Assembly (NCBI RefSeq): GCF_008630935.1
Contig: NZ_CP043908.1
Coordinates: forward strand, 558,001 to 622,000
Direction: 5' to 3'
Length of the DNA: 64,000 bases
Origin: Thermodesulfobacterium sp. TA1
Lineage (GTDB): Bacteria > Desulfobacterota > Thermodesulfobacteria > Thermodesulfobacteriales > Thermodesulfobacteriaceae
In this document: piece after piece, positions 1-64,000 of the stretch
How the letters are laid out: the number at the start of each line of letters is the position of its first letter
Numbering within the stretch: the first letter of the stretch is position 1
Made by a program: the position numbers and the translations under genes
The notes under the pieces: generated by a model
Databases searched by the model: none
The model's input: only the letters and a program-made list of their open reading frames with translations
What the model was told of the DNA's origin: nothing

Positions 1-622
1 CATAAAAGTTTATTTCTTTCCTACCAATTAATTCGTTATAAGTGTTCAATAAATTATTATTATTCTGCATAATGTTTAAAATCTCTTGTTGAAGCTCTCC
101 AATATGTTCATAATTTTCTACATAATTTTTTATTTGAAAGTTAAAAAGTTCCAATACTTTTAAACTTTTTAATTTATCTATCATTTCTTTATATTTTTTT
201 TCATTTTGAATCCAATAGTGATGTGGATAAAAAACACAGAGTATTTCTGTAGTTACAGCCTTATATTTTTTATCTTTTAGTTTAAGTACAATTCCCTTAA
301 TTTCACCATCTGAAAGTCTTCTATTTTCTTTTTCTGCTTTATTCACCCTTTCTACTATATTATTCAGCCATTGTACTAATTTGTTATTAAGTTCGTTATT
401 AAGCTTTAAATATTGAGGAGTAGTATAAAGTCTCTTTTTATTAAAAATTTCTTTTATATTTCCTTTTATAAGTTGATTCATTTTAATTTTTTCTAAAATA
501 TCTTTAAAAAATTTTAAATTGCTTTCTCTTTCCTCTAAATATTCTTTGTTTTCATTTAAAAAGCCAGCATAAATGTTTAACAAAGCCTCAAGTCTTGGCT
601 TGTTAATGAGAAACTTATCCAT
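1..622 (-). CDS. partial protein, probable ATPase partner of the McrC-like nuclease (N-terminal 207 residues only)
   Basis: An open frame runs from an ATG at 622, with a strong GGGGGTGAT ribosome-binding site just upstream, off the left edge without a stop. It begins MDKFLINKPRLEALLNIYAG. The visible part is mostly charged and helical. A segment near residues 130-150 (TEILCVFYPHHYWIQNEKKY) resembles the helical module found before the AAA+ domain in McrB-like proteins, but no Walker motif lies within the visible part. It starts 12 bp after the stop of the DUF2357 nuclease, so the two genes are probably co-transcribed. I infer a McrB-type AAA+/GTPase partner; this rests on neighbourhood and a weak resemblance. 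The remainder lies outside the window. Confidence 0.6.
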   Translation of the reverse strand, partial: MDKFLINKPRLEALLNIYAGFLNENKEYLEERESNLKFFKDILEKIKMNQLIKGNIKEIFNKKRLYTTPQYLKLNNELNNKLVQWLNNIVERVNKAEKENRRLSDGEIKGIVLKLKDKKYKAVTTEILCVFYPHHYWIQNEKKYKEMIDKLKSLKVLELFNFQIKNYVENYEHIGELQQEILNIMQNNNNLLNTYNELIGRKEINFY

Positions 623-634
623 CTTATCACCCCC

Positions 635-2326
635 TTATTTACTCTTGTTTTTATCTTTATTTTCTGGCACCATAGCTATGGCACCAATACCCTGTTTATT
701 TAAAATTGATTCTAAATCAAACTTATTTTTTTCTTTAGTATTATTAGCATCATAAAACACATTTTCACTTCCTGGATACAACACTAATGCTAATTCACAT
801 CCCAATGCATCCCTATAAGTGTGCATCTTAAAAAGGTCTTGAATTTTTACCAACTTTTCTAAATCTCCTATTTTAAAGGCTTCTTCTTCAAGTTCGTTAT
901 CTATCTCCTCTTCTCTCACTAAGTCAAACCTAAACTTGGCATCAAAAACAGCTTTTATCTCCCTTTTGTTTTTAATAAGTGTAAAATCAGGGCGCAAATT
1001 AATCGAATAACTTTCTTCTCCTCTTTTAAAAGTTTTGTTATATACAAGTTCATAACTATCTCCTAAATCTGCTTTAATCTCTGATGCAAGTCCACCTTCT
1101 TGAGCTTCAAATATTTGAAATTTAAGCTCTGATAAGTCTTTACCTAAGGCTTTTGCCAATCTTTTGGCAAGCTCAAAAAAGCACCAATACTCATAGAGTT
1201 TATCTATCCTTCTGTTGTCTATAGCATCTTTTAGCTCATTAAACAAGGGTAATCTTGAAATATTCAAAAGTCGATAAATACTCAAACATTCGCGATATCC
1301 GTCTCTTTTCAACAAAACTTGAGAAGAGTAAGGCAAAAAAGTCACATTACCTACATCTCCAAAAAGCGAACCACTCCTAAAATAACGAACATAGTTTTCT
1401 AATTCTTCTAATTTTGATTGACAGGATTTAGCTTTTTCCCAAAAGTTACGCTTTTTAAATTCTTCACACCAATAGAGAATGATGTCCATAAAACTTTTAA
1501 TAAAACGATTTTCTAGATTATCAAGGGTTTCTATAACATGACGCTCAAAAACTCTCTCTGGGAGATATCCCTTTAGCCTATTTGCTAAGAATTTTAAAAT
1601 ACTTCTTGAAGAAACTTTACGCAAATATTCTGGATGATGAAACATCATAATAATAGTGTCTTCATCAACACTTTTTACTTCATTAGGTAATACCCATCTT
1701 TCATGAGTAATTAAGCTTCTATAAGGATTTTGTGAAATTGTTTGTAAGGCTTGAATAATATCGTCTGCTTTTTGGGTTAAAAGATGAAGAACAAAAATAG
1801 GTGATTGAATTTGAGTATGTTCTTCAGTTGGAAATTCAGTTGGTGATCCTAAATAAAATGGAGCTGAAATGATATACTCTATTATTTCGTCAATTAAGTT
1901 TTTTAAAAATTTTGGATAAAAAAGAGGATCTTCTTCATTATTAATTGGGGTTTTACTTGAAATAATCTCTATTGGATCCGTCTTAATTTCTTGACCATTT
2001 TTAAATTTTACTTTTATAAAACTTTTTCCAAGATAATTTCTAAAGGTAAAACTCCAGCAACCTTTAGGTCTTTGTTCAGCATTTTCTTCTCCAAAATAAA
2101 CCTTTTCAATTTCAATTTTTTCTATATCATCTTTTACATATACCCAAATTTCTTTCCATTCTTGAACTATAACATTAGCTATATCAAAATTAAGTTCAGA
2201 ACATTTTTGTTTTACACTTTCATTCGTAATTTCTATATTTTCCCCTTCTAATATTATTTTAAAATCATCTTTTTCCCAACAAATTTTTTTTCGTTTATCG
2301 TTAATGTCTGTGTATTCTTTCCACAT
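635..2326 (-). CDS. McrC-like restriction endonuclease subunit (DUF2357 / PD-(D/E)XK family)
   Basis: This 563-residue protein has the organisation of McrC-like DUF2357 proteins. There is an N-terminal beta-rich part (about 1-130), a long helical middle containing a conserved-looking YEYW segment near 378-381, and a C-terminal PD-(D/E)XK nuclease core. In that core RPD (445-447) followed by DAK (462-464) gives the catalytic Asp...Asp-x-Lys arrangement, and MHTYRDAL (501-508) follows as in relatives. Such proteins cut DNA together with an NTP-driven McrB-like translocase, often in modification-dependent restriction. Here the nuclease gene comes first and the putative ATPase partner second, the reverse of mcrB-mcrC order. 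The start has a GGAGAG ribosome-binding site. Codon content is very AT-rich, consistent with an accessory defence module. The family call is firm; target specificity is unknown. Confidence 0.8.
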   Translation of the reverse strand: MWKEYTDINDKRKKICWEKDDFKIILEGENIEITNESVKQKCSELNFDIANVIVQEWKEIWVYVKDDIEKIEIEKVYFGEENAEQRPKGCWSFTFRNYLGKSFIKVKFKNGQEIKTDPIEIISSKTPINNEEDPLFYPKFLKNLIDEIIEYIISAPFYLGSPTEFPTEEHTQIQSPIFVLHLLTQKADDIIQALQTISQNPYRSLITHERWVLPNEVKSVDEDTIIMMFHHPEYLRKVSSRSILKFLANRLKGYLPERVFERHVIETLDNLENRFIKSFMDIILYWCEEFKKRNFWEKAKSCQSKLEELENYVRYFRSGSLFGDVGNVTFLPYSSQVLLKRDGYRECLSIYRLLNISRLPLFNELKDAIDNRRIDKLYEYWCFFELAKRLAKALGKDLSELKFQIFEAQEGGLASEIKADLGDSYELVYNKTFKRGEESYSINLRPDFTLIKNKREIKAVFDAKFRFDLVREEEIDNELEEEAFKIGDLEKLVKIQDLFKMHTYRDALGCELALVLYPGSENVFYDANNTKEKNKFDLESILNKQGIGAIAMVPENKDKNKSK

Positions 2327-2550
2327 ACTTTGCTCTCCTTTTTATCTCATATCCAAGGCAATCTAATGTAATGTAAGTATTTACCACAATAATCTCTATA
2401 TTTTTCTCTTTTCTATAATTGCACCTATTGGAAGACATTTCCCGTTTTTTTATTTTCCACACGATAACCATATATACATATTAAATCTTTCCTAAAATTC
2501 ACAAGTAACACAACATATTAGTATTTGGATAACTTTCCCCTTTGCTATTT

Positions 2551-2802
2551 TCAAAAACCTGCTATTCTTTCAACTAAATTTGCTATCTTATGGGCTTTTT
2601 CTTGATTTATACCTAAATAGACCACTAAAAAACACTCTACAATCTCATGAATTAGTGTCTTAAGTTTTTCCTTTTTTGGAATTCTGCTATAAACATATAT
2701 TTTCTTATCCCAAGTCCATACCCCTAATTCTTCTTCAAGATTAAAAACTTCTCCTGTTACTTTATCAACAACCGTCTTATCTTCAGTAAAATAAATCTGC
2801 AT
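2551..2802 (-). CDS. small HExxE protein of unknown function (metallopeptidase-like motif)
   Basis: This 83-residue protein has an extended beta-strand N-terminus, a LIHEIVECFLV helix carrying H52-E53-x-x-E56, and a second helix containing AHKIANLVE (70-78). HE-I-V-E followed by a later AHxxA segment is reminiscent of minimal gluzincin-like or ImmA-like folds seen in mobile elements, but the canonical HExxH is not complete, so peptidase activity cannot be assumed. It is the last gene of a four-gene operon, only 5 bp after the cysteine-rich gene. I do not recognise the family with certainty; a metal-binding role is a guess from the motif. Confidence 0.65.
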   Translation of the reverse strand: MQIYFTEDKTVVDKVTGEVFNLEEELGVWTWDKKIYVYSRIPKKEKLKTLIHEIVECFLVVYLGINQEKAHKIANLVERIAGF

Positions 2803-2807
2803 AAAAT

Positions 2808-3011
2808 CTACCTCTCAAGCACGATCCATTTCACATATTTAGTGCAACGGTCCTTGTATTTCACCTCCTTACCATAAAAACTGCCTCTTCTGTTAGAACA
2901 TATGCCCCATTCTTCGCTTTCAACGTAAGAACTTCTGGCTTGCCTCATTGCACCCCAATACTCACAAGTAGCACAATATTTAGAACTGGATGAAGTTTTG
3001 TAGAGCTTCAT
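2808..3011 (-). CDS. small cysteine-motif protein of unknown function
   Basis: This 67-residue protein has C13-x-x-C16 followed by EYWG, then C38 (EWGICSN) and C56 (DRCTKYVKW). This four-cysteine plus Tyr/Trp pattern is typical of short zinc-ribbon-like hypothetical proteins found on plasmids and in accessory regions. Its ATG overlaps the stop codon of the preceding 367-residue gene (4-bp overlap), indicating translational coupling. Zinc binding is an inference from cysteine spacing and no catalytic role is visible. Its fixed place between the large unknown protein and the HExxE protein suggests it is part of the same functional unit. Confidence 0.7.
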   Translation of the reverse strand: MKLYKTSSSSKYCATCEYWGAMRQARSSYVESEEWGICSNRRGSFYGKEVKYKDRCTKYVKWIVLER

Positions 3012-4111
3012 CTTTTACCCCCTTTGCTTGGTTTGGTCTTGGCTCTTATTTGCCTTTTGCTAAGCTCATCCTCTAAAAGTTCAATGAGAAGTTTCTCAAC
3101 CTCGTTTGGTTCAACCCTTTTCTTTACAAATTCATAAGCTTCGTAGGATGCCTTCTCAGCACCATACCTTCCGATTATGTCCAAATAAAAGAGATACATC
3201 ACCCTGCAGTAAGGATTTTTAGGACTTGGATTTTTTAAGCAATAGACGTTGATATTTTCAAGCCACATACTATCATAAATCTTAGCTAACTCTTCGTTAT
3301 CAAAGAGTATTCTATCTGCTATCAAAGAGGCTAAGACGTTTAAAAACTCTATAAGCTCCCTCTTGGAGAAAGTCTCAAGGGTAAGCCCTTTAGTTTTTAA
3401 ATAATCCTTTGCCATCTCTAAGGTTGGTTTAGCATCAGCTTGGTTGGCAAATAATTCTTCGATTGCCTGAATGATGGGGTCAAGGGGATACTCTTCCTCT
3501 TCGCACTCACATTGCGGTAGCTCTACTGTTGGCTCATCCTTACATCTACGCTCAAGATATTCCCAAACAGACATCTTTTCTATTTCTTTATCTTGAACTA
3601 CCTCTTGCTCTTCGGCTGATTTCTGATCTTCATCAATGTTGATAATATCTTTAACTTTAAGTGCTACCATCTCGGTTTCAGGGTCAAGATTCAGTCTCCT
3701 CAGTTCATTTAAAATAAGAATGTAGTTATAATCATAGGGATTGAAATAGTAGTAAAAATCATGCATTAAATGATATGCCGAATCAATATCTTTCAGTTTA
3801 GCAAACATCCTAAGTATTTCTAAAAATTCTCGTTCAAGCTTTTTTCTTTTATCTAAAACAGGTTCAGCTTCAAATCTTTCTAAAATCTCGTTTGCACATT
3901 TAATAAGCTGATTACAAATCTCTCTGTCTATGGCTCTCCTTTCCTTTTTATCAAGTTCTCTGGTATATCTGTAAATATTTACCCCTTTATTTCTTAAAAG
4001 ACTATCTAATCCGGTAAGACATATATAAGGATTCCCTAAAGCAATAGCCTCATCGGTTAGTTCTTTAGCAATCTGTCTTTGGGCTTCAAGGTCAATCTTA
4101 TTCATGCTCAA
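3008..4111 (-). CDS. uncharacterised helical protein, partner of the AAA+ ATPase
   Basis: I do not recognise this 367-residue protein. Secondary structure looks almost entirely alpha-helical. There is no signal peptide or membrane segment. An acidic, cysteine-containing linker near residues 160-205 includes QCECEEEEYPLD. The C-terminus is basic (KTKPSKGGKR). The start overlaps the 3' end of the AAA+ ATPase gene by 14 bp, and its own stop overlaps the next gene by 4 bp, so it is co-translated with both. It could be an adaptor or substrate-recognition subunit for the ATPase; this is inference from gene order only. A tetratricopeptide-like repeat protein is an alternative, but I see no clear repeat period. 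Confidence 0.75.
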   Translation of the reverse strand: MSMNKIDLEAQRQIAKELTDEAIALGNPYICLTGLDSLLRNKGVNIYRYTRELDKKERRAIDREICNQLIKCANEILERFEAEPVLDKRKKLEREFLEILRMFAKLKDIDSAYHLMHDFYYYFNPYDYNYILILNELRRLNLDPETEMVALKVKDIINIDEDQKSAEEQEVVQDKEIEKMSVWEYLERRCKDEPTVELPQCECEEEEYPLDPIIQAIEELFANQADAKPTLEMAKDYLKTKGLTLETFSKRELIEFLNVLASLIADRILFDNEELAKIYDSMWLENINVYCLKNPSPKNPYCRVMYLFYLDIIGRYGAEKASYEAYEFVKKRVEPNEVEKLLIELLEDELSKRQIRAKTKPSKGGKR

Positions 4112-5378
4112 AACCCCCTACAAATCCCAATTTTTCTTCTTGTTTAACCTCAAACTTAAAAGATTTGTGAAGCTTATCTATCAAGGCTAATACTGTGTGA
4201 GGGTCGTATTTGGTTTCGTTATACCGTTGTTTAAGTAAATGTTTAACTAAGGTTACAAGAAAGGCTCCAGTTACTTTAAGGATGGCTAACTTCTTTCTTA
4301 TCTTTTCTTCTTTAAAGACTTCGCTTAAGCGTTCATCTTTTGATTCTCTTAAAACTAGAGAAGGGTAAAAGTCTGGATCAAGTTCTTTAAATTCAATGAT
4401 AAGGTCAAACCTTCCCGGTCTTCTTAAGGCTATATCAACAAGATGTCTATCGTTTGTGGTAGCTATAAGGTAATGATCATCCCTTTTAACAAAGCCATCT
4501 AAAGCCTGAAGAGCACTTGATAATTCTTTTGGGTTAAACAATTTATCCCTCGTTCCAACTAAAAGGTCAATGTCATCTATGCAGAGTAAAACCGGGCTAA
4601 ATATTTCTGCGTATTCAAAGATTATATTTAAAGGTATTTTGCATCCTGCGTCCACCTCAATTACGGTAATTCCATCTGATTCTGATTTTAAACACTCAGC
4701 TATTATAGCCTTTACTGTATCAGTTTTTCCTGTCCCTGGTTCCCCAACAAAAAGGTATCTAAGCCCGTAGTTTTTCCTCTTTACTGCCTCAATGAAATCC
4801 TCAAGATCTGATTTGTCTTTTAAATAAATATCATTAAGAGTAATTGTGGGAGAAGGTAAAACTTTAAATTTTACTCTTTCAATATTTTCTCCAACAAGAG
4901 ATAATCTTAGGAATTTACCATAATATCCTGAATTTCTTATAGCAAGCTTTGTTAATAAATTTGTTAGTTCAATAGAGTACAACTCCTCTGGATCCTCACC
5001 TACAACAAAAATACTATAAAGGTTACCAAACCTATCTGGAATGATGGGAAGTGAAAGGAAATATCTTTTATCGTTATATCTAACGATAGCAAGAAGAGCA
5101 TTTTCAAAGGAAGCATAATTCTCAAGAGGATCAATTCCTACAATAGTAGGAAAAGTAAGGATCCCAGGAGGAATAAAGGAAAAAACATCTTCTACTTTAA
5201 AGGGAAGTTCAGAAGGTGGAGGGACGACTTTATCTCCATTATAGAGCTTGAGAAGATAGGATTTTATCGTCTGAAAGATTTCGTAATCAAGAACTCTGGT
5301 ATAAGCTGAAACACCAAGCTTATTAGTTATTCCCTCTATCTTTTCTTTTAAATTATCTCTCCTTTTTGGTGGAAGCAT
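4098..5378 (-). CDS. AAA+ ATPase of unknown system (Cdc48/FtsH-like ATPase core)
   Basis: This 426-residue protein has an uncharacterised N-terminal region (about 1-200) and one AAA+ core. Visible motifs are Walker A GEPGTGKT (212-219), Walker B LLCIDDID (264-271), a sensor-1 ATTND (306-310) and an arginine-finger segment RRPGRFD (319-325). The RRPGRFD element is typical of classical AAA proteins such as Cdc48, FtsH and proteasomal ATPases, rather than McrB or ORC-like ATPases. No membrane helix or protease domain is present. A strong AAGGAGGT site precedes the ATG. It heads a four-gene operon. Role unknown: a remodelling ATPase working with the three downstream proteins, possibly in a defence or mobile-element module. 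Confidence 0.85.
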   Translation of the reverse strand: MLPPKRRDNLKEKIEGITNKLGVSAYTRVLDYEIFQTIKSYLLKLYNGDKVVPPPSELPFKVEDVFSFIPPGILTFPTIVGIDPLENYASFENALLAIVRYNDKRYFLSLPIIPDRFGNLYSIFVVGEDPEELYSIELTNLLTKLAIRNSGYYGKFLRLSLVGENIERVKFKVLPSPTITLNDIYLKDKSDLEDFIEAVKRKNYGLRYLFVGEPGTGKTDTVKAIIAECLKSESDGITVIEVDAGCKIPLNIIFEYAEIFSPVLLCIDDIDLLVGTRDKLFNPKELSSALQALDGFVKRDDHYLIATTNDRHLVDIALRRPGRFDLIIEFKELDPDFYPSLVLRESKDERLSEVFKEEKIRKKLAILKVTGAFLVTLVKHLLKQRYNETKYDPHTVLALIDKLHKSFKFEVKQEEKLGFVGGFEHE

Positions 5379-5506
5379 AGGTTACCTCCTTATTTAGAAG
5401 GGTTATTTTAAGGATAATGGTAATTAAAGTAAAAAGAATAAGTATTAGCCGAGAAAAAAGAATAAAACTTAATTTAAGTGGGGAGAAAATCCCTTTTCTT
5501 CGATCC

Positions 5507-5531
5507 CTGGATTTTCCATTGTTAAATCCAG
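5507..5531 (-). other. hairpin in the leader of the AAA operon
   Basis: The 8-bp arms CTGGATTT (5507-5514) and AAATCCAG (5524-5531) are perfectly complementary around a 9-nt loop. No T-run follows, so it is not an intrinsic terminator. It sits inside a roughly 170-nt untranslated leader between the predicted promoter (5559-5586) and the ATPase start codon (5378). It may be a regulatory or RNA-stability element; function is unknown. Confidence 0.4.
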
Positions 5532-5558
5532 AATGTGTTTGATATTTGATTAATTTAA

Positions 5559-5586
5559 TGTATAGATAAAACAATAATTTTGTCAA
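5559..5586 (-). promoter_or_regulatory. sigma-70-type promoter of the AAA operon
   Basis: Reading the minus strand there is a consensus -35 TTGACA (5586-5581), a 16-bp spacer and a -10 TATACA (5564-5559). Transcription would begin near 5552 and run through the long AT-rich leader into the ATPase gene. No other consensus promoter is evident closer to the gene. Confidence 0.6.
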
Positions 5587-5652
5587 GTTCAAAAATAAAG
5601 AAATTTCTAATAATTTAAAGAAAATTTCGCTAAATCTTAGGATTATTTTAAC

Positions 5653-6049
5653 ATAGTGTCCCTTTTATTGTGTAAAAATTTTTCCGGGAAAGGCATGGTA
5701 GTTCCCCAATTCAATTTCATTAAACCCTCTTAACTTCCTTGAGTTTAACCTCTCATTCAGTTCTTTCAAGATCAAGTATAATAATCTTTCAGGAAGTAGG
5801 AAGACACGAAAAGTAAATCTCTGGTATAAAAACCGTTTGCCTATTATTTTTGCTTTTCAAGATAGATACTTGTTAAATTCCTGATGAGACAAGTTTAATG
5901 TCTCTTCTAAGGAATGAAAAAGTAAGTTTAGCTTTTGTTGTTTCACGGTAGCTTCCCTTCCTTTTTTAGTAATCTTTACTTGTTCTCTTGAGGAAGCTAC
6001 CAATCCTCCTATCATTTTTCAAGTCTTTACACAATTAATGAGACACTAT
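5653..6049. mobile_element. 397-bp element with 24-bp imperfect terminal inverted repeats (MITE-like or decayed IS)
   Basis: The left end 5653-5676 begins ATAGTGTCCC and the right end 6026-6049 closes with the inverted copy; the two 24-mers match at 21 of 24 positions. Between them there is no intact transposase. A minus-strand frame beginning near the right end (MIGGLVASSREQVKITKKG) breaks after about 50 codons. Another internal inverted repeat (GGTAGCTTCC at 5947-5956, GGAAGCTACC at 5992-6001) lies 35 bp apart. No convincing target-site duplication is visible in the immediate flanks. This is best read as an internally deleted insertion sequence or a MITE mobilised in trans. It lies immediately upstream of the TonB-receptor promoter. 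The whole 5379-6137 gap is explained by the AAA leader, this element and that promoter. Confidence 0.6.
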
Positions 6050-6077
6050 TTGCTTTTTGAAATTAAATACTACTATA

Positions 6078-6105
6078 TTGACAATTTTAAAATTTAAATT
6101 ATAAA
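6078..6105 (+). promoter_or_regulatory. promoter of the TonB receptor/ABC uptake operon with a palindromic spacer
   Basis: A consensus -35 TTGACA (6078-6083) is separated by 16 bp from -10 TATAAA (6100-6105). Between them lies a perfect 12-bp palindrome AATTTTAAAATT (6083-6094), suitably placed for a repressor such as a Fur-type regulator, though it is not a recognisable Fur box. An AAAGGAGG site follows at 6126-6133. Confidence 0.55.
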
Positions 6106-6137
6106 AAATTTATTTAGATTTTATAAAGGAGGTATTT

Positions 6138-6175
6138 ATGAGGATAAAGTATTTTTTTGTTATACAATATCAAGT
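6138..6175 (+). other. frameshifted signal-peptide start of the TonB receptor (T7 homopolymer)
   Basis: The only ATG with a good ribosome-binding site (AAAGGAGG, then 4 bp) is at 6138, but its frame ends at a TAA at 6183. If the seven-T run at 6152-6158 contained eight Ts, the ATG would join the receptor frame and encode MRIKYFFCYTISSLVLSLFV, a normal signal peptide. The receptor frame itself offers only a TTG at 6176 without a ribosome-binding site. Either the run is a phase-variable or slippage site, or it is a one-base sequence or assembly error, or the gene is broken. Confidence 0.7.
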
Positions 6176-8383
6176 TTGGTATTAAGTTTGTTTGTAGTTA
6201 ATCCAATTTTTGGTGAAGAAGTTAAAGCAGAAAAGGTTAAAAAAACTGAGGAGATTCCTGAGGTAATAGTAACAGCAACAAGGGTTGAAATTCCTGTTGA
6301 GGTTGCACCTGCAAGCGTAAATGTGGTTACAAAGAAAAAAATTGAACTTAAAGCCCCAAAAACAATTGATGAGGCTTTAAATGATGTTTTTGGCGTCTTT
6401 ATTAGAAGAGGAAAAGGTTTAATGGATACTCTTTTTGCAATTACTTTAAGAGGAATTCCTGAACAAAAGAGAACGCTTATTCTTATGGATGGAGTGATAT
6501 TAAATAATCCTTATACTGGTAGTGTCAAAATGGGAGGATATTATCCAGAAGACCTTGAAAGGATTGAAGTTGTTAAAGGGCCTTTTTCTTCTCTTTACGG
6601 TGGTTATGCTATGGGTGGAGTTGTTCAGTTTATAACCAAGATGCCAGAAAAAAGAGAAATTCTTTTAAAAACAGGATATGGCTCAAGCTGGAAGCGTGGG
6701 AAAGCAATGGATGATTTAAGAAGAATTTATATATCCTATGGGGATAAATTATTTGATAAATTGAGCATTTTTTTAAGTTATGGTGGACAATGGACGAATG
6801 GTTATCCAAGTGATTTTAATGTTCAAACAACAAAACCACCTACAGGAATTATTGGTTATAAAGAAACTTTAACAAGAGAAGGAAAGAAAGCTTATCTAAT
6901 TGGAGATAAAGGAGATAATACTTGGTGGGATGATGGAATTACAATCAAAGCACAGTATGAGTTTACAAAAGATACGAAATTAAGATTAACTTTTATGAGA
7001 AATCGTTACAATTATGATTATGATGCATCACATACGTATATATTTAATGCAACAACTGGAGCTCCTGTTTGGGGATATGGTAGAGTAAGAGAAAATACTT
7101 TTTTACCTGGAGGTGGGGGTCGAATTCAAAATACATATTCCTCAGGATTTGAGTCAAAGCTTTTTAAAGACATTGTAATGAAATTAAATTTATCATATTT
7201 AAATGTTGAAGAGGATTGGTATATTACTACACTTTCTAATGCAACAAGAACTGGTTGTATAGGTTCTCCATCAGCATGTGGATATGTTTCAAATACTCCA
7301 TCAGAGGCTTATATGGTAGATATCCAATTTAGTCTTCCCATTTTTAGTAACCAGATTATTACATTTGGTGGCTCTTATAGACATGGACATGCCCACACAA
7401 AGGGAAAATATCTAAGAAACTGGAGAGATAGAGAATCAATAACGACCTTAAAATATGAATCAAAAGGTAAAGATAGGACTTATGCAGTTTTTTTTCAAGA
7501 TGAAATAATGCTTCTAAATAATTTAACTCTCTATATAAGCTTTAGACAAGACTGGTGGAAAACTTATGACGGATATGTAAATGATGTCGGGAAAAAAGGT
7601 TATCCAATAGAATATCCATCACATTCTGCATCTTCTTTTAGCCCTAAATTTGGTTTAGTCTATAAACCCTTTGAATCAACAATACTTCGTGGTTCAATTG
7701 GAAAAGCTTTTAGACCTCCAACAGTATATGAACTTTATAGAACCTGGACAAGTACTGCTACAGGAATTACTTATGCTGGGAATCCTTACTTAGACCCTGA
7801 AACAGTTATATCTTGGGATATCGGAGTTGAGCAAAAACTTTGGAAAGGTGCAAGAGTTTCTTTGACGTATTTTGAAAATTATATGAGAGATTTAATATAC
7901 CGTAAAACTGTTAATGCTACATATCAGGAATTGGTAAATGTTGGTAAAGCAGAATCTCGCGGTGTTGAATTTGAGTTTGAGCAAAAGCTTGATAAATGGT
8001 TAAGATTTTTTACAAACTTTACCTATACTGATTCTGAAATCAAAGAAAATAAAGCAAAACCAGAAACAGTTGGAAAAAGACTTACTTATACACCTTTATG
8101 GATGGCAAATATTGGATTAGAATTTGAAAAATCAAAATTTCAAGCATTTCTTATTGGAAGATATGTTGATAAATGGTATGTCAATGACGATAATTCTGAT
8201 AAGGTTAAAAATGTTTACGGTTCTTATGATGAATATTTTGTTGTTGATGGAAGAATTTCTTACCAGGTTTCAAAATTTGCAAAGTTAAGTTTTGAGGTAG
8301 ATAACATTTTTAATAGAAAATACTATCAATATTATAAGGCACCAGAAAGGCAATGGTTTTTAGAGTTCTCATTAAAGTTTTAG
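6176..8383 (+). CDS. TonB-dependent outer-membrane receptor (siderophore/cobalamin/heme type)
   Basis: This is a 22-stranded beta-barrel receptor of about 735 residues in the open part of the frame. The TonB box and start of the plug are visible as PEVIVTATRVE near residues 29-39. The plug (about 45-165) contains RGIPEQKRTLILMDGV and ERIEVVKGPFSSLYGGYAMG. The barrel ends in the usual aromatic C-terminus (EFSLKF). A FRPPTVYELYRTW segment is typical of iron-chelate and cobalamin receptors. The true start is probably the ATG at 6138, linked through a frameshifted T7 run, because the open frame starts inside the hydrophobic part of the signal peptide. The gene overlaps the downstream binding protein by 31 bp and heads an uptake operon. 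Substrate is unknown; no cobalamin riboswitch is visible upstream. Confidence 0.85.
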   Translation: MVLSLFVVNPIFGEEVKAEKVKKTEEIPEVIVTATRVEIPVEVAPASVNVVTKKKIELKAPKTIDEALNDVFGVFIRRGKGLMDTLFAITLRGIPEQKRTLILMDGVILNNPYTGSVKMGGYYPEDLERIEVVKGPFSSLYGGYAMGGVVQFITKMPEKREILLKTGYGSSWKRGKAMDDLRRIYISYGDKLFDKLSIFLSYGGQWTNGYPSDFNVQTTKPPTGIIGYKETLTREGKKAYLIGDKGDNTWWDDGITIKAQYEFTKDTKLRLTFMRNRYNYDYDASHTYIFNATTGAPVWGYGRVRENTFLPGGGGRIQNTYSSGFESKLFKDIVMKLNLSYLNVEEDWYITTLSNATRTGCIGSPSACGYVSNTPSEAYMVDIQFSLPIFSNQIITFGGSYRHGHAHTKGKYLRNWRDRESITTLKYESKGKDRTYAVFFQDEIMLLNNLTLYISFRQDWWKTYDGYVNDVGKKGYPIEYPSHSASSFSPKFGLVYKPFESTILRGSIGKAFRPPTVYELYRTWTSTATGITYAGNPYLDPETVISWDIGVEQKLWKGARVSLTYFENYMRDLIYRKTVNATYQELVNVGKAESRGVEFEFEQKLDKWLRFFTNFTYTDSEIKENKAKPETVGKRLTYTPLWMANIGLEFEKSKFQAFLIGRYVDKWYVNDDNSDKVKNVYGSYDEYFVVDGRISYQVSKFAKLSFEVDNIFNRKYYQYYKAPERQWFLEFSLKF

Positions 8384-9354
8384 TTTTGATATTTAGTTTA
8401 AGCTTTACATGGGTTGAGGTTTTACAAGCCTCAACCTTCAGAGTTACTGATAAGCTTGGAAGAAATGTTGTAGTTAATGTTCCTGTTAAGAGGGCGGTTA
8501 TGGGGATAACTTATGAGCTTATTCCAGCTTTAAACTTATGGAATCAGGTTACAGGGGTTTCAAGGTGGGCAGAGGAAAATTGCGATCTTTATAAAGCAAT
8601 TGTAAGTGAAAATCCTTTGTTTAAAAAACCAACCGTTGGCGCTGGCTCAGATTTAAATGTTGAAGCAGTGCTAAGGTTAAAGCCAGATATTGTTATCACT
8701 TGGACATATAGTCCAAATACAATAAGATTTCTTGAACAAAAGGGTATTAAAGTTATAGGAATTTGGCCTGATAGTCTTTCTGAGCTTTATGAAGTTATTA
8801 GGATGCATGGAAAACTTTTTGGGAAAGAAAAAAGAGCAGAAGAAGTGATTTCTGAAATGGAAAAGATATTAAACCTTATTAAAAAAAGAGTTTCAAAAAT
8901 TTCACCTGAAAAAAGAAAAAAAATAATACATCTCGGTGGGAAACCGACTACTGTTTCGTGTGGAATTGGTATTACAAACGATATTATAGATTTAATCGGA
9001 GGAATAAATCCAGCTGGTTCTATTCAGAGTAGAAATGCAGAGGTATCAATTGAGAAAATAGTTAAATGGGATCCTGATGTAATTTTTATATGGGGTTCTG
9101 CTGGGTATAATGAATCTTGGCTTTATAAAAATTCTCAATGGAAAGCTATTAAAGCTGTAAGAGAGCATAAGGTTTATAAACTTCCAAGGTGGTCAACTTG
9201 GTCTCCGAGACTTGCACCAATTGCACTTTACATGGCAATGAAGGTTTATCCTGAATATTTTAAAGACGTAGATTTTGAAAAAGTTGCGGATAATTTTTAT
9301 AAAAAAGTTTTTGGTATTTCTTATTATAAGGTAAAGAAATATGAGGGGTATTAA
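8353..9354 (+). CDS. ABC transporter periplasmic binding protein for a metal chelate
   Basis: This 333-residue protein has an N-terminal signal sequence (hydrophobic residues 5-22, ending near LQAS) and the start of the class-III binding-protein fold (FRVTDKLGRNVVVNVPVKRA). The two lobes joined by a long helix are typical of FhuD/BtuF/HmuT proteins; KPDIVITW and WDPDVIFIWG mark the equivalent strands of the two lobes. It would deliver the chelate imported by the upstream TonB receptor to the FecCD-type permease. Its start lies inside the receptor gene (31-bp overlap) and its end overlaps the permease by 14 bp, indicating tight coupling. The ligand (ferric siderophore, heme or corrinoid) cannot be decided from sequence. 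Confidence 0.88.
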   Translation: MVFRVLIKVLVLIFSLSFTWVEVLQASTFRVTDKLGRNVVVNVPVKRAVMGITYELIPALNLWNQVTGVSRWAEENCDLYKAIVSENPLFKKPTVGAGSDLNVEAVLRLKPDIVITWTYSPNTIRFLEQKGIKVIGIWPDSLSELYEVIRMHGKLFGKEKRAEEVISEMEKILNLIKKRVSKISPEKRKKIIHLGGKPTTVSCGIGITNDIIDLIGGINPAGSIQSRNAEVSIEKIVKWDPDVIFIWGSAGYNESWLYKNSQWKAIKAVREHKVYKLPRWSTWSPRLAPIALYMAMKVYPEYFKDVDFEKVADNFYKKVFGISYYKVKKYEGY

Positions 9355-10342
9355 GGCTTTAGTGATTTTAATTTCTCCCTTTGTTGTTGCATGGGTAGCT
9401 CTTTTTCTTGGTGCTTATGGAGTTAGCCCATTCATGGTTTTAAAAATTTTACTGAACGAAACTTTTCATATTTTTAATATAGGAGATATTCCAGAAAAGG
9501 CGATAATATTTGATATAAGGTTACCAAGGGTTATACTTGCTGGGATTGTTGGTGCTTGTCTTTCTGGAGCAGGGGTTACCCTTCAGGGAATATTTAGGAA
9601 TCCTCTTGTTGATCCTTTTATCCTTGGCATTTCAGCTGGAGCAGCCTTTGGATGTGCTATAACCATTGGGTTTTTAAGCTTTCTTCCTGTTCAATTTATG
9701 GCCTTTATTTTTGGAATAACTGCGGTAGTCATTGCTTATACTGTTGCCCAGACACAAGGCGAGGTAAGTAGACTTCCTCTTATTCTTTCTGGAGTCATTG
9801 TTTCAGCTTTTTTTACTGCTTTGGTATCTATTGTTAAGTTTTTGGTTGATCCTCATAAGCTTCAAAGTATCGTTTATTGGCTTATGGGAAGTTTTTCACT
9901 TGCTGATTGGAGAGGAGTAAAAGTTTCTCTTTTGGGAGTTGTTTTCGGATTATTTCCTATTTTTCTTATGCGTTGGAGGCTAAATGTGATGAGCCTTAGT
10001 GAGGAAGAAGCAAAAGCTCTTGGAGTTAATGTTGCAAGAGACAGACTTCTTTTTATTGGATTTTCAACCTTAGCTGTAGCTATAGCAACCTCCCTTTGTG
10101 GGATTATTGGATGGGTAGGACTTATGGTTCCTCATTTAGTAAGAATGCTTATTGGGCCTGATCATAAAGTTCTTTTTCCACTTAGTCTCACTGCGGGGGC
10201 ATCTTTTATGATTGCAGCAGATACTATATCTCGCACTCTTACAAGTTTTGATATTCCCGTTGGTATTATTACTGCTTTAACTGGTGCACCATTTTTTATT
10301 TATTTAATGAAACGTGGTGGTAAAGAAGCTTGGGGTAAATAG
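9341..10342 (+). CDS. FecCD/BtuC-family ABC permease
   Basis: This 333-residue polytopic protein has about ten membrane segments. Family signatures include RLPRVILAGIVGACLSGAGV, FRNPLVDPFILGISAGAAFG and GWVGLMVPHLVRMLIGPDH, the last being part of the cytoplasmic region that contacts the ATPase. It forms the homodimeric inner-membrane channel for a metal chelate brought by the binding protein encoded just upstream. The start overlaps the preceding gene by 14 bp, and the stop is one base before the ATPase start codon. Length and motifs are normal and there is no sign of damage. Confidence 0.93.
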   Translation: MRGIKALVILISPFVVAWVALFLGAYGVSPFMVLKILLNETFHIFNIGDIPEKAIIFDIRLPRVILAGIVGACLSGAGVTLQGIFRNPLVDPFILGISAGAAFGCAITIGFLSFLPVQFMAFIFGITAVVIAYTVAQTQGEVSRLPLILSGVIVSAFFTALVSIVKFLVDPHKLQSIVYWLMGSFSLADWRGVKVSLLGVVFGLFPIFLMRWRLNVMSLSEEEAKALGVNVARDRLLFIGFSTLAVAIATSLCGIIGWVGLMVPHLVRMLIGPDHKVLFPLSLTAGASFMIAADTISRTLTSFDIPVGIITALTGAPFFIYLMKRGGKEAWGK

Positions 10343-10343
10343 C

Positions 10344-11117
10344 ATGCTTGAAGTAAGAGAAATTTATTTTAGGCATAAAGGAGAAAAACGTGATATTTTA
10401 AAAGGAATAAGCTTTACCGCAGAGAAAGGCTTTATAACTGCTATTTTAGGACCTAATGGTTCTGGGAAAACTACACTTTTTAAGTGCATTTCTGGGATTT
10501 GGAAAAACTATAAAGGAGAGATTAAAGTTGATGGAATAACTATTAATAAATTATCTTACAAAAATAGAGCAAGGTATTTTTCAGTTGTTCCACAAGATCA
10601 TGAGCCTGCCTTTCCTTTTTCTGTTTTTGATGTGGTTCTTATGGGAAGAGCAAGTTATGTAGGAATTTTCTCATCTCCTGGTAAAAAAGACTATGAGAAA
10701 GTAGAAACCGCATTAGAACTTGTTGGAATTAGACAATTAAAAGATGTTCCTTATACTAAGATAAGTGGTGGAGAAAGGCAGCTTGTTCTTATTGCAAGGG
10801 CTATTGCTCAAGAGGCTCCAGTGATGCTTCTTGATGAACCAACAAGTCATCTTGATTTTAAAAATCAGATAAATGTTTTAAAGAAAATAAAAGAAATTGC
10901 AACTTTAAAAGGACTTACAGTTGTTATGACTTTACATGACCCAAATCTTGCAAGCCTTTTTTCAGATAAAATAGTGGTGATTAATTCAGGAAATAAGATA
11001 GCAGAAGGAAGTCCAAAAGAAGTTTTAACAGAAGAATTAATTAAAAGGGTTTATGAAGTAGAGGTTATTAATTTTTGCTTTAACGGGCAAAAATTGATTT
11101 GTCCCAAGCTAAAATAA
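10344..11117 (+). CDS. ABC transporter ATPase of the metal-chelate uptake system
   Basis: This is a 257-residue ATPase starting at the ATG at 10344, one base after the permease stop, with a GGGG site about 10 bp upstream; the longer in-frame GTG start at 10314 would extend into the permease gene and is less likely. Walker A is GPNGSGKTT, the Q-loop is VVPQDHEP, the signature is ISGGERQL and Walker B is MLLDEPTSHLD, followed by the switch histidine in LHDPN. It belongs to the FecE/FhuC/BtuD subgroup. It energises import through the FecCD-type permease. A 54-bp gap with an AGGAGG site separates it from the ChlI-like gene, so transcription probably continues. Confidence 0.92.
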   Translation: MLEVREIYFRHKGEKRDILKGISFTAEKGFITAILGPNGSGKTTLFKCISGIWKNYKGEIKVDGITINKLSYKNRARYFSVVPQDHEPAFPFSVFDVVLMGRASYVGIFSSPGKKDYEKVETALELVGIRQLKDVPYTKISGGERQLVLIARAIAQEAPVMLLDEPTSHLDFKNQINVLKKIKEIATLKGLTVVMTLHDPNLASLFSDKIVVINSGNKIAEGSPKEVLTEELIKRVYEVEVINFCFNGQKLICPKLK

Positions 11118-11171
11118 AAAATAGGTTGACTAAGTTTACAAAACCAAAGGTAAGATGAAGGAGGTTTTAAG

Positions 11172-11444
11172 GTGATATTTCCTTTTACAGCAATCGTTAA
11201 TCAAGAAGAGATGAAGCTTGCCCTTATTTTAAACGTAATTGATCCAGGTATTGGTGGTGTTTTGATAATGGGAGAAAAAGGGACTGCTAAATCAACAACA
11301 GTTCGTGCTTTAGCAGACCTTCTTCCTGAGATTGAAGTAGTAAAGGGATGTAGGTTTAATTGTTCTCCGGAGGGTCCATTTTGTAGTGATTGTCTTGAAA
11401 AAATAAAAAATGAAATCCCTCTCGAAACAGAAAAAAGAAAATGA
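11172..11444 (+). CDS. ChlI-like chelatase ATPase, N-terminal fragment (frame-broken)
   Basis: This 90-residue frame begins with GTG behind an AGGAGG site. It matches the first part of magnesium/cobalt chelatase subunit [18 protein letters not shown], Walker [10 protein letters not shown] (34-42), PEIEVVKGC and the cysteine loop [15 protein letters not shown]. It ends at a TGA exactly where other ChlI proteins continue into the PVVDLPLGATEDRV-type segment. The rest of the protein follows in the -1 frame from 11441 (ATGA overlap). One extra A in the AAAA run at 11439-11442 would restore a single ChlI of about 335 residues. Alternatives are coupled translation of two halves or programmed frameshifting. 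Confidence 0.8.
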
Positions 11445-12181
11445 AGGTGGTTGAACTTCCTCTTGGGGTTACTGAGGATAGAGTGGTTGGGACCCTCGAT
11501 ATTGAACATGCTATTAAAAAAGGAGAAAAAAAATTTGAACCAGGAATTCTTGCAGAAGCAAACAGAAATTTTCTTTACATCGATGAAGTTAATTTACTTG
11601 AAGACCATATCGTAGATCTTCTTCTTGATTCAGCTGCAATGGGGATAAATACAGTTGAGAGGGAAGGTATATCCTTTACTCATCCTGCGAGATTTATTCT
11701 TGTAGGTACGATGAACCCGGAAGAAGGAGAGCTTAGACCTCAACTTCTTGATAGGTTTGGTCTTTGTGTTCAAGTGAATACTTTAAGAGATAAAGCTTTA
11801 AGGAAGGAGGTTCTTAAAAGAAAGGCAGAATTTGATGATGACCCAGAGGAATTTTTTAAAAAATGGGAGCCTGAACAAAAAAAACTTTTAGAAAGAATAC
11901 TTAAAGCAAAAGAAAATCTTAAAAAAGTAGAAATTAGTGATGATGCCCTTTCTCAAGTAGTTGAAATAACTTCAGAGTTAAATCTTGATGGTCATAGAGC
12001 AGACATTGTGATGCTAAAATCTGCCAGAGCTTATGCAGCTTTTAATGGAAAAAATAAAATAATTAGAGAAGAAATTAAAAAAGTTGCTCCCTTAGCCTTA
12101 AGACACAGGCTAAAAAGACTTCCTTTTGAGGATATCTCAAATGAGGTAGAAAAATTACATGCCATACTTGAAAAAATATAG
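11441..12181 (+). CDS. ChlI-like chelatase ATPase, C-terminal part (frame-broken)
   Basis: This 246-residue frame carries the remainder of the ChlI AAA+ domain: [15 protein letters not shown], Walker [11 protein letters not shown] (44-53), [20 protein letters not shown] with the sensor and arginine-finger region, and the C-terminal lid with GHRAD. The Walker A motif is in the upstream fragment, so this part alone cannot bind ATP normally. The ATG at 11441 overlaps the TGA of the N-terminal fragment as ATGA. In a chelatase the I subunit forms an ATP-hydrolysing hexamer that works with the D subunit on a large metal-inserting H/CobN subunit; no such large subunit is in the window. The 3' end overlaps the ChlD-like gene by 23 bp. 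Confidence 0.82.
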
Positions 12182-13994
12182 TTTAAGCTTTTCAGATTTT
12201 ATTTTTCAGGATATAGCAAAACTTGCTCTTCTTTTAAATGCGATCGAACCCAGATGTGGAGGTGTCCTTTTTATCGGAAAAAAAGGAACCGGTAAATCAA
12301 CCCTTTTAAAGGCTTTTAAAAAGATAGTTTCTTTTTTAGACTATCCTTTTATTGAAGTTCCGATGAGTGTTACTGAAGAAGCCCTTTTGGGAGGGATTAA
12401 TATTGAAGAAACTTTAAACCAAGGAAAAAGGATTTATCAAAGGGGGCTTCTTGGTAAGGCACAAGGAGGGTTTTTATTAGTTGAAGACATAAACCTTTTC
12501 CCGAACGATATACTTTCTTTGATTTTTGAGGTTCAATCAAGAGGCGAGAATATAGTTGAAAGAGAGGGTATAACCCTTAGAGAGCCTGCAAACTTTATAA
12601 TTCTTGCAACAATGAACCTAGAGGAAGGGGAGTTTTCAAGCCATTTTCTTGATAGGTTTGGTATGTGTGTAATTATGGATGATATTAAAGATAAAGAAAG
12701 GAGAAAAGAAATTATAAGGCTTAATCTTCAAGATTTTGGAAATTTAAGAAAAGATGAGGAAGAAATTGTTAAAGGGATTTTAAGGTCTAAAGAGTTGATA
12801 AAAGAGGTAAAATTACCTGATGAGATAAAGGACTATATTATAGAATTAGCTTTGAAATCTGCTGTAGCTGGACACAGGGCTGATATTTTTTTGATGCATG
12901 CGGTAAAAGCCTATACCGCCTATCTTGGAGAAAAAGAGGTAAAAAAGGAATATGTAGATGAGGTTGCTCCCCTTGTTTTGGTGCACAGAAAAAGATTGAT
13001 TGAGCCACCACCTCCTCCTCAACAAGAGGAAGAGCCTCAAGAGGAAAAGGAGGAACAAAAACAAAATCAAGAAAAAGAGAAAAAAGAAACAAAACAAAAA
13101 GAACCTTTATCTTCCCTTCCAGAAGGAAGTATTGAAAGATTCTCTCAGGAAAAGGAAGAAGTTTTTCCGGTTGGAGAAAGCTTTAAAGTGAAAAGGATTT
13201 TACTTAAAAAGGATAGGATTATAAGAGAGGCTGTAGGAAGAAGAACCAAAACTAAGATAAAAGGAAGGGGAGGAAGGTTTGTTAGAAGCCTTATTCAAGA
13301 AAGAGAAGAGGTGGCGATTTCTGCAACCATAAGAGCTGCTTCTCCCTTTCAGATTGTAAGAGGAAGAAAGGACAAACTTATTATAAAAGAAGAGGACTTA
13401 AGATATAAAGAAAAAGAGAGAAAAATGAGGCATATCGTTATTTTTGTAGTTGATGGTTCTGGATCTATGGGAGTAGAAAACAGAATGATACAAACTAAAG
13501 GAGCTATTCTTTCTCTTCTTATGGATTGCTATCAAAAAAGGGATAAAATAGCTATGATTGTTTTTAGAAAAGATAGGGCAGAAACTGTTCTTCCTCCAAC
13601 TTCTTCTCATGAACTTGCTTTAAAAAGATTAAAAGAAATTCCAACCGGTGGGAAAACCCCTCTTTCAGCAGGACTTATGGAAACCTATAATTTAATAAGA
13701 AGATTAAAACTAAAAGAGCCTTATAGTAGGTTTTTGATTTTCCTTATTACTGATGGAAAAGCAAATGTTTCTTTAACTGGAAAGTCTGTTTTTGAAGAAC
13801 TTCAGAGTCTTTGTAGTCTTTTAAGTAGTATTTCATCTGCTGATTTTATAGTTATAGATACAGAAAAGAAAAACAAATTTATAAGGATGGATATTGCTTT
13901 TAAGGTTGCAGAATGGCTTAATGCAAGGTATTATTTAGTTGAAGATTTAAAAGCAGATAGTCTTTTAGCTATTGCAAGGGCTTATAAGTTATGA
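12159..13994 (+). CDS. ChlD/BchD-like chelatase subunit (AAA+ plus VWA)
   Basis: This 611-residue protein has an N-terminal AAA+ domain with Walker [10 protein letters not shown] (40-48), a central Pro-rich then strongly charged linker ([12 protein letters not shown] onward, about residues 280-330), and a C-terminal von Willebrand A domain from about 425 with the MIDAS motif DGSGSMG near 431-437. This is the classic ChlD/BchD/CobT-type arrangement that bridges ChlI to the catalytic subunit. The AAA core is plausible for ATP binding, whereas many ChlD proteins have a degenerate one. It overlaps the ChlI fragment by 23 bp and the next ABC gene by 4 bp (ATGA). Its co-location with chelate-uptake genes suggests metal insertion into or removal from an imported tetrapyrrole, or a MoxR-like role; this is inference. 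Confidence 0.87.
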
Positions 13995-14824
13995 TAAAAG
14001 TTGAGGGACTTGTTAAACATTATGGGAAAATAAAGGCAGTTGATGGGATAAGTTTTGAGATAAAACAAGGTGAAATATTTGGACTTCTTGGCCCAAACGG
14101 AGCAGGGAAAACAACTACAGTAAAGGTTTTAATCACTTTAACTAAGCCTGATGCGGGGAAATGTTTTATCAACGGTTTTGATGTTATAAAAGAACCTTAT
14201 GAAATTAGAAAATTTATCGGGGTTGTTCCACAGGAAAATAACTTAGATAGAGACTTAACGGTTTACGAAAATCTTTTTATTTATGGAAAACTTCATAAAA
14301 TAAAGGATTTAAAGGTCAAGATCAAAAACTTATTAGAGATGATGGGGCTTTGGGAAAGGAAAGATACGCTGGTTTCTAAGCTTTCAGGTGGTATGCAAAG
14401 AAGACTTCTTCTTGCAAGAGCCTTGCTTTCAGACCCGAAAGTTTTATTTTTAGATGAGCCTTCTATAGGGCTTGACCCTCAGATAAGAAGACATCTTTGG
14501 GAAATAATAAAAAGAGCGAAGGCAGAAGGTAAGACCGTTTTTCTTACTACTCATTATATAGAAGAGGCAGAAGCGCTTTGTGATAGGGTTGGAATTTTAG
14601 CTAAGGGAAGACTTATTGCCCTTGGGTCTCCGTCTGAACTTAAAAAATCTGTAGGTCTTTTTACGGTAGAGTACATAGACCAAGAAGGTAATATAAACCT
14701 TTGGATGTTTAAGACCAAAGAAGAGGCCTACGAGTTTGCCAAGAAAAATGACCTGCCTTTAGTTATAAGAGAAACTAACTTAGAAGATGTATTTATCAAA
14801 CTTACCGGAGAAAGGATAGAATAG
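13991..14824 (+). CDS. ABC-2 type transporter ATPase
   Basis: This 277-residue protein belongs to the DrrA/CcmA-like ABC exporter family. Walker A is GPNGAGKTT, the Q-loop is VVPQENNLD, the signature is LSGGMQRR and Walker B is VLFLDEPSIGLD. The C-terminal tail, including NLEDVFIKLTGERIE, is typical of ABC-2 exporters. The start overlaps the chlD-like stop (ATGA), and the stop overlaps the permease GTG by one base, so all are translated in series. The substrate is unknown; export of a metal-chelate product or a lipid/antibiotic-type molecule are both possible. Confidence 0.92.
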   Translation: MIKVEGLVKHYGKIKAVDGISFEIKQGEIFGLLGPNGAGKTTTVKVLITLTKPDAGKCFINGFDVIKEPYEIRKFIGVVPQENNLDRDLTVYENLFIYGKLHKIKDLKVKIKNLLEMMGLWERKDTLVSKLSGGMQRRLLLARALLSDPKVLFLDEPSIGLDPQIRRHLWEIIKRAKAEGKTVFLTTHYIEEAEALCDRVGILAKGRLIALGSPSELKKSVGLFTVEYIDQEGNINLWMFKTKEEAYEFAKKNDLPLVIRETNLEDVFIKLTGERIE

Positions 14825-15561
14825 TGGATTGGTATCCTGTTTTATTGCGAGAACTTTTGATTTTTAGAAGGAGGCTTTTAAAGTTTGGCTATCTTTTGTC
14901 TGCTATGATGCTTCCTATTATTTATTTTATCGTTTTTGGACTTGGTCTCGGAAGGATGGTTCAAATGGGGGAGAAAGGATATCTTAGCTTTCTTATACCA
15001 GGACTTGTGGCTATGACCTCTATGACCAACTCTTATACCTGGATCGCTAATTCTATAAACCTCAATCGTCTTTATTTTAAAACCTTTCAGGTACTTTATT
15101 TAGCTCCTATTTCTTATAGTTCTATAATCGTCGGAGAAGTCCTTGCAGGCATGATAAAAGGGCTTTTTGCCGCAAGTTTAATCATCCTGGTGGGTTATGT
15201 TACCTGTCCTCATTTTGGTCTAAGTCTACCTTTTATAGTAGCCCTCTTTTTAAACTGTTTTTTGTTTGCAAACCTTGGTTTTTTGGTAGGTATGTCTGCC
15301 AAAGGACACGAGGAGACAGCAACTTATTTTAATTTTTTTATCCTTCCGATGGGCTTTTTTTGTGGGACTTTTTTCCCAATAGAACGTATTCCGATTTTTT
15401 TAAAACCTATAGTCTATGTTTTACCTCTAACCTATACCAACATTCTTATAAGAAAGGAATTTTTTGATACCCTTGCATGGATTTGTGTTTTGATGCTGGT
15501 TTTTTATAGTGTGATTTTGTTTGTTTTAGGGTTTAGGTCTCTTAAAAACTACAGCGAATAA
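14824..15561 (+). CDS. ABC-2 type transporter permease
   Basis: This 245-residue protein has six predicted membrane segments, starting with GTG. It contains the ABC-2 signature region near FFCGTFFPIERIPIFLKPIV, where a reentrant helix follows the fifth segment. It forms the membrane part of the exporter with the preceding ATPase, with a one-base stop/start overlap. It is the last gene of the plus-strand locus and converges with the EamA gene after 5 bp. No cargo can be inferred. Confidence 0.9.
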   Translation: MDWYPVLLRELLIFRRRLLKFGYLLSAMMLPIIYFIVFGLGLGRMVQMGEKGYLSFLIPGLVAMTSMTNSYTWIANSINLNRLYFKTFQVLYLAPISYSSIIVGEVLAGMIKGLFAASLIILVGYVTCPHFGLSLPFIVALFLNCFLFANLGFLVGMSAKGHEETATYFNFFILPMGFFCGTFFPIERIPIFLKPIVYVLPLTYTNILIRKEFFDTLAWICVLMLVFYSVILFVLGFRSLKNYSE

Positions 15562-15566
15562 GTTTT

Positions 15567-15995
15567 TTAAGGATTTTTAAACAAAAGAAAAACTCCAGAT
15601 ACTATAAGAAATACCGCTATGATTTTGTTTAAGTGTATTTCTTCTTTAAGGAAAATAACGGAAAAAAAGGTTGCAATCAACGGATACACAGAAGTTAGTG
15701 GCACTATTTGAGAGGCCTTTTGAGATTTAAGTAAGGTAAAATAGGTTAACATCCCTAAAAAACCACCTAAGATACCGCTTAAAGATAAAACAGCTATGTT
15801 TTTAAAGTTTAGGACTTCAGGCTTAAAGGTCCCTGTTAAGAAAACAGCCAGGCTTAGCCCTATAAGGGCGACTAAGGTTCTGACAAAAAGAGCCATAAGA
15901 GGGTCTACGTTTTTTAGCCCGATTTTTTCTATTATAGGACATATTCCCCAAAGGATTATGGTAATCAACCAGAGTATTAACGTTGATTTTTCCAT
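15567..15995 (-). CDS. EamA/DMT-superfamily membrane protein (single-domain)
   Basis: This 142-residue protein has five predicted membrane segments and one EamA domain (LWLITIILWGICPIIEKIGL at the start, SGVFLLF at the end). Full-size EamA transporters have two such domains (about 290 residues), but free-standing 140-residue versions are a recognised type that dimerises, so this is not necessarily truncated. The conserved SxVYPL segment (PLTSVYPLIATFF) is present. It follows the site-2 protease gene by 12 bp on the minus strand. The substrate is unknown. Confidence 0.82.
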   Translation of the reverse strand: MEKSTLILWLITIILWGICPIIEKIGLKNVDPLMALFVRTLVALIGLSLAVFLTGTFKPEVLNFKNIAVLSLSGILGGFLGMLTYFTLLKSQKASQIVPLTSVYPLIATFFSVIFLKEEIHLNKIIAVFLIVSGVFLLFKNP

Positions 15996-16007
15996 GGTTT
16001 GTAAAGC

Positions 16008-16643
16008 CTAAAAAACGTTAGTAAGTCCTAAAACTAAATTGGTAGCTAAGTTTAATATAGGATAAATTACTCTTCCAAGCACCCCGGTTAAAGCTAAAAT
16101 CAAGATAAAAATAAACCCGAATAATTCAAGTCTTAGATAGTTAAACCTCCAGGTTTTAGGTAAGAATTTAACCAATATTTTACTTCCGTCCAAAGGAGGA
16201 ATAGGTAAAAGGTTAAAAATAGCTAAACCTAAGTTTATTTTTATCCCTAAAAAACACATAAGGGCCAGAGGTTGAGAAACCGCAAAAGAAGTATAATTTA
16301 AGTTTAATCCATAAAATAGATGAAACAAAAACCCAAAGAGAAAAGCAAGTAGGATGTTTGAAAGCGGCCCAGCCAAAGAAACAAGGGCCATGTCTTTCCA
16401 AGGATTTTTGAAGTAGTTAGGGTTAATAGGCACAGGTTTTGCCCAACCTATAGCCTGAGTAATAAACAACGTTAAAGTTCCAAAAACGTCAAGATGCTTG
16501 ATCGGATTTAACGTAAGTCTTTTAGCAAGCTTAGGGGTAGGGTCTCCTAAAAGGTAGGCTACCAAACCGTGAGAAAATTCGTGCACCGTTAAAGCCAGCA
16601 ATAAAACCGGAGTTAAAAGTATAAAAACCTTAGGGTCAAACAT
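16008..16643 (-). CDS. M50 site-2-protease-family zinc metalloprotease
   Basis: This 211-residue integral membrane protein has the zinc motif HEFSH (22-26 region) within a membrane helix and the second motif NLLPIPPLDGSKIL, in which the Asp completes the metal site. It is the short form of the family without a PDZ domain, similar to FpvI/YwhC-like rhomboid-sized S2P proteins. Its ATG immediately follows the TAA of the CtpA gene with no intervening base, so translation is coupled. Such proteases cut membrane-embedded substrates after a first cut by another protease, and CtpA next door is a plausible partner. The specific substrate is unknown. Confidence 0.9.
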   Translation of the reverse strand: MFDPKVFILLTPVLLLALTVHEFSHGLVAYLLGDPTPKLAKRLTLNPIKHLDVFGTLTLFITQAIGWAKPVPINPNYFKNPWKDMALVSLAGPLSNILLAFLFGFLFHLFYGLNLNYTSFAVSQPLALMCFLGIKINLGLAIFNLLPIPPLDGSKILVKFLPKTWRFNYLRLELFGFIFILILALTGVLGRVIYPILNLATNLVLGLTNVF

Positions 16644-17879
16644 TTAAAAATTAAGCTTAGAAATTTCTTTTAGGTTTTTTAAAATAGAAAGAGCCATTTT
16701 TACCTGAAAATCCTCTTCAGGTGAAGTCCAAGGTTTTATTAGGTCTTCTTCGTCTTTGTTTTTAGATTTTTCTTTGGCTGCTAACTCAACCATAGGTATT
16801 TCGATGTCAGGCACAATTCCTATCGTATCGATACAAACCCCATTTGGGGTATAGTAGAAGGCAGTGGTCAACTTAACTGCGTAACCATCGTCAAGAGGGA
16901 TGACCGTTTGGACCCTACCTTTACCAAAACTTTTTTGTCCAAGCACAAGGGCTCTTTTATGGTCTTTTAACGCACCGGTAACTATTTCAGAGGCAGAAGC
17001 CGTGCCATGGTTGATAAGGATTACGATAGGATAAGGATGCTTTTTGTTGCTTGGATTAGGTTTAGCCTCAAAGGTCATCTCTGAGTTTTTTGCCTTACCT
17101 TTTACAGAAACAATGAGACCTTTTTCAAGAAACTCGTCTGCTACCTCTATTGCAGAAGAGAGAAGACCTCCTGGATTATAACGAAGGTCTAAAATGAGAC
17201 CCTTTAGTTGCTGTTTTTCAAGTTCTTCTAAAGCATTGATCAGCTCTTGATGGGTCTTTTCTTGAAAGTTGGTAATCCTTACATAGGCATAATTTGGTTC
17301 AAGAAGTTTATACTTTACACTTCTTATAGGAATTACATCTCTGATAAGGGTAATTTCTTTTATGTCTTTATCGTTTCTAAGTATGGTTAAAGTAACCTTA
17401 GTTCCTTTAGGGCCTCTTAACAGTTTGACAGCCTCAGTAATACTCATTCCTTTAGTAGGTTTGTCTTCTATTTTTAGAATTTTATCTCCTGGCTTGATAC
17501 CAGCTTTCCAAGCAGGGGTGTCTTCGATCGGAGCCACTACAGTTATTACATCGTCTTTTATGGTAATTTCTATCCCTATTCCCGTAAAGCTTCCTTTGGT
17601 TTCGATTTCAAGTTCCTTAAATTCTTCAGGTTTCATCAAAGAAGAGTAGGGGTCTAAAGAGTTTAACATTCCGTTTATAGCACCATAAATAAGGTCTTTG
17701 GGAGATACTTCGGTTACATAGTTGTCCTCTATAAGCTTTAATACTTGAGAAAAAAGTTTGAGGTATTTGTAGATCTCTTCGTTTTTTTCTTTAGTAAATC
17801 CGTTGGAAAAGGCTACGGCTAATAAAAGAAGAATACCTAATATAGGATAAAGGAGTTTTTTATTTTTAAAATTTTTCAT
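16644..17879 (-). CDS. ctpA: carboxyl-terminal processing protease (S41 family, CtpA/Prc-like)
   Basis: This 411-residue protein, taken from the ATG at 17879, has a GGGAG site and a typical start MKNFKNKKLLYPILGILLLL acting as signal anchor; an upstream ATG at 17918 would add 13 residues without a good site. Domains in order are the N-terminal helical part, a PDZ domain (about 85-165, GIGIEITIKDDVITVV) and the S41 peptidase domain with the catalytic Ser in GTASASE and Lys in SFGKGR. It acts in the periplasm, trimming C-termini of envelope proteins. It directly precedes the site-2 protease gene, and together they may form a proteolytic signalling or quality-control pair. Confidence 0.92.
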   Translation of the reverse strand: MKNFKNKKLLYPILGILLLLAVAFSNGFTKEKNEEIYKYLKLFSQVLKLIEDNYVTEVSPKDLIYGAINGMLNSLDPYSSLMKPEEFKELEIETKGSFTGIGIEITIKDDVITVVAPIEDTPAWKAGIKPGDKILKIEDKPTKGMSITEAVKLLRGPKGTKVTLTILRNDKDIKEITLIRDVIPIRSVKYKLLEPNYAYVRITNFQEKTHQELINALEELEKQQLKGLILDLRYNPGGLLSSAIEVADEFLEKGLIVSVKGKAKNSEMTFEAKPNPSNKKHPYPIVILINHGTASASEIVTGALKDHKRALVLGQKSFGKGRVQTVIPLDDGYAVKLTTAFYYTPNGVCIDTIGIVPDIEIPMVELAAKEKSKNKDEEDLIKPWTSPEEDFQVKMALSILKNLKEISKLNF

Positions 17880-17958
17880 ACATGCTCCCTTTAAGAAAGT
17901 TTTACTCTCAACTTCCATTAAAACCTAAATCACAATTTTTTCAAGGTAAGCTTAGGTG

Positions 17959-17987
17959 TTGATTTTAAAATTTTTCTATGTTATTTT
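17959..17987 (+). promoter_or_regulatory. probable promoter of resB
   Basis: TTGATT (17959-17964) and TATTTT (17982-17987), 17 bp apart, lie 36 bp before the ResB start codon, which has its own AAAGGGG site. The match is moderate. The divergent ctpA gene must use a promoter in the same short space, which I could not pick out. Confidence 0.35.
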
Positions 17988-18023
17988 TAAGAGAGCTTTT
18001 TAAAACACAGAAAGGGGTAAAAG

Positions 18024-19304
18024 ATGAAGACTATCTGGGATTTTTTTTCTTCAGTTAAGGTTGCAGTAGTTTTGTTTTTTCTTATAGCCTTTTTTTCTAT
18101 TTTAGGAACTATAATCCCTCAAGTTCAGCCCCCAGATTTTTACTTAATGAAATATGGAGAAACCTTTGGTCGAGTTATTCTTTTATTACAGCTTAATGAT
18201 GCCTACCATTCTGTTTGGTATGTATTTTTACTCCTTTTTTTTATGATAAACCTTATTACCTGTTCGGTAAAACGTTTTAAAGTGAGCTGGAAACTTTTTA
18301 AGAAAAATCCAGAAGAGGTAGACCCCCAAAGATTACCTAATACCCAAGAAATAAAAGTAAAAAAAGACTTTTCTCAATTAATAAGTTTATTAAAAAACTT
18401 GGGGTTCGCTCAAAAAGAAACCTCTCAAGGTCTTTTGTTTTATCAAGACAAAAATCGTATAGGTTATTTATCGGTTTATTTAGTGCATTTTTCTTTGGTC
18501 TTAATGATAATAGGGGCTGTTGTAGGTGCTATCTGGGGATTTAGAGGAAACATGTACTTATTAGAAGGAGAAGCTTCTAATCAAGTAGTTCTTTTTAAAA
18601 AAGAAAACCCCCTCTTTCTTGATTTTTCAGTAAGGCTTAACAAGTTTATTTTTGAAGTCTATCCAGACGGAACCCCTAAGGAATATATCTCAAACGTTAC
18701 TTTTATAGAAAAAGGCAATAACACCGTTGACGCTTTGATAAAGGTTAACCATCCTGCCAAACATAAAGGAATTGCTTTTTATCAAGCAAGTTATGAAGAA
18801 ATTCCTAAATTTAATGTAAAAATAACTTTAGACGGTAAAACCTTTGAAAAAATTGTTGACCCAACTCTACCTGTAGAAATAGCCGATAGATATGTGCTAA
18901 TACTTGAGGCCTATATGGCCCATCAAGGTTTTTTGGTAGCTAAATTTAATCTTTTAGACCAAGAAACTGGGGAAGGAGACGAGATTTTTGCCATAGAAGG
19001 AAAACCCTCTGAGTTTAAAATAAAGGAAAAGATAGGTAAGTTTGAGCTTAAAGACTTAGCCGGTAAGTTTTACATGAGTGTGCTTCAGGTAAAAAAAGAC
19101 CCAGGGGTTTGGTTGGTTTATGCAGGGTTTTTGTTGATGATTTTAGGGTTGATAGGAGTTTACTTTTTAGAACCAAAAACCCTTTGGGTTTTCTTAAAAG
19201 AAGACGGAGAAAAAATATTAATAAAAGTAGGTGGGATGGCTAAGAGAGATAAAAGCGGTCTTACCTTAAAACTAAACGAACTTATTAAAAAACTTGAGAG
19301 TTGA
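18024..19304 (+). CDS. resB: ResB/Ccs1-like cytochrome c biogenesis protein
   Basis: This 426-residue protein opens with the ResB signature: WDFFSSVKVAVVLFFLIAFF, then LGTIIPQ. Three N-terminal membrane segments are followed by a large extracytoplasmic domain (about 180-365) and a final membrane segment (VYAGFLLMILGLIGVYFLEP). ResB with CcsA forms the system-II heme delivery and ligation complex for c-type cytochromes. CcsA/ResC, normally adjacent or fused, is not in this window: the next gene is psrA after about 240 bp. The product is shorter than some ResB proteins but has all regions. Confidence 0.88.
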   Translation: MKTIWDFFSSVKVAVVLFFLIAFFSILGTIIPQVQPPDFYLMKYGETFGRVILLLQLNDAYHSVWYVFLLLFFMINLITCSVKRFKVSWKLFKKNPEEVDPQRLPNTQEIKVKKDFSQLISLLKNLGFAQKETSQGLLFYQDKNRIGYLSVYLVHFSLVLMIIGAVVGAIWGFRGNMYLLEGEASNQVVLFKKENPLFLDFSVRLNKFIFEVYPDGTPKEYISNVTFIEKGNNTVDALIKVNHPAKHKGIAFYQASYEEIPKFNVKITLDGKTFEKIVDPTLPVEIADRYVLILEAYMAHQGFLVAKFNLLDQETGEGDEIFAIEGKPSEFKIKEKIGKFELKDLAGKFYMSVLQVKKDPGVWLVYAGFLLMILGLIGVYFLEPKTLWVFLKEDGEKILIKVGGMAKRDKSGLTLKLNELIKKLES

Positions 19305-19473
19305 GCTTATGACTATTTCTTTAGTTTATCATTAGAAAGTTCTCAGGGTCTCAAAAGAAGTTTGTAATTTATTAGGTTTAGATAAGTTTAAAGTATATCT
19401 CAATAATGTGTTTTTTAATTAGATAACTAAAATTTTGACTCTTTTAAATTTTCTTTAAAACCTCTTTTTAATC

Positions 19474-19501
19474 TTGACTTTTTATATCTTTTTTTTAAAC
19501 T
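19474..19501 (+). promoter_or_regulatory. probable promoter of psrA
   Basis: TTGACT (19474-19479) with a 16-bp spacer and TAAACT (19496-19501), 44 bp before the psrA ATG. A second TTGACT lies at about 19435. The rest of the resB-psrA gap is AT-rich without other recognisable structure. Confidence 0.4.
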
Positions 19502-19544
19502 TTTTAAATAAGGTGCGGATAAAAGGTTAAACAGGAGGTTAAGC

Positions 19545-21743
19545 ATGGTTTGGTCGAGAAGGGATTTTTTGAAGATAGCGGTTGCGTCTACCGGGGTTGG
19601 GATAATAGGGGGTACACAGGTAGATAAGTTATTAGGTTTAGGTCGTAAGCCTGAAGATAAGCCGGTATATGTTCCCACGGTTTGTGAAATGTGTTTTTGG
19701 AGATGTGGGGTTATAGCTAAGGTAGTGAATGGAAAAGTGGTCAAGCTTGACGGACATCCTGAACATCCTCAATCAAGAGGAAAACTTTGCGCTAGAGGTC
19801 ATGGAGGAATAGGTCTTCTTTATGACCCAGATAGACTTAAACATCCCTTGATAAGGGTAGGAGAAAGGGGAGAAGGAAAGTTTAAAAAAGCTTCATGGGA
19901 TGAGGCTTTCAATTATGTAGCAGAAAAGATGTTAAAAATAAAGGAAACTTATGGGCCCGAAGCTATGGCTCTTTTTACTCATGGAACCATTTCCACTTAT
20001 TTTGTACATCTTTTGTGGGCTTATGGGTCTCCTAATTTAGGTATGCCCTCTTATGCTCTTTGTAGAGGGGCAAGAGATATTGCTTTTAAGCTTACTTTTG
20101 GGTCTCCTGTAGGTAATCCTGAAAGGGTAGACTTAAAAAATAGCAAGGTTATCGTACTGATAGGTTTTCATATAGGAGAAAATGCACATAATTCTATGTG
20201 CCAAGAGTTTACAGAAGCCTTAGGAAATGGGGCTACGGTAATCGTGGTAGATCCAAGGTTTTCTACCGTAGCAAGTAAAGCCAAGTATTGGCTTCCGATA
20301 AAACCGGCTACTGATCTAGCTTTACTTTTGGCTTGGATAAACGTAATCATTAACGAAGGACTCTATGACAAAGAATATGTGGCTAAATATACCGTAGGGT
20401 TTGAAAAGTTAGCTGAAGCAGTAAAAGAGTATACTCCTCAGTGGGCTGAAAAAGAAACCGAAATTCCAGCTGGTTTGATAATAGAAACCGCAAGGATTAT
20501 GGGGAAAAACAAACCCTCTGTAGTAATCCATCCTGGAAGACACACCGCTTGGTATGAAGACAATACCCAAAGGATAAGAGCTATAGCCATCCTTACAGCT
20601 CTTCTTGGAGCTTATGGAAGACCTGGTGGAATATACCTTCCTCCTAAAAATCCTTTAACTGGTTATGATCTCTCAGACTTTTGTGGAGTCCCTTACCCAG
20701 AGCATCAAAAACCAGAGATAAACAAAGGCCCTTATCCTTTTACCGAAGAAGAAGGTGTTATCCCTGAAATCATTAAAGCAACCTTAACCGAGAACCCTTA
20801 TCCTATAAAAGGGTGGTTGATTACTGGAACCAATCTTATAAAGTCTACTCCGAACCAAAGAGATACTATAGAGGCCATCAAAAAGTTGGACCTTGTAGTA
20901 ACCGTTGACATGATGCCTTTTGACCATGTACTTTATGCAGATGTGGTGCTTCCAGAATGTACTTATTTAGAAAGGTATGATGATATTTTTGAAGTGAAAG
21001 AAAGAAGCATAGGTTTAGCTTTAAGACAGCCGGTAGTCAATCCAATGTATGATACAAAACCAGGGTGGTGGATAGCCAAGGAATTGGGAATAAGGCTCGG
21101 TTTAAAGGACTATTTCCCTTATCAGGATTTTGAAGACTATCTTAAAGCGAAATGTCAAGTCCTTGGAATAAGTTTTGAAGAACTAAAACAGAAAGGTTAC
21201 ATAGAAATACCAGATACAGCTAATCCTTATCTTGATGGCACCTCTGAGGTTAAGTTTAAAACTCCATCTGGAAAAATAGAGCTTTATAGCAAGCAGTTGG
21301 AAGAGGCTGGTTTTCCTCCAATTCCCCAATATACCAAACATGAAGAACCGCCTCAGGGTTACTTTAGGCTCCTTTATGGGAGGGTACCTGTGCATACCTT
21401 TTCCAGAACCACCAACAACCCATCTTTGTGGGAGCTCATGAAAGAAAATGCTGCTTGGGTAAACGCTAAGGTAGCCAAAAAACTTGGATTAAAGAACGGA
21501 GATTATGTGGTGCTGGTTAATCAGGATGGTGTAAAAAGCAATAGGGTAAAAATAAAGGTTACCGAAAGGATTAGGCCGGATTGTGTGTATGTTCCTCACG
21601 GATTTGGTAGTTTTTCTCCTATGTTAAAAAGGGCATATTTAAACGGGGCAGACGACCAACAGTTGATTACCAGATATGCGGTAGACCCGGTTTCTGGTAG
21701 TGTAGGTATGAGAGTAAATTTTGTTAAGATAGAGAAAGCTTAA
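19545..21743 (+). CDS. psrA: polysulfide/thiosulfate reductase catalytic subunit (molybdopterin oxidoreductase)
   Basis: This 732-residue molybdoenzyme has a twin-arginine signal (SRRDFLK, residues 4-10), so it is exported folded. The N-terminal [4Fe-4S] ligands are C47-x2-C50-x3-C54-x27-C82 (VCEMCFWRCG ... KLCARG). The likely molybdenum ligand is C173 (SYALCRGARD), as in PsrA/PhsA enzymes. Domains I-IV of the DMSO-reductase fold are complete, ending in the dinucleotide-binding domain. It would reduce polysulfide or thiosulfate (or run in reverse) in the periplasm with electrons from PsrB and PsrC. Its partners are 1.4 kb downstream, separated by an IS110 insertion. The AGGAGG start site is strong. 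Substrate choice among polysulfide, thiosulfate and tetrathionate is not decided. Confidence 0.9.
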   Translation: MVWSRRDFLKIAVASTGVGIIGGTQVDKLLGLGRKPEDKPVYVPTVCEMCFWRCGVIAKVVNGKVVKLDGHPEHPQSRGKLCARGHGGIGLLYDPDRLKHPLIRVGERGEGKFKKASWDEAFNYVAEKMLKIKETYGPEAMALFTHGTISTYFVHLLWAYGSPNLGMPSYALCRGARDIAFKLTFGSPVGNPERVDLKNSKVIVLIGFHIGENAHNSMCQEFTEALGNGATVIVVDPRFSTVASKAKYWLPIKPATDLALLLAWINVIINEGLYDKEYVAKYTVGFEKLAEAVKEYTPQWAEKETEIPAGLIIETARIMGKNKPSVVIHPGRHTAWYEDNTQRIRAIAILTALLGAYGRPGGIYLPPKNPLTGYDLSDFCGVPYPEHQKPEINKGPYPFTEEEGVIPEIIKATLTENPYPIKGWLITGTNLIKSTPNQRDTIEAIKKLDLVVTVDMMPFDHVLYADVVLPECTYLERYDDIFEVKERSIGLALRQPVVNPMYDTKPGWWIAKELGIRLGLKDYFPYQDFEDYLKAKCQVLGISFEELKQKGYIEIPDTANPYLDGTSEVKFKTPSGKIELYSKQLEEAGFPPIPQYTKHEEPPQGYFRLLYGRVPVHTFSRTTNNPSLWELMKENAAWVNAKVAKKLGLKNGDYVVLVNQDGVKSNRVKIKVTERIRPDCVYVPHGFGSFSPMLKRAYLNGADDQQLITRYAVDPVSGSVGMRVNFVKIEKA

Positions 21744-21769
21744 AGGAGTCAACTATCAGAAAATAGGAA

Positions 21770-22969
21770 TTAAACATGAGAGACCTCCAGAACAGGGAAC
21801 TTAGAAAAAGCAGGATTAAAGAAAGTTTTTTTTCTACAAATTGCATAGATAACTCTTATAAGTTTGTTTACAACTGCTATCATAGCTTTCTTATAACTGC
21901 CAAAGTTTTTCTTCTTACGTATAAAATAGGATCTGAAGTAAAAATTCCATTTTACTACACCTACCGCCATCTGGAAAAGAACATTTCTGAGAAAGCTCGA
22001 CCCTTGCTTAGATATGCTCATCTTAGCTTTATACTTACCAGATTGTTTTGTTACTGGGTCTGTGCCCGCAAACTTTATGAGCTTTTTGGCATTAGAAAAT
22101 CTTTTTACGTCTCTGATTTCAGCCAAAAAGAGACTTGCAAGTTTAGAGGAAATACCTTTTATAGAGGAAATGAGCTTAATTTGTTCTTGCTGGTCTTCAT
22201 CCATTTTCTCTACAAGCATCTCTTCAAGCTTTTTTATTCTTGGCTCAAGGAAAAAGAGTTTTTCGATGTAGATGATAAGAGTTTGAGAGAGATAAGGATT
22301 GTCAACCCCGATAGAGTTTTTAGCAAGGTTTATGACTTCATCGGGAGAAAAGGAAGGGGTTTTACCTTTAGGAACAGAGGATTTAATAATTTCGGAAATT
22401 TCATTTGGTTTAGCTTTTTTAAGGGTTTTAGCAGAGGGGAATTTAAGGAGTATGTTAAGGAAGGAGTGGGAGTAAATATTAAAGTGCTTTTCAGCTTCTG
22501 GGAAAAGAACAGTGAGGGCGTATTTGATTTGAGTTTTAGCTTCAGCAAGTTCATGTTTAAGTTTTTGGATAAGACGAGAAGCACTACGGAGTTCAGAGTT
22601 TTCAGGATAGGATTTAAGGAATTCAGGGTTATTAAGAGCGAAGAGTGCAAGGATTTTGGCATCTTTTGTGTCGTATTTAGAGGGGTTGTTAGCGGAGATA
22701 AATTCAAAGAATCTGTGGACGATTTTAGGGTTAAGGATGAAGGTTTGGATATCTTTTTCAACGAGGAAGCAGTAAAGGGGGATGTGGAACCTACCAGAGG
22801 ATTCCATAACAACGATAGGGTCAGAGAGGGTTTTGAGAAGGTTAAAGAAATCAGAGAAGCCTTGAAGAGACATAGAGAGTTTGCCGGAGGAGAGGGTTTT
22901 AGCTTCATGGTTAAGGATGCAGAAGTGGAAGTTATCTTTAGAAATGTCAACACCGATGTAATGGGTCAT
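21770..22969 (-). CDS. IS110-family transposase (DEDD RuvC-like domain plus Tnp_20)
   Basis: This 399-residue protein of normal length shows the DEDD acidic residues of the N-terminal RuvC-like domain: D8 (GVDISK), E56 (VMESSGR), D100 and D103 (YDTKDAK). The C-terminal Tnp_20 domain contains KLIKFAGTDPVTKQSGKY and the ISKQGSSFLR motif with its serine-containing segment. IS110 recombinases are guided by a bridge RNA encoded in the element's non-coding end, and such an RNA is visible upstream. The start has a strong AGGAGGT site. No frameshift is seen, so the element is probably active or recently so. A 468-codon open frame on the other strand is an antisense shadow. Confidence 0.93.
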   Translation of the reverse strand: MTHYIGVDISKDNFHFCILNHEAKTLSSGKLSMSLQGFSDFFNLLKTLSDPIVVMESSGRFHIPLYCFLVEKDIQTFILNPKIVHRFFEFISANNPSKYDTKDAKILALFALNNPEFLKSYPENSELRSASRLIQKLKHELAEAKTQIKYALTVLFPEAEKHFNIYSHSFLNILLKFPSAKTLKKAKPNEISEIIKSSVPKGKTPSFSPDEVINLAKNSIGVDNPYLSQTLIIYIEKLFFLEPRIKKLEEMLVEKMDEDQQEQIKLISSIKGISSKLASLFLAEIRDVKRFSNAKKLIKFAGTDPVTKQSGKYKAKMSISKQGSSFLRNVLFQMAVGVVKWNFYFRSYFIRKKKNFGSYKKAMIAVVNKLIRVIYAICRKKTFFNPAFSKFPVLEVSHV

Positions 22970-22989
22970 GATGCTACCTCCTTTTTAAG

Positions 22990-23141
22990 ATTTTTGTCCC
23001 TCACACCATCCTCCCGAGTAGCTGGGGCTTTGGTAGCCCAACCAACTTATCGGGTGTTGAGGGACAGAGGGACATACTCCTTAAGAGGCTCAAAGGCCTA
23101 CCAAAAATGGAGTCCCTGTCCCTCTCTAACTTATAAGCTTT
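22990..23141 (-). ncRNA. candidate IS110 bridge RNA
   Basis: The transcript from the minus-strand promoter can fold into two consecutive stem-loops. The 5' one pairs 23125-23117 with 23074-23066 (AGAGGGACA/TGTCCCTCT, 9 bp) and 23113-23109 with 23080-23076, leaving a 28-nt loop at 23108-23081. The 3' one pairs 23065-23059 plus 23057-23053 with 23007-22996 (7 + 5 bp around a single bulged base) and has an internal hairpin. Two large-loop domains in the 5' non-coding end match the target-binding and donor-binding loops known for IS110 bridge RNAs. Ends are approximate. Confidence 0.65.
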
Positions 23142-23147
23142 TGTTTT

Positions 23148-23175
23148 ATTATACAAAACAAAATGTGTTAAACAA
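23148..23175 (-). promoter_or_regulatory. promoter of the IS110 bridge RNA/transposase
   Basis: On the minus strand a -35 TTGTTT (23175-23170), a 16-bp spacer and a perfect -10 TATAAT (23153-23148) lie at the edge of the element. Transcription would start near 23141, just before the first stem of the structured RNA, and continue into the transposase gene. Confidence 0.6.
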
Positions 23176-23206
23176 ACCTTAACATAAAAATTGCAGGAGG
23201 AAAAAA

Positions 23207-23764
23207 ATGCCAAGATACGTTATGGTAATAGATGTAGAAAAATGTATAGGTTGTATGGCTTGTGTAATTGCTTGTAAAAAAGAAAATGGAGTAGCAGATG
23301 GTTATTTTAGGACAAGGGTGGTAGAAGAGGCTCGGGGAGAGTTTCCCTACCTTAGGATGGAGCTTAGGTCAGAACTTTGTAATCATTGTGAAATTGCTCC
23401 TTGTATAGATGCTTGCCCTACCAGGGCGTCTCATAGAGCAAAAGATGGAACCGTACAGATAGACCACAAAAAATGTATAGGTTGTAAGGCTTGTATTTTG
23501 GCATGTCCTTATGATGCAAGATATATTCGTCCTGATGGGACCGCAGATAAATGCACTTTTTGTCAACACAGGATAAAAGAAGGGAAAAAGCCTGCCTGTG
23601 TAGAAACCTGCTTGGGAAAATCAAGAATTTTTGGAGACTTAGACGATCCAGAAAGTGATGTGGCTAAACTTTTGAAAAGATATGAAGCAGCCGTAAGGCT
23701 TGAATGGGCAGGGACTAAGCCCAGGGTTTTTTACATCAACAAAAAATTCCCAGGGGGGTTTTAA
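23207..23764 (+). CDS. psrB: polysulfide reductase iron-sulfur subunit (four [4Fe-4S] clusters)
   Basis: This 185-residue electron-transfer subunit has sixteen cysteines in four ferredoxin-type groups: CIGCMACVIAC (13-23), LCNHCEIAPCIDAC (57-70), KCIGCKACILAC, and KCTFC paired with ACVETC. It lacks its own signal peptide, as usual; it is exported with the Tat-targeted PsrA. It passes electrons from the quinol oxidised by PsrC to the molybdenum subunit. The gene has a GGAGG site and is followed by psrC after 2 bp. It is separated from psrA by the IS110 element and must be transcribed through or from that element. Confidence 0.93.
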   Translation: MPRYVMVIDVEKCIGCMACVIACKKENGVADGYFRTRVVEEARGEFPYLRMELRSELCNHCEIAPCIDACPTRASHRAKDGTVQIDHKKCIGCKACILACPYDARYIRPDGTADKCTFCQHRIKEGKKPACVETCLGKSRIFGDLDDPESDVAKLLKRYEAAVRLEWAGTKPRVFYINKKFPGGF

Positions 23765-23766
23765 CC

Positions 23767-24750
23767 ATGTTAGAGATAACCATAACCGGGACCAACTCTA
23801 TAACCTTCCCTCACTTTGAAGTTTGGGATTGGAGAATAGTATTATATTTATTTTTAGGAGGGTTGGCTGCAGGCACTTTAGTTATGTGTTCTATTGCTAA
23901 CCTTAGACACAGTAAAACGGTGGAAGAGCTGGCAAAATGTGTAAGGGCTCCTTTGATTTCTTTTGTGATGCTTGCTGTTGGTGCTCTTTTTATTATCCTT
24001 GAGATTAAGGCTCCTTGGCATCTTTATTGGGGTTATTTGACTTTTCAACCACTTTCTCTTATGTCCTGGGGTACTTGGGGAGTACCTTTAGTTCTTTTTT
24101 TTAATGCTTTATATATTCTTGCTGTGATACCGGAAGAACAAAAGCATTATCTGAAGTTTGAATTTTTGAAACGGTTTTCAGATAGACTAAAGCCTAAAAT
24201 GAGGCTTATCGCCAAGATAAACTTTGTATCCGGTATCTTTTTAGCTATTTATACCGGTATTCTTTTAGCATCCTTTTTGGCGGTTCCTTTGTGGAACAAC
24301 GCAACCCTTCCTATTTTGTTTTTGGTTTCTGCCCTTTCAGCAGGAGCAGCTTTGATAGTCATCATAGCTCGAGATGTAGAAATCAAGTATCTTTTTACTA
24401 AGATAGACGTTTGGCTCATTGTAATAGAGCTATTACTTATCCCTCTTTATTTTTATGGATTGTATGTTTCTTCAGCACCTTATAAGAGGGCTTTAGAACC
24501 TTTCTTTTCTTTTAAAGGAGAATATTTTATTTATACCTTGGCATTGATTTTAATCTTTTTGTTTTTACCTCTTGCTTTACGTATGAAAATCGGAGAAATT
24601 ACTGAGTTTGAGGAACATGGATTTCCTCATCAATTTACCAGAGGACAGATTTTGAGGATGAATATAGCCGCAATCTTAGTGATTGCAGGAACATTAATCC
24701 TTAGAGGGGCTATAGTGTATGCAGGACAGGTGATAAAATTAAGTATATAA
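23767..24750 (+). CDS. psrC: NrfD/PsrC-family membrane quinol-oxidising subunit
   Basis: This 327-residue membrane protein has eight or nine predicted helices and belongs to the NrfD/PsrC family. It starts near ITFPHFEVWDWRIVLYLFLG with the first helix rich in glycine (GGLAAGTLVM), and contains FQPLSLMSWGTWGVPLVLFF, a region near the quinone site in relatives. It anchors the PsrAB dimer to the inner membrane and exchanges electrons with menaquinone. It begins 2 bp after psrB. It is followed by a structured RNA candidate that could also end transcription of the operon. Confidence 0.92.
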   Translation: MLEITITGTNSITFPHFEVWDWRIVLYLFLGGLAAGTLVMCSIANLRHSKTVEELAKCVRAPLISFVMLAVGALFIILEIKAPWHLYWGYLTFQPLSLMSWGTWGVPLVLFFNALYILAVIPEEQKHYLKFEFLKRFSDRLKPKMRLIAKINFVSGIFLAIYTGILLASFLAVPLWNNATLPILFLVSALSAGAALIVIIARDVEIKYLFTKIDVWLIVIELLLIPLYFYGLYVSSAPYKRALEPFFSFKGEYFIYTLALILIFLFLPLALRMKIGEITEFEEHGFPHQFTRGQILRMNIAAILVIAGTLILRGAIVYAGQVIKLSI

Positions 24751-24765
24751 AAAATAAAAACTTGT

Positions 24766-24877
24766 TTTATACCCCAAGGGTTATTGTCTTTATAGACAAG
24801 TGAGACAAGGGACTTCGTTTGTGAGTAAGAAAAGGTGGAGTCTTCCGCCCTTATAGCCCTGGGGATAAAGTTTTTTT
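24766..24877 (+). ncRNA. structured RNA candidate between psrC and pnp
   Basis: A closing stem pairs TTTAT/CCCCA/GGG (24766-24780, with single-base bulges) with CCC/TGGGG/ATAAA (24857-24869), followed by a T7 run at 24871-24877. Inside are a TTGTCT-TTAT-AGACAA hairpin (24785-24800) and an AAGGTGGA-loop-TCCGCCCTT hairpin (about 24832-24852), giving a multi-branched fold of about 105 nt. It could be a small RNA with its own terminator, an RNA leader or riboswitch for pnp, or an elaborate terminator of psrABC. I could not match it to 6S, SRP or tmRNA or to a riboswitch class I know. Confidence 0.45.
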
Positions 24878-24929
24878 AACAACCAAATTAAGTTTTTTAG
24901 AGATATTCAAAACATTCTTGCATTTTTTG

Positions 24930-24938
24930 TGTTATAAT
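24930..24938 (+). promoter_or_regulatory. extended -10 promoter of pnp
   Basis: TGT followed by a perfect TATAAT (24933-24938) forms an extended -10 element 40 bp upstream of the pnp ATG; no convincing -35 is present, which is acceptable for extended -10 promoters. Confidence 0.5.
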
Positions 24939-24977
24939 CTAAACTTACTAATCAAAAAAATTAAAGGGGAGTAATGT

Positions 24978-27050
24978 ATGGAAAAAGTGGAAGTAGATAT
25001 CGGTTCAGGTGATCCTATTATTATAGAAACTGGTGAATACGCCAAGTTTGCTGACGGCTCAGTATTAGTAAAACAAGGAGATACCGCAGTTTTAGTAACA
25101 GCGGTTATGGGACAGTCTTTGGTTGAAGGAGTAGATTTTACTCCCCTTTCAGTAGATTATAGAGAACAAGCTTCTGCCTGGGGGAAAATACCTGGAGGTT
25201 TTATTAAAAGAGAAGGAAAGCCTACCGATAGAGAGATTTTGGTTTCTAGGGTGATAGACAGGTCGGTAAGACCTCTTTTTCCAGAAGGTTTTTTTTATGA
25301 TGTAGTGATTACAGCTTTGACCCTTTCTGCTGATGAAAAATACGACCCAGATGTGCTGGCCATCACAGGAGCTTCAGCTGCTTTAGTTCTTTCTCAAGCA
25401 CCTTTTGAAGGACCTATAGCAGGGATTAGGGTAGTTAGGATAAACGGAGAATTTGTTTTAAACCCAACCTATGAGCAAAGGCAACAGGCTGATTTAGAGC
25501 TGATCGTTTCTTGCTCTGAAGATGCCATTGTGATGGTAGAAGGTGGTGGAAAAGAAGTTCCGGAAGAGGTTGTGCTTGATGCGCTTTATTTAGTATTAGA
25601 TAGAGTTAAACCTCTGATAGAAGCTCAGAAAACTCTTAGAGAAAAGTTAGGTAAACCTAAAGTGAGTATAGAGTATTCTACTGATTGGTTTAGTCTGGTT
25701 GAAGCTTTAGAAAATTTTGCAAGACTAAGAGTAGTTGAAGCCTTGAGTCTTGAAGACAAGCTTCAAAGAAAAAGCGTTTTAAATCAAATTTTTGAGGAGT
25801 TTATAAGTTCTTATGAAAATCTAGTTAGCTCAAAAGCACTGTTAGGGTATCAATATAAAAAGTTGATTAGCAAAGTAATGAGAGAAAAACTTTTTAAAGA
25901 AGGAAGAAGGATTGATGGAAGAACTCTTGATGAGATAAGACCTATAACTATTAAGGTTCATCCCTTTGAAAGGCCTCATGGTAGTGCAGTTTTTACAAGA
26001 GGACAAACTCAGGTTTTTGCAAGCGTTACTTTAGGTTCAAGAGAACAAGCTCAATTGGTAGAAAGTATTTATGAAGGAGAGATTTTTAAGAGGTTTATGC
26101 TGCATTATAATTTTCCTCCCTTTTGCACTGGAGAAGCAAGGACTTGGGGACCTCCGAGAAGAAGGGAGATAGGACATGGTGCTTTAGCAGAAAGGGCTTT
26201 AGAACCTCTTATTCCTGCTGAAGAGGTCTTTCCTTATATTATAAGGGTGGTTGCTAATGTTTTTGAATCAAACGGTTCTTCTTCTATGGCAACGGTTTGT
26301 GCTGGTTCTTTGGCACTGTTTGATGCAGGTGTCCCTATTCCAAAGCATGTAGCAGGGATTGCGATGGGACTTATTTTAGAAGAGGGTAAATCGTTGGTGA
26401 TCACCGATATTTTAGGAGAAGAAGACCAACTTGGAGACATGGATTTTAAAGTTGCTGGTACCAGAGATGGTGTTACCAGTATTCAGATGGACATTAAGAT
26501 AAAAGGACTTACTAAAGAAATTTTAGCAGAAGCGCTTTTAAAGGCTAAAAAGGCTAGGGATTTTATTTTAGATAAAATGTATGAAGCTATACCTGAACCG
26601 AGAAAGACTCTTTCTCCGTATGCTCCAAAAATTGAGATTATTACCGTTCCTGAAGAAAAAATCCATCTTATCATAGGTCCAGGTGGAAAAACGGTTAAAG
26701 AGATCAAAGAAAAAACCAACACTACTGTTTGGGTGTTAGAAGGAGGAAAGGTTAGTATCACCGGGCAAACCCAAGAAGAAGTAGACCTTGCTAAAAAAAT
26801 GATAGAAGCTTTGGTTTCAGAAGTGGAAATAGGAAAGGTTTATGAAGGTAAAATAACAAGGGTAGAACCTTATGGACTTTTTATTGAGGTGTTGCCAGGA
26901 AAAATAGGTCTACTACATGTTTCTAAAATGGTTAATCCTCCTAAGGACCTAAGGAGTGTTTACAGTATAGGGGAAGTGGTTAGGGTTAAGGTAATAGAGA
27001 TAGACGACCTTGGGAGGCCTAAGTTTACGGATAGACTTGAGAATGAATAA
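24978..27050 (+). CDS. pnp: polyribonucleotide nucleotidyltransferase (PNPase)
   Basis: This 690-residue protein has the full PNPase architecture: two RNase PH-like domains (about 10-220 and 315-545) joined by a helical linker, a KH domain (about 555-615, HLIIGPGGKTVKEIKEKT) and an S1 domain at the end (VYEGKITRVEPYGLFIEVLPG). It degrades RNA from the 3' end using phosphate and acts in the degradosome. rpsO, usually just upstream, is absent; instead a structured RNA candidate and a promoter precede it. A GGGGAG site sets the start. Confidence 0.97.
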   Translation: MEKVEVDIGSGDPIIIETGEYAKFADGSVLVKQGDTAVLVTAVMGQSLVEGVDFTPLSVDYREQASAWGKIPGGFIKREGKPTDREILVSRVIDRSVRPLFPEGFFYDVVITALTLSADEKYDPDVLAITGASAALVLSQAPFEGPIAGIRVVRINGEFVLNPTYEQRQQADLELIVSCSEDAIVMVEGGGKEVPEEVVLDALYLVLDRVKPLIEAQKTLREKLGKPKVSIEYSTDWFSLVEALENFARLRVVEALSLEDKLQRKSVLNQIFEEFISSYENLVSSKALLGYQYKKLISKVMREKLFKEGRRIDGRTLDEIRPITIKVHPFERPHGSAVFTRGQTQVFASVTLGSREQAQLVESIYEGEIFKRFMLHYNFPPFCTGEARTWGPPRRREIGHGALAERALEPLIPAEEVFPYIIRVVANVFESNGSSSMATVCAGSLALFDAGVPIPKHVAGIAMGLILEEGKSLVITDILGEEDQLGDMDFKVAGTRDGVTSIQMDIKIKGLTKEILAEALLKAKKARDFILDKMYEAIPEPRKTLSPYAPKIEIITVPEEKIHLIIGPGGKTVKEIKEKTNTTVWVLEGGKVSITGQTQEEVDLAKKMIEALVSEVEIGKVYEGKITRVEPYGLFIEVLPGKIGLLHVSKMVNPPKDLRSVYSIGEVVRVKVIEIDDLGRPKFTDRLENE

Positions 27051-27081
27051 AATTAAAAATTAATCAGCTTGAATTGCAAAA

Positions 27082-27924
27082 ATGAATGAAAGAGAAGGCA
27101 AAAGTTATTTAGAAAAAGTAAAAGAGACTTTTGAGTATTTTAAAAAAGTAGCCCCTTTTAAACCAGATATTATAATTACCTTAGGGACTGGTCTTGCTTC
27201 ATTAGGAGACCGAATAAACAAAGTAGCGGTATTTCCTTATCGAGAATTGCCTAATTTTCCTTTTTCTACGGTTGAAACCCACAAAGGAGAGCTTTGTTTT
27301 GGTATTTTGGAAGGCAAAAAGGTTGTTGTTTTACAGGGAAGGTTCCATTTTTATGAGGGCTATTCAGCTAAAGAGATAACCTTTCCTTTAAGGGTTTTAA
27401 GCCTATTTAAGCCTAAGATATATCTTGTTTCTAATGCTGCAGGAGGTCTAAACTTAACCTTTAAATCAGGAGACTTAATGCTTATAAAAGACCATATAAA
27501 TCTTATTCCTGATAACCCTCTTAGGGGACCCAATTATGAGGGATGGGGTCCACGATTCCCTGATTTGTCCTGTGCCTATGACCCGGAGCTAAGGGAGATT
27601 TTTAAAAAGGTAGCTTTAACCTTAGGAGAAGAGATAAAAGAAGGGGTTTATGTAGCGGTGCCTGGCCCAAGTCTTGAAACTCCTGCTGAAACGAGGTTTT
27701 TGAGATTAATAGGTGCAGATGCTGTAGGGATGTCTACAGTGCCAGAAGTAATAGTAGCGGTTCATGCAGGATTAAAAGTTTTAGGTGTTTCTGTGATTTC
27801 AAACGTAAACGACCCAGATAACTTTAAACCTATTCTTTTTTCTGAAGTGGTAGAACAGTCTAAAAAAGCAGAAAAACGCTTAGAAAAACTCATACGAGAG
27901 TTTTTAAAGGAGCTTAAGTTATAA
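27082..27924 (+). CDS. purine nucleoside phosphorylase (trimeric type)
   Basis: This 280-residue protein matches the PNP/MTAP family: TLGTGLASLGD for the phosphate loop, GRFHFYEGYS, LVSNAAGGLN in the base-binding region, and VGMSTVPEVIVAVHAGLKVL near the sugar site. The motif order is that of trimeric inosine/guanosine phosphorylases of about 270-280 residues. It cleaves purine nucleosides to base and ribose 1-phosphate in purine salvage. The start at 27082 lacks a clear ribosome-binding site but agrees with family length. It follows pnp by 31 bp and precedes rng by 3 bp, forming an RNA/nucleotide turnover group. MTA phosphorylase activity is the main alternative. Confidence 0.88.
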   Translation: MNEREGKSYLEKVKETFEYFKKVAPFKPDIIITLGTGLASLGDRINKVAVFPYRELPNFPFSTVETHKGELCFGILEGKKVVVLQGRFHFYEGYSAKEITFPLRVLSLFKPKIYLVSNAAGGLNLTFKSGDLMLIKDHINLIPDNPLRGPNYEGWGPRFPDLSCAYDPELREIFKKVALTLGEEIKEGVYVAVPGPSLETPAETRFLRLIGADAVGMSTVPEVIVAVHAGLKVLGVSVISNVNDPDNFKPILFSEVVEQSKKAEKRLEKLIREFLKELKL

Positions 27925-27927
27925 GTC

Positions 27928-29388
27928 ATGGCAAAACTGCTTATTAATTATACTCCCTTTGAGACAAGGGTAGGGTTGGTAGAAAACGGACAGTTGGTTG
28001 AATTTTATGTAGAAAGACCATCAGAAAAAAGTTTAGTAGGTAACATTTATAAAGGTAGAGTAGTAAGAGTAGTACCAGGGATTAATTCAGCCTTTCTTGA
28101 CCTTGGACTTGCACGCACCGCTTTTTTGTTTGGTGATGACATCATGCCTTCTTCAGAAATAGAATGGGAAAAAGATGCAGTTTTTACTACAAACCTTCAT
28201 GAAATTTTAAAGGAAGGACAAGAAATCTTAGTCCAGGTAATTAAAGAACCCCTTGGCAATAAAGGAGCAAGAGTTTCTACTAACTTAACATTACCTGGAC
28301 ATTATTTGGTCTACCTTCCTTACATGCATAGAATAGGAATTTCAAGGAAAATAAAGGATGAAAAGGAAAGGGTTAGGTTAAAAGAGATTTTAGAAAGGAT
28401 AAAACCACCTAATACAGGTTGGATTATAAGAACGGCTGCGGTAGGTGCTACCGAAGAAGAGCTTAAAACTGAGATGGATTTTTTGTTTTGTCTTTGGGGT
28501 GAAATCAAAGAAAAAGCAGAAAAATTCAAAGCTCCGGCTTTGGTATACGAAGAATTAAACATCGCCTTAAGGGCAATAAGAGACCTTTTTACCAAAGATA
28601 TCTCTGAGATAATCGTAGATGATAAAGAGTTTTTTAACGAGATTAAAAATTTTTTAGAGCGCTATTTTCCTAATTTAGCCTTTTATGTAACCCTTTATCA
28701 AGGAAAAGAAGACATTTTTTCTGCTTACGGTATACAGATTGATATAAAGAAGATACTCTCTCGAAAGGTCTGGCTTAAATCAGGAGGGTTTATCGTAATC
28801 GAGCCCTGTGAAGCTTTTACTGCCATAGATGTTAATACAGGAAGGTATACCGGGACTAAAGAGTTAGAAGAAACGGTTTATAAGATTAATTTAGAAGCTG
28901 CAGAAGAAATTGCCTACCAACTTAGGCTAAGAAACATCGGAGGTCTTATCATCATAGATTTTATAGACATGGACAATCCTGAACATCAAGAGTTAGTCGT
29001 TCAAACTTTAAAAGAGGCGTTAAAAAAGGATAAAGCTAAAAACAGCTTTCTTCCCATTTCTCCCTTTGGGATTTTACAGATGACCCGCGAGAGAAAAAGG
29101 GATTCTCTTTATAAAATATTTTTAGAAAGTTGTCCTTATTGCCATGGTGAAGGTACGATTAAAAGTAAAAAGACGGTTTATTATGAAATTTTAAGAAGAC
29201 TTATCAAAATGGCACCCCATATAAAAAACAAAAAAATAGAGATAGAAATCCATCCTGAGCTTTCTGAAGTCATAGGAGAAGAGATCCATTATCTTGAGGA
29301 TTTAGAAAAAAAATACGGTTTTAGCACTATCTTAAAACCAAACAAAGAATTTTTAATCTACGAATATAAATTTCATATTTTAACCTAA
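27928..29388 (+). CDS. rng: ribonuclease G/E family endonuclease
   Basis: This 486-residue protein has the RNase E/G catalytic core: an N-terminal S1 domain (about 35-115), the 5'-sensor region, a DNase I-like region with EPCEAFTAIDVNTGRYTG and IIIDFIDM carrying the catalytic aspartates, and the zinc-link CPYCHGEGT near residue 404. It has no long C-terminal scaffold, so it is the RNase G form. It processes rRNA and initiates mRNA decay. It is tightly linked to the phosphorylase gene upstream and gmhB downstream. Confidence 0.94.
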   Translation: MAKLLINYTPFETRVGLVENGQLVEFYVERPSEKSLVGNIYKGRVVRVVPGINSAFLDLGLARTAFLFGDDIMPSSEIEWEKDAVFTTNLHEILKEGQEILVQVIKEPLGNKGARVSTNLTLPGHYLVYLPYMHRIGISRKIKDEKERVRLKEILERIKPPNTGWIIRTAAVGATEEELKTEMDFLFCLWGEIKEKAEKFKAPALVYEELNIALRAIRDLFTKDISEIIVDDKEFFNEIKNFLERYFPNLAFYVTLYQGKEDIFSAYGIQIDIKKILSRKVWLKSGGFIVIEPCEAFTAIDVNTGRYTGTKELEETVYKINLEAAEEIAYQLRLRNIGGLIIIDFIDMDNPEHQELVVQTLKEALKKDKAKNSFLPISPFGILQMTRERKRDSLYKIFLESCPYCHGEGTIKSKKTVYYEILRRLIKMAPHIKNKKIEIEIHPELSEVIGEEIHYLEDLEKKYGFSTILKPNKEFLIYEYKFHILT

Positions 29389-29395
29389 GGTCCTT

Positions 29396-29956
29396 ATGGA
29401 AAAAAAAACAGCTGTATTTTTAGATAGAGACGGCACGATCAATGAAGAGATGGGTTATATAAACGACCTTTCAAGGGTCCGTCTTTTGCCTGGAGTTGCT
29501 GAAGGGTTAAAACTTCTACAAGATAAAGGGTTTAAACTGATAGTGATCACTAACCAGAGTGGACCAGCAAGAGGTTATTTCCCAGAAAGTTTAGTTTTTG
29601 AAACGAACAAGTTAATCCAAAAGAGGCTTGCTAAAAAAGGAGTTAAATTAGATGATTTTTTAGTCTGTTTTCACGGACCAAACGAGGGATGTGATTGTAG
29701 GAAGCCGAACCCTGGTCTGGTTTTAAAAGCTTTAGAAAAACATCTGATAGACCTTACTAAATCTTATTTTATCGGAGATAAAATCGTAGACATCGAAACA
29801 GGAAAAAGGTTGGGATTAAAGACTATACTTGTGTTAACCGGATATGGAAAAGGTGAACTAAAGTATGTAGCCCCTAAAAAGGGAATTTATCCAGATTGGA
29901 TAGCTAAAAACCTAAAAGAAGCAGCAGAAATTATTCTTAAAGATTTCACCGAATGA
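29396..29956 (+). CDS. gmhB: D-glycero-beta-D-manno-heptose 1,7-bisphosphate 7-phosphatase
   Basis: This 186-residue HAD-family phosphatase has the nucleophile motif DRDGTI (FLDRDGTINEEMGYIND), motif II ITNQSG, the zinc-binding loop with CFHGPNEGCDCRKPNPG, and motif III FIGDKIVDIETG. It removes the 7-phosphate in ADP-heptose synthesis for lipopolysaccharide core. The stop overlaps the heptosyltransferase start (ATGA), linking precursor synthesis and use. The related HisB-N phosphatase is the only close alternative and is unlikely in this context. Confidence 0.93.
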   Translation: MEKKTAVFLDRDGTINEEMGYINDLSRVRLLPGVAEGLKLLQDKGFKLIVITNQSGPARGYFPESLVFETNKLIQKRLAKKGVKLDDFLVCFHGPNEGCDCRKPNPGLVLKALEKHLIDLTKSYFIGDKIVDIETGKRLGLKTILVLTGYGKGELKYVAPKKGIYPDWIAKNLKEAAEIILKDFTE

Positions 29957-30960
29957 AAATCTTGTTGATAAAACTTTCAGCCTTAGGCGATGTAATCCAG
30001 ACCCTTCCCAGTTTGACCTTAATCAAAGAGAATTATCCTCAAAGTATTGTCGACTGGGTGGTTGACGAAAGAAACGCTGAGGTTTTAACAGGACATCCTT
30101 ATCTAAGAAAGGTAGTTATTTTTTCTAAAGAGATTTTTAAAAATCCGGCTAAATTTGTTTCCTTTATCAGGCGGTTAAGAGAACAAAAATATGACTTAGC
30201 TATAGACTATCAAGGACTGTTTAAAAGTGGAATGGTTATAGGTCTTGCTAAGGCTAAGTTGAAAGTAGGTTTTGAAAATCATCGAGAATTAAGTCCCCTT
30301 TTTTATAATGTAAGGCTAACTGCTTATGACCCGGAAATTCATGCAGTTAGACGTTATTTAAACTTGACCTTTCAAGCGGTTCGTTTGCTAGACCCAGATT
30401 TTTCCTCTGATATAGAGACCATCCCAGAGGTAGTTTGGCCCAGCTTATCTCCTCCTCAAAACCTTATTGAAAAACCTTATATAGTTTTTATCCCCTCAGC
30501 CAGATGGGAAACTAAGTGGTGGATTTTTGACTATTGGGAAAGGTTAATAGAACTTACCTTAAGCACTTATCCTGGGCTTAGGATTTATATTACAGGAGGA
30601 CCTAAGGAAGAAACCCTTAAAAATTGGGCCAAGATGATAGAAAATAAAGGAGAGGCGGTTAAATCATTGGTAGGCACTTTAAGTCTAAAGGAACTTGTTA
30701 GGCTTATTAAAGAAAGTCAGCTTGTCGTCACCGTAGACACAGGTCCTATGCATCTTGCCTCAGCCTTAAAAATCCCTACGGTTGCCCTTTTTGGTCCTAC
30801 TTCTCCTTTGAGAACCGGTCCCTGGGGAGGAAGGTTTAAGGTTTTAAAAAGTCCTTTAGACTGTAGTCCATGTTTTAAAAAGAAATGTCGTCATTGGGAT
30901 TGTATGAAGGCTATTTTACCTGAACAGGTGTTTCAGACTATGAAAGAGTTTTTAGGTTAG
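29953..30960 (+). CDS. ADP-heptose:LPS heptosyltransferase (GT9 family)
   Basis: This 335-residue GT-B glycosyltransferase begins MKILLIKLSALGDVIQTLPS, the standard GT9 N-terminus with the acceptor-side loop. The C-terminal nucleotide-sugar site appears as VTVDTGPMHLASALKIPTVALFGPT split over two strands. It adds heptose to Kdo-lipid A in the cytoplasm. WaaC (heptosyltransferase I) looks slightly more likely than WaaF from the DWVVDERN start, but I do not assign it. It overlaps gmhB by 4 bp and converges with msbA with a 4-bp overlap. Confidence 0.9.
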   Translation: MKILLIKLSALGDVIQTLPSLTLIKENYPQSIVDWVVDERNAEVLTGHPYLRKVVIFSKEIFKNPAKFVSFIRRLREQKYDLAIDYQGLFKSGMVIGLAKAKLKVGFENHRELSPLFYNVRLTAYDPEIHAVRRYLNLTFQAVRLLDPDFSSDIETIPEVVWPSLSPPQNLIEKPYIVFIPSARWETKWWIFDYWERLIELTLSTYPGLRIYITGGPKEETLKNWAKMIENKGEAVKSLVGTLSLKELVRLIKESQLVVTVDTGPMHLASALKIPTVALFGPTSPLRTGPWGGRFKVLKSPLDCSPCFKKKCRHWDCMKAILPEQVFQTMKEFLG

Positions 30961-32690
30961 ACGCACCTTTGAAAGGTTTGATAGAGGTTCCTGTAAAGAG
31001 GAGAAATATCAAGCAGTTTTTGATGGGTACCTTGAGAGACGATTTCACCTTTATCAAACACAAATATAAGGTCTGCCTTGGTAACCGTTGAGAGTCTATG
31101 GGCTATGACGATGATGGTGTGAGAACCTTTAAGTCGGTCTAATGCCTCTTGAATTGCCTCTTCAGTGATGGAATCAAGCTGGCTGGTAGCTTCGTCTAAA
31201 ATAATAATCGGAGGTTTTTTGAGGAAAACCCTAGCAAGGGCTATCCTTTGTTTCTGACCTCCAGAAAGGTTAAAACCTTCTTCTCCTAACACTGTATCAT
31301 AACCATAAGGGAGGTCCAAGATAAAATCGTGAGCCTTAGCTAATTTACAGGCCTCTATGATTTCTTCTTCTGAAGCCTCAGGTTTGGCCATAAGAAGGTT
31401 TTCTTTTATACTAAGATTAAACAAAAAGGGCTCTTGGAGAACCATTCCAAAAAGATTTCTTAGACTCTTTAATTCAAATTCTTTAAGATTGTATCCGTCT
31501 AACAGAATTTCTCCTTTTTGAGGGTCAAAAAAACGGGGGAGAAGGGAAGCTAAGGTGGTTTTTCCAGAACCACTGGGTCCAACAAAAGTAATAATCTTAT
31601 TAGCAGGTAAAAAGAGGTTGACGTTTTTTAAGACCCAATCATGGGCTGAGAAATATCGAAAATAAACCTCTTTAAAGGTAAACCCTTGTCTGGGGGAAAA
31701 GGCTTTAAGATTTCCTCCTGACTCAACCGGAAGGTTAAGCACCTCTTCTATCCTTATCCAAGCTCCTTGGGCTTCTTTGAGATAGGTATAAGACCTGGAA
31801 AGTTTTCTTATAGGATTGAAGATAAGAAGGATAGCGGTTAATACTGAGAGAAAACTTCCTGGACTCATAGCACCGTTTATGGTAAGGAAGCCCCCATATC
31901 CTATAATAATAGCCCCTCCTATTCCTGTAACTATGTCTACTAAACTTTTGGACCCTTCTCTATATTTGGTAATTTTAAGGCTCCAACGGTAAAATCGATT
32001 AAGCTCTTTGGCAAACAGGTCTACTACTTTTTCAGGAGAGGGACTAAGTTTAATCTCTTTAATCCCTTGTAGGAGTTCTTGCATTTTGTGGGTTAGCTCT
32101 CCGGTTGAGGCTTGAGCAAGTTTTCTTGCCTTTCTGGTTTTAGTACCTAAGGCCTTACTGCCAAAGATAATTACAGGAAAAGTAATAAAAGCTAACAAAG
32201 TCAGGTCCCATCGTTGATATAAAGCAACAGCTATTAGCACTATCACAGAAAAAGAACTTTGAAAAATTGTGGTTAAAGCTTCTCCTAAAATAGGTTCTAT
32301 TTGGGCGGTATCGTTTATTACTTTTGATACCGCCTGTCCATGACTTTGCCCAGCAATTTTTTCTACAGGTAGACATAGAAATTTTTGGAATAGTTTTAAT
32401 CTAAGATTGTTTATAACCCCAGCCGAAACTGATTTCATAAAATAAGCTTGAAGTAAAGAAGTAATACCCATTAAGCTAAAGACTACCACCATTAATAGAG
32501 GAACAAAGATAAAGTATTCGTAGTGTTTTTCCACAAAAACAAAGTTAAAGATGGGTTTAATCGCCCAGGTGCTGGCTCCAGTAATAAGGGAACTAATGAC
32601 CGCAAAAAAAAGTCCAAGGAAAAATGTTTTCCAAAATGGTTTGATTAGAGAGAAAATTTTTCTTAAAAAAAAATAAAGTTCTGAAGGCAA
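30957..32690 (-). CDS. msbA: MsbA-like lipid A / multidrug ABC exporter (fused permease-ATPase)
   Basis: This 577-residue half-transporter has six membrane helices (about 1-310) and a C-terminal ATPase with Walker A GPSGSGKTT, Q-loop VLQEPFLF, signature LSGGQKQR, Walker B IIILDEATSQLD and switch IAHRLST. Size and domain order match MsbA, which flips lipid A-core across the inner membrane. It converges with the heptosyltransferase gene, consistent with an envelope role. Other type-I exporters cannot be excluded by sequence alone. Confidence 0.88.
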   Translation of the reverse strand: MPSELYFFLRKIFSLIKPFWKTFFLGLFFAVISSLITGASTWAIKPIFNFVFVEKHYEYFIFVPLLMVVVFSLMGITSLLQAYFMKSVSAGVINNLRLKLFQKFLCLPVEKIAGQSHGQAVSKVINDTAQIEPILGEALTTIFQSSFSVIVLIAVALYQRWDLTLLAFITFPVIIFGSKALGTKTRKARKLAQASTGELTHKMQELLQGIKEIKLSPSPEKVVDLFAKELNRFYRWSLKITKYREGSKSLVDIVTGIGGAIIIGYGGFLTINGAMSPGSFLSVLTAILLIFNPIRKLSRSYTYLKEAQGAWIRIEEVLNLPVESGGNLKAFSPRQGFTFKEVYFRYFSAHDWVLKNVNLFLPANKIITFVGPSGSGKTTLASLLPRFFDPQKGEILLDGYNLKEFELKSLRNLFGMVLQEPFLFNLSIKENLLMAKPEASEEEIIEACKLAKAHDFILDLPYGYDTVLGEEGFNLSGGQKQRIALARVFLKKPPIIILDEATSQLDSITEEAIQEALDRLKGSHTIIVIAHRLSTVTKADLIFVFDKGEIVSQGTHQKLLDISPLYRNLYQTFQRCV

Positions 32691-32714
32691 GAAAACCTCT
32701 ACAAGAAAAACGTA

Positions 32715-33578
32715 TTATCTTATTTCTTTAGATAGTTGCATAAGCCTTGCAACTCTTTCTTCTATAGGTGGGTGGGTAGAAAGAAGTTTAAAAAGAGTTT
32801 TTCCAGAAAGGGGATTTACGATAAACATTTGAGCTTTTGCAGGATTTACATCCATAGGATAAGCTCTATTCCAGTTTTCAAGTTTTTCTAAAGCACGAGC
32901 CAAGGCTAAAGGATTCTTAATGATTTTAGCCCCGGTTTCATCAGCCAAAAATTCTCTACTTCTGCTTATAGCTAACTGAATAAGAGTAGCAGCTATAGGG
33001 ATAACTATGATAGCCACCAAGGTGACCACAAGTGCAAGAGGATTATTTCTGTCCTCTTCGTCTCTACTAAGACCTCCAAACATCATCGCCCATTGAGCCA
33101 TATGAGCTAAATAAGTTATAGCACCTACCAATACCGCCGCGATAGTAGAAATCAGTATATCCCTGTTTTTAATATGGGCTATTTCATGGGCTATAACCCC
33201 TTTAAGCTCTTCAGGAGAAAGAAGCTTTCTAATTCCTGCGGTAATTGCTACTACTCCGTTTTGGGGATTTCTTCCGGTTGCAAAGGCATTAGGTGTTTCC
33301 ACAGGTATCATGTAGACCTTAGGTTTAGGAATTTCAGCCCTTCTTGCTACTTCTTCAACCATCGCGTGAAGCTCGGGGTCCTCATGCTTTTCCACAGGCA
33401 CAGCCCCACTGGTAGCTAAAACGATTTTGTCAGAAAAGAAATAGGCTATAAAATTCATCAAACCCGCCATAACGAGGGCTATAGTCATCCCAGTTTGTCC
33501 ACCTATCAGCTTTCCAACAAAAATAAAAAGAACTGTAAGAATAGCAAGGAACAAAAAAGTCTTTATAAAATTTACCAT
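32715..33578 (-). CDS. htpX: HtpX membrane zinc metalloprotease
   Basis: This 287-residue M48 protease has two N-terminal membrane segments, the loop with TPNAFATGRNP, zinc motif HEIAHIKN, two further membrane segments and the third ligand region EFLADETGA. It ends with the conserved STHPPIEERVARL. It degrades misfolded membrane proteins with FtsH-type quality control. It lies 24 bp upstream of msbA in the same direction, and its own promoter is in the divergent 165-bp gap with the DUF429 gene. Confidence 0.95.
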   Translation of the reverse strand: MVNFIKTFLFLAILTVLFIFVGKLIGGQTGMTIALVMAGLMNFIAYFFSDKIVLATSGAVPVEKHEDPELHAMVEEVARRAEIPKPKVYMIPVETPNAFATGRNPQNGVVAITAGIRKLLSPEELKGVIAHEIAHIKNRDILISTIAAVLVGAITYLAHMAQWAMMFGGLSRDEEDRNNPLALVVTLVAIIVIPIAATLIQLAISRSREFLADETGAKIIKNPLALARALEKLENWNRAYPMDVNPAKAQMFIVNPLSGKTLFKLLSTHPPIEERVARLMQLSKEIR

Positions 33579-33743
33579 AAACTTCCCTCCGACAATCTGT
33601 AGTTAGTTTGTAATTGATTTTTATTGATTTTAAGTAAAAAATATAAACAAAAAAAACTTGGATGTCAAGTACTTTGTGGGGATAAAAGGATTACTAAAGG
33701 GTATGGTTGATAGGCTAAAATAAATTTAAGTAAAGGAGTAAAA

Positions 33744-34367
33744 ATGTTTTTCCAAATAAACTTAGAAGAGTTTTTAGGGATAGACCTTGCTGGTTCTCCT
33801 AAAAGGCCTACTGGGTTAGCTTACATTAAGGATGGTGTTTTAATAACTCAATTAGTTTATGAAGATGAGCCTCTTTTAGAAAAGGCGGTTCAGTTTAGGT
33901 ATATCTATATAGATGCCCCCTTAAGCTTACCTTACGGTAGGTCCCACATAGAACAAAAGACCGATCAACATTTTAGAGAATGTGATCTAAAGCTTAAAGA
34001 ATTAAAGATTAAATTTTTTCCTATTACCCTTGGCGGAATGAGAAAGCTTACCCTGAGAGGTATGAAGATTAAAGATTTTTTAATTTCAAAAAACAGAGAG
34101 GTTTACGAAGTGTTTCCAGGGGCTTTTTATGATGTTTATCAAATCAAGAGAAAGGATAAACAAGCTATTTTAGGTTTTTTTAAAGAATTTTTAAACTGTT
34201 TGGGGATATCTTTAGAAGAAAAACCTTATACTCAAGATGAGCTCGACGGTATAGCCTGTTTATTAACAGGAATTTTACAAAAATCCGGGTTGGCGTTAGA
34301 ATTAACAGGTAGAGATGGTTGTATTATCATCCCTAAGCCTTTAAAAAGGAGTAAAAACAATGGATAA
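33744..34367 (+). CDS. DUF429 family protein (RNase H-like fold predicted)
   Basis: This 207-residue protein begins with GIDLAGSPKRPTGLAYI, the signature of DUF429, in which the GIDxA...T strand resembles the first acidic residue of RNase H-like nucleases. Further acidic residues occur at YIDAPLSLP and in the EVFPGAFYD region; DELDGIACLLTG is near the C-terminus. It may act as a nuclease on unknown nucleic acid; this is a prediction from the family. A GGAG site lies 6 bp before the ATG, and the 3' end overlaps the sirtuin gene by 8 bp, so the two are co-expressed. Confidence 0.85.
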   Translation: MFFQINLEEFLGIDLAGSPKRPTGLAYIKDGVLITQLVYEDEPLLEKAVQFRYIYIDAPLSLPYGRSHIEQKTDQHFRECDLKLKELKIKFFPITLGGMRKLTLRGMKIKDFLISKNREVYEVFPGAFYDVYQIKRKDKQAILGFFKEFLNCLGISLEEKPYTQDELDGIACLLTGILQKSGLALELTGRDGCIIIPKPLKRSKNNG

Positions 34368-35109
34368 AATTAAGCAAGATTTAATGAAAGAGGTAGCGGA
34401 TCTTATAAAACAAGGAGGGGTGGTTGCCTTTACAGGAGCTGGTATTTCAGTAGAAAGTGGAATACCTCCTTTTAGAGGGGCAAAAGGCTTATGGAGTAAA
34501 TATAATCCTGAAGAATATGCCTATATAGAAACTTTTTTAAGAAATCCTGAAAAGGTATGGATTATGCTAAGAGAAATGTATCGGTGTTTTAGCGAAGCTA
34601 AGCCTAACCTCGCGCATTTAGTGCTTGCAGAATTTGAAACCAAAGGCTATCTTGAGGCAGTTATTACTCAAAATATAGATAGCCTTCATCAAAAGGCTGG
34701 TAGTAAAAAAGTGATAGAACTTCATGGAAGTGGGGATAGATTGGTTTGTCTTGATTGTGAAAAAGAGTATCCATTTATAGAAGAATACCTTAAGTTAACA
34801 CCTTATCCTAAATGCAAAAGATGTAATAAACCATTAAAACCTGCCATAGTGTTTTTTGGAGAGCCTCTTCCAGAAAAAGCCTTAAGTCAAGCTTTTGAGC
34901 TTGTAAAAAGCTGTAAAGTACTTATAGTAATCGGGACTTCTGGGGTAGTCTATCCTGCTGCTTACCTTCCTTATGAAGCTAAACGCTCTGGGGCCAAAAT
35001 AATAGAAATTAACCCTGAGGAAAGTGCCTATACTAACAGCATTACCGACTATTTTTTCAAAGAAAAGGCAGGTGAGTTTTTTAAAAATTTAAGTTTTTTT
35101 TATAATTAA
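34360..35109 (+). CDS. cobB: NAD-dependent protein deacylase (sirtuin)
   Basis: This 249-residue Sir2 protein has the NAD-binding motifs GAGISVESGIPPFRG and TQNIDSLHQKAG, and the catalytic His in ELHGS. The four zinc cysteines are CLDC and CKRC, and VFFGEPLP and GTSGVVYPAAYLP follow. It removes acyl groups from lysines with NAD, for example regulating acetyl-CoA synthetase. No acyl-CoA synthetase or acetyltransferase gene is adjacent; the DUF429 partner gene overlaps by 8 bp. The prototype length is normal. Confidence 0.94.
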   Translation: MDKIKQDLMKEVADLIKQGGVVAFTGAGISVESGIPPFRGAKGLWSKYNPEEYAYIETFLRNPEKVWIMLREMYRCFSEAKPNLAHLVLAEFETKGYLEAVITQNIDSLHQKAGSKKVIELHGSGDRLVCLDCEKEYPFIEEYLKLTPYPKCKRCNKPLKPAIVFFGEPLPEKALSQAFELVKSCKVLIVIGTSGVVYPAAYLPYEAKRSGAKIIEINPEESAYTNSITDYFFKEKAGEFFKNLSFFYN

Positions 35110-35116
35110 GGGTAGG

Positions 35117-35144
35117 TTGCATTAACCTAAAAAACTGTTATATT
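35117..35144 (+). promoter_or_regulatory. promoter of tRNA-Arg
   Basis: TTGCAT (35117-35122), 16-bp spacer, TATATT (35139-35144); transcription would start about 15 bp before the tRNA. The overlapping TAGGTT/AACCTA inverted repeat lies inside the spacer region. Confidence 0.55.
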
Positions 35145-35166
35145 TTAAACAAGCTGTAAGGAAAAA

Positions 35167-35240
35167 GCGCCCGTAGCTCAATCGGATAGAGCATTGGACT
35201 ACGAATCCAAAGGCTGCAGGTTCGAGTCCTGCCGGGCGCG
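35167..35240 (+). tRNA. tRNA-Arg (anticodon ACG)
   Basis: A 74-nt cloverleaf with acceptor stem GCGCCCG/CGGGCGC and discriminator G. The D-arm contains AGCTCAATCGGATAGAGC, the anticodon stem TTGGA/TCCAA closes a CTACGAA loop with anticodon ACG at 35201-35203, and the T-arm has GGTTCGAGTCC. ACG is read as inosine-34 tRNA for CGU/CGC/CGA codons. The CCA end is not encoded; T-rich DNA follows at once. Confidence 0.97.
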
Positions 35241-35330
35241 TTTTTATTTTAAGATAAGAATTATAAAAATTTTTGCATCATTAAAGATTTGCTAAACTAA
35301 CTTGTCTCTTTTAAAAATTTACTAAAGGTT

Positions 35331-35789
35331 TTAACCCTCTTTAGAGGGTTTAGTTTTTTCTAAAACAATGGTTACGGGGCCATCGTTAACAAGAAAAATC
35401 TCCATATGAGCCCCAAAAATTCCTTCTTTTACCATCAACCCTTTTTGTCTGATTTTTTCTGCTAACAGTCTTAAAGTAGCCTCTGCCTTAGTTGGCTCTT
35501 CTGCTAAATGAAAAGAAGGGCGGGTTCCTTTTTTAAGATGACCACATACCGTAAAGTTTGAAATCAACAAAATTTCACCGTTTAAATCCTTTAAGCTTAG
35601 GTTAAATTTTCCTTGTTGGTCTGGAAAAATTCTTAAGTTAATGACCTTGTCAGCCATCCAATCAACGATTTTCTCATCGTCTCCTTTTTCTACACAAGCT
35701 AAAACCAAAAGACCTTGGTTTATCTGAGAAACAATTTTTCCTTCTACAGAAACAGAGGCCTCTTTAACTCGTTGAATAACAGCTTTCAT
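35331..35789 (-). CDS. dtd: D-aminoacyl-tRNA deacylase
   Basis: This 152-residue protein carries both DTD signatures: SNFTVCGHLKKGTRPSF (family SQxTLxxxxxKGxRPSF) and NDGPVTIVLE, whose Gly-Pro motif excludes L-amino acids. It hydrolyses D-amino acids wrongly loaded onto tRNA. The ATG overlaps the stop of korC by 4 bp, making it the last gene of the kor operon. The C-terminus (KTKPSKEG) is encoded by an inverted repeat that serves as a terminator for the opposite strand. Confidence 0.95.
   Translation of the reverse strand: MKAVIQRVKEASVSVEGKIVSQINQGLLVLACVEKGDDEKIVDWMADKVINLRIFPDQQGKFNLSLKDLNGEILLISNFTVCGHLKKGTRPSFHLAEEPTKAEATLRLLAEKIRQKGLMVKEGIFGAHMEIFLVNDGPVTIVLEKTKPSKEG
35333..35359 (+). 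terminator. intrinsic terminator of the tRNA-Arg transcript, inside the dtd 3' end
   Basis: AACCCTC (35333-35339), loop TTTA and GAGGGTT (35344-35350) form a 7-bp stem followed by a six-T run at 35354-35359 on the plus strand. It overlaps the last codons and stop of the converging dtd gene, so it limits readthrough from the tRNA side. Confidence 0.55.
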
Positions 35790-36358
35790 CGATTTTGATA
35801 GTGTTCTTCGATATACTTAGCCCCAAGCTCAAAGGCTTTCAGGTTAGGTTCTATAAGATGAGCTTTCCCTTCCCCTAACATGTATTTTATAGCTTCTTTA
35901 AAGTTTTCTCGAGAAAAAACCTTAGATATCTGATAAAAGGCACCTAAAGCACAAATGTTGGCTAAAATCGGAGAACCTAAACTTTCAGCTAAAGAATTTA
36001 CTGGCACAAAATAGAGTTTATACTTTTGTTGTAAAATCGCTAAATTGTCTATTTCTTCAGGTTTTACTAAATCTGAGTTGATGATAGCTTTACCTTTATT
36101 TTTAAGCCTTGGTATAAATTTAAGAAAAGATGGAAGATTAAGTATGATTGAAAACGAAGGATTAAGCACCAAAGGAGAGGCTATAGGAGAATCAGAGATG
36201 ATCACCGTGCAGTTGCAAGTTCCTCCTCTCATTTCAGGTCCATAAACAGGTAAATAGGTTACATGATAATCAGCCAGCATAGCAGCTTGGGCTACTAAGT
36301 TTCCTGCAAAAAGGACTCCTTGTCCTCCAAAACCTGCCACGATAAGTTCTAACCTCAA
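35786..36358 (-). CDS. korC: 2-oxoacid:ferredoxin oxidoreductase gamma subunit
   Basis: This 190-residue gamma subunit begins with GFGGQGVLFAGNLVAQAA, the signature of the domain that binds the coenzyme-A end, and has PVYGPEMRGGTCNCTVIIS. Together with KorA, KorB and KorD it decarboxylates a 2-oxoacid, probably 2-oxoglutarate, to the acyl-CoA with reduction of ferredoxin, or the reverse. It follows korB by 12 bp and overlaps dtd. Specificity for 2-oxoglutarate versus other oxoacids is inferred from D-A-B-C gene order only. Confidence 0.88.
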   Translation of the reverse strand: MRLELIVAGFGGQGVLFAGNLVAQAAMLADYHVTYLPVYGPEMRGGTCNCTVIISDSPIASPLVLNPSFSIILNLPSFLKFIPRLKNKGKAIINSDLVKPEEIDNLAILQQKYKLYFVPVNSLAESLGSPILANICALGAFYQISKVFSRENFKEAIKYMLGEGKAHLIEPNLKAFELGAKYIEEHYQNR

Positions 36359-36370
36359 GGTCTTCTCCCC

Positions 36371-37129
36371 TTATTTTTGATTTTTTAAAAAAGAAGTTAC
36401 ATTATCTTTAAAAACACCTAAAGGAAAGTATTCAACTACCTTGTCTACTTGTTTAACCGCAGACACAGGGTCCATCTTCCAGTTGATAGGACAGGTAGAA
36501 AGAATTTCTACAAAACCAAACCCTAAATCGTGTATTTGGGCTAAAAAGGCGTTTTTGATGGCTTTTTTAGTCTCAACTATCCTTTTAGGGGTGTTCATGG
36601 CTACTCTAGCTGAATAGGCAACCCCTTCAAGATTGGCCAAAATTTCTGCAACCTTAGGAGGGTAGCCAAAAATTTCTGGGTCTCTTCCTGTGGGGGTAGT
36701 AGTGGTTTTTTGTCCTGGAAGGGTAGTAGGGGAGGCCTGCCCCCCTGTCATTCCATATATGTTATTGTTAATCATAATAGCGGTAATTTTTTCTCCTCTT
36801 GCAGCTGCTTGAAAACTTTCGTTAAAACCTATGGCAGCAAAGTCCCCATCTCCTTGATAGGTAAAAACTATTAAATCAGGTCTTGCCCTTTTAGCACCGG
36901 TAGCTGCAGCGCAAGCCCTTCCATGAGGGGCTTCGGTCATGTCTACGTCTATGTAGAAATAGAGAAAAACCGAGCATCCGATAGAAGAAATAGCTAAACT
37001 TTTATCTTGGATACCCAGCTCATCTATAACCTCACAAACCAACCTATGGGCTATTCCATGATGGCATCCAGGACAATAGTGAAAAGGGGTCTTTTTTAAG
37101 CTTTTAGGGACTTCGAAGGGCTTAGGCAT
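36371..37129 (-). CDS. korB: 2-oxoacid:ferredoxin oxidoreductase beta subunit (thiamine diphosphate binding)
   Basis: This 252-residue beta subunit has the TPP/Mg motif GDGDFAAIGFNESFQAA through NNNIYGMTGGQ. N-terminal cysteine CPGCHHG (about 19-25) and C47/C53 region residues agree with the KorB type, which binds a [4Fe-4S] cluster close to TPP. The start lies 34 bp inside the end of korA, and a stop/12-bp gap links it to korC. It holds the catalytic TPP centre of the enzyme. Confidence 0.9.
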   Translation of the reverse strand: MPKPFEVPKSLKKTPFHYCPGCHHGIAHRLVCEVIDELGIQDKSLAISSIGCSVFLYFYIDVDMTEAPHGRACAAATGAKRARPDLIVFTYQGDGDFAAIGFNESFQAAARGEKITAIMINNNIYGMTGGQASPTTLPGQKTTTTPTGRDPEIFGYPPKVAEILANLEGVAYSARVAMNTPKRIVETKKAIKNAFLAQIHDLGFGFVEILSTCPINWKMDPVSAVKQVDKVVEYFPLGVFKDNVTSFLKNQK

Positions 37130-38181
37130 TTTTTAATCTCCTTTTTTAGGTCTTCTGGAAAAGGGACTACGCTTGGAGGATAAGCTAAAGAAATTACCTC
37201 GGCTTTACCTTCAACCGCCAATTTTACATCCTCAACCATCTGTCCACAGTTTTGTTCAGGGACTAAAATCTTTATCGATTTTTTAGTTTGGCTAACGATT
37301 TCTTTTAAAGGAGCTTCTGGAAAAGGATATAAAGTAATAGGTCTAAAATATCCTACCTGATAACCTTTGTTTTGAAGGTCTGTGATAGCCTCCTTGGCTA
37401 TCCTTGCCATAGAACCAAAGGCTACAACCAATACATCAACATCCTTATCCACATCTACTTCATATCTTATTTCTTTTTTCATCAAGCGATATTTTTTCAT
37501 AAGCTTAAGGTTGTGTTGTCTAAGCTCTTCAGCATCTAAAAATAAACTTCTAAAAAACCTACTTTCTCTACCTTTAGCTCCGGTTAAAGCCCAAGTTTCT
37601 ATAGGATATTTTTTGATGTTTAATTTTTTTAGAACAATAGGTTCTTTCATCTGTCCTAAAATTGCGTCAGAAAGCACCATTACCGGATTTCTATATTTTT
37701 CTGCAAGCTCAAAGGCTTTAGCGGTTAGTTCATAAGCCTCTTGAGCATTAGACGGGGCTAACACCAAAAATCTAAAATCTCCATGACCAGAGCCTTTGGT
37801 AGCTTGAAAATAATCGCCTTGAGAGGTTTCAATCCCCCCTAAACCAGGGCCACCTCTCATCACATTAACCACTACTGCTGGTAATTCAAGGGCAGCTAAG
37901 TAAGAAAAGGTTTCACACATAAGCGAAATCCCAGGGCTTGAAGAACTGGTCATAGCTCTCGTCCCGGTAGCACAAGCACCAAGCACCATGTTGATGGCTG
38001 CAAGCTCGCTTTCTGCCTGCAAAAATACCCCACCCCTCTTAGGAAGTTCTCTTGACATAAATTCTGGAATGTCGTTTTGTGGGGTGATAGGATATCCAAA
38101 ATAGCATTTACAATCGGCTTCTAAAGCACCTAAAGCGATAGCCTCAACGCCTTTGACTAAAATCTTTTTATCTTTTTTCAT
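37096..38181 (-). CDS. korA: 2-oxoacid:ferredoxin oxidoreductase alpha subunit
   Basis: This 361-residue alpha subunit has FGYPITPQNDIPEFMSRELP near the start, QAESELAAINMVLGA and TSSSSPGISLM, typical for the domain that contacts TPP and the 2-oxoacid. It lacks a fused gamma domain, which is separate here as korC. Its ATG lies inside the end of korD (14-bp overlap). The products would supply succinyl-CoA or consume it in a reductive direction; icd encoded at 47.9 kb makes an oxidative or reductive TCA segment plausible. Confidence 0.9.
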   Translation of the reverse strand: MKKDKKILVKGVEAIALGALEADCKCYFGYPITPQNDIPEFMSRELPKRGGVFLQAESELAAINMVLGACATGTRAMTSSSSPGISLMCETFSYLAALELPAVVVNVMRGGPGLGGIETSQGDYFQATKGSGHGDFRFLVLAPSNAQEAYELTAKAFELAEKYRNPVMVLSDAILGQMKEPIVLKKLNIKKYPIETWALTGAKGRESRFFRSLFLDAEELRQHNLKLMKKYRLMKKEIRYEVDVDKDVDVLVVAFGSMARIAKEAITDLQNKGYQVGYFRPITLYPFPEAPLKEIVSQTKKSIKILVPEQNCGQMVEDVKLAVEGKAEVISLAYPPSVVPFPEDLKKEIKKCLSPSKSLKA

Positions 38182-38386
38182 CTTGATCCTCTCTAGTAAA
38201 AACTATATCAGGACATACAAGATAGCAAACTCCACACATAGTGCAAGCTTCAGGGTTTTTAGCATAAACTACTTTATAACCCTGAAGGTTTCGTTTTTCA
38301 GAAAAGTCTAAAACCTGTTTTGGACAAAAATGAATACATAATCCACAAGCCTTACATCTGTTTTCATCTATCTTTATCTTAAAAAT
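38168..38386 (-). CDS. korD: 2-oxoacid:ferredoxin oxidoreductase delta (ferredoxin) subunit, ATT start
   Basis: The 72-residue product (MFKIKIDENRCKACGLCIHF ...) carries two [4Fe-4S] motifs: CKACGLCIHFCP and CTMCGVCYLVCP. The frame has no ATG, GTG or TTG before the first cysteine motif. The codon exactly 6 bp after a full AAGGAGGT site (38393-38400) is ATT at 38386-38384, and an in-frame TAA closes the frame just upstream, so initiation at ATT is the best reading. It is the first gene of korDABC-dtd. The stop overlaps korA. It delivers electrons from the TPP centre to external ferredoxin. Standard gene callers would miss it. Confidence 0.82.
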   Translation of the reverse strand: MFKIKIDENRCKACGLCIHFCPKQVLDFSEKRNLQGYKVVYAKNPEACTMCGVCYLVCPDIVFTREDQDEKR

Positions 38387-38455
38387 TTTACTACCTCCTT
38401 AACAAAATTTATTGAGGGTTTTGGCCTACTTTTATTTTTAAATAATCTATTAATT

Positions 38456-39409
38456 TTATCTTACCAAATTTATTTGTAAAGTCTTTTCTAAGTTTGATAA
38501 AGTTTCTAAATTTTCTAAGTTAAAACAGTGAAAAGGTTGGTTTTCTAAAGTTTGGGTGATGAGATTACATAATACCTTTTTAGGACCAAGTTCCACGAAA
38601 GTCCTCCCCCCATTTTGGTACATACACTGAACACAGTCAGTCCACCTTACAGAAGAGGTCATTTGAGACTTCATAAGGGTTTTAAGCCTTTCAGCTTCGG
38701 TTTCAATCTTACCGGAGACATTACTTACTACAGGTATTTTAGGGTCCTCCCAAGAAAGATTTTCTAAGAAGGGAGCAAGTTTTTCTTCTGCTTCTTTCAT
38801 AAAAGGACTGTGAAATCCAGCGCTTACCTTCAGTTTTACAGCCTTCCCTCCTAAGGCTTTAACTTTTTGGGCTACTTCTTCTATGGCTTTAAGTTCACCG
38901 CTTATGACTAATTGCTTAGGGGAGTTAAAATTAGCCACCACTACCAAGCCTTCGACTTGATTTATGAGGTTTTCGACTTCGTTTTTTTCTAATCCGATGA
39001 TAGCATACATTCCAGAAGGGGTTTTACCACCTGCTTCTTGCATAACCTTTCCTCTAAGCTTAACGGCTAAAAGAACCTCTTCAAGTGATAAAACCTCAGC
39101 CGCAAAAAGGGCACTGTATTCTCCCAGACTATGACCGGCTACAAAAGAAATTTTACTTTTATCACCCTTTAAAACCTCGTTCACAAATACAGCAAAGCAA
39201 CCGAGGTTAATCACTGTTAGACATACTTGCAGGTTTTCTGTTTGGGTAAGCTCCTCCATCGGTCCTTCAAAACATAATTTTCTAACCGGGATACCTGTAA
39301 TCTTTTCGCTTTTTATAAAAAGGTCTGTTACATAAGAAAAATGGTCATAAAATTCTTTTCCCATACCTATATACTGAGAACCTTGTCCAGGAAATATACA
39401 GGCAATCAT
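38456..39409 (-). CDS. fabD: malonyl-CoA:ACP transacylase
   Basis: This 317-residue protein has the acyltransferase signatures FPGQGSQYIGMG at the start and catalytic Ser in GHSLGEYSAL, with conserved His in GFHSPFM and a C-terminal ELGPKKVL. It loads malonate on acyl carrier protein for fatty-acid synthesis. It is usually next to fabH, fabG or acpP; here it overlaps the GcvH-like gene by 4 bp instead and no other fab gene is in the window. Confidence 0.94.
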   Translation of the reverse strand: MIACIFPGQGSQYIGMGKEFYDHFSYVTDLFIKSEKITGIPVRKLCFEGPMEELTQTENLQVCLTVINLGCFAVFVNEVLKGDKSKISFVAGHSLGEYSALFAAEVLSLEEVLLAVKLRGKVMQEAGGKTPSGMYAIIGLEKNEVENLINQVEGLVVVANFNSPKQLVISGELKAIEEVAQKVKALGGKAVKLKVSAGFHSPFMKEAEEKLAPFLENLSWEDPKIPVVSNVSGKIETEAERLKTLMKSQMTSSVRWTDCVQCMYQNGGRTFVELGPKKVLCNLITQTLENQPFHCFNLENLETLSNLEKTLQINLVR

Positions 39410-39837
39410 TCTTCTTCTTCCTCCAAAAACTTTTCTGTACCTGCTTCTTCTAAGTCTTCGAGACGTAGTTCATAATCTTCCGGAGGTAAAAGCTCTTCGA
39501 GTTCACCTGGATTGACCATTTCCACCTCGATAAGCCAACCTTCATCCAATGGGTCTTCGTTGAGGATTTCTATGTCCTCTAAAACCTTCTCGTTAACTTT
39601 AACCACTTTACCAGAAACAGGCATCAAAAGGTCGAAAACCTGTTCTATGGTTTCAATACTTCCGAAGATTTCGTCTTTCTCAAACTCTTCTTCCTCTTCA
39701 GGAAGGTCTATGTCTATGATTTCCATATTTTTAAGACTAAAATATTCAGTAATACCTATTCGTACCAACTTTTTTTTCTTCTTTTTCACCCATAGATGCC
39801 CTTCCGTATAGAGGCGATCTTCAGGAACCTTAAACAT
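39406..39837 (-). CDS. glycine cleavage H-like protein lacking the lipoyl lysine
   Basis: This 143-residue protein has the H-protein fold pattern: HLWVKKKKKKLVRIGITEY, then GSIETIEQVFDLLMPVSGKV and a C-terminal GWLIEVEM. In true H-proteins the segment SVESVKAASD carries the lipoylated Lys; here the equivalent position is E65 (SIETIEQVFD). The protein therefore cannot be lipoylated as usual. The C-terminal tail is very acidic (ending EEEEE). It overlaps fabD by ATGA. It is not in a gcvPT context. Possible roles are a structural or regulatory relic, or a protein-protein adaptor; none is shown. The H-protein relationship itself is clear. Confidence 0.78.
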   Translation of the reverse strand: MFKVPEDRLYTEGHLWVKKKKKKLVRIGITEYFSLKNMEIIDIDLPEEEEEFEKDEIFGSIETIEQVFDLLMPVSGKVVKVNEKVLEDIEILNEDPLDEGWLIEVEMVNPGELEELLPPEDYELRLEDLEEAGTEKFLEEEEE

Positions 39838-39901
39838 AAAAAACCTCCGTACGAATGTGTTAAAAGAGTGTTATAACGAATTTTTTAAAATTGACAAGAC
39901 T

Positions 39902-40198
39902 TTATTTAAGAAAATTTTTGATAAATTTATCTTTTAATTTCTGATTAAGATTGTAAGCCCAAGCTAATATAGCAGCTACTGTTTTATAAAGTTCAGGAGG
40001 AATAGGTTTTTCTATCTCAAGTTTATACAGTTCTTGGACCAATTTGGAATCTTTTTTTATAGGAATATTATTGTTTTTAGCTATTTCAAGAATAAGTTCT
40101 GCAAGGTAACCTTTTCCTTTAGCTACTACTTTTGGCGCTTCTTCTTCTGGCTCATACTTAATAGCTACTGCGGTTTTTTGTTTGTTTAGGTCTTTCAT
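39902..40198 (-). CDS. FlhB-like C-terminal-domain protein
   Basis: This 98-residue protein corresponds to the cytoplasmic C-terminal domain of the flagellar export switch FlhB, as in the stand-alone FlhB-related proteins. VAIKYEPEEEAPKVVAKGKG aligns with the region around the FlhB NPTH cleavage site, but NPTH is absent; IPIKKDSKLVQELYKLEIEK and IPPELYKTVAAILAWAY match the rest. No flagellar genes are nearby. Stand-alone FlhB-like domains are found in many bacteria and some modulate hook-length switching. Function here is unknown. Confidence 0.75.
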   Translation of the reverse strand: MKDLNKQKTAVAIKYEPEEEAPKVVAKGKGYLAELILEIAKNNNIPIKKDSKLVQELYKLEIEKPIPPELYKTVAAILAWAYNLNQKLKDKFIKNFLK

Positions 40199-40205
40199 TT
40201 TAAGG

Positions 40206-40234
40206 TTTACTTTTTTATAAGTGTGTGCTATAAT
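40206..40234 (+). promoter_or_regulatory. promoter of the FBP aldolase/phosphatase gene
   Basis: TTTACT (40206-40211), 17-bp spacer, perfect TATAAT (40229-40234) with the extended TGC just before it. The start would be near 40241, giving a leader of about 55 nt that ends in a strong AAAGGAGG site before the ATG at 40297. Confidence 0.6.
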
Positions 40235-40296
40235 TCATTCCAAAAGTATTTTTTATTTATTTTCGGTAAAATTTAAAATTTGTAAAGGAGGGTATT

Positions 40297-41436
40297 ATGA
40301 AACTTACATTATCGGTGATAAAGGCAGACATAGGAGGTTTTGTAGGTCATTCTTCAGTCCATAAAGATGTGCTTGCTAAGGTAAGAGAAGTAGCCGAGGA
40401 AGGGAAAGATAGAGGAATAATAAGGGACCTCTCAGTTTTAGTTTGTGGGGATGATATAGCCTTGGTTATGACCCATACTAAAGGGGTTGATTCTTCTGAC
40501 GTGCATGAACTTGCTTGGAATGCCTTTAAAGAAGGGACAGAGGTTGCCAAAAAATTAAAGATGTATGGGGCAGGGCAGGATCTTCTTAGCGATGCCTTTT
40601 CAGGAAACGTTAAAGGGATGGGTCCAGGGGTAGCAGAGATGGAGTTTGTGGAGAGGAAAAGTGAACCTGTCATCGTCTTTTTTGCAGATAAAACCTCTCC
40701 CAGTGCTTGGAACCTTCCTCTTTATGAAATGTTTGCTGATCCGATGAATACCGCAGGGTTGGTAATAGATCCTTCTATGCACGAAGGTTTTATTTTTGAT
40801 GTAATGGATGCTTATACCGGTATGGGGATTCAACTTAAAACCCCTGAAGAGCTTTATGACCTTTTAGTTTTTATAGGTGCTACCAGTCGATATGTAGTTA
40901 GGGCGGTTTATAGAAAGTCTGACGGAGAGATAGCTGCTGCTGCCTCCACTCAAAAGCTTTCTTTTATGGCAGGAAGGTATGTAGGAAAAGACGACCCGGT
41001 CCTTATTGTGAGAGCTCAAAGCGGTTTCCCAGCGGTAGGAGAAATCTTAGAGCCCTTTGCCAGGCCTTGGCTGGTAGAAGGATGGATGAGAGGGTCTCAC
41101 ACAGGTCCTCTTATGCCGGTTTCTTTTAAAAATGCTAAACCTACCAGGTTTGATGGTCCTCCCCGTGTAATAGCTGCTGGTTATCAGATAGCAGATGGTT
41201 ATCTGGTCGGTCCATCAGATCTTTTCGATGACCCAGCATTTGATAAAGCCAGGGAAGAATGTAATAAGATGGCTGACATTTTAAGACGTCAAGGGATTTT
41301 CGAACTTCATAGACTTCCTCCTGAAGAAATGGAATACACCACCCTTCCTAAGGTGCTCGAAAAGTTAAAAGATAGGTTTAAATTGGTAGAAACAGGAAAA
41401 CCTAAATTTTCTTCTGAAGGAGAGATCGCCGAATAA
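40297..41436 (+). CDS. fbp: fructose 1,6-bisphosphate aldolase/phosphatase (bifunctional, archaeal type)
   Basis: This 379-residue protein begins MKLTLSVIKADIGGFVGHSS and includes GDDIALVMTH, HELAWNAFKEGTEVAKKL, the metal-binding aspartates in these segments, FADKTSPSAWNLPLYEMFAD and MAGRYVGKDDPV around the Schiff-base lysine and tyrosine. This is the type-V enzyme that condenses triose phosphates and dephosphorylates the product, making gluconeogenesis one-directional. It is characteristic of archaea and deep-branching, often autotrophic thermophilic bacteria. The 3' end overlaps the next gene by one base (TAATG). Confidence 0.95.
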   Translation: MKLTLSVIKADIGGFVGHSSVHKDVLAKVREVAEEGKDRGIIRDLSVLVCGDDIALVMTHTKGVDSSDVHELAWNAFKEGTEVAKKLKMYGAGQDLLSDAFSGNVKGMGPGVAEMEFVERKSEPVIVFFADKTSPSAWNLPLYEMFADPMNTAGLVIDPSMHEGFIFDVMDAYTGMGIQLKTPEELYDLLVFIGATSRYVVRAVYRKSDGEIAAAASTQKLSFMAGRYVGKDDPVLIVRAQSGFPAVGEILEPFARPWLVEGWMRGSHTGPLMPVSFKNAKPTRFDGPPRVIAAGYQIADGYLVGPSDLFDDPAFDKAREECNKMADILRRQGIFELHRLPPEEMEYTTLPKVLEKLKDRFKLVETGKPKFSSEGEIAE

Positions 41437-42161
41437 TGCATCAGTTTATCTTTGACCCCAAAGATTTTTCTCGGGAAGACCAAATAAAGTTTAACTGCTA
41501 TAAAGGTATTGTTTGTTTTAACCGCTGTTGTTATGACGTAAAATTAGTGCTTACACCCTATGATTTTCTTAGATTAAGAAGGGCTTTAAACCTTTCAGTA
41601 GAAGAGTTTGTAGAAAAGTTTGGAGAAGCCTATATAGGTGAGGTCACTCAACTTCCGGTGATTTCTATCAACATGGACCCATATTCTATGGCCTGTCCTT
41701 TCTTAGACGAAAAAGAGGGATGTAAGGTCTATCAGGACAGGCCTTCTTCTTGCAGGCTTTATCCTTTAGCAAGGTATATATCCCAAAATGAAAATGGAGA
41801 AAAACAGGAAATTTTTAAAATCATAAGAGAGACCCATTGTAAAGGTCATTATGAAGAAAGAAGTATTAAGATTATAGACTATCTTAAAGAACAAGGCCTT
41901 GAAGAATATTTATACTATAATGACTTGTGGGGAGAGGTGGTCTCAAAAAGACAAAAATTTTTAGATACTCCCTTAACCGCCGATTTGCTTGAGTGGATTT
42001 TTTTGTTTTCTTACAACCTACCCGAGTTAAAAGAGATGATTAGAAGGGGAGAGGTAGCAGGGTTTTCTAAAGAGGACCTTGAACTTTCAGAGGAAAAGCT
42101 TTTAGAAAAAGGGATAGTTTATATTCGTGATGTGCTTCTTTCTGAAGAAAACCTATGGTAA
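41436..42161 (+). CDS. YkgJ-family cysteine-cluster protein
   Basis: This 241-residue protein has the YkgJ/UPF0153 cysteine pattern: FNCYKGIVCFNRCC near the start, CPFLDEKEGCKVYQDRPSSC, then CRLYPLAR and CKGH. Such proteins are predicted to bind a zinc or iron-sulfur centre, with unknown role. It overlaps fbp by one base and precedes exbD by 16 bp; co-transcription with both is likely but no functional link is known. Confidence 0.85.
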   Translation: MHQFIFDPKDFSREDQIKFNCYKGIVCFNRCCYDVKLVLTPYDFLRLRRALNLSVEEFVEKFGEAYIGEVTQLPVISINMDPYSMACPFLDEKEGCKVYQDRPSSCRLYPLARYISQNENGEKQEIFKIIRETHCKGHYEERSIKIIDYLKEQGLEEYLYYNDLWGEVVSKRQKFLDTPLTADLLEWIFLFSYNLPELKEMIRRGEVAGFSKEDLELSEEKLLEKGIVYIRDVLLSEENLW

Positions 42162-42177
42162 ATTACTGTTTTAGTGT

Positions 42178-42576
42178 ATGAAAATTGGCAAAGACTTACA
42201 GGCTGATATAAACATCATCCCTCTGGTCGATGTAGTATTGGTTATTCTTATCATTTTTATGATAACCGCTCCTCTTCTTACCTCTGGTATTGAGGTCGAA
42301 CTTCCTAAGACTAAGGATTTTCCTATAACTCAAAAAGAAACCCAACCTGTTAAAATTACAGTTACTAAAGAAGGAAATATTAAACTTTATGGAGAGGAAA
42401 TAAGCTTAGAAGTGTTATCCCGATGGGCTGAAGAAGCCAGAAAAAAGGATCTGGCTAAAGAGATTCAAATAGAGGCTGATAAAGATTGCCCTTACGGAGT
42501 GGTGGCTAAGGTGCTTTCTGAGTTAAAAAAAGCAGGTTTTTCTGAGTTAGGTTTGTTAACCCAATCTGAACACTAA
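42178..42576 (+). CDS. exbD: ExbD/TolR-family proton-channel subunit
   Basis: This 132-residue protein has one N-terminal membrane helix with the conserved Asp (IPLVDVVLVILIIFMITAP) and a periplasmic domain. It would form the proton-driven motor with ExbB/TolQ to energise TonB or TolA. No exbB/tolQ gene lies upstream, the usual place; the preceding gene is the YkgJ protein. It is followed by a TonB/TolA-like gene after 4 bp, supporting the ExbD role. The partner channel must be encoded elsewhere. Confidence 0.9.
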   Translation: MKIGKDLQADINIIPLVDVVLVILIIFMITAPLLTSGIEVELPKTKDFPITQKETQPVKITVTKEGNIKLYGEEISLEVLSRWAEEARKKDLAKEIQIEADKDCPYGVVAKVLSELKKAGFSELGLLTQSEH

Positions 42577-42580
42577 AAAC

Positions 42581-43357
42581 ATGGTTAGTAAGTCTGACTT
42601 ATCTTGTTACTTTTTTTCTTTATTGCTTAATTTTTGTTTTTTGTTTTTGCTTTTTTCTAACCTCCGTTTTTTATCCGATAAGTCCGAACCCTTAAAAGTA
42701 AAGGTGCTTTCTGAGATGGTAAATTCAGAAAGCTTTTCTTCGCACACAGCACTTAAAAGCTTAGAAGAAATTCAGTTTAATCAGCCTGAACCTTTGGCTA
42801 AGGGAGCTTCTTTTAAAAGAGAAGAAACCCTTGGTAGAAGGGAGGTTAAGGAAGAGAAATTATTAGAAGAAAGAATAGCCCAAATAGCTAAAGCTAAGCA
42901 AAAAGGGTTAGATCTTTCTAAGGAGGAAATAGGTCTTTTAAACCGAAAGCTTGCAAGCTTAAAACAAGGTGGAGGGGCAGTTGAGGATAAAGCTTCTCTC
43001 AAAGGACCTAAAGAGAAATCCGAGGTAGGAGGGTCATCTTTAGGACAAGTTGGACATGGGACCAAAGGAGGGCAGTCTTTAAGTTCAGAGTATTTGTTTT
43101 TGATAAAAAGAAAATTACAGAATCACTTTGAAATCCCTATTTATCTTAAAAATCAAAAAGACCTAACAGCCATGGTGAAGATAAACATCGCTCCTGATGG
43201 AAAGATCTTAAGTTATACCTTTTTAAAAAAATCTTCGGTTAATGATTTTAATGTTGCAGTAGAAAGATGTTTAAAAAGCGCCTCACCTTTACCGATTGAT
43301 AGACCTGTTCAGGTGGTTGTAGAATTTAGAGGAGAAGGGGTTGGCAAACTTCAGTAA
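42581..43357 (+). CDS. TonB/TolA-like energy-transducing protein
   Basis: This 258-residue protein has a short cytoplasmic start, one membrane helix (about 10-28), a charged spacer (about 30-165) rather than the proline-rich region of many TonBs, and a C-terminal domain of about 90 residues (SEYLFLIKRKLQNHF, AMVKINIAPDGKILSYTFLK). That domain is the TonB_C/TolA_C fold contacting outer-membrane partners. It could energise the TonB-dependent receptor at 6.2 kb. Absence of a Pro-rich spacer leans slightly toward TolA. Confidence 0.82.
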   Translation: MVSKSDLSCYFFSLLLNFCFLFLLFSNLRFLSDKSEPLKVKVLSEMVNSESFSSHTALKSLEEIQFNQPEPLAKGASFKREETLGRREVKEEKLLEERIAQIAKAKQKGLDLSKEEIGLLNRKLASLKQGGGAVEDKASLKGPKEKSEVGGSSLGQVGHGTKGGQSLSSEYLFLIKRKLQNHFEIPIYLKNQKDLTAMVKINIAPDGKILSYTFLKKSSVNDFNVAVERCLKSASPLPIDRPVQVVVEFRGEGVGKLQ

Positions 43358-43402
43358 ATTTTTTAAAATAGTTTTTACCATAATTTGAAAGGGGGAAACA
43401 TT

Positions 43403-44602
43403 ATGTTAAAACTTTCTGAAAGAGCTAAAAATTTAAAACCTTCTGCTACTTTAGCGGTAGACGCTAAAGCTAAAGCCTTAAAAGCCCAAGGGGTTGATGT
43501 TATCAATCTTTCTGCTGGGGAGCCAGATTTTGATACCCCTTCTTATATTAAAGAAAGTTGTAAAAAGGCTTTAGACGAAGGTTTTACTAAATATATACCA
43601 ACCTATGGACTTTTAACCCTAAGAAAGGCTATTTGTTATAGGATAAAAGAAGACTATGGATTTGATTATACTCCAGAGGAGGTTTTGGTTACTACAGGAG
43701 CTAAGCAGGCTATTTTTAATCTTCTTTTAGCCTTGGTAGACAAAGGAGATGAGGTATTAATCCTTTCTCCTTATTGGGTTTCTTATCCTGCGATGGTTGA
43801 GCTTGCAGGTGGTATACCTAAGTTTATCCCTTCTGACATGGATAACCGTTTTGAGCCTTCTATCGCTGACATAGAAGCCGCTATTACCCCTAATACCGTA
43901 GGTATCATTCTCAACAGTCCTTCAAACCCAACAGGTTGTATTTACTCTGATAAGTTTTTAAAAGAGCTTTCTGAGGTATTAAAAAGAACCAACCTTTGGG
44001 TGTTAAGTGATGATATTTACGACAAACTAAGGTTTGATTTTGCCAAACCTAAAAATATTTTATCTGTGGCCCCGAATTTAAGAGATAGGGTTTTTTTGGT
44101 AAACGGGGTTTCTAAAACTTATGCTATGACAGGTTGGAGAATAGGTTGGTTGGTTGGTCCTAAGGAAATTATAAAGATTTGTGCTAATATTCAGGGACAG
44201 AGCACCTCACATGCTACTAATTTTGCCCAAAAAGCCTGCGAAATAGCCCTTACTTCATCTCAAGAAGAGGTAGAAAAAATGTGCCGTATTTTTGCACAGA
44301 GGGCAAAGGTGCTTTGTGAGGAACTTAAAAAGATCCCAGGTATAAAGTTTTTAGAGCCGCAGGGGGCTTTTTATCTATTTGCCGATGTTTCTGCTTATTA
44401 CAAGAAAAAAACTAAGGAAGGTAAAGAAATAAATGGTTCTTTGGACTTGGCAGAATATCTTTTAGATGAAGCCAAGGTAGCTGTGGTTCCTGGGATTGCC
44501 TTCGGAGACGACCGGTTTGTAAGGGTTTCTTTTGCTATCTCAGAAGAAAAGTTAAAAGAGGCCTGCCAAAGAATAAAGCAGGCCTTGGCAGAACTAAACT
44601 AA
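43403..44602 (+). CDS. aspC: class I aspartate/aromatic aminotransferase
   Basis: This 399-residue PLP enzyme starts at the ATG at 43403, with a GGGGG site; the in-frame TTG at 43385 would place the site inside the gene. It has INLSAGEPDFDTP, ILNSPSNPTGCIY, and the PLP-lysine segment VNGVSKTYAMTGWRIGW. It matches bacterial aspartate aminotransferases of the type-Ib group. It links oxaloacetate/aspartate with glutamate/2-oxoglutarate. Specificity could also include prephenate. It converges with the lipoprotein gene after 3 bp. Confidence 0.9.
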   Translation: MLKLSERAKNLKPSATLAVDAKAKALKAQGVDVINLSAGEPDFDTPSYIKESCKKALDEGFTKYIPTYGLLTLRKAICYRIKEDYGFDYTPEEVLVTTGAKQAIFNLLLALVDKGDEVLILSPYWVSYPAMVELAGGIPKFIPSDMDNRFEPSIADIEAAITPNTVGIILNSPSNPTGCIYSDKFLKELSEVLKRTNLWVLSDDIYDKLRFDFAKPKNILSVAPNLRDRVFLVNGVSKTYAMTGWRIGWLVGPKEIIKICANIQGQSTSHATNFAQKACEIALTSSQEEVEKMCRIFAQRAKVLCEELKKIPGIKFLEPQGAFYLFADVSAYYKKKTKEGKEINGSLDLAEYLLDEAKVAVVPGIAFGDDRFVRVSFAISEEKLKEACQRIKQALAELN

Positions 44603-44605
44603 GGG

Positions 44606-45019
44606 TTAATTACAAACCAATTTGGTTTCTTCTTTAACTAAATTACCGTACTCGTAATATTGTACTTTTACTTCTTCACAATTATCTTTTTTACCTACAG
44701 GAGTAGCATAAACCCTTTGAACTTTATCTTCGCTTACATATTCTACAGGTTTTCCTGTGGTTGCTGCTTCAGTAGCTGCCTTGTTCATGATACTTCCAGC
44801 TGTTCCTCCGATAACCCCACCGATAACCCCACCTATAACCGCCCCTCTCCAACGGTTGTTTTTATCTATCAAAGCCCCGATAACCGCCCCGGCTACCGCC
44901 CCAATGGTTGCTCCTTCTTTGGTTTTTTGACTGGTTTCAGGCACACAACCTGTAAACAAAAACCCGATAAAAAAAAACAATACCAAAAAGCTTACATACT
45001 GCATAAGTTTGTTTTTCAT
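44606..45019 (-). CDS. glycine-zipper outer-membrane lipoprotein
   Basis: This 137-residue lipoprotein has a signal peptide with lipobox LFTGC (Cys25) and a glycine-zipper region formed by GAVAGAVIGALID and GAVIGGVIGGVIGGTAG (about 37-77), encoded by near-tandem 12-bp repeats. This two-helix zipper is typical of Rick_17kDa/SlyB-like envelope-stabilising lipoproteins. The C-terminal part has two cysteines (residues 118 and 136) that might form a disulfide. It has its own promoter in the 390-bp divergent gap with lon. Role: envelope stability, inferred. Confidence 0.85.
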   Translation of the reverse strand: MKNKLMQYVSFLVLFFFIGFLFTGCVPETSQKTKEGATIGAVAGAVIGALIDKNNRWRGAVIGGVIGGVIGGTAGSIMNKAATEAATTGKPVEYVSEDKVQRVYATPVGKKDNCEEVKVQYYEYGNLVKEETKLVCN

Positions 45020-45407
45020 AAGAATACCTCCTACTATTTTTGAATTAATCTACCTTTTTAAAAGGTAATCCATATTCTTTTTAAGTCAACCAACAAAAGT
45101 ATAATGTGCTATCCTTTCAACTTAAAATTACAAAAACACTATGAGGCTCAGAAAACTTTCAAGAATAAACTAAAGGATAGACATGGAATTAGACTTAACT
45201 ATGAGAATCTGCGGTAATTTTGCAATAAAAGAAGGAACTTTATAAATCGATAATAAAGAAAAGGTTTAGTCGATGAGATTAGCAACCCTTGATGTGGTTA
45301 GTTTCTATCGTATAAGAGATAGATAGAAATGTATATAGAAGGTTAATTAGGATAATCTTTACAAAAGGCTTGCCTTTTTAGATTTTTTATTTTAAAATCT
45401 TACCATT
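45020..45407. other. divergent gap between the lipoprotein and the lon-like gene
   Basis: This 388-bp AT-rich stretch holds the ribosome-binding site of the lipoprotein gene at its left edge, a perfect inverted repeat TACCTTT-TTA-AAAGGTA (45051-45067) that could be an operator near the lipoprotein start, and a terminator-like hairpin near 45363. A 20-codon frame at about 45183 (MELDLTMRICGNFAIKEGTL) has a weak site but no other support. I see no RNA gene. Confidence 0.5.
45363..45389 (+). terminator. terminator/attenuator-like hairpin just upstream of the lon-like gene
   Basis: AAAAGG-CTTG-CCTTTT (45363-45378), extendable by one G:C pair, is followed by T-rich DNA (TTAGATTTTTTATTTT). It lies 19 bp before the start codon, which has no ribosome-binding site. 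It may attenuate transcription into the gene or shield the start. Confidence 0.45.
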
Positions 45408-47774
45408 ATGGGCTGGAAAAAGGTAGAAAAAGAGGATCTTAGAATAAAGGTAGAGTTTTCCTCTGGCACAGAGGATATTAAACCTGAGGAGTGTTATTTT
45501 AGACAGAAAAGGGTCGAAAAGACCTTTGACCTTGCTTTAAACATAGATCAAGAAGACTATAATGTTTATGTCTGTGGCCCCAATGGTATCGGAAGAAGTC
45601 GTTATACCCTGAAGAGATTAAAAGAGATAGCCTCTTCTAAACCTACCCCAAAAGACATCTGTTATGTAAACAACTTTCAAGACCCTTATAAACCCAAAGT
45701 TCTAATTTTACCTTCTGGGTATGGAAAAAAGTTTGCTAATCATATAGAAAACATTTTAGAATTTTTAAAAAGAGAAACCTTTAAGGCCTTCGAAGGTAAA
45801 GAGTATGAGGAAGAGTTAAACGTCCTTACTAAAGAGATAGATTCTCAGAAAGAGAAAATTATAAATCAATTAGTAGAAGAAGCTAAGTCTTATAACTTAA
45901 TGGTGCTTTTTGGTCCTGAGGGAGTAAGGTTGATGCCTCTTTTTAGGGTACAAGCCCCTGTTTCTCAGGAAGAACTTTTAAACAATCCTCAACTTAGAGA
46001 AGAGTATCACAAAAACCTTGAGGCTTTTGAACCTAAGTTTAGAGATTATTTGAGGAAATTAAGAGAACTTGACAATCTCTTAGGAGAAAACCTTTTAAAA
46101 CTGCGCCAGAAAATAGCCGAAAATTTGATTGATAAAGCTTGTAAACCCTTAGAAGAGGAATTTTCTGAGGTAGAGGGTTTCCAAGAATACTTGCGTAGTT
46201 TAAAACAAGAGTTGGTTAAGAACATTCAAATATTTATAGACTGGGAAAAACTTAAAGGTAATGTAATGATTCAAAACAACATCAACCGCGCGTTAAACAT
46301 GTTTAGGGTAAACGTGCTGGTTGATAACTCCCAAACCCAAGGTGCTCCGGTTATTTATGAAAGGATACCTACCCTTAAAGGTCTTTTTGGACAGATAAAC
46401 TACAAGGCAGAGATGGGTATTCTTTATGCCGACCATCTAAGCTTAGCTCCAGGTATCCTTCATAAGGCCAACGGAGGGTATGTAATTCTTGACCTTTGGG
46501 AGGTTTTAAAAAATCCTTATGTATGGATCCTCTTAAAAAGAACCCTTCTTCATAAAGAATTACACCTTATGGGAGGGATGATAGAGGAGATACCAGTTCC
46601 CCATATAGGTATTTTGCCAGAACCTGTACCTTTTTCTGCTAAAGTTTTTTTAATAGGAGACCCTTATCTTTATCAGCTTCTTATGTTCTATGACCCTGAA
46701 TTTCCTCAGCTTTTTAAGCTTAAAGCAGAGTTTGAGCCAGTAGTTTCTATAGATGAAGAAGTAATCTCTCTTTTTCCCAAGGTAGTAAAAAAAATAATAG
46801 ACGAAGAAAAATTGAAAAACCTTGATAGCTCAGGACTTAGCGAACTTTTTAGGTATGCCGTTTATCAAGCAGGGAATAGAAAAAAGATAAATTTGATCAT
46901 TCAGGATTTGATAGACCTTCTAAGAGAGGCAAACACGTTTTCTCAATCTCAGTATATTACAGAAAAAGAAATAAAACAAGCGATTAGGGAACGTATTTAT
47001 CGAGTTAACATCATAGAAGAAAAGATACGAGAATTGATAAAAGAAGGAAAAATCCTTATAGAGGTTGAAGGAGAAAAAGTCGGTCAAGTCAATGGGCTTA
47101 GTGTATATGTGCTTGGAGACTATAGTTTTGGTAGACCTTCTCGGATAACCGCCAATGTTTTTCCAGGAAGCCGAGGGGTGGTCAATATAGAAAGAGAAAT
47201 AGACATGAGCGGTCCGATCCATTCTAAAGGGGTCTTTATCCTTTCTTCTTATTTTTATAATCGTTATAGCACTGATTTTCCTCTTCAGTTTTCCTGTACT
47301 TTAACGTTTGAACAAGCTTATGAACCAGTAGAAGGAGATAGTGCTTCAGCCGCAGAACTTATGGCTATTCTTTCGGCGGTATCAAAAATTCCTGTCAAAC
47401 AAAATCTTGCGATTACAGGTTCTATAGACCAGTTTGGCAACATTCAACCTGTAGGAGGTATTAAAGAAAAAATAGAGGGTTTTTACCGAGTTTGTAAAGT
47501 TAAAAATTTCACTGGAAATCAAGGAGTTATTATCCCTCGTCAAAATTTTGATAATCTTCTCTTAGACGATGAGATTTTAGAGGAGATAGAAAAAGGGACA
47601 TTTCATGTTTACACTGTAGAAACTATAGATGATGTTATAGAGCTTCTTACCGGAAAGAAGGCTGAAAATTTTCATAAAGAGGTTAGCAAAGGACTTAAAA
47701 AGCTTTATGAACTTAGTAAAGAAAAAGTAAAACCTTCTAAGAAGGTTTCTAAAAAGAAAAAATCTAAGAAATAG
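45408..47774 (+). CDS. Lon-related ATP-dependent protease (AAA_32 plus Lon protease domain)
   Basis: This 788-residue protein belongs to the Lon-related family without the substrate-binding N-domain of LonA. An AAA-type region comes first, with a long coiled-coil insert (about 120-290). Its Walker A is GPNGIGRSR, with Arg where Lys is usual, a change also known in this family. The C-terminal Lon protease domain has the catalytic Ser in GDSASAAE (about 644-648) and Lys in GGIKEKIEGF (about 685). It may degrade unfolded proteins with weak or no ATP hydrolysis, as LonC-type enzymes do. The start has no ribosome-binding site and a terminator-like hairpin precedes it. The C-terminus is a lysine-rich tail. 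Confidence 0.88.
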   Translation: MGWKKVEKEDLRIKVEFSSGTEDIKPEECYFRQKRVEKTFDLALNIDQEDYNVYVCGPNGIGRSRYTLKRLKEIASSKPTPKDICYVNNFQDPYKPKVLILPSGYGKKFANHIENILEFLKRETFKAFEGKEYEEELNVLTKEIDSQKEKIINQLVEEAKSYNLMVLFGPEGVRLMPLFRVQAPVSQEELLNNPQLREEYHKNLEAFEPKFRDYLRKLRELDNLLGENLLKLRQKIAENLIDKACKPLEEEFSEVEGFQEYLRSLKQELVKNIQIFIDWEKLKGNVMIQNNINRALNMFRVNVLVDNSQTQGAPVIYERIPTLKGLFGQINYKAEMGILYADHLSLAPGILHKANGGYVILDLWEVLKNPYVWILLKRTLLHKELHLMGGMIEEIPVPHIGILPEPVPFSAKVFLIGDPYLYQLLMFYDPEFPQLFKLKAEFEPVVSIDEEVISLFPKVVKKIIDEEKLKNLDSSGLSELFRYAVYQAGNRKKINLIIQDLIDLLREANTFSQSQYITEKEIKQAIRERIYRVNIIEEKIRELIKEGKILIEVEGEKVGQVNGLSVYVLGDYSFGRPSRITANVFPGSRGVVNIEREIDMSGPIHSKGVFILSSYFYNRYSTDFPLQFSCTLTFEQAYEPVEGDSASAAELMAILSAVSKIPVKQNLAITGSIDQFGNIQPVGGIKEKIEGFYRVCKVKNFTGNQGVIIPRQNFDNLLLDDEILEEIEKGTFHVYTVETIDDVIELLTGKKAENFHKEVSKGLKKLYELSKEKVKPSKKVSKKKKSKK

Positions 47775-47895
47775 GTTTCTTTTTTAGACTTAAAAATAAA
47801 ATCTTTTAAAATCAAACAGTTTATACGTTGTTAGTTTAATCAAGATGTGGTAGATTTGAAACAAACAAGACTATTATTCTGTTAAGGGGGAGGAG

Positions 47896-49122
47896 ATGGG
47901 TAAAATAAAAATTGCTGAAGACTTATCGCTTATCGTGCCTGATGACCCAGAGATTCCTTATATAGAAGGAGATGGAATTGGTCCTGATATCATGAGGGCT
48001 ACTTTAAAGGTGTTAAATGCTGCTGTTGAGAAGGCTTATGGAGGAAAAAGGAAGATTTTGTGGAAAGAGGTTTTGGCAGGAGAAAAAGCCTTTAAAGAGA
48101 CAGGTAATTATCTTCCGGAAGAGACCTTAGAGACTATCAAAAGTTCGGTAGTAGCTTTAAAAGGTCCTTTAACCACCCCGGTAGGTGGAGGGTTTAGAAG
48201 TTTAAACGTTACCTTAAGACAGGTACTTGATCTTTATGCCTGTGTAAGGCCTGTGAGGTGGATTCCAGGCACCCCGTCGCCTGTTAAAAACCCTGAAAAA
48301 GTAAACATGGTAGTTTTTAGAGAAAATACTGAAGACGTTTATGCCGGAATAGAATTTCCTGCAGGGTCCCCGGAGGCAAAAAGATTGATAGAGTTCATCA
48401 GGGAGAACTTTGAAAAAGAAATAAGAGAAGATTCTGGTATAGGGATAAAACCCATAAGTAAATTTGGGACTTCAAGGTTGGTTAGAAAAGCTATTCGATA
48501 TGCCTTAGATAACGGATATAGAACGGTTACTTTGGTACATAAAGGTAACATTATGAAATATACAGAAGGTGCTTTTAGAGCTTGGGGTTATGAGGTAGCT
48601 AAAACAGAGTTTGCTGATAAGGTAGTGTTAGAGGAAGAGATAAAAGAAAGGTTTTCTGAAGGTTTACCTGAGGGGATGGTAGTTATAAACGACAGGATAG
48701 CAGATGCTATGTTTCAGTGGGCTTTACTTAAGCCCGAAGAATATGGAGTACTTGCTACTCCTAATTTAAACGGAGATTATCTTTCTGACGCTTTAGCCGC
48801 TCAGGTAGGTGGATTAGGGATGGCACCAGGGGCTAACATAGGAGATGGGTATGCGGTGTTTGAGGCTACCCATGGTTCTGCTCCTAAGTATGCTGGGCTT
48901 GATAAGGTTAATCCTTCTTCTCTTATACTTTCTGGTAAGATGATGCTTGAGTATCTTGGATGGAAAGAGGCTGCAGAGCTTATATGGAAAGGGTTGGCTA
49001 AGACTATTCAACAAAAGATAGTTACCTATGACTTAGCTCGGCAACTTGAGGGGGCAAAAGAGGTTAAGTGCTCAGAGTTTGCCGAGGCTATAGTAGAAAA
49101 CATTTATCAGGAAAAATTGTAA
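47896..49122 (+). CDS. icd: isocitrate dehydrogenase, NADP-type I
   Basis: This 408-residue protein is close in plan to E. coli Icd. It has [13 protein letters not shown], then [20 protein letters not shown], the serine in that loop being the phosphorylation site equivalent, [24 protein letters not shown] and the C-terminal [13 protein letters not shown] nucleotide-binding region. It interconverts isocitrate and 2-oxoglutarate, linking to the Kor complex. Cofactor (NADP or NAD) is inferred from overall similarity. Start has a GGGGGAGGAG site. The stop shares a base with the ferredoxin start. Confidence 0.94.
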
Positions 49123-49322
49123 TGATTTTTTCTTTAGAAGTAGACCAAGAGCTTTGTATCGGGTGCGGATATTGTATAGAGGTATGTCCTGAGGTTTTTA
49201 GTTGGGGGCCAGAAAAGAAGGCTTTAGTATATAATTTAGAAGGATGTAAGATATGTAATTGTATAGAAGCCATAGAAAACTGTCCTGTAAAAGCCATCTC
49301 TGCTGAGGAGGTGCCTTTATGA
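49122..49322 (+). CDS. ferredoxin ([4Fe-4S])
   Basis: This 66-residue protein starts at the ATG overlapping the icd stop by one base. It has [12 protein letters not shown], giving a standard CxxCxxCxxxCP cluster, and a second part with [14 protein letters not shown], in which cysteines could support a disulfide or a second cluster; the last CPVKAI is the classical partner of the first motif. It probably is an electron carrier for Kor-type enzymes. The 3' end overlaps leuS by 4 bp. A longer in-frame start at 49068 would extend into icd and is unlikely. Confidence 0.85.
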
Positions 49323-51904
49323 GAAAATATGATTTTTCTGAGATAGAAAAGAAATGGCAAGAACTTTGGGAAAAACATAAGGTTTTTGAGGCAAAGACAG
49401 CCCCCTCTAAACCTAAATATTATGTTCTTGAGATGTTCCCTTATCCTTCAGGAAGGATACACATGGGTCATGTGAGGAATTATACCTTAGGGGACATCTT
49501 AGCCCGTGTAAAAAGGATGAAAGGTTATAATGTGCTCCATCCTATGGGATGGGATGCCTTTGGACTTCCTGCAGAAAACGCCGCCTTAAAACACGGGGTT
49601 CATCCTGCGAAATGGACCTATTCTAACATAGAGTACATGAAAAACCAACTTAAAAAGCTTGGTTTTAGTTATGACTGGAAAAGAGAATTGGCTACCTGCG
49701 ACCCAAACTACTATAAATTTGAACAAAGATTTTTTATCGAGATGTATGAGCGTGGGCTTGCTTATAGGAAGACTTCTTTGGTTAATTGGTGCCCTTCTTG
49801 TCATACTGTGCTTGCTAATGAACAGGTAGAAGATGGTGGTTGCTGGCGTTGTGGTACTGAGGTTACTTATAAAGAAATGGAAGGTTGGTTTTTAAAGATA
49901 ACCGCTTATGCAGAAGAACTCTTAAAGGATCTGGATGAGCTTGAGAAATATTGGCCTGAAAAGGTCATCGTGATGCAAAGAAACTGGATAGGAAAAAGTG
50001 AAGGGGCTGAAATTAAGTTTTTCCTTCCAGACATAGAAGAGGATTTGATAGTTTATACCACTCGTCCTGATACCCTTTATGGAGCAACCTTTATTTCTCT
50101 TTCTCCTGATCATCCTTTAGCTAAAAAATTGGCTGAAAAAAAAGGATTAACCCAAGTTTTAGACAAATTTATAGACAAGGTTAGAAAAGAAAGAAGAGAG
50201 ATCGAAGCTGGTATGGCAGAAAAAGAGGGTTTATTTTTGGAAAGTTATGCCGTTCATCCTCTAACCGGCGAAAAAATTCCTGTATACGCTGCTAATTTTG
50301 TGCTTATGGAATACGGAACAGGAGCTATTATGTGTGTTCCTGCTCATGATCAGAGAGACTTTGAGTTTGCTAAAAAATATGGCCTTCCTATAAAAGTGGT
50401 TATTCAACCAGAAGGGATAGAATTAAGCCCTGAAGACCTCAAAGAAGCCTATGAAAAACCTGGTATCATGGTAAATTCAGGTCCTTTTACAGGACTTCCA
50501 AGTATAGAAGGAAAGGCTAAAATAACCGCTTATCTTGAGGAAAAAGGTTTAGGTCGTAAAAAAACAACCTATAGGCTTAGGGATTGGGGGGTTTCAAGGC
50601 AAAGATATTGGGGTTGCCCTATTCCCATGATATACTGTGAGAATTGCGGTATCGTTCCTGAAAAAATTGAAAACCTTCCGGTAGTTTTACCTACAGATGT
50701 TCAGATAGACTTTACCGGTAGGTCTCCTTTACCTAATTTACCTGAGTTTGTTGATACCACCTGCCCTAAATGTGGTAGACCAGCAAAAAGAGAAACAGAT
50801 ACATTTGATACTTTTATGGAGTCCTCTTGGTATTTTGCAAGGTTTGCCTGTCCTGATTATCCTGAACCTTTTAACATAGAAGACCTTCATTACTGGTTAC
50901 CTGTAGATCAATATATCGGTGGGATAGAACATGCGATTTTGCATCTACTTTATTCCAGGTTTTTCACCAAGGTTTTGAGGGACCTTGGTTATTTTAATCT
51001 CAACGAGCCTTTTAAAAGCCTCCTTACTCAAGGGATGGTTATCAAAGAAACCTATAAATGTCCTGTGCATGGATGGGTTTATCCAGAGGAAGTTTCTCCT
51101 GAAGGAAAGTGTTTAAAGGATGGTTGTGGGCAGGACATTATTGTGGGTAAGTTTGAGAAGATGTCAAAAAGTAAGTGTAACGTAGTAGACCCAGATGTTA
51201 TGGTAAAGAAATATGGGGCAGATACTGTAAGACTTTTTATCTCCTTTGCCGCTCCTCCTGAAAAAGACCTTGAATGGAGTGACCATGGTATAGAGGGAGC
51301 TTATAGGTTTTTGAAAAGACTTTATAATCTTGTTTTAGAGTATGCTGAGGTTTTAAGAGAAATAGAATATACCTCCGAAGATTTTAGTGGGCTTGAGACA
51401 AGGTTAGTACCGCTTAGAAAAAAACTGCACAAAACCATCAAAAAAGTGTCTGAAGATTTTGAAAAAAGGCTTAGGTTTAACACAGGGATTGCTGCTATTA
51501 TGGAATTCTTAAATTTCCTTCAAGACCATTTAAATGATTTAGACCTCAATAACTTACAGCACAAAAAACTATTAAAAGAGTGTTTAGAGAAAGTAGTGCT
51601 TTTAATATCTCCTGTATGTCCTCATCTGGCTGAAGAGTTATGGCAAGAGCTTGGAAGAAAAGGTTTTGTTTCTTTAGAAAGATTTCCTGAATATGAAGAG
51701 GCTTGGCTACAGGACGAGACTTATATTCTTGTAGTTCAGGTTAACGGAAAGGTAAGAGATCAGTTAGAGGTTTCTGTTGAGGCCACCAAAGAAGAGATAG
51801 AAGCGATGATAAAGGAAAGGCCTAAGGTAAAAAAATATTTGGAGGGTAAAACCATAAAAAATGTGGTCTTTGTACCTAAGAAGCTTATTAATTTTGTGGT
51901 TTAG
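49319..51904 (+). CDS. leuS: leucyl-tRNA synthetase
   Basis: This 861-residue class-I synthetase has the HIGH-type motif in [14 protein letters not shown] (41-54), KMSKS at about 614-618, zinc motifs CPSC...CWRC and CENCG...CPKCG, an editing domain with [12 protein letters not shown] and the C-terminal anticodon domain. It joins leucine to tRNA-Leu and edits mischarged isoleucine-like residues. Length is normal for bacterial LeuRS. It overlaps the ferredoxin gene by 4 bp and the lptE start by 44 bp. Confidence 0.97.
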
Positions 51905-52397
51905 CCTTTTCCTTTTTTCTTGTGGTTATAGCGTTTATCAACGGCCTTTATATCTGAAGGAAGAATGGAAGACTATTTATATTCCTCCCTGGAAAAACTA
52001 CTCTTCTGAAACCTCCTTAGGTGAGTATGTAGCTTATGCATTAAGACATAAGTTTGCTCAAGGAAAGTTTTTGGTTCCTGTCTATGACCAAACTAAGGCA
52101 GATCTGGTTTTAAGAGGAGAAGTAAAAAAGATTTATTTTGACCCAGTCTCTTATGAAACCTTTTTGATTACTAAAGAAAGAAAGATCAATTTTGAGGGAG
52201 AATATCAGCTTATAGAACAAAAGACCGGAAAGGTTCTTTTAAAACGGACTATAAACCGTTATGAAATTTATCGTGTAAATCAATCAGAAGTAGTTACTTT
52301 TTTAGACCCTGGCAGAGAAGAAGCTTTAAAAGTTCTTTCTCAAGATTTAGCTGAGCTTATCCTTCAAGACATTATGTTTAATGAACTAAAACTTTAA
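51861..52397 (+). CDS. lptE: LPS-assembly lipoprotein LptE
   Basis: This 178-residue lipoprotein has a signal peptide with lipobox LFSCG, then [20 protein letters not shown] and a C-terminal region typical of LptE/RlpB. LptE plugs the LptD barrel to insert lipopolysaccharide in the outer membrane. In many bacteria lptE lies directly after leuS, as here; its start is within leuS by 44 bp. It fits with the heptose genes and msbA in the window. Sequence conservation in this family is low, so context adds to the call. Confidence 0.88.
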
Positions 52398-52416
52398 ACA
52401 CTTTTTACCAAAGTTT
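52389..52416. terminator. inverted repeat between the converging lptE and PIN-like genes
   Basis: AAACTTT (52389-52395) and AAAGTTT (52410-52416) form a 7-bp stem overlapping the last codons of both genes, the sole candidate for a shared terminator. No clear T-run follows on either side. Confidence 0.3.
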
Positions 52417-52986
52417 AAACCCTTCTAAGGTTTCCTTTATGTCTTGCGGTTCAAGGTACCTTAGACCTAATTTGTCTGCCATGTTAAGGACTCCTCTATC
52501 TGCAGAAAGAACGAGGGCATCAAGCTCAAGGGCTAAAAGGATTATTTCTAAGTCTTCTTTACTGTCGACGATCCCTTCTCGTAAAACTTCTCTATATCTT
52601 CTTCTTAAAAATTTAAGAACCTCTTCAGGTTTTTTGTAGGTTGAGGCCTTCACTGCTTCTTCAGCTATCCTAAGCCCTTTGTTAATCCTATTTCTTAATT
52701 CTTCTATAAATTCATACATCAAAAAAGCAGGGATATAAAGTTCATACTTTTTAGGTGATTTAACTTTAAGCACAGACCTTGCTTTAGGCGGAAGCTTTAA
52801 ATGGCTAAGCATTCTTTTTAATTCTTCAAACACAGAGCTTGGAATATACACGTTTACTTCCCCTTCTAATTCAGCTACCATTAGAAGAAAGTTAGTAAAA
52901 GCTTCTGAAGGGTTTTCACCAAATTGTTTGTAAACATCTGGATTAGTAAAAATACTTGTATCTGGTACTAACCTCTCTTTTTCCAT
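52405..52986 (-). CDS. PIN-domain RNA ligase partner-type protein (UPF0278-like)
   Basis: This protein of 193 residues, from the ATG at 52986 with an AGAGGA site, has an upstream ATG at 53004 as alternative. It starts with LVPDTSIFTNPDVYKQFGEN, in which the Asp is the first acidic residue of the PIN fold, and has GIVDSKEDLEIILLALELDA and LVLSADRGVL with the remaining acidic residues. The VxDTSxFTNP start is that of the RNA ligase partner protein family, which is found mainly in archaea and Aquificae-type thermophiles beside an RNA ligase. No RNA ligase gene is in this window. A role in RNA repair or cleavage is inferred. Confidence 0.82.
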   Translation of the reverse strand: MEKERLVPDTSIFTNPDVYKQFGENPSEAFTNFLLMVAELEGEVNVYIPSSVFEELKRMLSHLKLPPKARSVLKVKSPKKYELYIPAFLMYEFIEELRNRINKGLRIAEEAVKASTYKKPEEVLKFLRRRYREVLREGIVDSKEDLEIILLALELDALVLSADRGVLNMADKLGLRYLEPQDIKETLEGFKLW

Positions 52987-53022
52987 GTTTTCCTCTTTTT
53001 GCATTGGTTTAGGTTGATGTTT

Positions 53023-54420
53023 TTAGTTCAATTCTATCTCCTCATATAGACTTGGAATGTATATTTCTGGAAATTTTTCTGGAAATTTTTCTGAGAGCAT
53101 TTTTTTAAAGATCTCCATTTTTTCAGGTTCTCCATGGACTAAAAATAGTTTTTTCACTTGGTCTAAACGAGAGAGCCAGTCTAACAATTCTTTTTGTCCC
53201 GCATGAGAAGAAAATCCGTTTATCGTATAAACCTTTAACCTTACAGGTAATTCCTCACCTAAAATATGGATTTTTTTAGCCCCATCTACGATAAATCTTC
53301 CCAGGGTTCCTTTAGGCTGAAACCCTACGAAAACTAAACTGCACTCAGGACGATAGATGTTGTTTCTTAAGTGGTGAAGAATTCTACCTCCAGTAATCGT
53401 CCCGTTTCCTGCGATTACTATAGCCCTTGATTTGACATTATTTATTTGTTTAGATTCTTCTACGTCTTCTGTAAAGACAAGATAAGGAAAATCAAACGGG
53501 TCTTTATGGGTAAAAATTTTATAGGCTTCTTCGTCAAAAAATTCGGGATTATCTTTAAAAATTCTGGTAGCTTTGATGGCAAGAGGACTGTCTAAAAAAA
53601 CTTGACACTGGGGAAGAAGCCCTTGTTCGTAAAACTCTCTTAAGGTGTAAAGGATTTCTTGAGCTCTTTCAAGGGCAAAGGTAGGAATAAAGACATTTCC
53701 ACCTCTTTTAAAGGTTTCAGTAATAGCCTCTAACAACTCCTGTTTAGATTCTTCAAAGGATTTATGGTCTCTATCGGCATAGGTAGTTTCTATACAGAGA
53801 AAATCTGTAGGCAAAGGATAGTCAAAATCTCTTACGATAGGTTTGTTTTTATTCCCCAAATCTCCAGAAAAGGTGATCTTTTGTTTAGTTTCTAAGTCTT
53901 CTATCTGAACAAAGCAAGAACCAAGGATATGACCTGCATCTTTAAACACGATTTTTATTCTGTCTTTTAAAATCAGCGGCTGATCAAAATTTATGATTAT
54001 TTTAAAAAAATTTAACGATTCTAACACGTCGTATTCGTCATAAAGAGGAGGGGGAGGAAGGTCTAACCCTTTTCTTACTGATTTTTTGTAAAGGGTTTTG
54101 TAGTGTTCTTTCATCACCTTAGCTGCGTCAAGAAGCATTATTTTAGCGATTTGAGCGGTGGGTTTGGTGCAGATGATTTTTCCTCTAAATCCTTCTTTTA
54201 CCAGAAGAGGAAGCCTTCCGCAGTGGTCTATATGGGCATGCGTAAGGATAAGATAAGAGACCTCCTTAGGGTCAAAAGGAAAGTGGTTTTGATTTTTTGA
54301 GCTTTCAAATCCTTGGAAAAGTCCACAGTCAACCAAGATTTTGGTGTTTCTTATGTCTAATAAGAAACAACTTCCTGTTACCCCTTCTGCCCCACCGTAA
54401 AAACCTATCTTTATACTCAT
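53023..54420 (-). CDS. metallo-beta-lactamase/beta-CASP RNA-processing exonuclease-like protein
   Basis: This 465-residue protein has MBL motifs in order, including THAHIDHCGRLPLLV (the HxHxDH motif), and SGDLGNKNKP with the bridging aspartate. A beta-CASP insert follows with motif A EtTYAD and motif C region. HSSHAGQKEL-like FSSHAGQKELLDWL and LVHGEPE close the protein. It belongs to the YSH1/CPSF-73-like group of predicted RNA nucleases found in bacteria and archaea. A stop 18 bp from the PIN gene start suggests an RNA-processing pair. Substrate unknown. It includes a short duplicated SEKFPEKFPE segment near the C-terminus. Confidence 0.9.
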   Translation of the reverse strand: MSIKIGFYGGAEGVTGSCFLLDIRNTKILVDCGLFQGFESSKNQNHFPFDPKEVSYLILTHAHIDHCGRLPLLVKEGFRGKIICTKPTAQIAKIMLLDAAKVMKEHYKTLYKKSVRKGLDLPPPPLYDEYDVLESLNFFKIIINFDQPLILKDRIKIVFKDAGHILGSCFVQIEDLETKQKITFSGDLGNKNKPIVRDFDYPLPTDFLCIETTYADRDHKSFEESKQELLEAITETFKRGGNVFIPTFALERAQEILYTLREFYEQGLLPQCQVFLDSPLAIKATRIFKDNPEFFDEEAYKIFTHKDPFDFPYLVFTEDVEESKQINNVKSRAIVIAGNGTITGGRILHHLRNNIYRPECSLVFVGFQPKGTLGRFIVDGAKKIHILGEELPVRLKVYTINGFSSHAGQKELLDWLSRLDQVKKLFLVHGEPEKMEIFKKMLSEKFPEKFPEIYIPSLYEEIELN

Positions 54421-54421
54421 T

Positions 54422-55213
54422 TTATCCTCCCATGTTTTCTAAGTTTTTTATCCGCTGAGGATGGGAGTAAACATTAAACCTTTCTCCTCGTAAAAAGCCT
54501 ATAAGAGTTAAACCTATTTTTTCTGCAAGCTCAACCGCTAAAGATGTGGGGGCACTACGGCTTATCAAAAAAGGTATTCTCCATCTTCCTACCTTCAGAA
54601 CCATGTCTGAAGAAACTCTACCACTTACAAGGATAAGCTTATCTTCTAAAGAAAGCCTCCTTAAAAGAGCGTAGCCTAAGACTTTATCTACAGCGTTATG
54701 TCTTCCTATGTCTTCTGTAAAGAAAAGTAGGTTTTCTTGATCACAAAGGGCTGCCGAATGAAACCCACCTGTAGTTTTAAAAAGTTCTGCCATCCTAACA
54801 AAAGTTTTAAATGAATTAAAAATAGATTGAATATCAACCTTAAAATCAAAGGTTTGATAAGGAGGTATTTCATTTAGAAAACTGTATGAGGCAAAACAGC
54901 CTGAGGTAAGAGTTTTAGAAGGAAGGTCTCCTTTTTCATAGGTATAGATTTTAACTATCAGTTCATCGTTTTTTTCGACAAATTCCAGTTCTTCTGGACA
55001 CCAAGAGTCTTTAATCAGATTTTCTGTAAGAATAAATCCTACTACCAATTCCTTAAGGTGCATCGGGGTTGCAGAAAGAGATAAAATTTCTTGGTCGTTA
55101 ATCAAAAGTTTTATCTTAGTTTCTACTGCGACCAAATCTTCAAGCTGAGAGATTTCTCCGGTGTTTTTTACTTTAAAGATTTTTTTTAGTTTGGTCGGTT
55201 GGATTAAGGACAT
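54422..55213 (-). CDS. fdhD: FdhD-like sulfurtransferase for molybdoenzyme maturation
   Basis: This 263-residue protein has the FdhD core: TPMHLKELVVGFILTENLI, TSGCFASYSF around the active cysteine, RHNAVDKVLGYALL and SGRVSSDMVLKVGRW. FdhD passes sulfur from a cysteine desulfurase to the molybdenum cofactor of formate dehydrogenase and relatives. In E. coli two cysteines (CxxC) are present at the active site; here only the first Cys is seen (SGCFAS), as in some other FdhDs. No formate dehydrogenase lies in the window; PsrA is a different molybdoenzyme. The next gene (PilB-like) ends on its start. Confidence 0.88.
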   Translation of the reverse strand: MSLIQPTKLKKIFKVKNTGEISQLEDLVAVETKIKLLINDQEILSLSATPMHLKELVVGFILTENLIKDSWCPEELEFVEKNDELIVKIYTYEKGDLPSKTLTSGCFASYSFLNEIPPYQTFDFKVDIQSIFNSFKTFVRMAELFKTTGGFHSAALCDQENLLFFTEDIGRHNAVDKVLGYALLRRLSLEDKLILVSGRVSSDMVLKVGRWRIPFLISRSAPTSLAVELAEKIGLTLIGFLRGERFNVYSHPQRIKNLENMGG

Positions 55214-57240
55214 TATCTAACGGTTACAGCAAGCACCTGCTTTAAGGTAGTTTCTCCTTTTAAAACCTTTATAATACCATCTTGTTTCAGGGTAGTAAAC
55301 CCTTTGTTGATAGCTAAATTTCTGATTTCATTAGCCGGCTTGTTTTTGATGATATAGTTTTTTAACTCTTCATCTGGTATAAGAAGTTCATGAATAGCTA
55401 TCCTACCTTTAAAGCCCGTATCGTTGCAGTTTGGACAACCTACAGGTTTAAAGAAAGTAGCCTGGTTAATTATTTCATCAGTTAAAGGTTTGGTTGGATG
55501 ATTTCCATACTCTCTTTTAATACGTTCTATTTCTTCTTCGTTAGGGGTGTAGGGTTGTTTACATTCTGGGCAAAGCCTTTTGGCAAGTCTTTGAGCAAGC
55601 ACCCCAAGTAAAGCGTCTGCAAAGTTAAAAGGGTCTATGCCCATCCCTAAAAGCCTGGTAACGGTTTCTGGAGCGCTGTTAGTATGTAAGGTACTTAAGA
55701 CTAAATGTCCGGTTAGAGAGGCTTCTATTAACGTGTGGGCAGTTTCTTCGTCTCTGGTTTCTCCTATCATGATGATGTCTGGGTCTGCCCTTAAGAAAGC
55801 TCTAAGCACCTTTGCAAAGGTTAAACCAATTTTAGGGTTAACCTGGACTTGACGAAGTCCTTCTTGTACGATTTCTACCGGATCTTCTGCTGTCCAGATC
55901 TTTTTATTAGGTTTGTTGAGATATTTTAAAGCGGCATGAAGGGTGGTAGTTTTTCCTGAACCAGTAGGACCAACCACTAAAATCAATCCATAAGGATAGT
56001 CTAAAATCTTTTTAAAGTTTTGATAGTTTTCTTCTGAAAGGTTTATTTCTTCTAAATTTTTAAATTCTATACCTCCTAAAATTCTCATTACTACATCTTC
56101 GTTGTTGTCTACCGTAGGGATGGTAGCTACCCTTATTTCAAACTCTTTACCTTCTTTAGTTCTAAATTTTATCTTTCCATCCTGAGGTAGTCTTTTTTCC
56201 GCTATATTAAGATTTGCCGTGATTTTAATACGGGAAATTACCTGTTTTTTTTGAGATTCAGGGATGGTGGTGTAATGGAAACATTCACCGTCCACCCTGA
56301 ACCTTACCTGAAGCCCCTTTTTTCCGGTTAAACTTTCCCAATGTATGTCTGAAGCCCTTTTTTTATAAGCCTCTTCTATAATATAGTTAACCAATTGAAC
56401 GATAGCACTATCTATTAACGCTAAATCTTCTGGCTCCTCTTCTTCTTGTACCTCTTCTATACCGATTTCTTCTGGTAAAGGAAAAGCCCCTTCTGAAAAA
56501 TAGTTATCTATAAGCGAGATAATGTCTTCTTTTATCGCAAAGCTTAAAACTATATTTTCAGAAGAAAGTTGAAGAACCTTTTTAACCTTTTCTATGCTTT
56601 CTTGATCTTCGATGTCATAACATACAAGATAGATACGACCGGTTTCTTTTTCTTTTAGAGGTATGCAGAGACAATCTAAAAAAAACTGTTTTTTTATACC
56701 TAAAACTTGAGATAATTTAGAATAGTTTTGGAAATTCCTTAAGTCAAAAACAGGTATTTGATAGGCATTTTTTACAGAGTCAAGGATTTCTAATTTAGGA
56801 ACTTTATATCGTTCTATCAAAAGGGATTCTATACTTTTGTTGGTCTCTAAACTTTCAGTATAAAGTTTTAAAAGTTCTTCTTGTGTAAGGTTGAGCTTTT
56901 TTAACACAAACTTGAGTTTTTCAAATTTTTTAAAAATCTGGAGTTTTTCTGATTTTTCTAAGTATTTAGGGTTAGAAGTAGAAATAAAAAGCTGTTTATA
57001 GAGGTTAAAGGCTTTTTGAAATTCATAAATTTTTTCACAAACTTGGGCAATCTTGTCTAAAAGAAAAATTTCTACTTCTTTAGTAAGTTGGTCCTTTTTT
57101 TGAAGAAGGTTTATTAGGGTATCTAAAAGCTCGTAAGGTTGAACTTTTAACTCATATTCTTCTAAGATTTTTTTAAAGACGATAAAATTGTTGAGATTAG
57201 CATAGAGTAAATCTTTTAATTCTTTTGTCGTCTTCTCCAT
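55213..57240 (-). CDS. type IV pilus / type II secretion ATPase (PilB/GspE family)
   Basis: This protein of 675 residues, taken from the ATG at 57240, starts MEKTTKELKDLL; the first ATG at 57300 would add 20 residues with no ribosome-binding site. An N-terminal helical part and an MshEN-type domain precede the motor ATPase. Walker A is GPTGSGKTTT, the Asp box and Walker B are PDIIMIGETRD, a His box follows, and the zinc tetracysteine motif is CPEC ... CPNC near 575-630. It powers pilus assembly or protein secretion at the inner membrane. Other pil/gsp genes are not present in the window. Confidence 0.88.
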   Translation of the reverse strand: MEKTTKELKDLLYANLNNFIVFKKILEEYELKVQPYELLDTLINLLQKKDQLTKEVEIFLLDKIAQVCEKIYEFQKAFNLYKQLFISTSNPKYLEKSEKLQIFKKFEKLKFVLKKLNLTQEELLKLYTESLETNKSIESLLIERYKVPKLEILDSVKNAYQIPVFDLRNFQNYSKLSQVLGIKKQFFLDCLCIPLKEKETGRIYLVCYDIEDQESIEKVKKVLQLSSENIVLSFAIKEDIISLIDNYFSEGAFPLPEEIGIEEVQEEEEPEDLALIDSAIVQLVNYIIEEAYKKRASDIHWESLTGKKGLQVRFRVDGECFHYTTIPESQKKQVISRIKITANLNIAEKRLPQDGKIKFRTKEGKEFEIRVATIPTVDNNEDVVMRILGGIEFKNLEEINLSEENYQNFKKILDYPYGLILVVGPTGSGKTTTLHAALKYLNKPNKKIWTAEDPVEIVQEGLRQVQVNPKIGLTFAKVLRAFLRADPDIIMIGETRDEETAHTLIEASLTGHLVLSTLHTNSAPETVTRLLGMGIDPFNFADALLGVLAQRLAKRLCPECKQPYTPNEEEIERIKREYGNHPTKPLTDEIINQATFFKPVGCPNCNDTGFKGRIAIHELLIPDEELKNYIIKNKPANEIRNLAINKGFTTLKQDGIIKVLKGETTLKQVLAVTVR

Positions 57241-57319
57241 ACTTTCTAATTTTATTAGACAATTTTTAAAATACAACCTCTTTTGGATAATAATTACCAT
57301 AAAAATTATCTTTAAAACC

Positions 57320-57347
57320 TTGACAAACTCAGAAAACCAGTTAGACT
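57320..57347 (+). promoter_or_regulatory. promoter of rpsU operon
   Basis: Consensus TTGACA (57320-57325), 16-bp spacer, TAGACT (57342-57347), 34 bp before the rpsU TTG start, with a strong AAGGAGG site in between. Confidence 0.6.
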
Positions 57348-57380
57348 AAACCAAAATTTTAAAAAAGGAGGGGTTATCTT

Positions 57381-57593
57381 TTGGCAGGGATAGTCGTTAA
57401 AGATGGAGAGTCTTTGGAGCAGGCTTTAAAAAGGTTTAAAAGACTGGTAGAAAAGACTAAAATACTTTCTGAGGTTAAAAAGAGAGAGTTTTACGAAAAG
57501 CCTGGGGTTAGACGTAGAAAAAAGATGCAGGCAGCCCGTAAAAAATTGATGAAAAAGCTTAAAAAGCTACAGCAAAAGGTTAAAGAAAAATAA
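57381..57593 (+). CDS. rpsU: 30S ribosomal protein S21
   Basis: This 70-residue basic protein shows the S21 pattern: [34 protein letters not shown] and a lysine/arginine-rich tail. It starts with TTG behind an AAGGAGG site. It acts in mRNA start-site selection on the small subunit. It is the first gene of the macromolecular-synthesis cluster, as in many bacteria (rpsU-dnaG-rpoD), with mutS2 inserted after it. Confidence 0.95.
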
Positions 57594-57622
57594 GTTTTAT
57601 TAGCTCTTAAATTTTTAAGGTT

Positions 57623-59923
57623 GTGTTAAAATCTCTCGTCAAGCTTGAATGGTTTAAACTTTTAAATTATTTTTCTGAGTTTTTGGTTAGTGATTTTGCT
57701 AAACAAGAGGTAAAACAATTACTACCTAATTTTGAACCTGAAAAGGCTTATTTACTTCAAGAACAAACAAATTATCTTTGGAAATGTATAGAAAGAGGGG
57801 AAAGGTTTGACCTTTTCCCTCTTAAATCTTTAAAAATTCTGTTTCAAAAGGCTCAAAAACGTTCTATTTTCCTTCCTTTAGAACTTATAGAAATTAAACA
57901 ATGGTTTAATAGTTTAAAAACTTTATCTGGAATCTTAAAAAGTTCTCCTTTTTCACGTTTAATCGGGATTTACCACAATTTAAGTTTTTTAGAGGAAACC
58001 TTAGACCGGCTGCTTGATTATGAAAGAAAGGGTTTAAAGGATAAGGCGTCCTATCAGCTTTACGTAATAAGAAAGAAAATTAGAGAAGCTTTAGACCTTC
58101 TCTATGTAAAACTTGATAAGCTTAGAGAACACTTTTTCAAAAAGGGATACTTACAGGAAAACCTTTATACTCAAAAAGAAGGAAGGTATGTGCTTCCTGT
58201 TAAGATTGAGTTTAAAAACAAAGTAAAGGGAATTTTACATGGACTTTCTTCAAGTGGAGCTACGGCTTTTATAGAACCAGCCTCTATCATAAGCCTTTCA
58301 AACGAGGTAGAAGACCTTCGTCATCAAGAGCAAAGAGAAGAATTAAAGATTCTGAGAGAGATTTCCCAGGAGTTGTTTTTAAAAAAAGAGGTCTTTTTTG
58401 AGCTTGAAGACCTATATTTAGAATTTGAAATAGCTTGGGGAAAGGTAGCCTTGGGAAGATTTTATCGAGGAGTTTTCCCTGAGTTAAAACCTCGAGGTAG
58501 TATTAAAATTTGGCAAGGGGTTCATCCTTTTTTGCTGCTGTCTGAGTCAAAAGAAAACCAAAGAAAAGTTATTAAAAATGACTTTACTTTAGAAAATGGA
58601 CTTCTTATTACTGGACCAAACTTAGGTGGTAAGACTGTCTCTTTGAAAACCATAGGTTTGCTTTGCTTGATGGCGCAAACTGGATTTTTAATCCCTGCAG
58701 AAAAGGCTGAAATGCCTATTTTTCGTAAGGTATTCGCTGACATCGGAGATGACCAAGACATTTTTCAAGGAGAGTCTTCTTTTTCCTCTCATCTAAGAGG
58801 ATTAAAAGAGATTTTAGACCAAGCAGATGAAAAAAGCTTAGTCCTTCTTGATGAACCTGGGAGAGGTACTGATCCTGAAAAAGGCATGGCTTTGGTAGCG
58901 GCGGTTTTAGAGGAGCTTTTACATAAAGAGGTAAAGGTAGTAGTTACTACCCATTCTCAGTTTTTAAAAGCTTTAGGTTTAAAGATAAAGGGATTAAAAG
59001 TAGCTACGATGGAATATGACCTTCAGACTAAAGAACCTACCTATCGGTTGGTTTACGATATTTACGGAGATTCTTTAGCCTTTGAACTGGCTAAAAAAAT
59101 AGGCATTCCAGAAAAAATTTTAGAGAGGGCTTTAGAATATTTACAGAACAAAGAATATTGGGAATGGTATAAGTTATGGGAAAAAGAGTTTGAAAAGGTA
59201 AAACAACTTAAAGACTCCTTAGAAGAAAGAGAAAAATCCTTAAAAGAAAGAGAACTACATCTTCAAAAGCAGAAAGAAGAACTTGAAAAAACTTATATCC
59301 AAAAACTTGACCTTAAGTTTAAAGAATGGGAAACAGAATTTAAAAAGCTAATAGAAAAAATGGCTGCGGCAAAAAATGTTGGTAAAAAATGGGGCATCAA
59401 AGAGTTTGAGGGATTTATAACTAAAGTTTTAAAAGAAAGCCAAACCGAGGATGGTTCTATCCAAGAAGGAGACTATGTTTTGATAAAAGGATTTAATCAG
59501 AAAGGTCGAGTAATAAAGATCAGAGATAAGATAGCAGAGGTTTTATGTGGTAATCTAAAGTTAGAACTACCTTTGGAAAGGTTGTCTAAGGTTTCTGTAG
59601 AAGCCGAGTTTGTAGAAAAAAAACCACCTTACTCTTTTTACTCTAAAACTCAACCTAAGGCACCTAAAGATCTTAGGATAAGGGTCAATCTTTTAGGTTT
59701 AACGGTAGATGAGGCGTTAGAAATGTTAGAAAGAGAACTTAATCGGGGGTTTTTAGAAGAGGTCTCTGAGGTTCACCTTATTCATGGCCATGGTTCAGGA
59801 AGGCTTAGAGAAGCCATTCAAAACCATCTTAAAAATCATCCTTTGGTAAAAGAATTTAGGTTTGCAGATCCTGAAAAGGGAGGCACAGGGGTTACGGTGG
59901 TTTTTTTAGAAAAAAATCATTAA
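57623..59923 (+). CDS. mutS2: MutS2 DNA/ribosome-associated ATPase with Smr endonuclease domain
   Basis: This 766-residue protein has the MutS core and lever domains without the mismatch-recognition domain, an ATPase with Walker A GPNLGGKTVSLKT and Walker B LVLLDEPGRGTD, a coiled-coil segment (about 515-600) and a C-terminal Smr domain (DEALEMLERELNRGF, HLIHGHGSGRLREAI). MutS2 suppresses recombination or splits stalled ribosome collisions. It starts with GTG and an AAGG site. It sits between rpsU and dnaG, 170 bp before the latter. Confidence 0.94.
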   Translation: MLKSLVKLEWFKLLNYFSEFLVSDFAKQEVKQLLPNFEPEKAYLLQEQTNYLWKCIERGERFDLFPLKSLKILFQKAQKRSIFLPLELIEIKQWFNSLKTLSGILKSSPFSRLIGIYHNLSFLEETLDRLLDYERKGLKDKASYQLYVIRKKIREALDLLYVKLDKLREHFFKKGYLQENLYTQKEGRYVLPVKIEFKNKVKGILHGLSSSGATAFIEPASIISLSNEVEDLRHQEQREELKILREISQELFLKKEVFFELEDLYLEFEIAWGKVALGRFYRGVFPELKPRGSIKIWQGVHPFLLLSESKENQRKVIKNDFTLENGLLITGPNLGGKTVSLKTIGLLCLMAQTGFLIPAEKAEMPIFRKVFADIGDDQDIFQGESSFSSHLRGLKEILDQADEKSLVLLDEPGRGTDPEKGMALVAAVLEELLHKEVKVVVTTHSQFLKALGLKIKGLKVATMEYDLQTKEPTYRLVYDIYGDSLAFELAKKIGIPEKILERALEYLQNKEYWEWYKLWEKEFEKVKQLKDSLEEREKSLKERELHLQKQKEELEKTYIQKLDLKFKEWETEFKKLIEKMAAAKNVGKKWGIKEFEGFITKVLKESQTEDGSIQEGDYVLIKGFNQKGRVIKIRDKIAEVLCGNLKLELPLERLSKVSVEAEFVEKKPPYSFYSKTQPKAPKDLRIRVNLLGLTVDEALEMLERELNRGFLEEVSEVHLIHGHGSGRLREAIQNHLKNHPLVKEFRFADPEKGGTGVTVVFLEKNH

Positions 59924-60093
59924 AGAGGATTTTATCCCTCTATTGCATATTTTTAAAAGTGTATTATAAAAAATTTGATGAAATTTTTTCGGTTTATTTT
60001 AATCCTTAAAGGATTACGCCAGATTGCCTGCCGATTACTAATTTTGTCTATTTTTAAGCTTTAAAAAAACGATAAAGATCTACAGAGGGGCCC
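59924..60093 (+). promoter_or_regulatory. mutS2-dnaG gap with hairpin, palindrome and a weak promoter
   Basis: Just after mutS2, AGAGG (59924-59928) and CCTCT (59937-59941) form a small hairpin with weak T-rich DNA following. A perfect palindrome AATCCTTAAAGGATT lies at 60001-60015. TTGCCT (60024-60029), 17 bp and TCTATT (60047-60052) form a possible promoter for dnaG-rpoD. None is strong individually. Confidence 0.3.
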
Positions 60094-61857
60094 TTGGAGG
60101 AACTTTTTGAAAAAATAAAAGAGGCTTACGATATAGTAGAGGTAGTTTCTAATTATGTAAGGTTAAAAAAGGTGGGAAGAAATTTTGTAGGAATTTGTCC
60201 TTTTCATTCAGAAAAAACCCCTTCCTTTGTGGTTAGTCCTGAAAAACAGATTTTTAAGTGTTTTGGTTGTGGTGAGGCTGGAGATGTAGTCAACTTTTAC
60301 ATGAAAGTAAATGGCTTGACCTTTAAAGAAGCTCTTTTAGAGCTGGCAGAAAAGGCTGGTATCTACATAGAAGAAAAGGTTTTTTCTGAAAAGAAGAGGG
60401 AAAATGAGCTGGTTGGCCTTGCTTACAAGGTAGCCAAGTTTTATAATCATTTACTTTTCTTTCATCCTGGGGCTGAAGAGGCAAGAGAATATTTTAAGGA
60501 AAGAGGTCTTTCTGAAGATACCATAAAACAATTTCTTTTAGGTTTTGCCCCTCAAGAAGGTAGGGTGTTAACCAGTTATTTAAGGACCTCTAAAGAGGAT
60601 TTTAAGGCTGCAGAAGAGTTAGGTTTGATAAGGCAAGTGCAGGATGGCTCTTTTGTAGACCTTTTTAGGTTTAGGGTAATCTTTCCTGTTTTTAATCTGA
60701 AAGGAGAATGTGTTGGTTTTGCCGGAAGGACACTTCTTAAAGAAGATGAACCTAAATATTTAAACACTCCAGAATCTAAGATTTATAAAAAGTCAGAAAT
60801 TCTTTATGGTCTTTATCAAGCTAAAGAATATATCAAAAAGGAAAAGACCTGTTTTTTGGTGGAAGGTTATTTTGATTTTCTTTCTTTATGGGAGGCAGGG
60901 ATAAGAAATGTGGTGGCTACTTGTGGTACAGCCCTTACCACTTCTCATGTTAAAATTCTTAAAGGCTTGACAGAAGAAATTATTTTGCTTTATGACGGGG
61001 ATGAGGCAGGAAAAAAGGCTATGGTAAGGGCTGTGTCTCTTTTTATAAAAGAGGGTATTTTACCTAAGTGTGTTTCTTTGCCAGAAGGGGAAGATCCAGA
61101 TTCTTTTGTTAGAAAGGGATCTTTAGATAGAGCTTATTTTATGGAAAAAATTAAAGAATTAACCCAAGATGGGGTATCTTTTGTGGTTGCTTGTTATCAA
61201 GAGATGTTTAGACAAAATTCTTCTAAAGCCTATCGTGAAATTATAGAGGTTTTTCAAGGGATAGAAGACCCTATTTTAAGGAAAAAAATAGCTAAGGAAT
61301 TAAGTTTTAGATTAGATTTACCTGAGACAGAAATTCTAAGAAGTTTAACCACAAGAGGTAGATCAGATAAAACTCGAGTTTTTATTCCTTCTTGTGATAA
61401 TAATTCAACAGAGACTAAAGAAGATAGTTGTTTAAAAATGATAGCCCAATATTTGGTTAGTTATCCTGAAGATTTGGGAATTTTAGAGGAAGCAGGGCTT
61501 TTAAAATATTTAGAAGGCTGTTTTTCTAAGTATGCCCTTTTTTTGAAAAAATTAACCGAAGGTTTGAAAAAAGAACCAGGTAAGCTTCCTGATATTTCAG
61601 ACCCTGAATTTCAAACAATCTTAAGCGACCTTCTTTTTAGCCCCTCTTTTGAAAATCGAGAGGAGGTTCTTAATGACATCAAGACTTTTATTCATAAATC
61701 TTTAATCAAGTTAGAGCTTAAAAAATTGGCAGAAAACATAAAAAATTTAGAAACCATAGGCGCCAAAGAAGAAAAGGACCAATGCCTATGTCTCTTAAAA
61801 ACAACTTTGATTAGCAAGATAGATGGGCTGAATAGGATAGATAAATTAACAAAATAA
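60094..61857 (+). CDS. dnaG: DNA primase
   Basis: This 587-residue primase has the N-terminal zinc site C35-x2-H38-x17-C56-x2-C59 (ICPFHSE ... KCFGCGEAGD), a catalytic core with EGYFDFL and LLYDGDEAGKKA as TOPRIM motifs, and a C-terminal helicase-binding region. It starts with TTG behind AGAGGGG. It primes replication and is the second classical gene of the macromolecular-synthesis cluster, 11 bp upstream of rpoD. Confidence 0.96.
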   Translation: MEELFEKIKEAYDIVEVVSNYVRLKKVGRNFVGICPFHSEKTPSFVVSPEKQIFKCFGCGEAGDVVNFYMKVNGLTFKEALLELAEKAGIYIEEKVFSEKKRENELVGLAYKVAKFYNHLLFFHPGAEEAREYFKERGLSEDTIKQFLLGFAPQEGRVLTSYLRTSKEDFKAAEELGLIRQVQDGSFVDLFRFRVIFPVFNLKGECVGFAGRTLLKEDEPKYLNTPESKIYKKSEILYGLYQAKEYIKKEKTCFLVEGYFDFLSLWEAGIRNVVATCGTALTTSHVKILKGLTEEIILLYDGDEAGKKAMVRAVSLFIKEGILPKCVSLPEGEDPDSFVRKGSLDRAYFMEKIKELTQDGVSFVVACYQEMFRQNSSKAYREIIEVFQGIEDPILRKKIAKELSFRLDLPETEILRSLTTRGRSDKTRVFIPSCDNNSTETKEDSCLKMIAQYLVSYPEDLGILEEAGLLKYLEGCFSKYALFLKKLTEGLKKEPGKLPDISDPEFQTILSDLLFSPSFENREEVLNDIKTFIHKSLIKLELKKLAENIKNLETIGAKEEKDQCLCLLKTTLISKIDGLNRIDKLTK

Positions 61858-61868
61858 AGGAGGGTTAA

Positions 61869-63410
61869 ATGAGCCTCCGAAATAAAAAAACTTTTTGTCT
61901 TTTTGAAGAAGAAGAATTAATTTTAGAGGAATTCCCTTCAGAAGATTTTTTGTTATCTGAAGAAGAGAAGAAATCCGGAGTAAAGAGTGAAGATCCAATA
62001 AAAATTTATTTTAAGGAAGTTTTTGCTCATAAACTTCTTACTAAAGAAGATGAAGTTAGGATAGGAAAAACAATAGAAGAAAAAGAAAAGGAAATCTTAA
62101 GTGAAATTTTTAACTACTATGCTACGGTTGCTAAATTTTTTCATTTGGTAGTTCAGTCAGAACGACATGGTAAAATGGGACTCCTCTTTAAAGACTATGA
62201 GGAGTTGCAAAAACGAAAAGAAGAGTTTGAGAAATGGCTTCAAGCCCTTAAACAAAATTTAAGCGACATTTTAGAGATTTTCTATACCCAAGAAAATAGA
62301 GAATTTTTGGTTGAAAAGACCATAGAACTTATTTATCAAGTAAGACCAAGTAAACTTCTCTTAGATGAACTTTGCTGTGAAATTCTAGAAACCTACGAAA
62401 GAATTAACAACTTAAACCGATTAAAAAATAAACTGCAAAGCAAGTATTCCATCAAACCTATCACGATAGAGAGGCTTTTTTCAGTTAATGGGAAACAGAT
62501 TAACTTTCCCCGTTTAGCCAAAAGGTTTTCTATAGAAAAAATAGACTTAGAAAAACTGATTAAAGAAGTAAATGAATATAGGAAATTTATTAAACACTTT
62601 GATGAATTTTTTGGAGAACCTTTAGAAAAGGTATATCAAAGCGGAGAAAAGATTGTAAAAGCCTTTCAAGTCATAAAGTCTTGTAAAGAAGAATTAGTAA
62701 AATCTAATTTAAGACTTATCATTTCTATAGCTCGTAAATACTCTCCTAAGGGTATGTTTCTTTCTGACTTGATACAAGAAGGTAACATAGGTCTTCTTAA
62801 AGCCATAGAAAAGTTTGATTACCGAAAAGGTTTTAAATTTAGCACCTATGCTACTTGGTGGATAAGACAGTCGATTACCCGATATTTAGCAGAAAATACA
62901 AGGACTATAAGGGTCCCCCTTCATATAATAGAGACTATCTATAAAATAAGTAAAATTATTTCAAACAAATTTTATCAAGAATATGGAAGAGACCCAACTT
63001 TAGAAGAACTTTCAAAAGAAACCGGACTTTCTATAGAAAAATTGAACTACATTTTTAAAATCATGAAACAACCCATTTCTCTTGAAACCAACGTTGGAGA
63101 GGAGGAAGACTCTACTTTAAGAGATTTTATAGAAGACCATAAGGCTATTAAACCTGATGAAATTGCTTTTAATCAAGACTTGTCAGAAAAAATAAGAGAA
63201 TTACTTAAAGGTTTGTCTCCAAGAGAGGAAAAAATTATAAGGCTTAGGTTTGGAATAGGAGAAAGAGAATCTTATACCTTAGAAGAAGTAGGTAATAAAT
63301 TTGGAGTTACTAAAGAAAGGATAAGGCAGATAGAAAACATCGCTTTAAGAAAACTAAAATATCCACAGAGGATAAAACTTTTAAAAAATTTTCTTATCTA
63401 TGGCTCTTAG
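61869..63410 (+). CDS. rpoD: primary RNA polymerase sigma factor (sigma-70)
   Basis: This 513-residue sigma factor lacks the long region 1.1 of enteric RpoD but has regions 1.2-4. Region 2 includes DLIQEGNIGLLKAIEKFDYR and FSTYATWWIRQSI; region 3 has RVPLHIIETIYKI; region 4 ends with YTLEEVGNKFGVTKERIRQI, the -35-binding helix. The non-conserved insert between 1.2 and 2 (about 70-260) is reduced and lysine-rich. It starts with ATG behind AAGGAGG. It reads the TTGACA/TATAAT promoters seen across the window. It precedes the Lrp/AhbA-like gene by 3 bp. Confidence 0.96.
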   Translation: MSLRNKKTFCLFEEEELILEEFPSEDFLLSEEEKKSGVKSEDPIKIYFKEVFAHKLLTKEDEVRIGKTIEEKEKEILSEIFNYYATVAKFFHLVVQSERHGKMGLLFKDYEELQKRKEEFEKWLQALKQNLSDILEIFYTQENREFLVEKTIELIYQVRPSKLLLDELCCEILETYERINNLNRLKNKLQSKYSIKPITIERLFSVNGKQINFPRLAKRFSIEKIDLEKLIKEVNEYRKFIKHFDEFFGEPLEKVYQSGEKIVKAFQVIKSCKEELVKSNLRLIISIARKYSPKGMFLSDLIQEGNIGLLKAIEKFDYRKGFKFSTYATWWIRQSITRYLAENTRTIRVPLHIIETIYKISKIISNKFYQEYGRDPTLEELSKETGLSIEKLNYIFKIMKQPISLETNVGEEEDSTLRDFIEDHKAIKPDEIAFNQDLSEKIRELLKGLSPREEKIIRLRFGIGERESYTLEEVGNKFGVTKERIRQIENIALRKLKYPQRIKLLKNFLIYGS

Positions 63411-63413
63411 TTT

Positions 63414-64000
63414 ATGGATGTTGAAAAAAAGATTCTATCAGTTATCCAAAAGGATTTTCCCTTAGAGCGTAGGCCTTTTTTAAGGTTGGCTGAAAAGGTC
63501 GGATTAGACGAAGAGTTTTTTTTAGAAAAGATTAGGGAATTACAGAAAAAGAATATAATAAGGCAGGTTTCCGCGGTATTTAACCCTTCTTTTTTTGGAC
63601 ATAAATCTGGACTTTTTGCCGTAAAAGCCAAAGAAAAAGATCTTTTTCAAACGATAGAGATTATAAACAGTCATAACGGAGTAAGCCATAACTATCTTAG
63701 GGACCATGCCTATAACCTTTGGTTTATTTTGGTAGTCCCTCCCGGAAAGGACCTTTTAGCAGAAGCAGAAGCCCTTTGCAAGACCTGTCAAGTCAAAGAA
63801 TACCTTTTTTTACCTGCGTTAAAGGTTTTTAAGATTTCTACGGTTGTATGGATAGAGCCTTATGAAAACGAAAAAAACGATGTTTTTGAAAACCAACATC
63901 AAAAAGAAAGTAAATTTTCAGAAAGGGATGTTATTTTTGTTAAACATCTTCAAGAGCCTCTTCCACTGATAAAAGAGCCGTTTAAGATTATAGCTGAAAA
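63414..64000 (+). CDS. siroheme decarboxylase-type Lrp/AsnC protein (AhbA/B-like), truncated by the window
   Basis: The frame opens with ATG at 63414, three bases after the rpoD stop, and is open to the window end (at least 195 residues). An N-terminal winged-helix part (DVEKKILSVIQKDFPLERRP, VSAVFNPSFFGHKSG) is followed by an AsnC-like fold with HNYLRDHAYNLWFI (about residues 97-110), the motif of siroheme decarboxylases AhbA/AhbB. These convert siroheme to didecarboxysiroheme in the alternative heme pathway of sulfate reducers and archaea. The paired ahbA/ahbB or a fused second copy would lie beyond the window. The second start region at 63900 remains in one frame, suggesting that a fusion is possible. 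Confidence 0.8.
   Translation, partial: MDVEKKILSVIQKDFPLERRPFLRLAEKVGLDEEFFLEKIRELQKKNIIRQVSAVFNPSFFGHKSGLFAVKAKEKDLFQTIEIINSHNGVSHNYLRDHAYNLWFILVVPPGKDLLAEAEALCKTCQVKEYLFLPALKVFKISTVVWIEPYENEKNDVFENQHQKESKFSERDVIFVKHLQEPLPLIKEPFKIIAE

Follow-up and report, generated by a model that had tools for sequence, protein, structure and literature searches.

A conserved AAA ATPase cassette at the front of an McrBC locus in Thermodesulfobacteriaceae: a candidate mobile accessory module of restriction systems

What a compact set of four genes, headed by an AAA ATPase and lying beside restriction genes, might do for its host is the question raised by this locus. It was examined within a 64-kb window (the whole stretch of DNA analysed), corresponding to G000:C1:558001-622000 of the complete, 1.83 Mb source genome. 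All four genes are encoded on the minus strand: a 426-aa AAA ATPase (4098..5378), a helical partner protein (3008..4111, with a TTG start, or ATG at 4105), a 67-aa four-cysteine (4-Cys) protein (2808..3011) and an 83-aa protein with an HExxE motif (2551..2802). The AAA and helical genes overlap by 14 nt (8 nt counted from the helical ATG), the helical and 4-Cys genes overlap by 4 nt, and a gap of 5 nt separates the 4-Cys and HExxE genes. An earlier note on this DNA had described four genes with overlaps or gaps of at most 5 nt, an arrangement confirmed here at these coordinates and conserved in two related genomes, G005 and G014.

The order of the cassette is kept at four loci, namely the window, G005 (twice) and G014, all from Thermodesulfobacteriaceae. 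The products of all four genes from G014 and both G005 copies show 64-83% identity to those of the window, and dN/dS values of 0.08-0.26 were obtained for every pairwise comparison of all four products. Such purifying values, together with the conserved order, indicate that the four genes are under selection and are not chance open reading frames. The two G005 copies lie 44 kb apart; the helical gene of copy a is frameshifted (L021:10325-11432) and that of copy b is intact. The complete cassette is known so far from three genomes of this one family.

Downstream of the cassette, the locus continues with McrC, McrB and a Cas4-like PD-(D/E)xK nuclease, in that order. McrC (635..2326, minus strand) carries a DUF2357 domain and a PDDEXK_7 nuclease domain with an intact PD-(D/E)xK site (RPD...DAK), and it adjoins the McrB GTPase, the combination by which Type IV McrBC systems are recognised. 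The N-terminal part of McrB (719 aa) occupies 1..622 on the minus strand and the gene runs past the window to G000:556463; it was assigned by PADLOC PDC-M26A and its motif rather than by a Pfam cut-off. The motif, VNIDETT, is a GTPase signature of the NxD type, which according to Bell et al. (PMC11090510) marks a major uncharacterised branch of McrB. The suggestion that the cassette lies next to an McrC-like nuclease is therefore correct as to McrC itself, and the cassette is part of the McrBC locus rather than its independent neighbour. Likewise, the four genes of the proposed operon, with their order conserved, form the leading part of a locus that extends on through McrC and McrB and do not stand alone. 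Of 41 related genomes, 3 had an McrC relative, in each case adjoining a cassette, and the tight spacing of 26-27 bp between the HExxE gene and McrC in G005 and G014 suggests co-transcription. The corresponding gap in the window (2301-2550) is 224 bp and holds a 56-aa ORF. In the source genome, the Cas4-like gene (L025:7660-8433), which lies just beyond the window edge, is interrupted by an in-frame stop after about 115 codons; G005 carries intact relatives.

The two G005 copies show how cassette and nuclease relate. They share 95.5% identity over a 3.3-kb stretch that begins about 0.4 kb before the AAA gene and closes with the HExxE gene. The match breaks off there: copy a runs on into McrC and McrB, and in copy b a NucS-like protein follows (PADLOC PDC-S11, Pfam NucS_C). 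Past the exchanged nucleases the copies correspond again, in a Cas4-like gene (DNA identity 79%) and in the sequence after it (96%). A shared cassette with McrBC exchanged for a NucS-like protein implies that the cassette is the constant unit and the nuclease the changeable one. Between the window and G005, the cassette proteins are about 70-82% identical, McrC 53% and McrB 50%. Around copy a, an ApeA-type HEPN protein follows the Cas4-like gene (L021:16996-18507) and a 2281-aa autotransporter-like repeat protein lies upstream of the module (L021:880-7725).

The reading we prefer, with a rough probability of 0.55, is that the cassette is a mobile, ATP-driven accessory module of antiviral restriction systems that acts on their partner nucleases. 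A single-ring, Bcs1/YjoB-like AAA ATPase would spend ATP on remodelling, loading or releasing a complex of the partner nuclease; the helical protein would serve as its adaptor, the two small proteins as putative metal binders, and a C-terminal tail of the hydrophobic-Gly-Phe type would be the part through which the ring docks onto its partner. The partners would be McrBC and the Cas4-like nuclease here, and NucS-like and other restriction enzymes elsewhere; the module might switch the nuclease on during infection or hold it safe at other times. The association with defence is well supported by genomic context, and it is from context alone that we infer an active antiphage function. Ring formation, the adaptor role, docking, action on a nuclease and the antiviral role are all proposed here as parts of this model. 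Several observations weigh against it: the confinement of the complete cassette to three genomes, the rarity of its smaller partners beside other AAA genes, AAA relatives in phages or away from recognised defence genes, the poor model of the helical protein, and the disrupted helical gene in G005 and Cas4-like gene in the source genome.

The small and helical proteins were searched for relatives. The earlier note had called the 367-residue helical protein unrecognised, and clear homology to a known family with a different role would have told against its proposal; no such homology was found, with no match among Pfam families, PHROG families or PDB sequences. Its AF2 model was poor (pLDDT 50), and the structural matches of that model, generic helical proteins with Z of about 9 or less, were not used. 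The 4-Cys protein has no known relatives outside the cassettes; its residues C13, C16, C38 and C56 are invariant, consistent with binding of Zn or an Fe-S cluster at a probable metal site. Its best PDB match, the TtuA zinc finger, was at chance level (E 0.77) and was rejected. The HExxE protein keeps H52, E53, E56, H71 and E78 in the four copies. All four members matched the DtxR metal-binding domain weakly (PF02742, 20-23 bits), below the cut-off of 27 for membership, and the residues match the spacing H-x3-E-x14-H of the DtxR ancillary site. Matches to phage metalloprotease-like families also fell below threshold (phrog_87 metallo-protease, E 0.031, in 2 of 4), and tblastn of the protein against phage sequences gave no match; matches to AcrB and poxvirus A26 profiles were judged to be chance. 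The protein could be a mini-zincin or hold a DtxR-like metal site.

An invariant HExxE motif bears on the best-surviving rival, which we regard as rather improbable: that the cassette makes up a whole defence system by itself, with its own sensor and toxic effector (for instance, the HExxE protein as a protease fed by the AAA), merely co-travelling with McrBC and other systems in defence islands. Conservation of the motif in four copies, the weak PHROG metallo-protease matches and the siting of the same cassette beside different nucleases would all fit such a system. However, no effector domain is recognisable in the cassette, and the McrC relatives occur only together with it, at a spacing suggestive of one transcript.

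The sequence and predicted structure of the AAA protein were compared with those of known AAA families. The classical AAA core motifs reported earlier are all present (Walker A GEPGTGKT, Walker B CIDDID and RRPGRFD), and the core is nearest in sequence to Cdc48/VCP and PAN-type AAA proteins. However, a single AAA domain (residues about 190-405) was found in place of the two tandem domains of Cdc48/p97. The label Cdc48-type thus holds for the sequence of the core, and the whole protein is predicted to be nearer to the single-ring Bcs1/YjoB type. With an AF2 model of pLDDT 78, the best 9 PDB matches from Foldseek were all Bcs1, over nearly the whole length, and VIA-align placed Bacillus subtilis YjoB first (Z 18.0, 334 residues, rmsd 7.4). 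The YjoB score is only about 1 Z unit above those of other AAA proteins, which typically align over about 229 residues, so that its lead rests more on aligned length than on Z. From the model, an N-domain followed by a single AAA domain, as in Bcs1/YjoB, appears to be the closest architecture. No match to Pfam BCS1_N was obtained at E up to 1, and the protein was therefore not filed as a Bcs1 member. Its N-terminal 25 residues, at the end that bears the membrane anchor in Bcs1, are, by eye, charged.

The second Asp of the Walker B motif, Asp269, occupies the usual position of the catalytic Glu and is invariant in 17 relatives. This substitution, which recalls the EDVD of Bcs1 and NSF-D2, suggests that hydrolysis is slow or regulated. 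The last 18 residues are predicted to be disordered, and a hydrophobic-Gly-Phe motif near the C-terminus was found in 15 of 17 AAA proteins, whose sources span several phyla and include a large phage, compared with 1.1 expected from shuffled tails; it also occurs in 11 of 30 looser phage relatives. Proteasome activators carry docking tails, and by analogy a docking tail is the natural inference here.

Bcs1 acts on the Rieske Fe-S protein, and the Bcs1-like predicted architecture beside a 4-Cys protein in the same operon could be taken to mean that the AAA and its partners form a chaperone for protein or metal-cluster assembly, acting on the 4-Cys protein and having no direct part in defence. 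We consider this improbable: no Rieske protein is recognised in the operon, the distribution is patchy, and the genes are consistently sited by restriction genes and, in other phyla, by WYL regulators.

That siting was followed across the wider relatives of the AAA protein. Among a 395-genome sample of the phylum, the AAA clade is present in 4 genomes and the helical protein in 3. One more genome, G024, encodes the AAA, a helical protein of 25-28% identity and a small helical protein. The last of these shares 44% identity with a protein encoded behind the AAA gene of Candidatus Chrysopegis (L041), and the gene that follows there has a match to Lamassu LmuB (E 2.6e-52). At that locus (L041:9953-14442) the AAA and a 64-aa helical protein stand directly before the LmuB-like SMC and a possible nuclease. 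WYL regulators adjoin AAA relatives at four loci, among them those with DUF262/HEC-05 type genes (L042), a PDC-S26 nuclease (L066) and an NsnA/DUF262-type gene (L069). In an Ignavibacteriae MAG (L064, 2119-17513) a Z1/Mza-like locus stands between two 457-aa relatives, another relative lies beside ORFs that by eye resemble HsdM/HsdS (L065), and Type IIG restriction-modification is among the defence genes near distant relatives. No defence neighbour was recognised at L067 or L068, and the relatives at L043 and L092 lie in phages. In our judgement, defence genes are enriched around the AAA relatives. Since most other AAA loci lack the small and helical proteins, the tie between these and the AAA is specific to one lineage. 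Scans of viral contigs for patterns of the cassette proteins found no relatives, and a looser AAA scan of these contigs returned AAA cores only, at about 23-34% identity. In the least probable reading, a defence island has captured what remains of a gene set of jumbo-phage type, whose BCS1-like AAA served virion assembly. The DD/ED Walker B and GF tail of the phage relatives speak for it, as do the BCS1 orthologues and BCS1-like AAA proteins reported in jumbo phages (PMC7824862); the purifying selection on the cassette, the failure to recognise phage genes around any cassette and the lack of partner-protein relatives in the viral-contig scans speak against it.

The flanks of the locus bear on how the proposed accessory module may have spread. 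Remnants of an IS element (window 5652-6048 and G000:554830-555183) bracket an 8.7-kb defence module. Within them, inverted arms of 140 bp from a multi-copy IS (5652..5791, plus strand) match across the two sides at 94%, and a 214-bp direct repeat (5835..6048, plus strand) is 99% identical to G000:554970-555183, the next-best copy elsewhere in the source genome being 81% identical. These brackets and the patchy distribution point to horizontal movement. Five window genes across from the module (TonB receptor, iron-uptake and chelatase-like genes, by eye) gave no PADLOC match except generic ABC-ATPase hits for one gene.

Upstream of the AAA gene, the promoter-like site TTGACA-18-TACATT (5557..5586, minus strand) agrees with the consensus at 10 of 12 positions. 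As a single consensus promoter, proposed in the earlier note, its score is no better than chance, with 11 such sites found and 13.8 expected in shuffled sequence; the TTGAC block and the 5' leader are nevertheless common to all four cassette copies. Between this site and the AAA gene, all four copies carry a 17-codon ATG..TAA frame, which had been overlooked in the earlier gene reading of the window. The leader ORF of the window (5469..5519, minus strand; 16 codons) encodes MENPGIEEKGFSPHLN, both G005 copies encode MENPGLEEKGFSPHLS and G014 encodes MENPGHIECGFSPHSV, giving the pattern MENPG....GFSPH... Between the window and G014, all codons of GFSPH differ, at third positions only, and the observed peptide identity was reached in 0 of 20,000 random placements of an equal number of substitutions (P below 5e-5). 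A degenerate pattern of the ORF matched solely these four places in 60 genomes (a control matched none), and the element was found at no other site in the source genome. The substitution pattern and exclusive location indicate that the ORF is very probably translated. The leader RNA gave a fold z-score of -0.5, no Rfam family and weak covariation; since the fold signal is not significant, the ORF explains the conservation of the leader better than RNA structure does.

A role of the leader ORF in leader-peptide control of the cassette, or as a micropeptide subunit, is possible, and under the accessory-module reading it would control cassette expression. A bolder and only tentative extension is an unnamed, modular 'activator cassette' with interchangeable effectors (McrBC, NucS-like and others), whose expression the leader peptide would govern, perhaps by itself sensing translation stress induced by infection. 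AAA rings that handle folded proteins have so far been described in mitochondria, with a suspected part in jumbo-phage assembly; if the accessory-module reading is right, such rings would be linked to the control of bacterial nucleases, and defence effectors would be exchangeable while the ATPase module stays the same. The micropeptide of the leader would offer a regulatory handle that lends itself to direct testing.

How the locus compares with known systems can then be set out. Its gene content matches no named system in the libraries and in the portions of the literature that were searched, as the earlier note had supposed; in the accounts consulted, ARMADA/DISARM-like and BREX systems contained no matching cassette. 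The likeness to Type IV McrBC systems of the NxD branch lies in an adjacent McrC with DUF2357 and an active-type PD-(D/E)xK site and in the NxD motif of McrB, whereas the AAA-helical-Cys-HExxE cassette is not known to accompany McrBC loci in the accounts consulted. CoCoNuT Type III-A systems also add a Cdc48-like AAA (the SpoVK/CDC48-like extension) to an McrBC-type system, but that AAA sits between VWA genes, which are not recognised at the cassette locus; CoCoNuTs are marked by a long coiled-coil McrB fusion, and the McrB here carries the NxD motif; McrC is often missing or inactive in CoCoNuTs and here retains RPD...DAK, a difference that is not decisive. IetAS likewise places a single AAA ATPase in a defence setting, yet the match to IetA is limited to the AAA core (E 7e-10; NCBIfam 34.6 bits against a cut-off of 510) and the subtilisin-like serine protease partner of IetAS is not recognised in the cassette operon. 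The BCS1-like AAA proteins of jumbo phages share the AAA core and the DD/ED Walker B, and some of them also have the hydrophobic-GF tail, but are distant in sequence (about 23-34% identity) and have different neighbours. Bcs1/YjoB differ in that the present protein has no BCS1_N match, an identity of about 16%, a conserved GF tail and a defence context; nevertheless, they provide the top structural matches and share the predicted N-domain with a single AAA domain and, in the case of Bcs1, an Asp at the position of the catalytic Glu.
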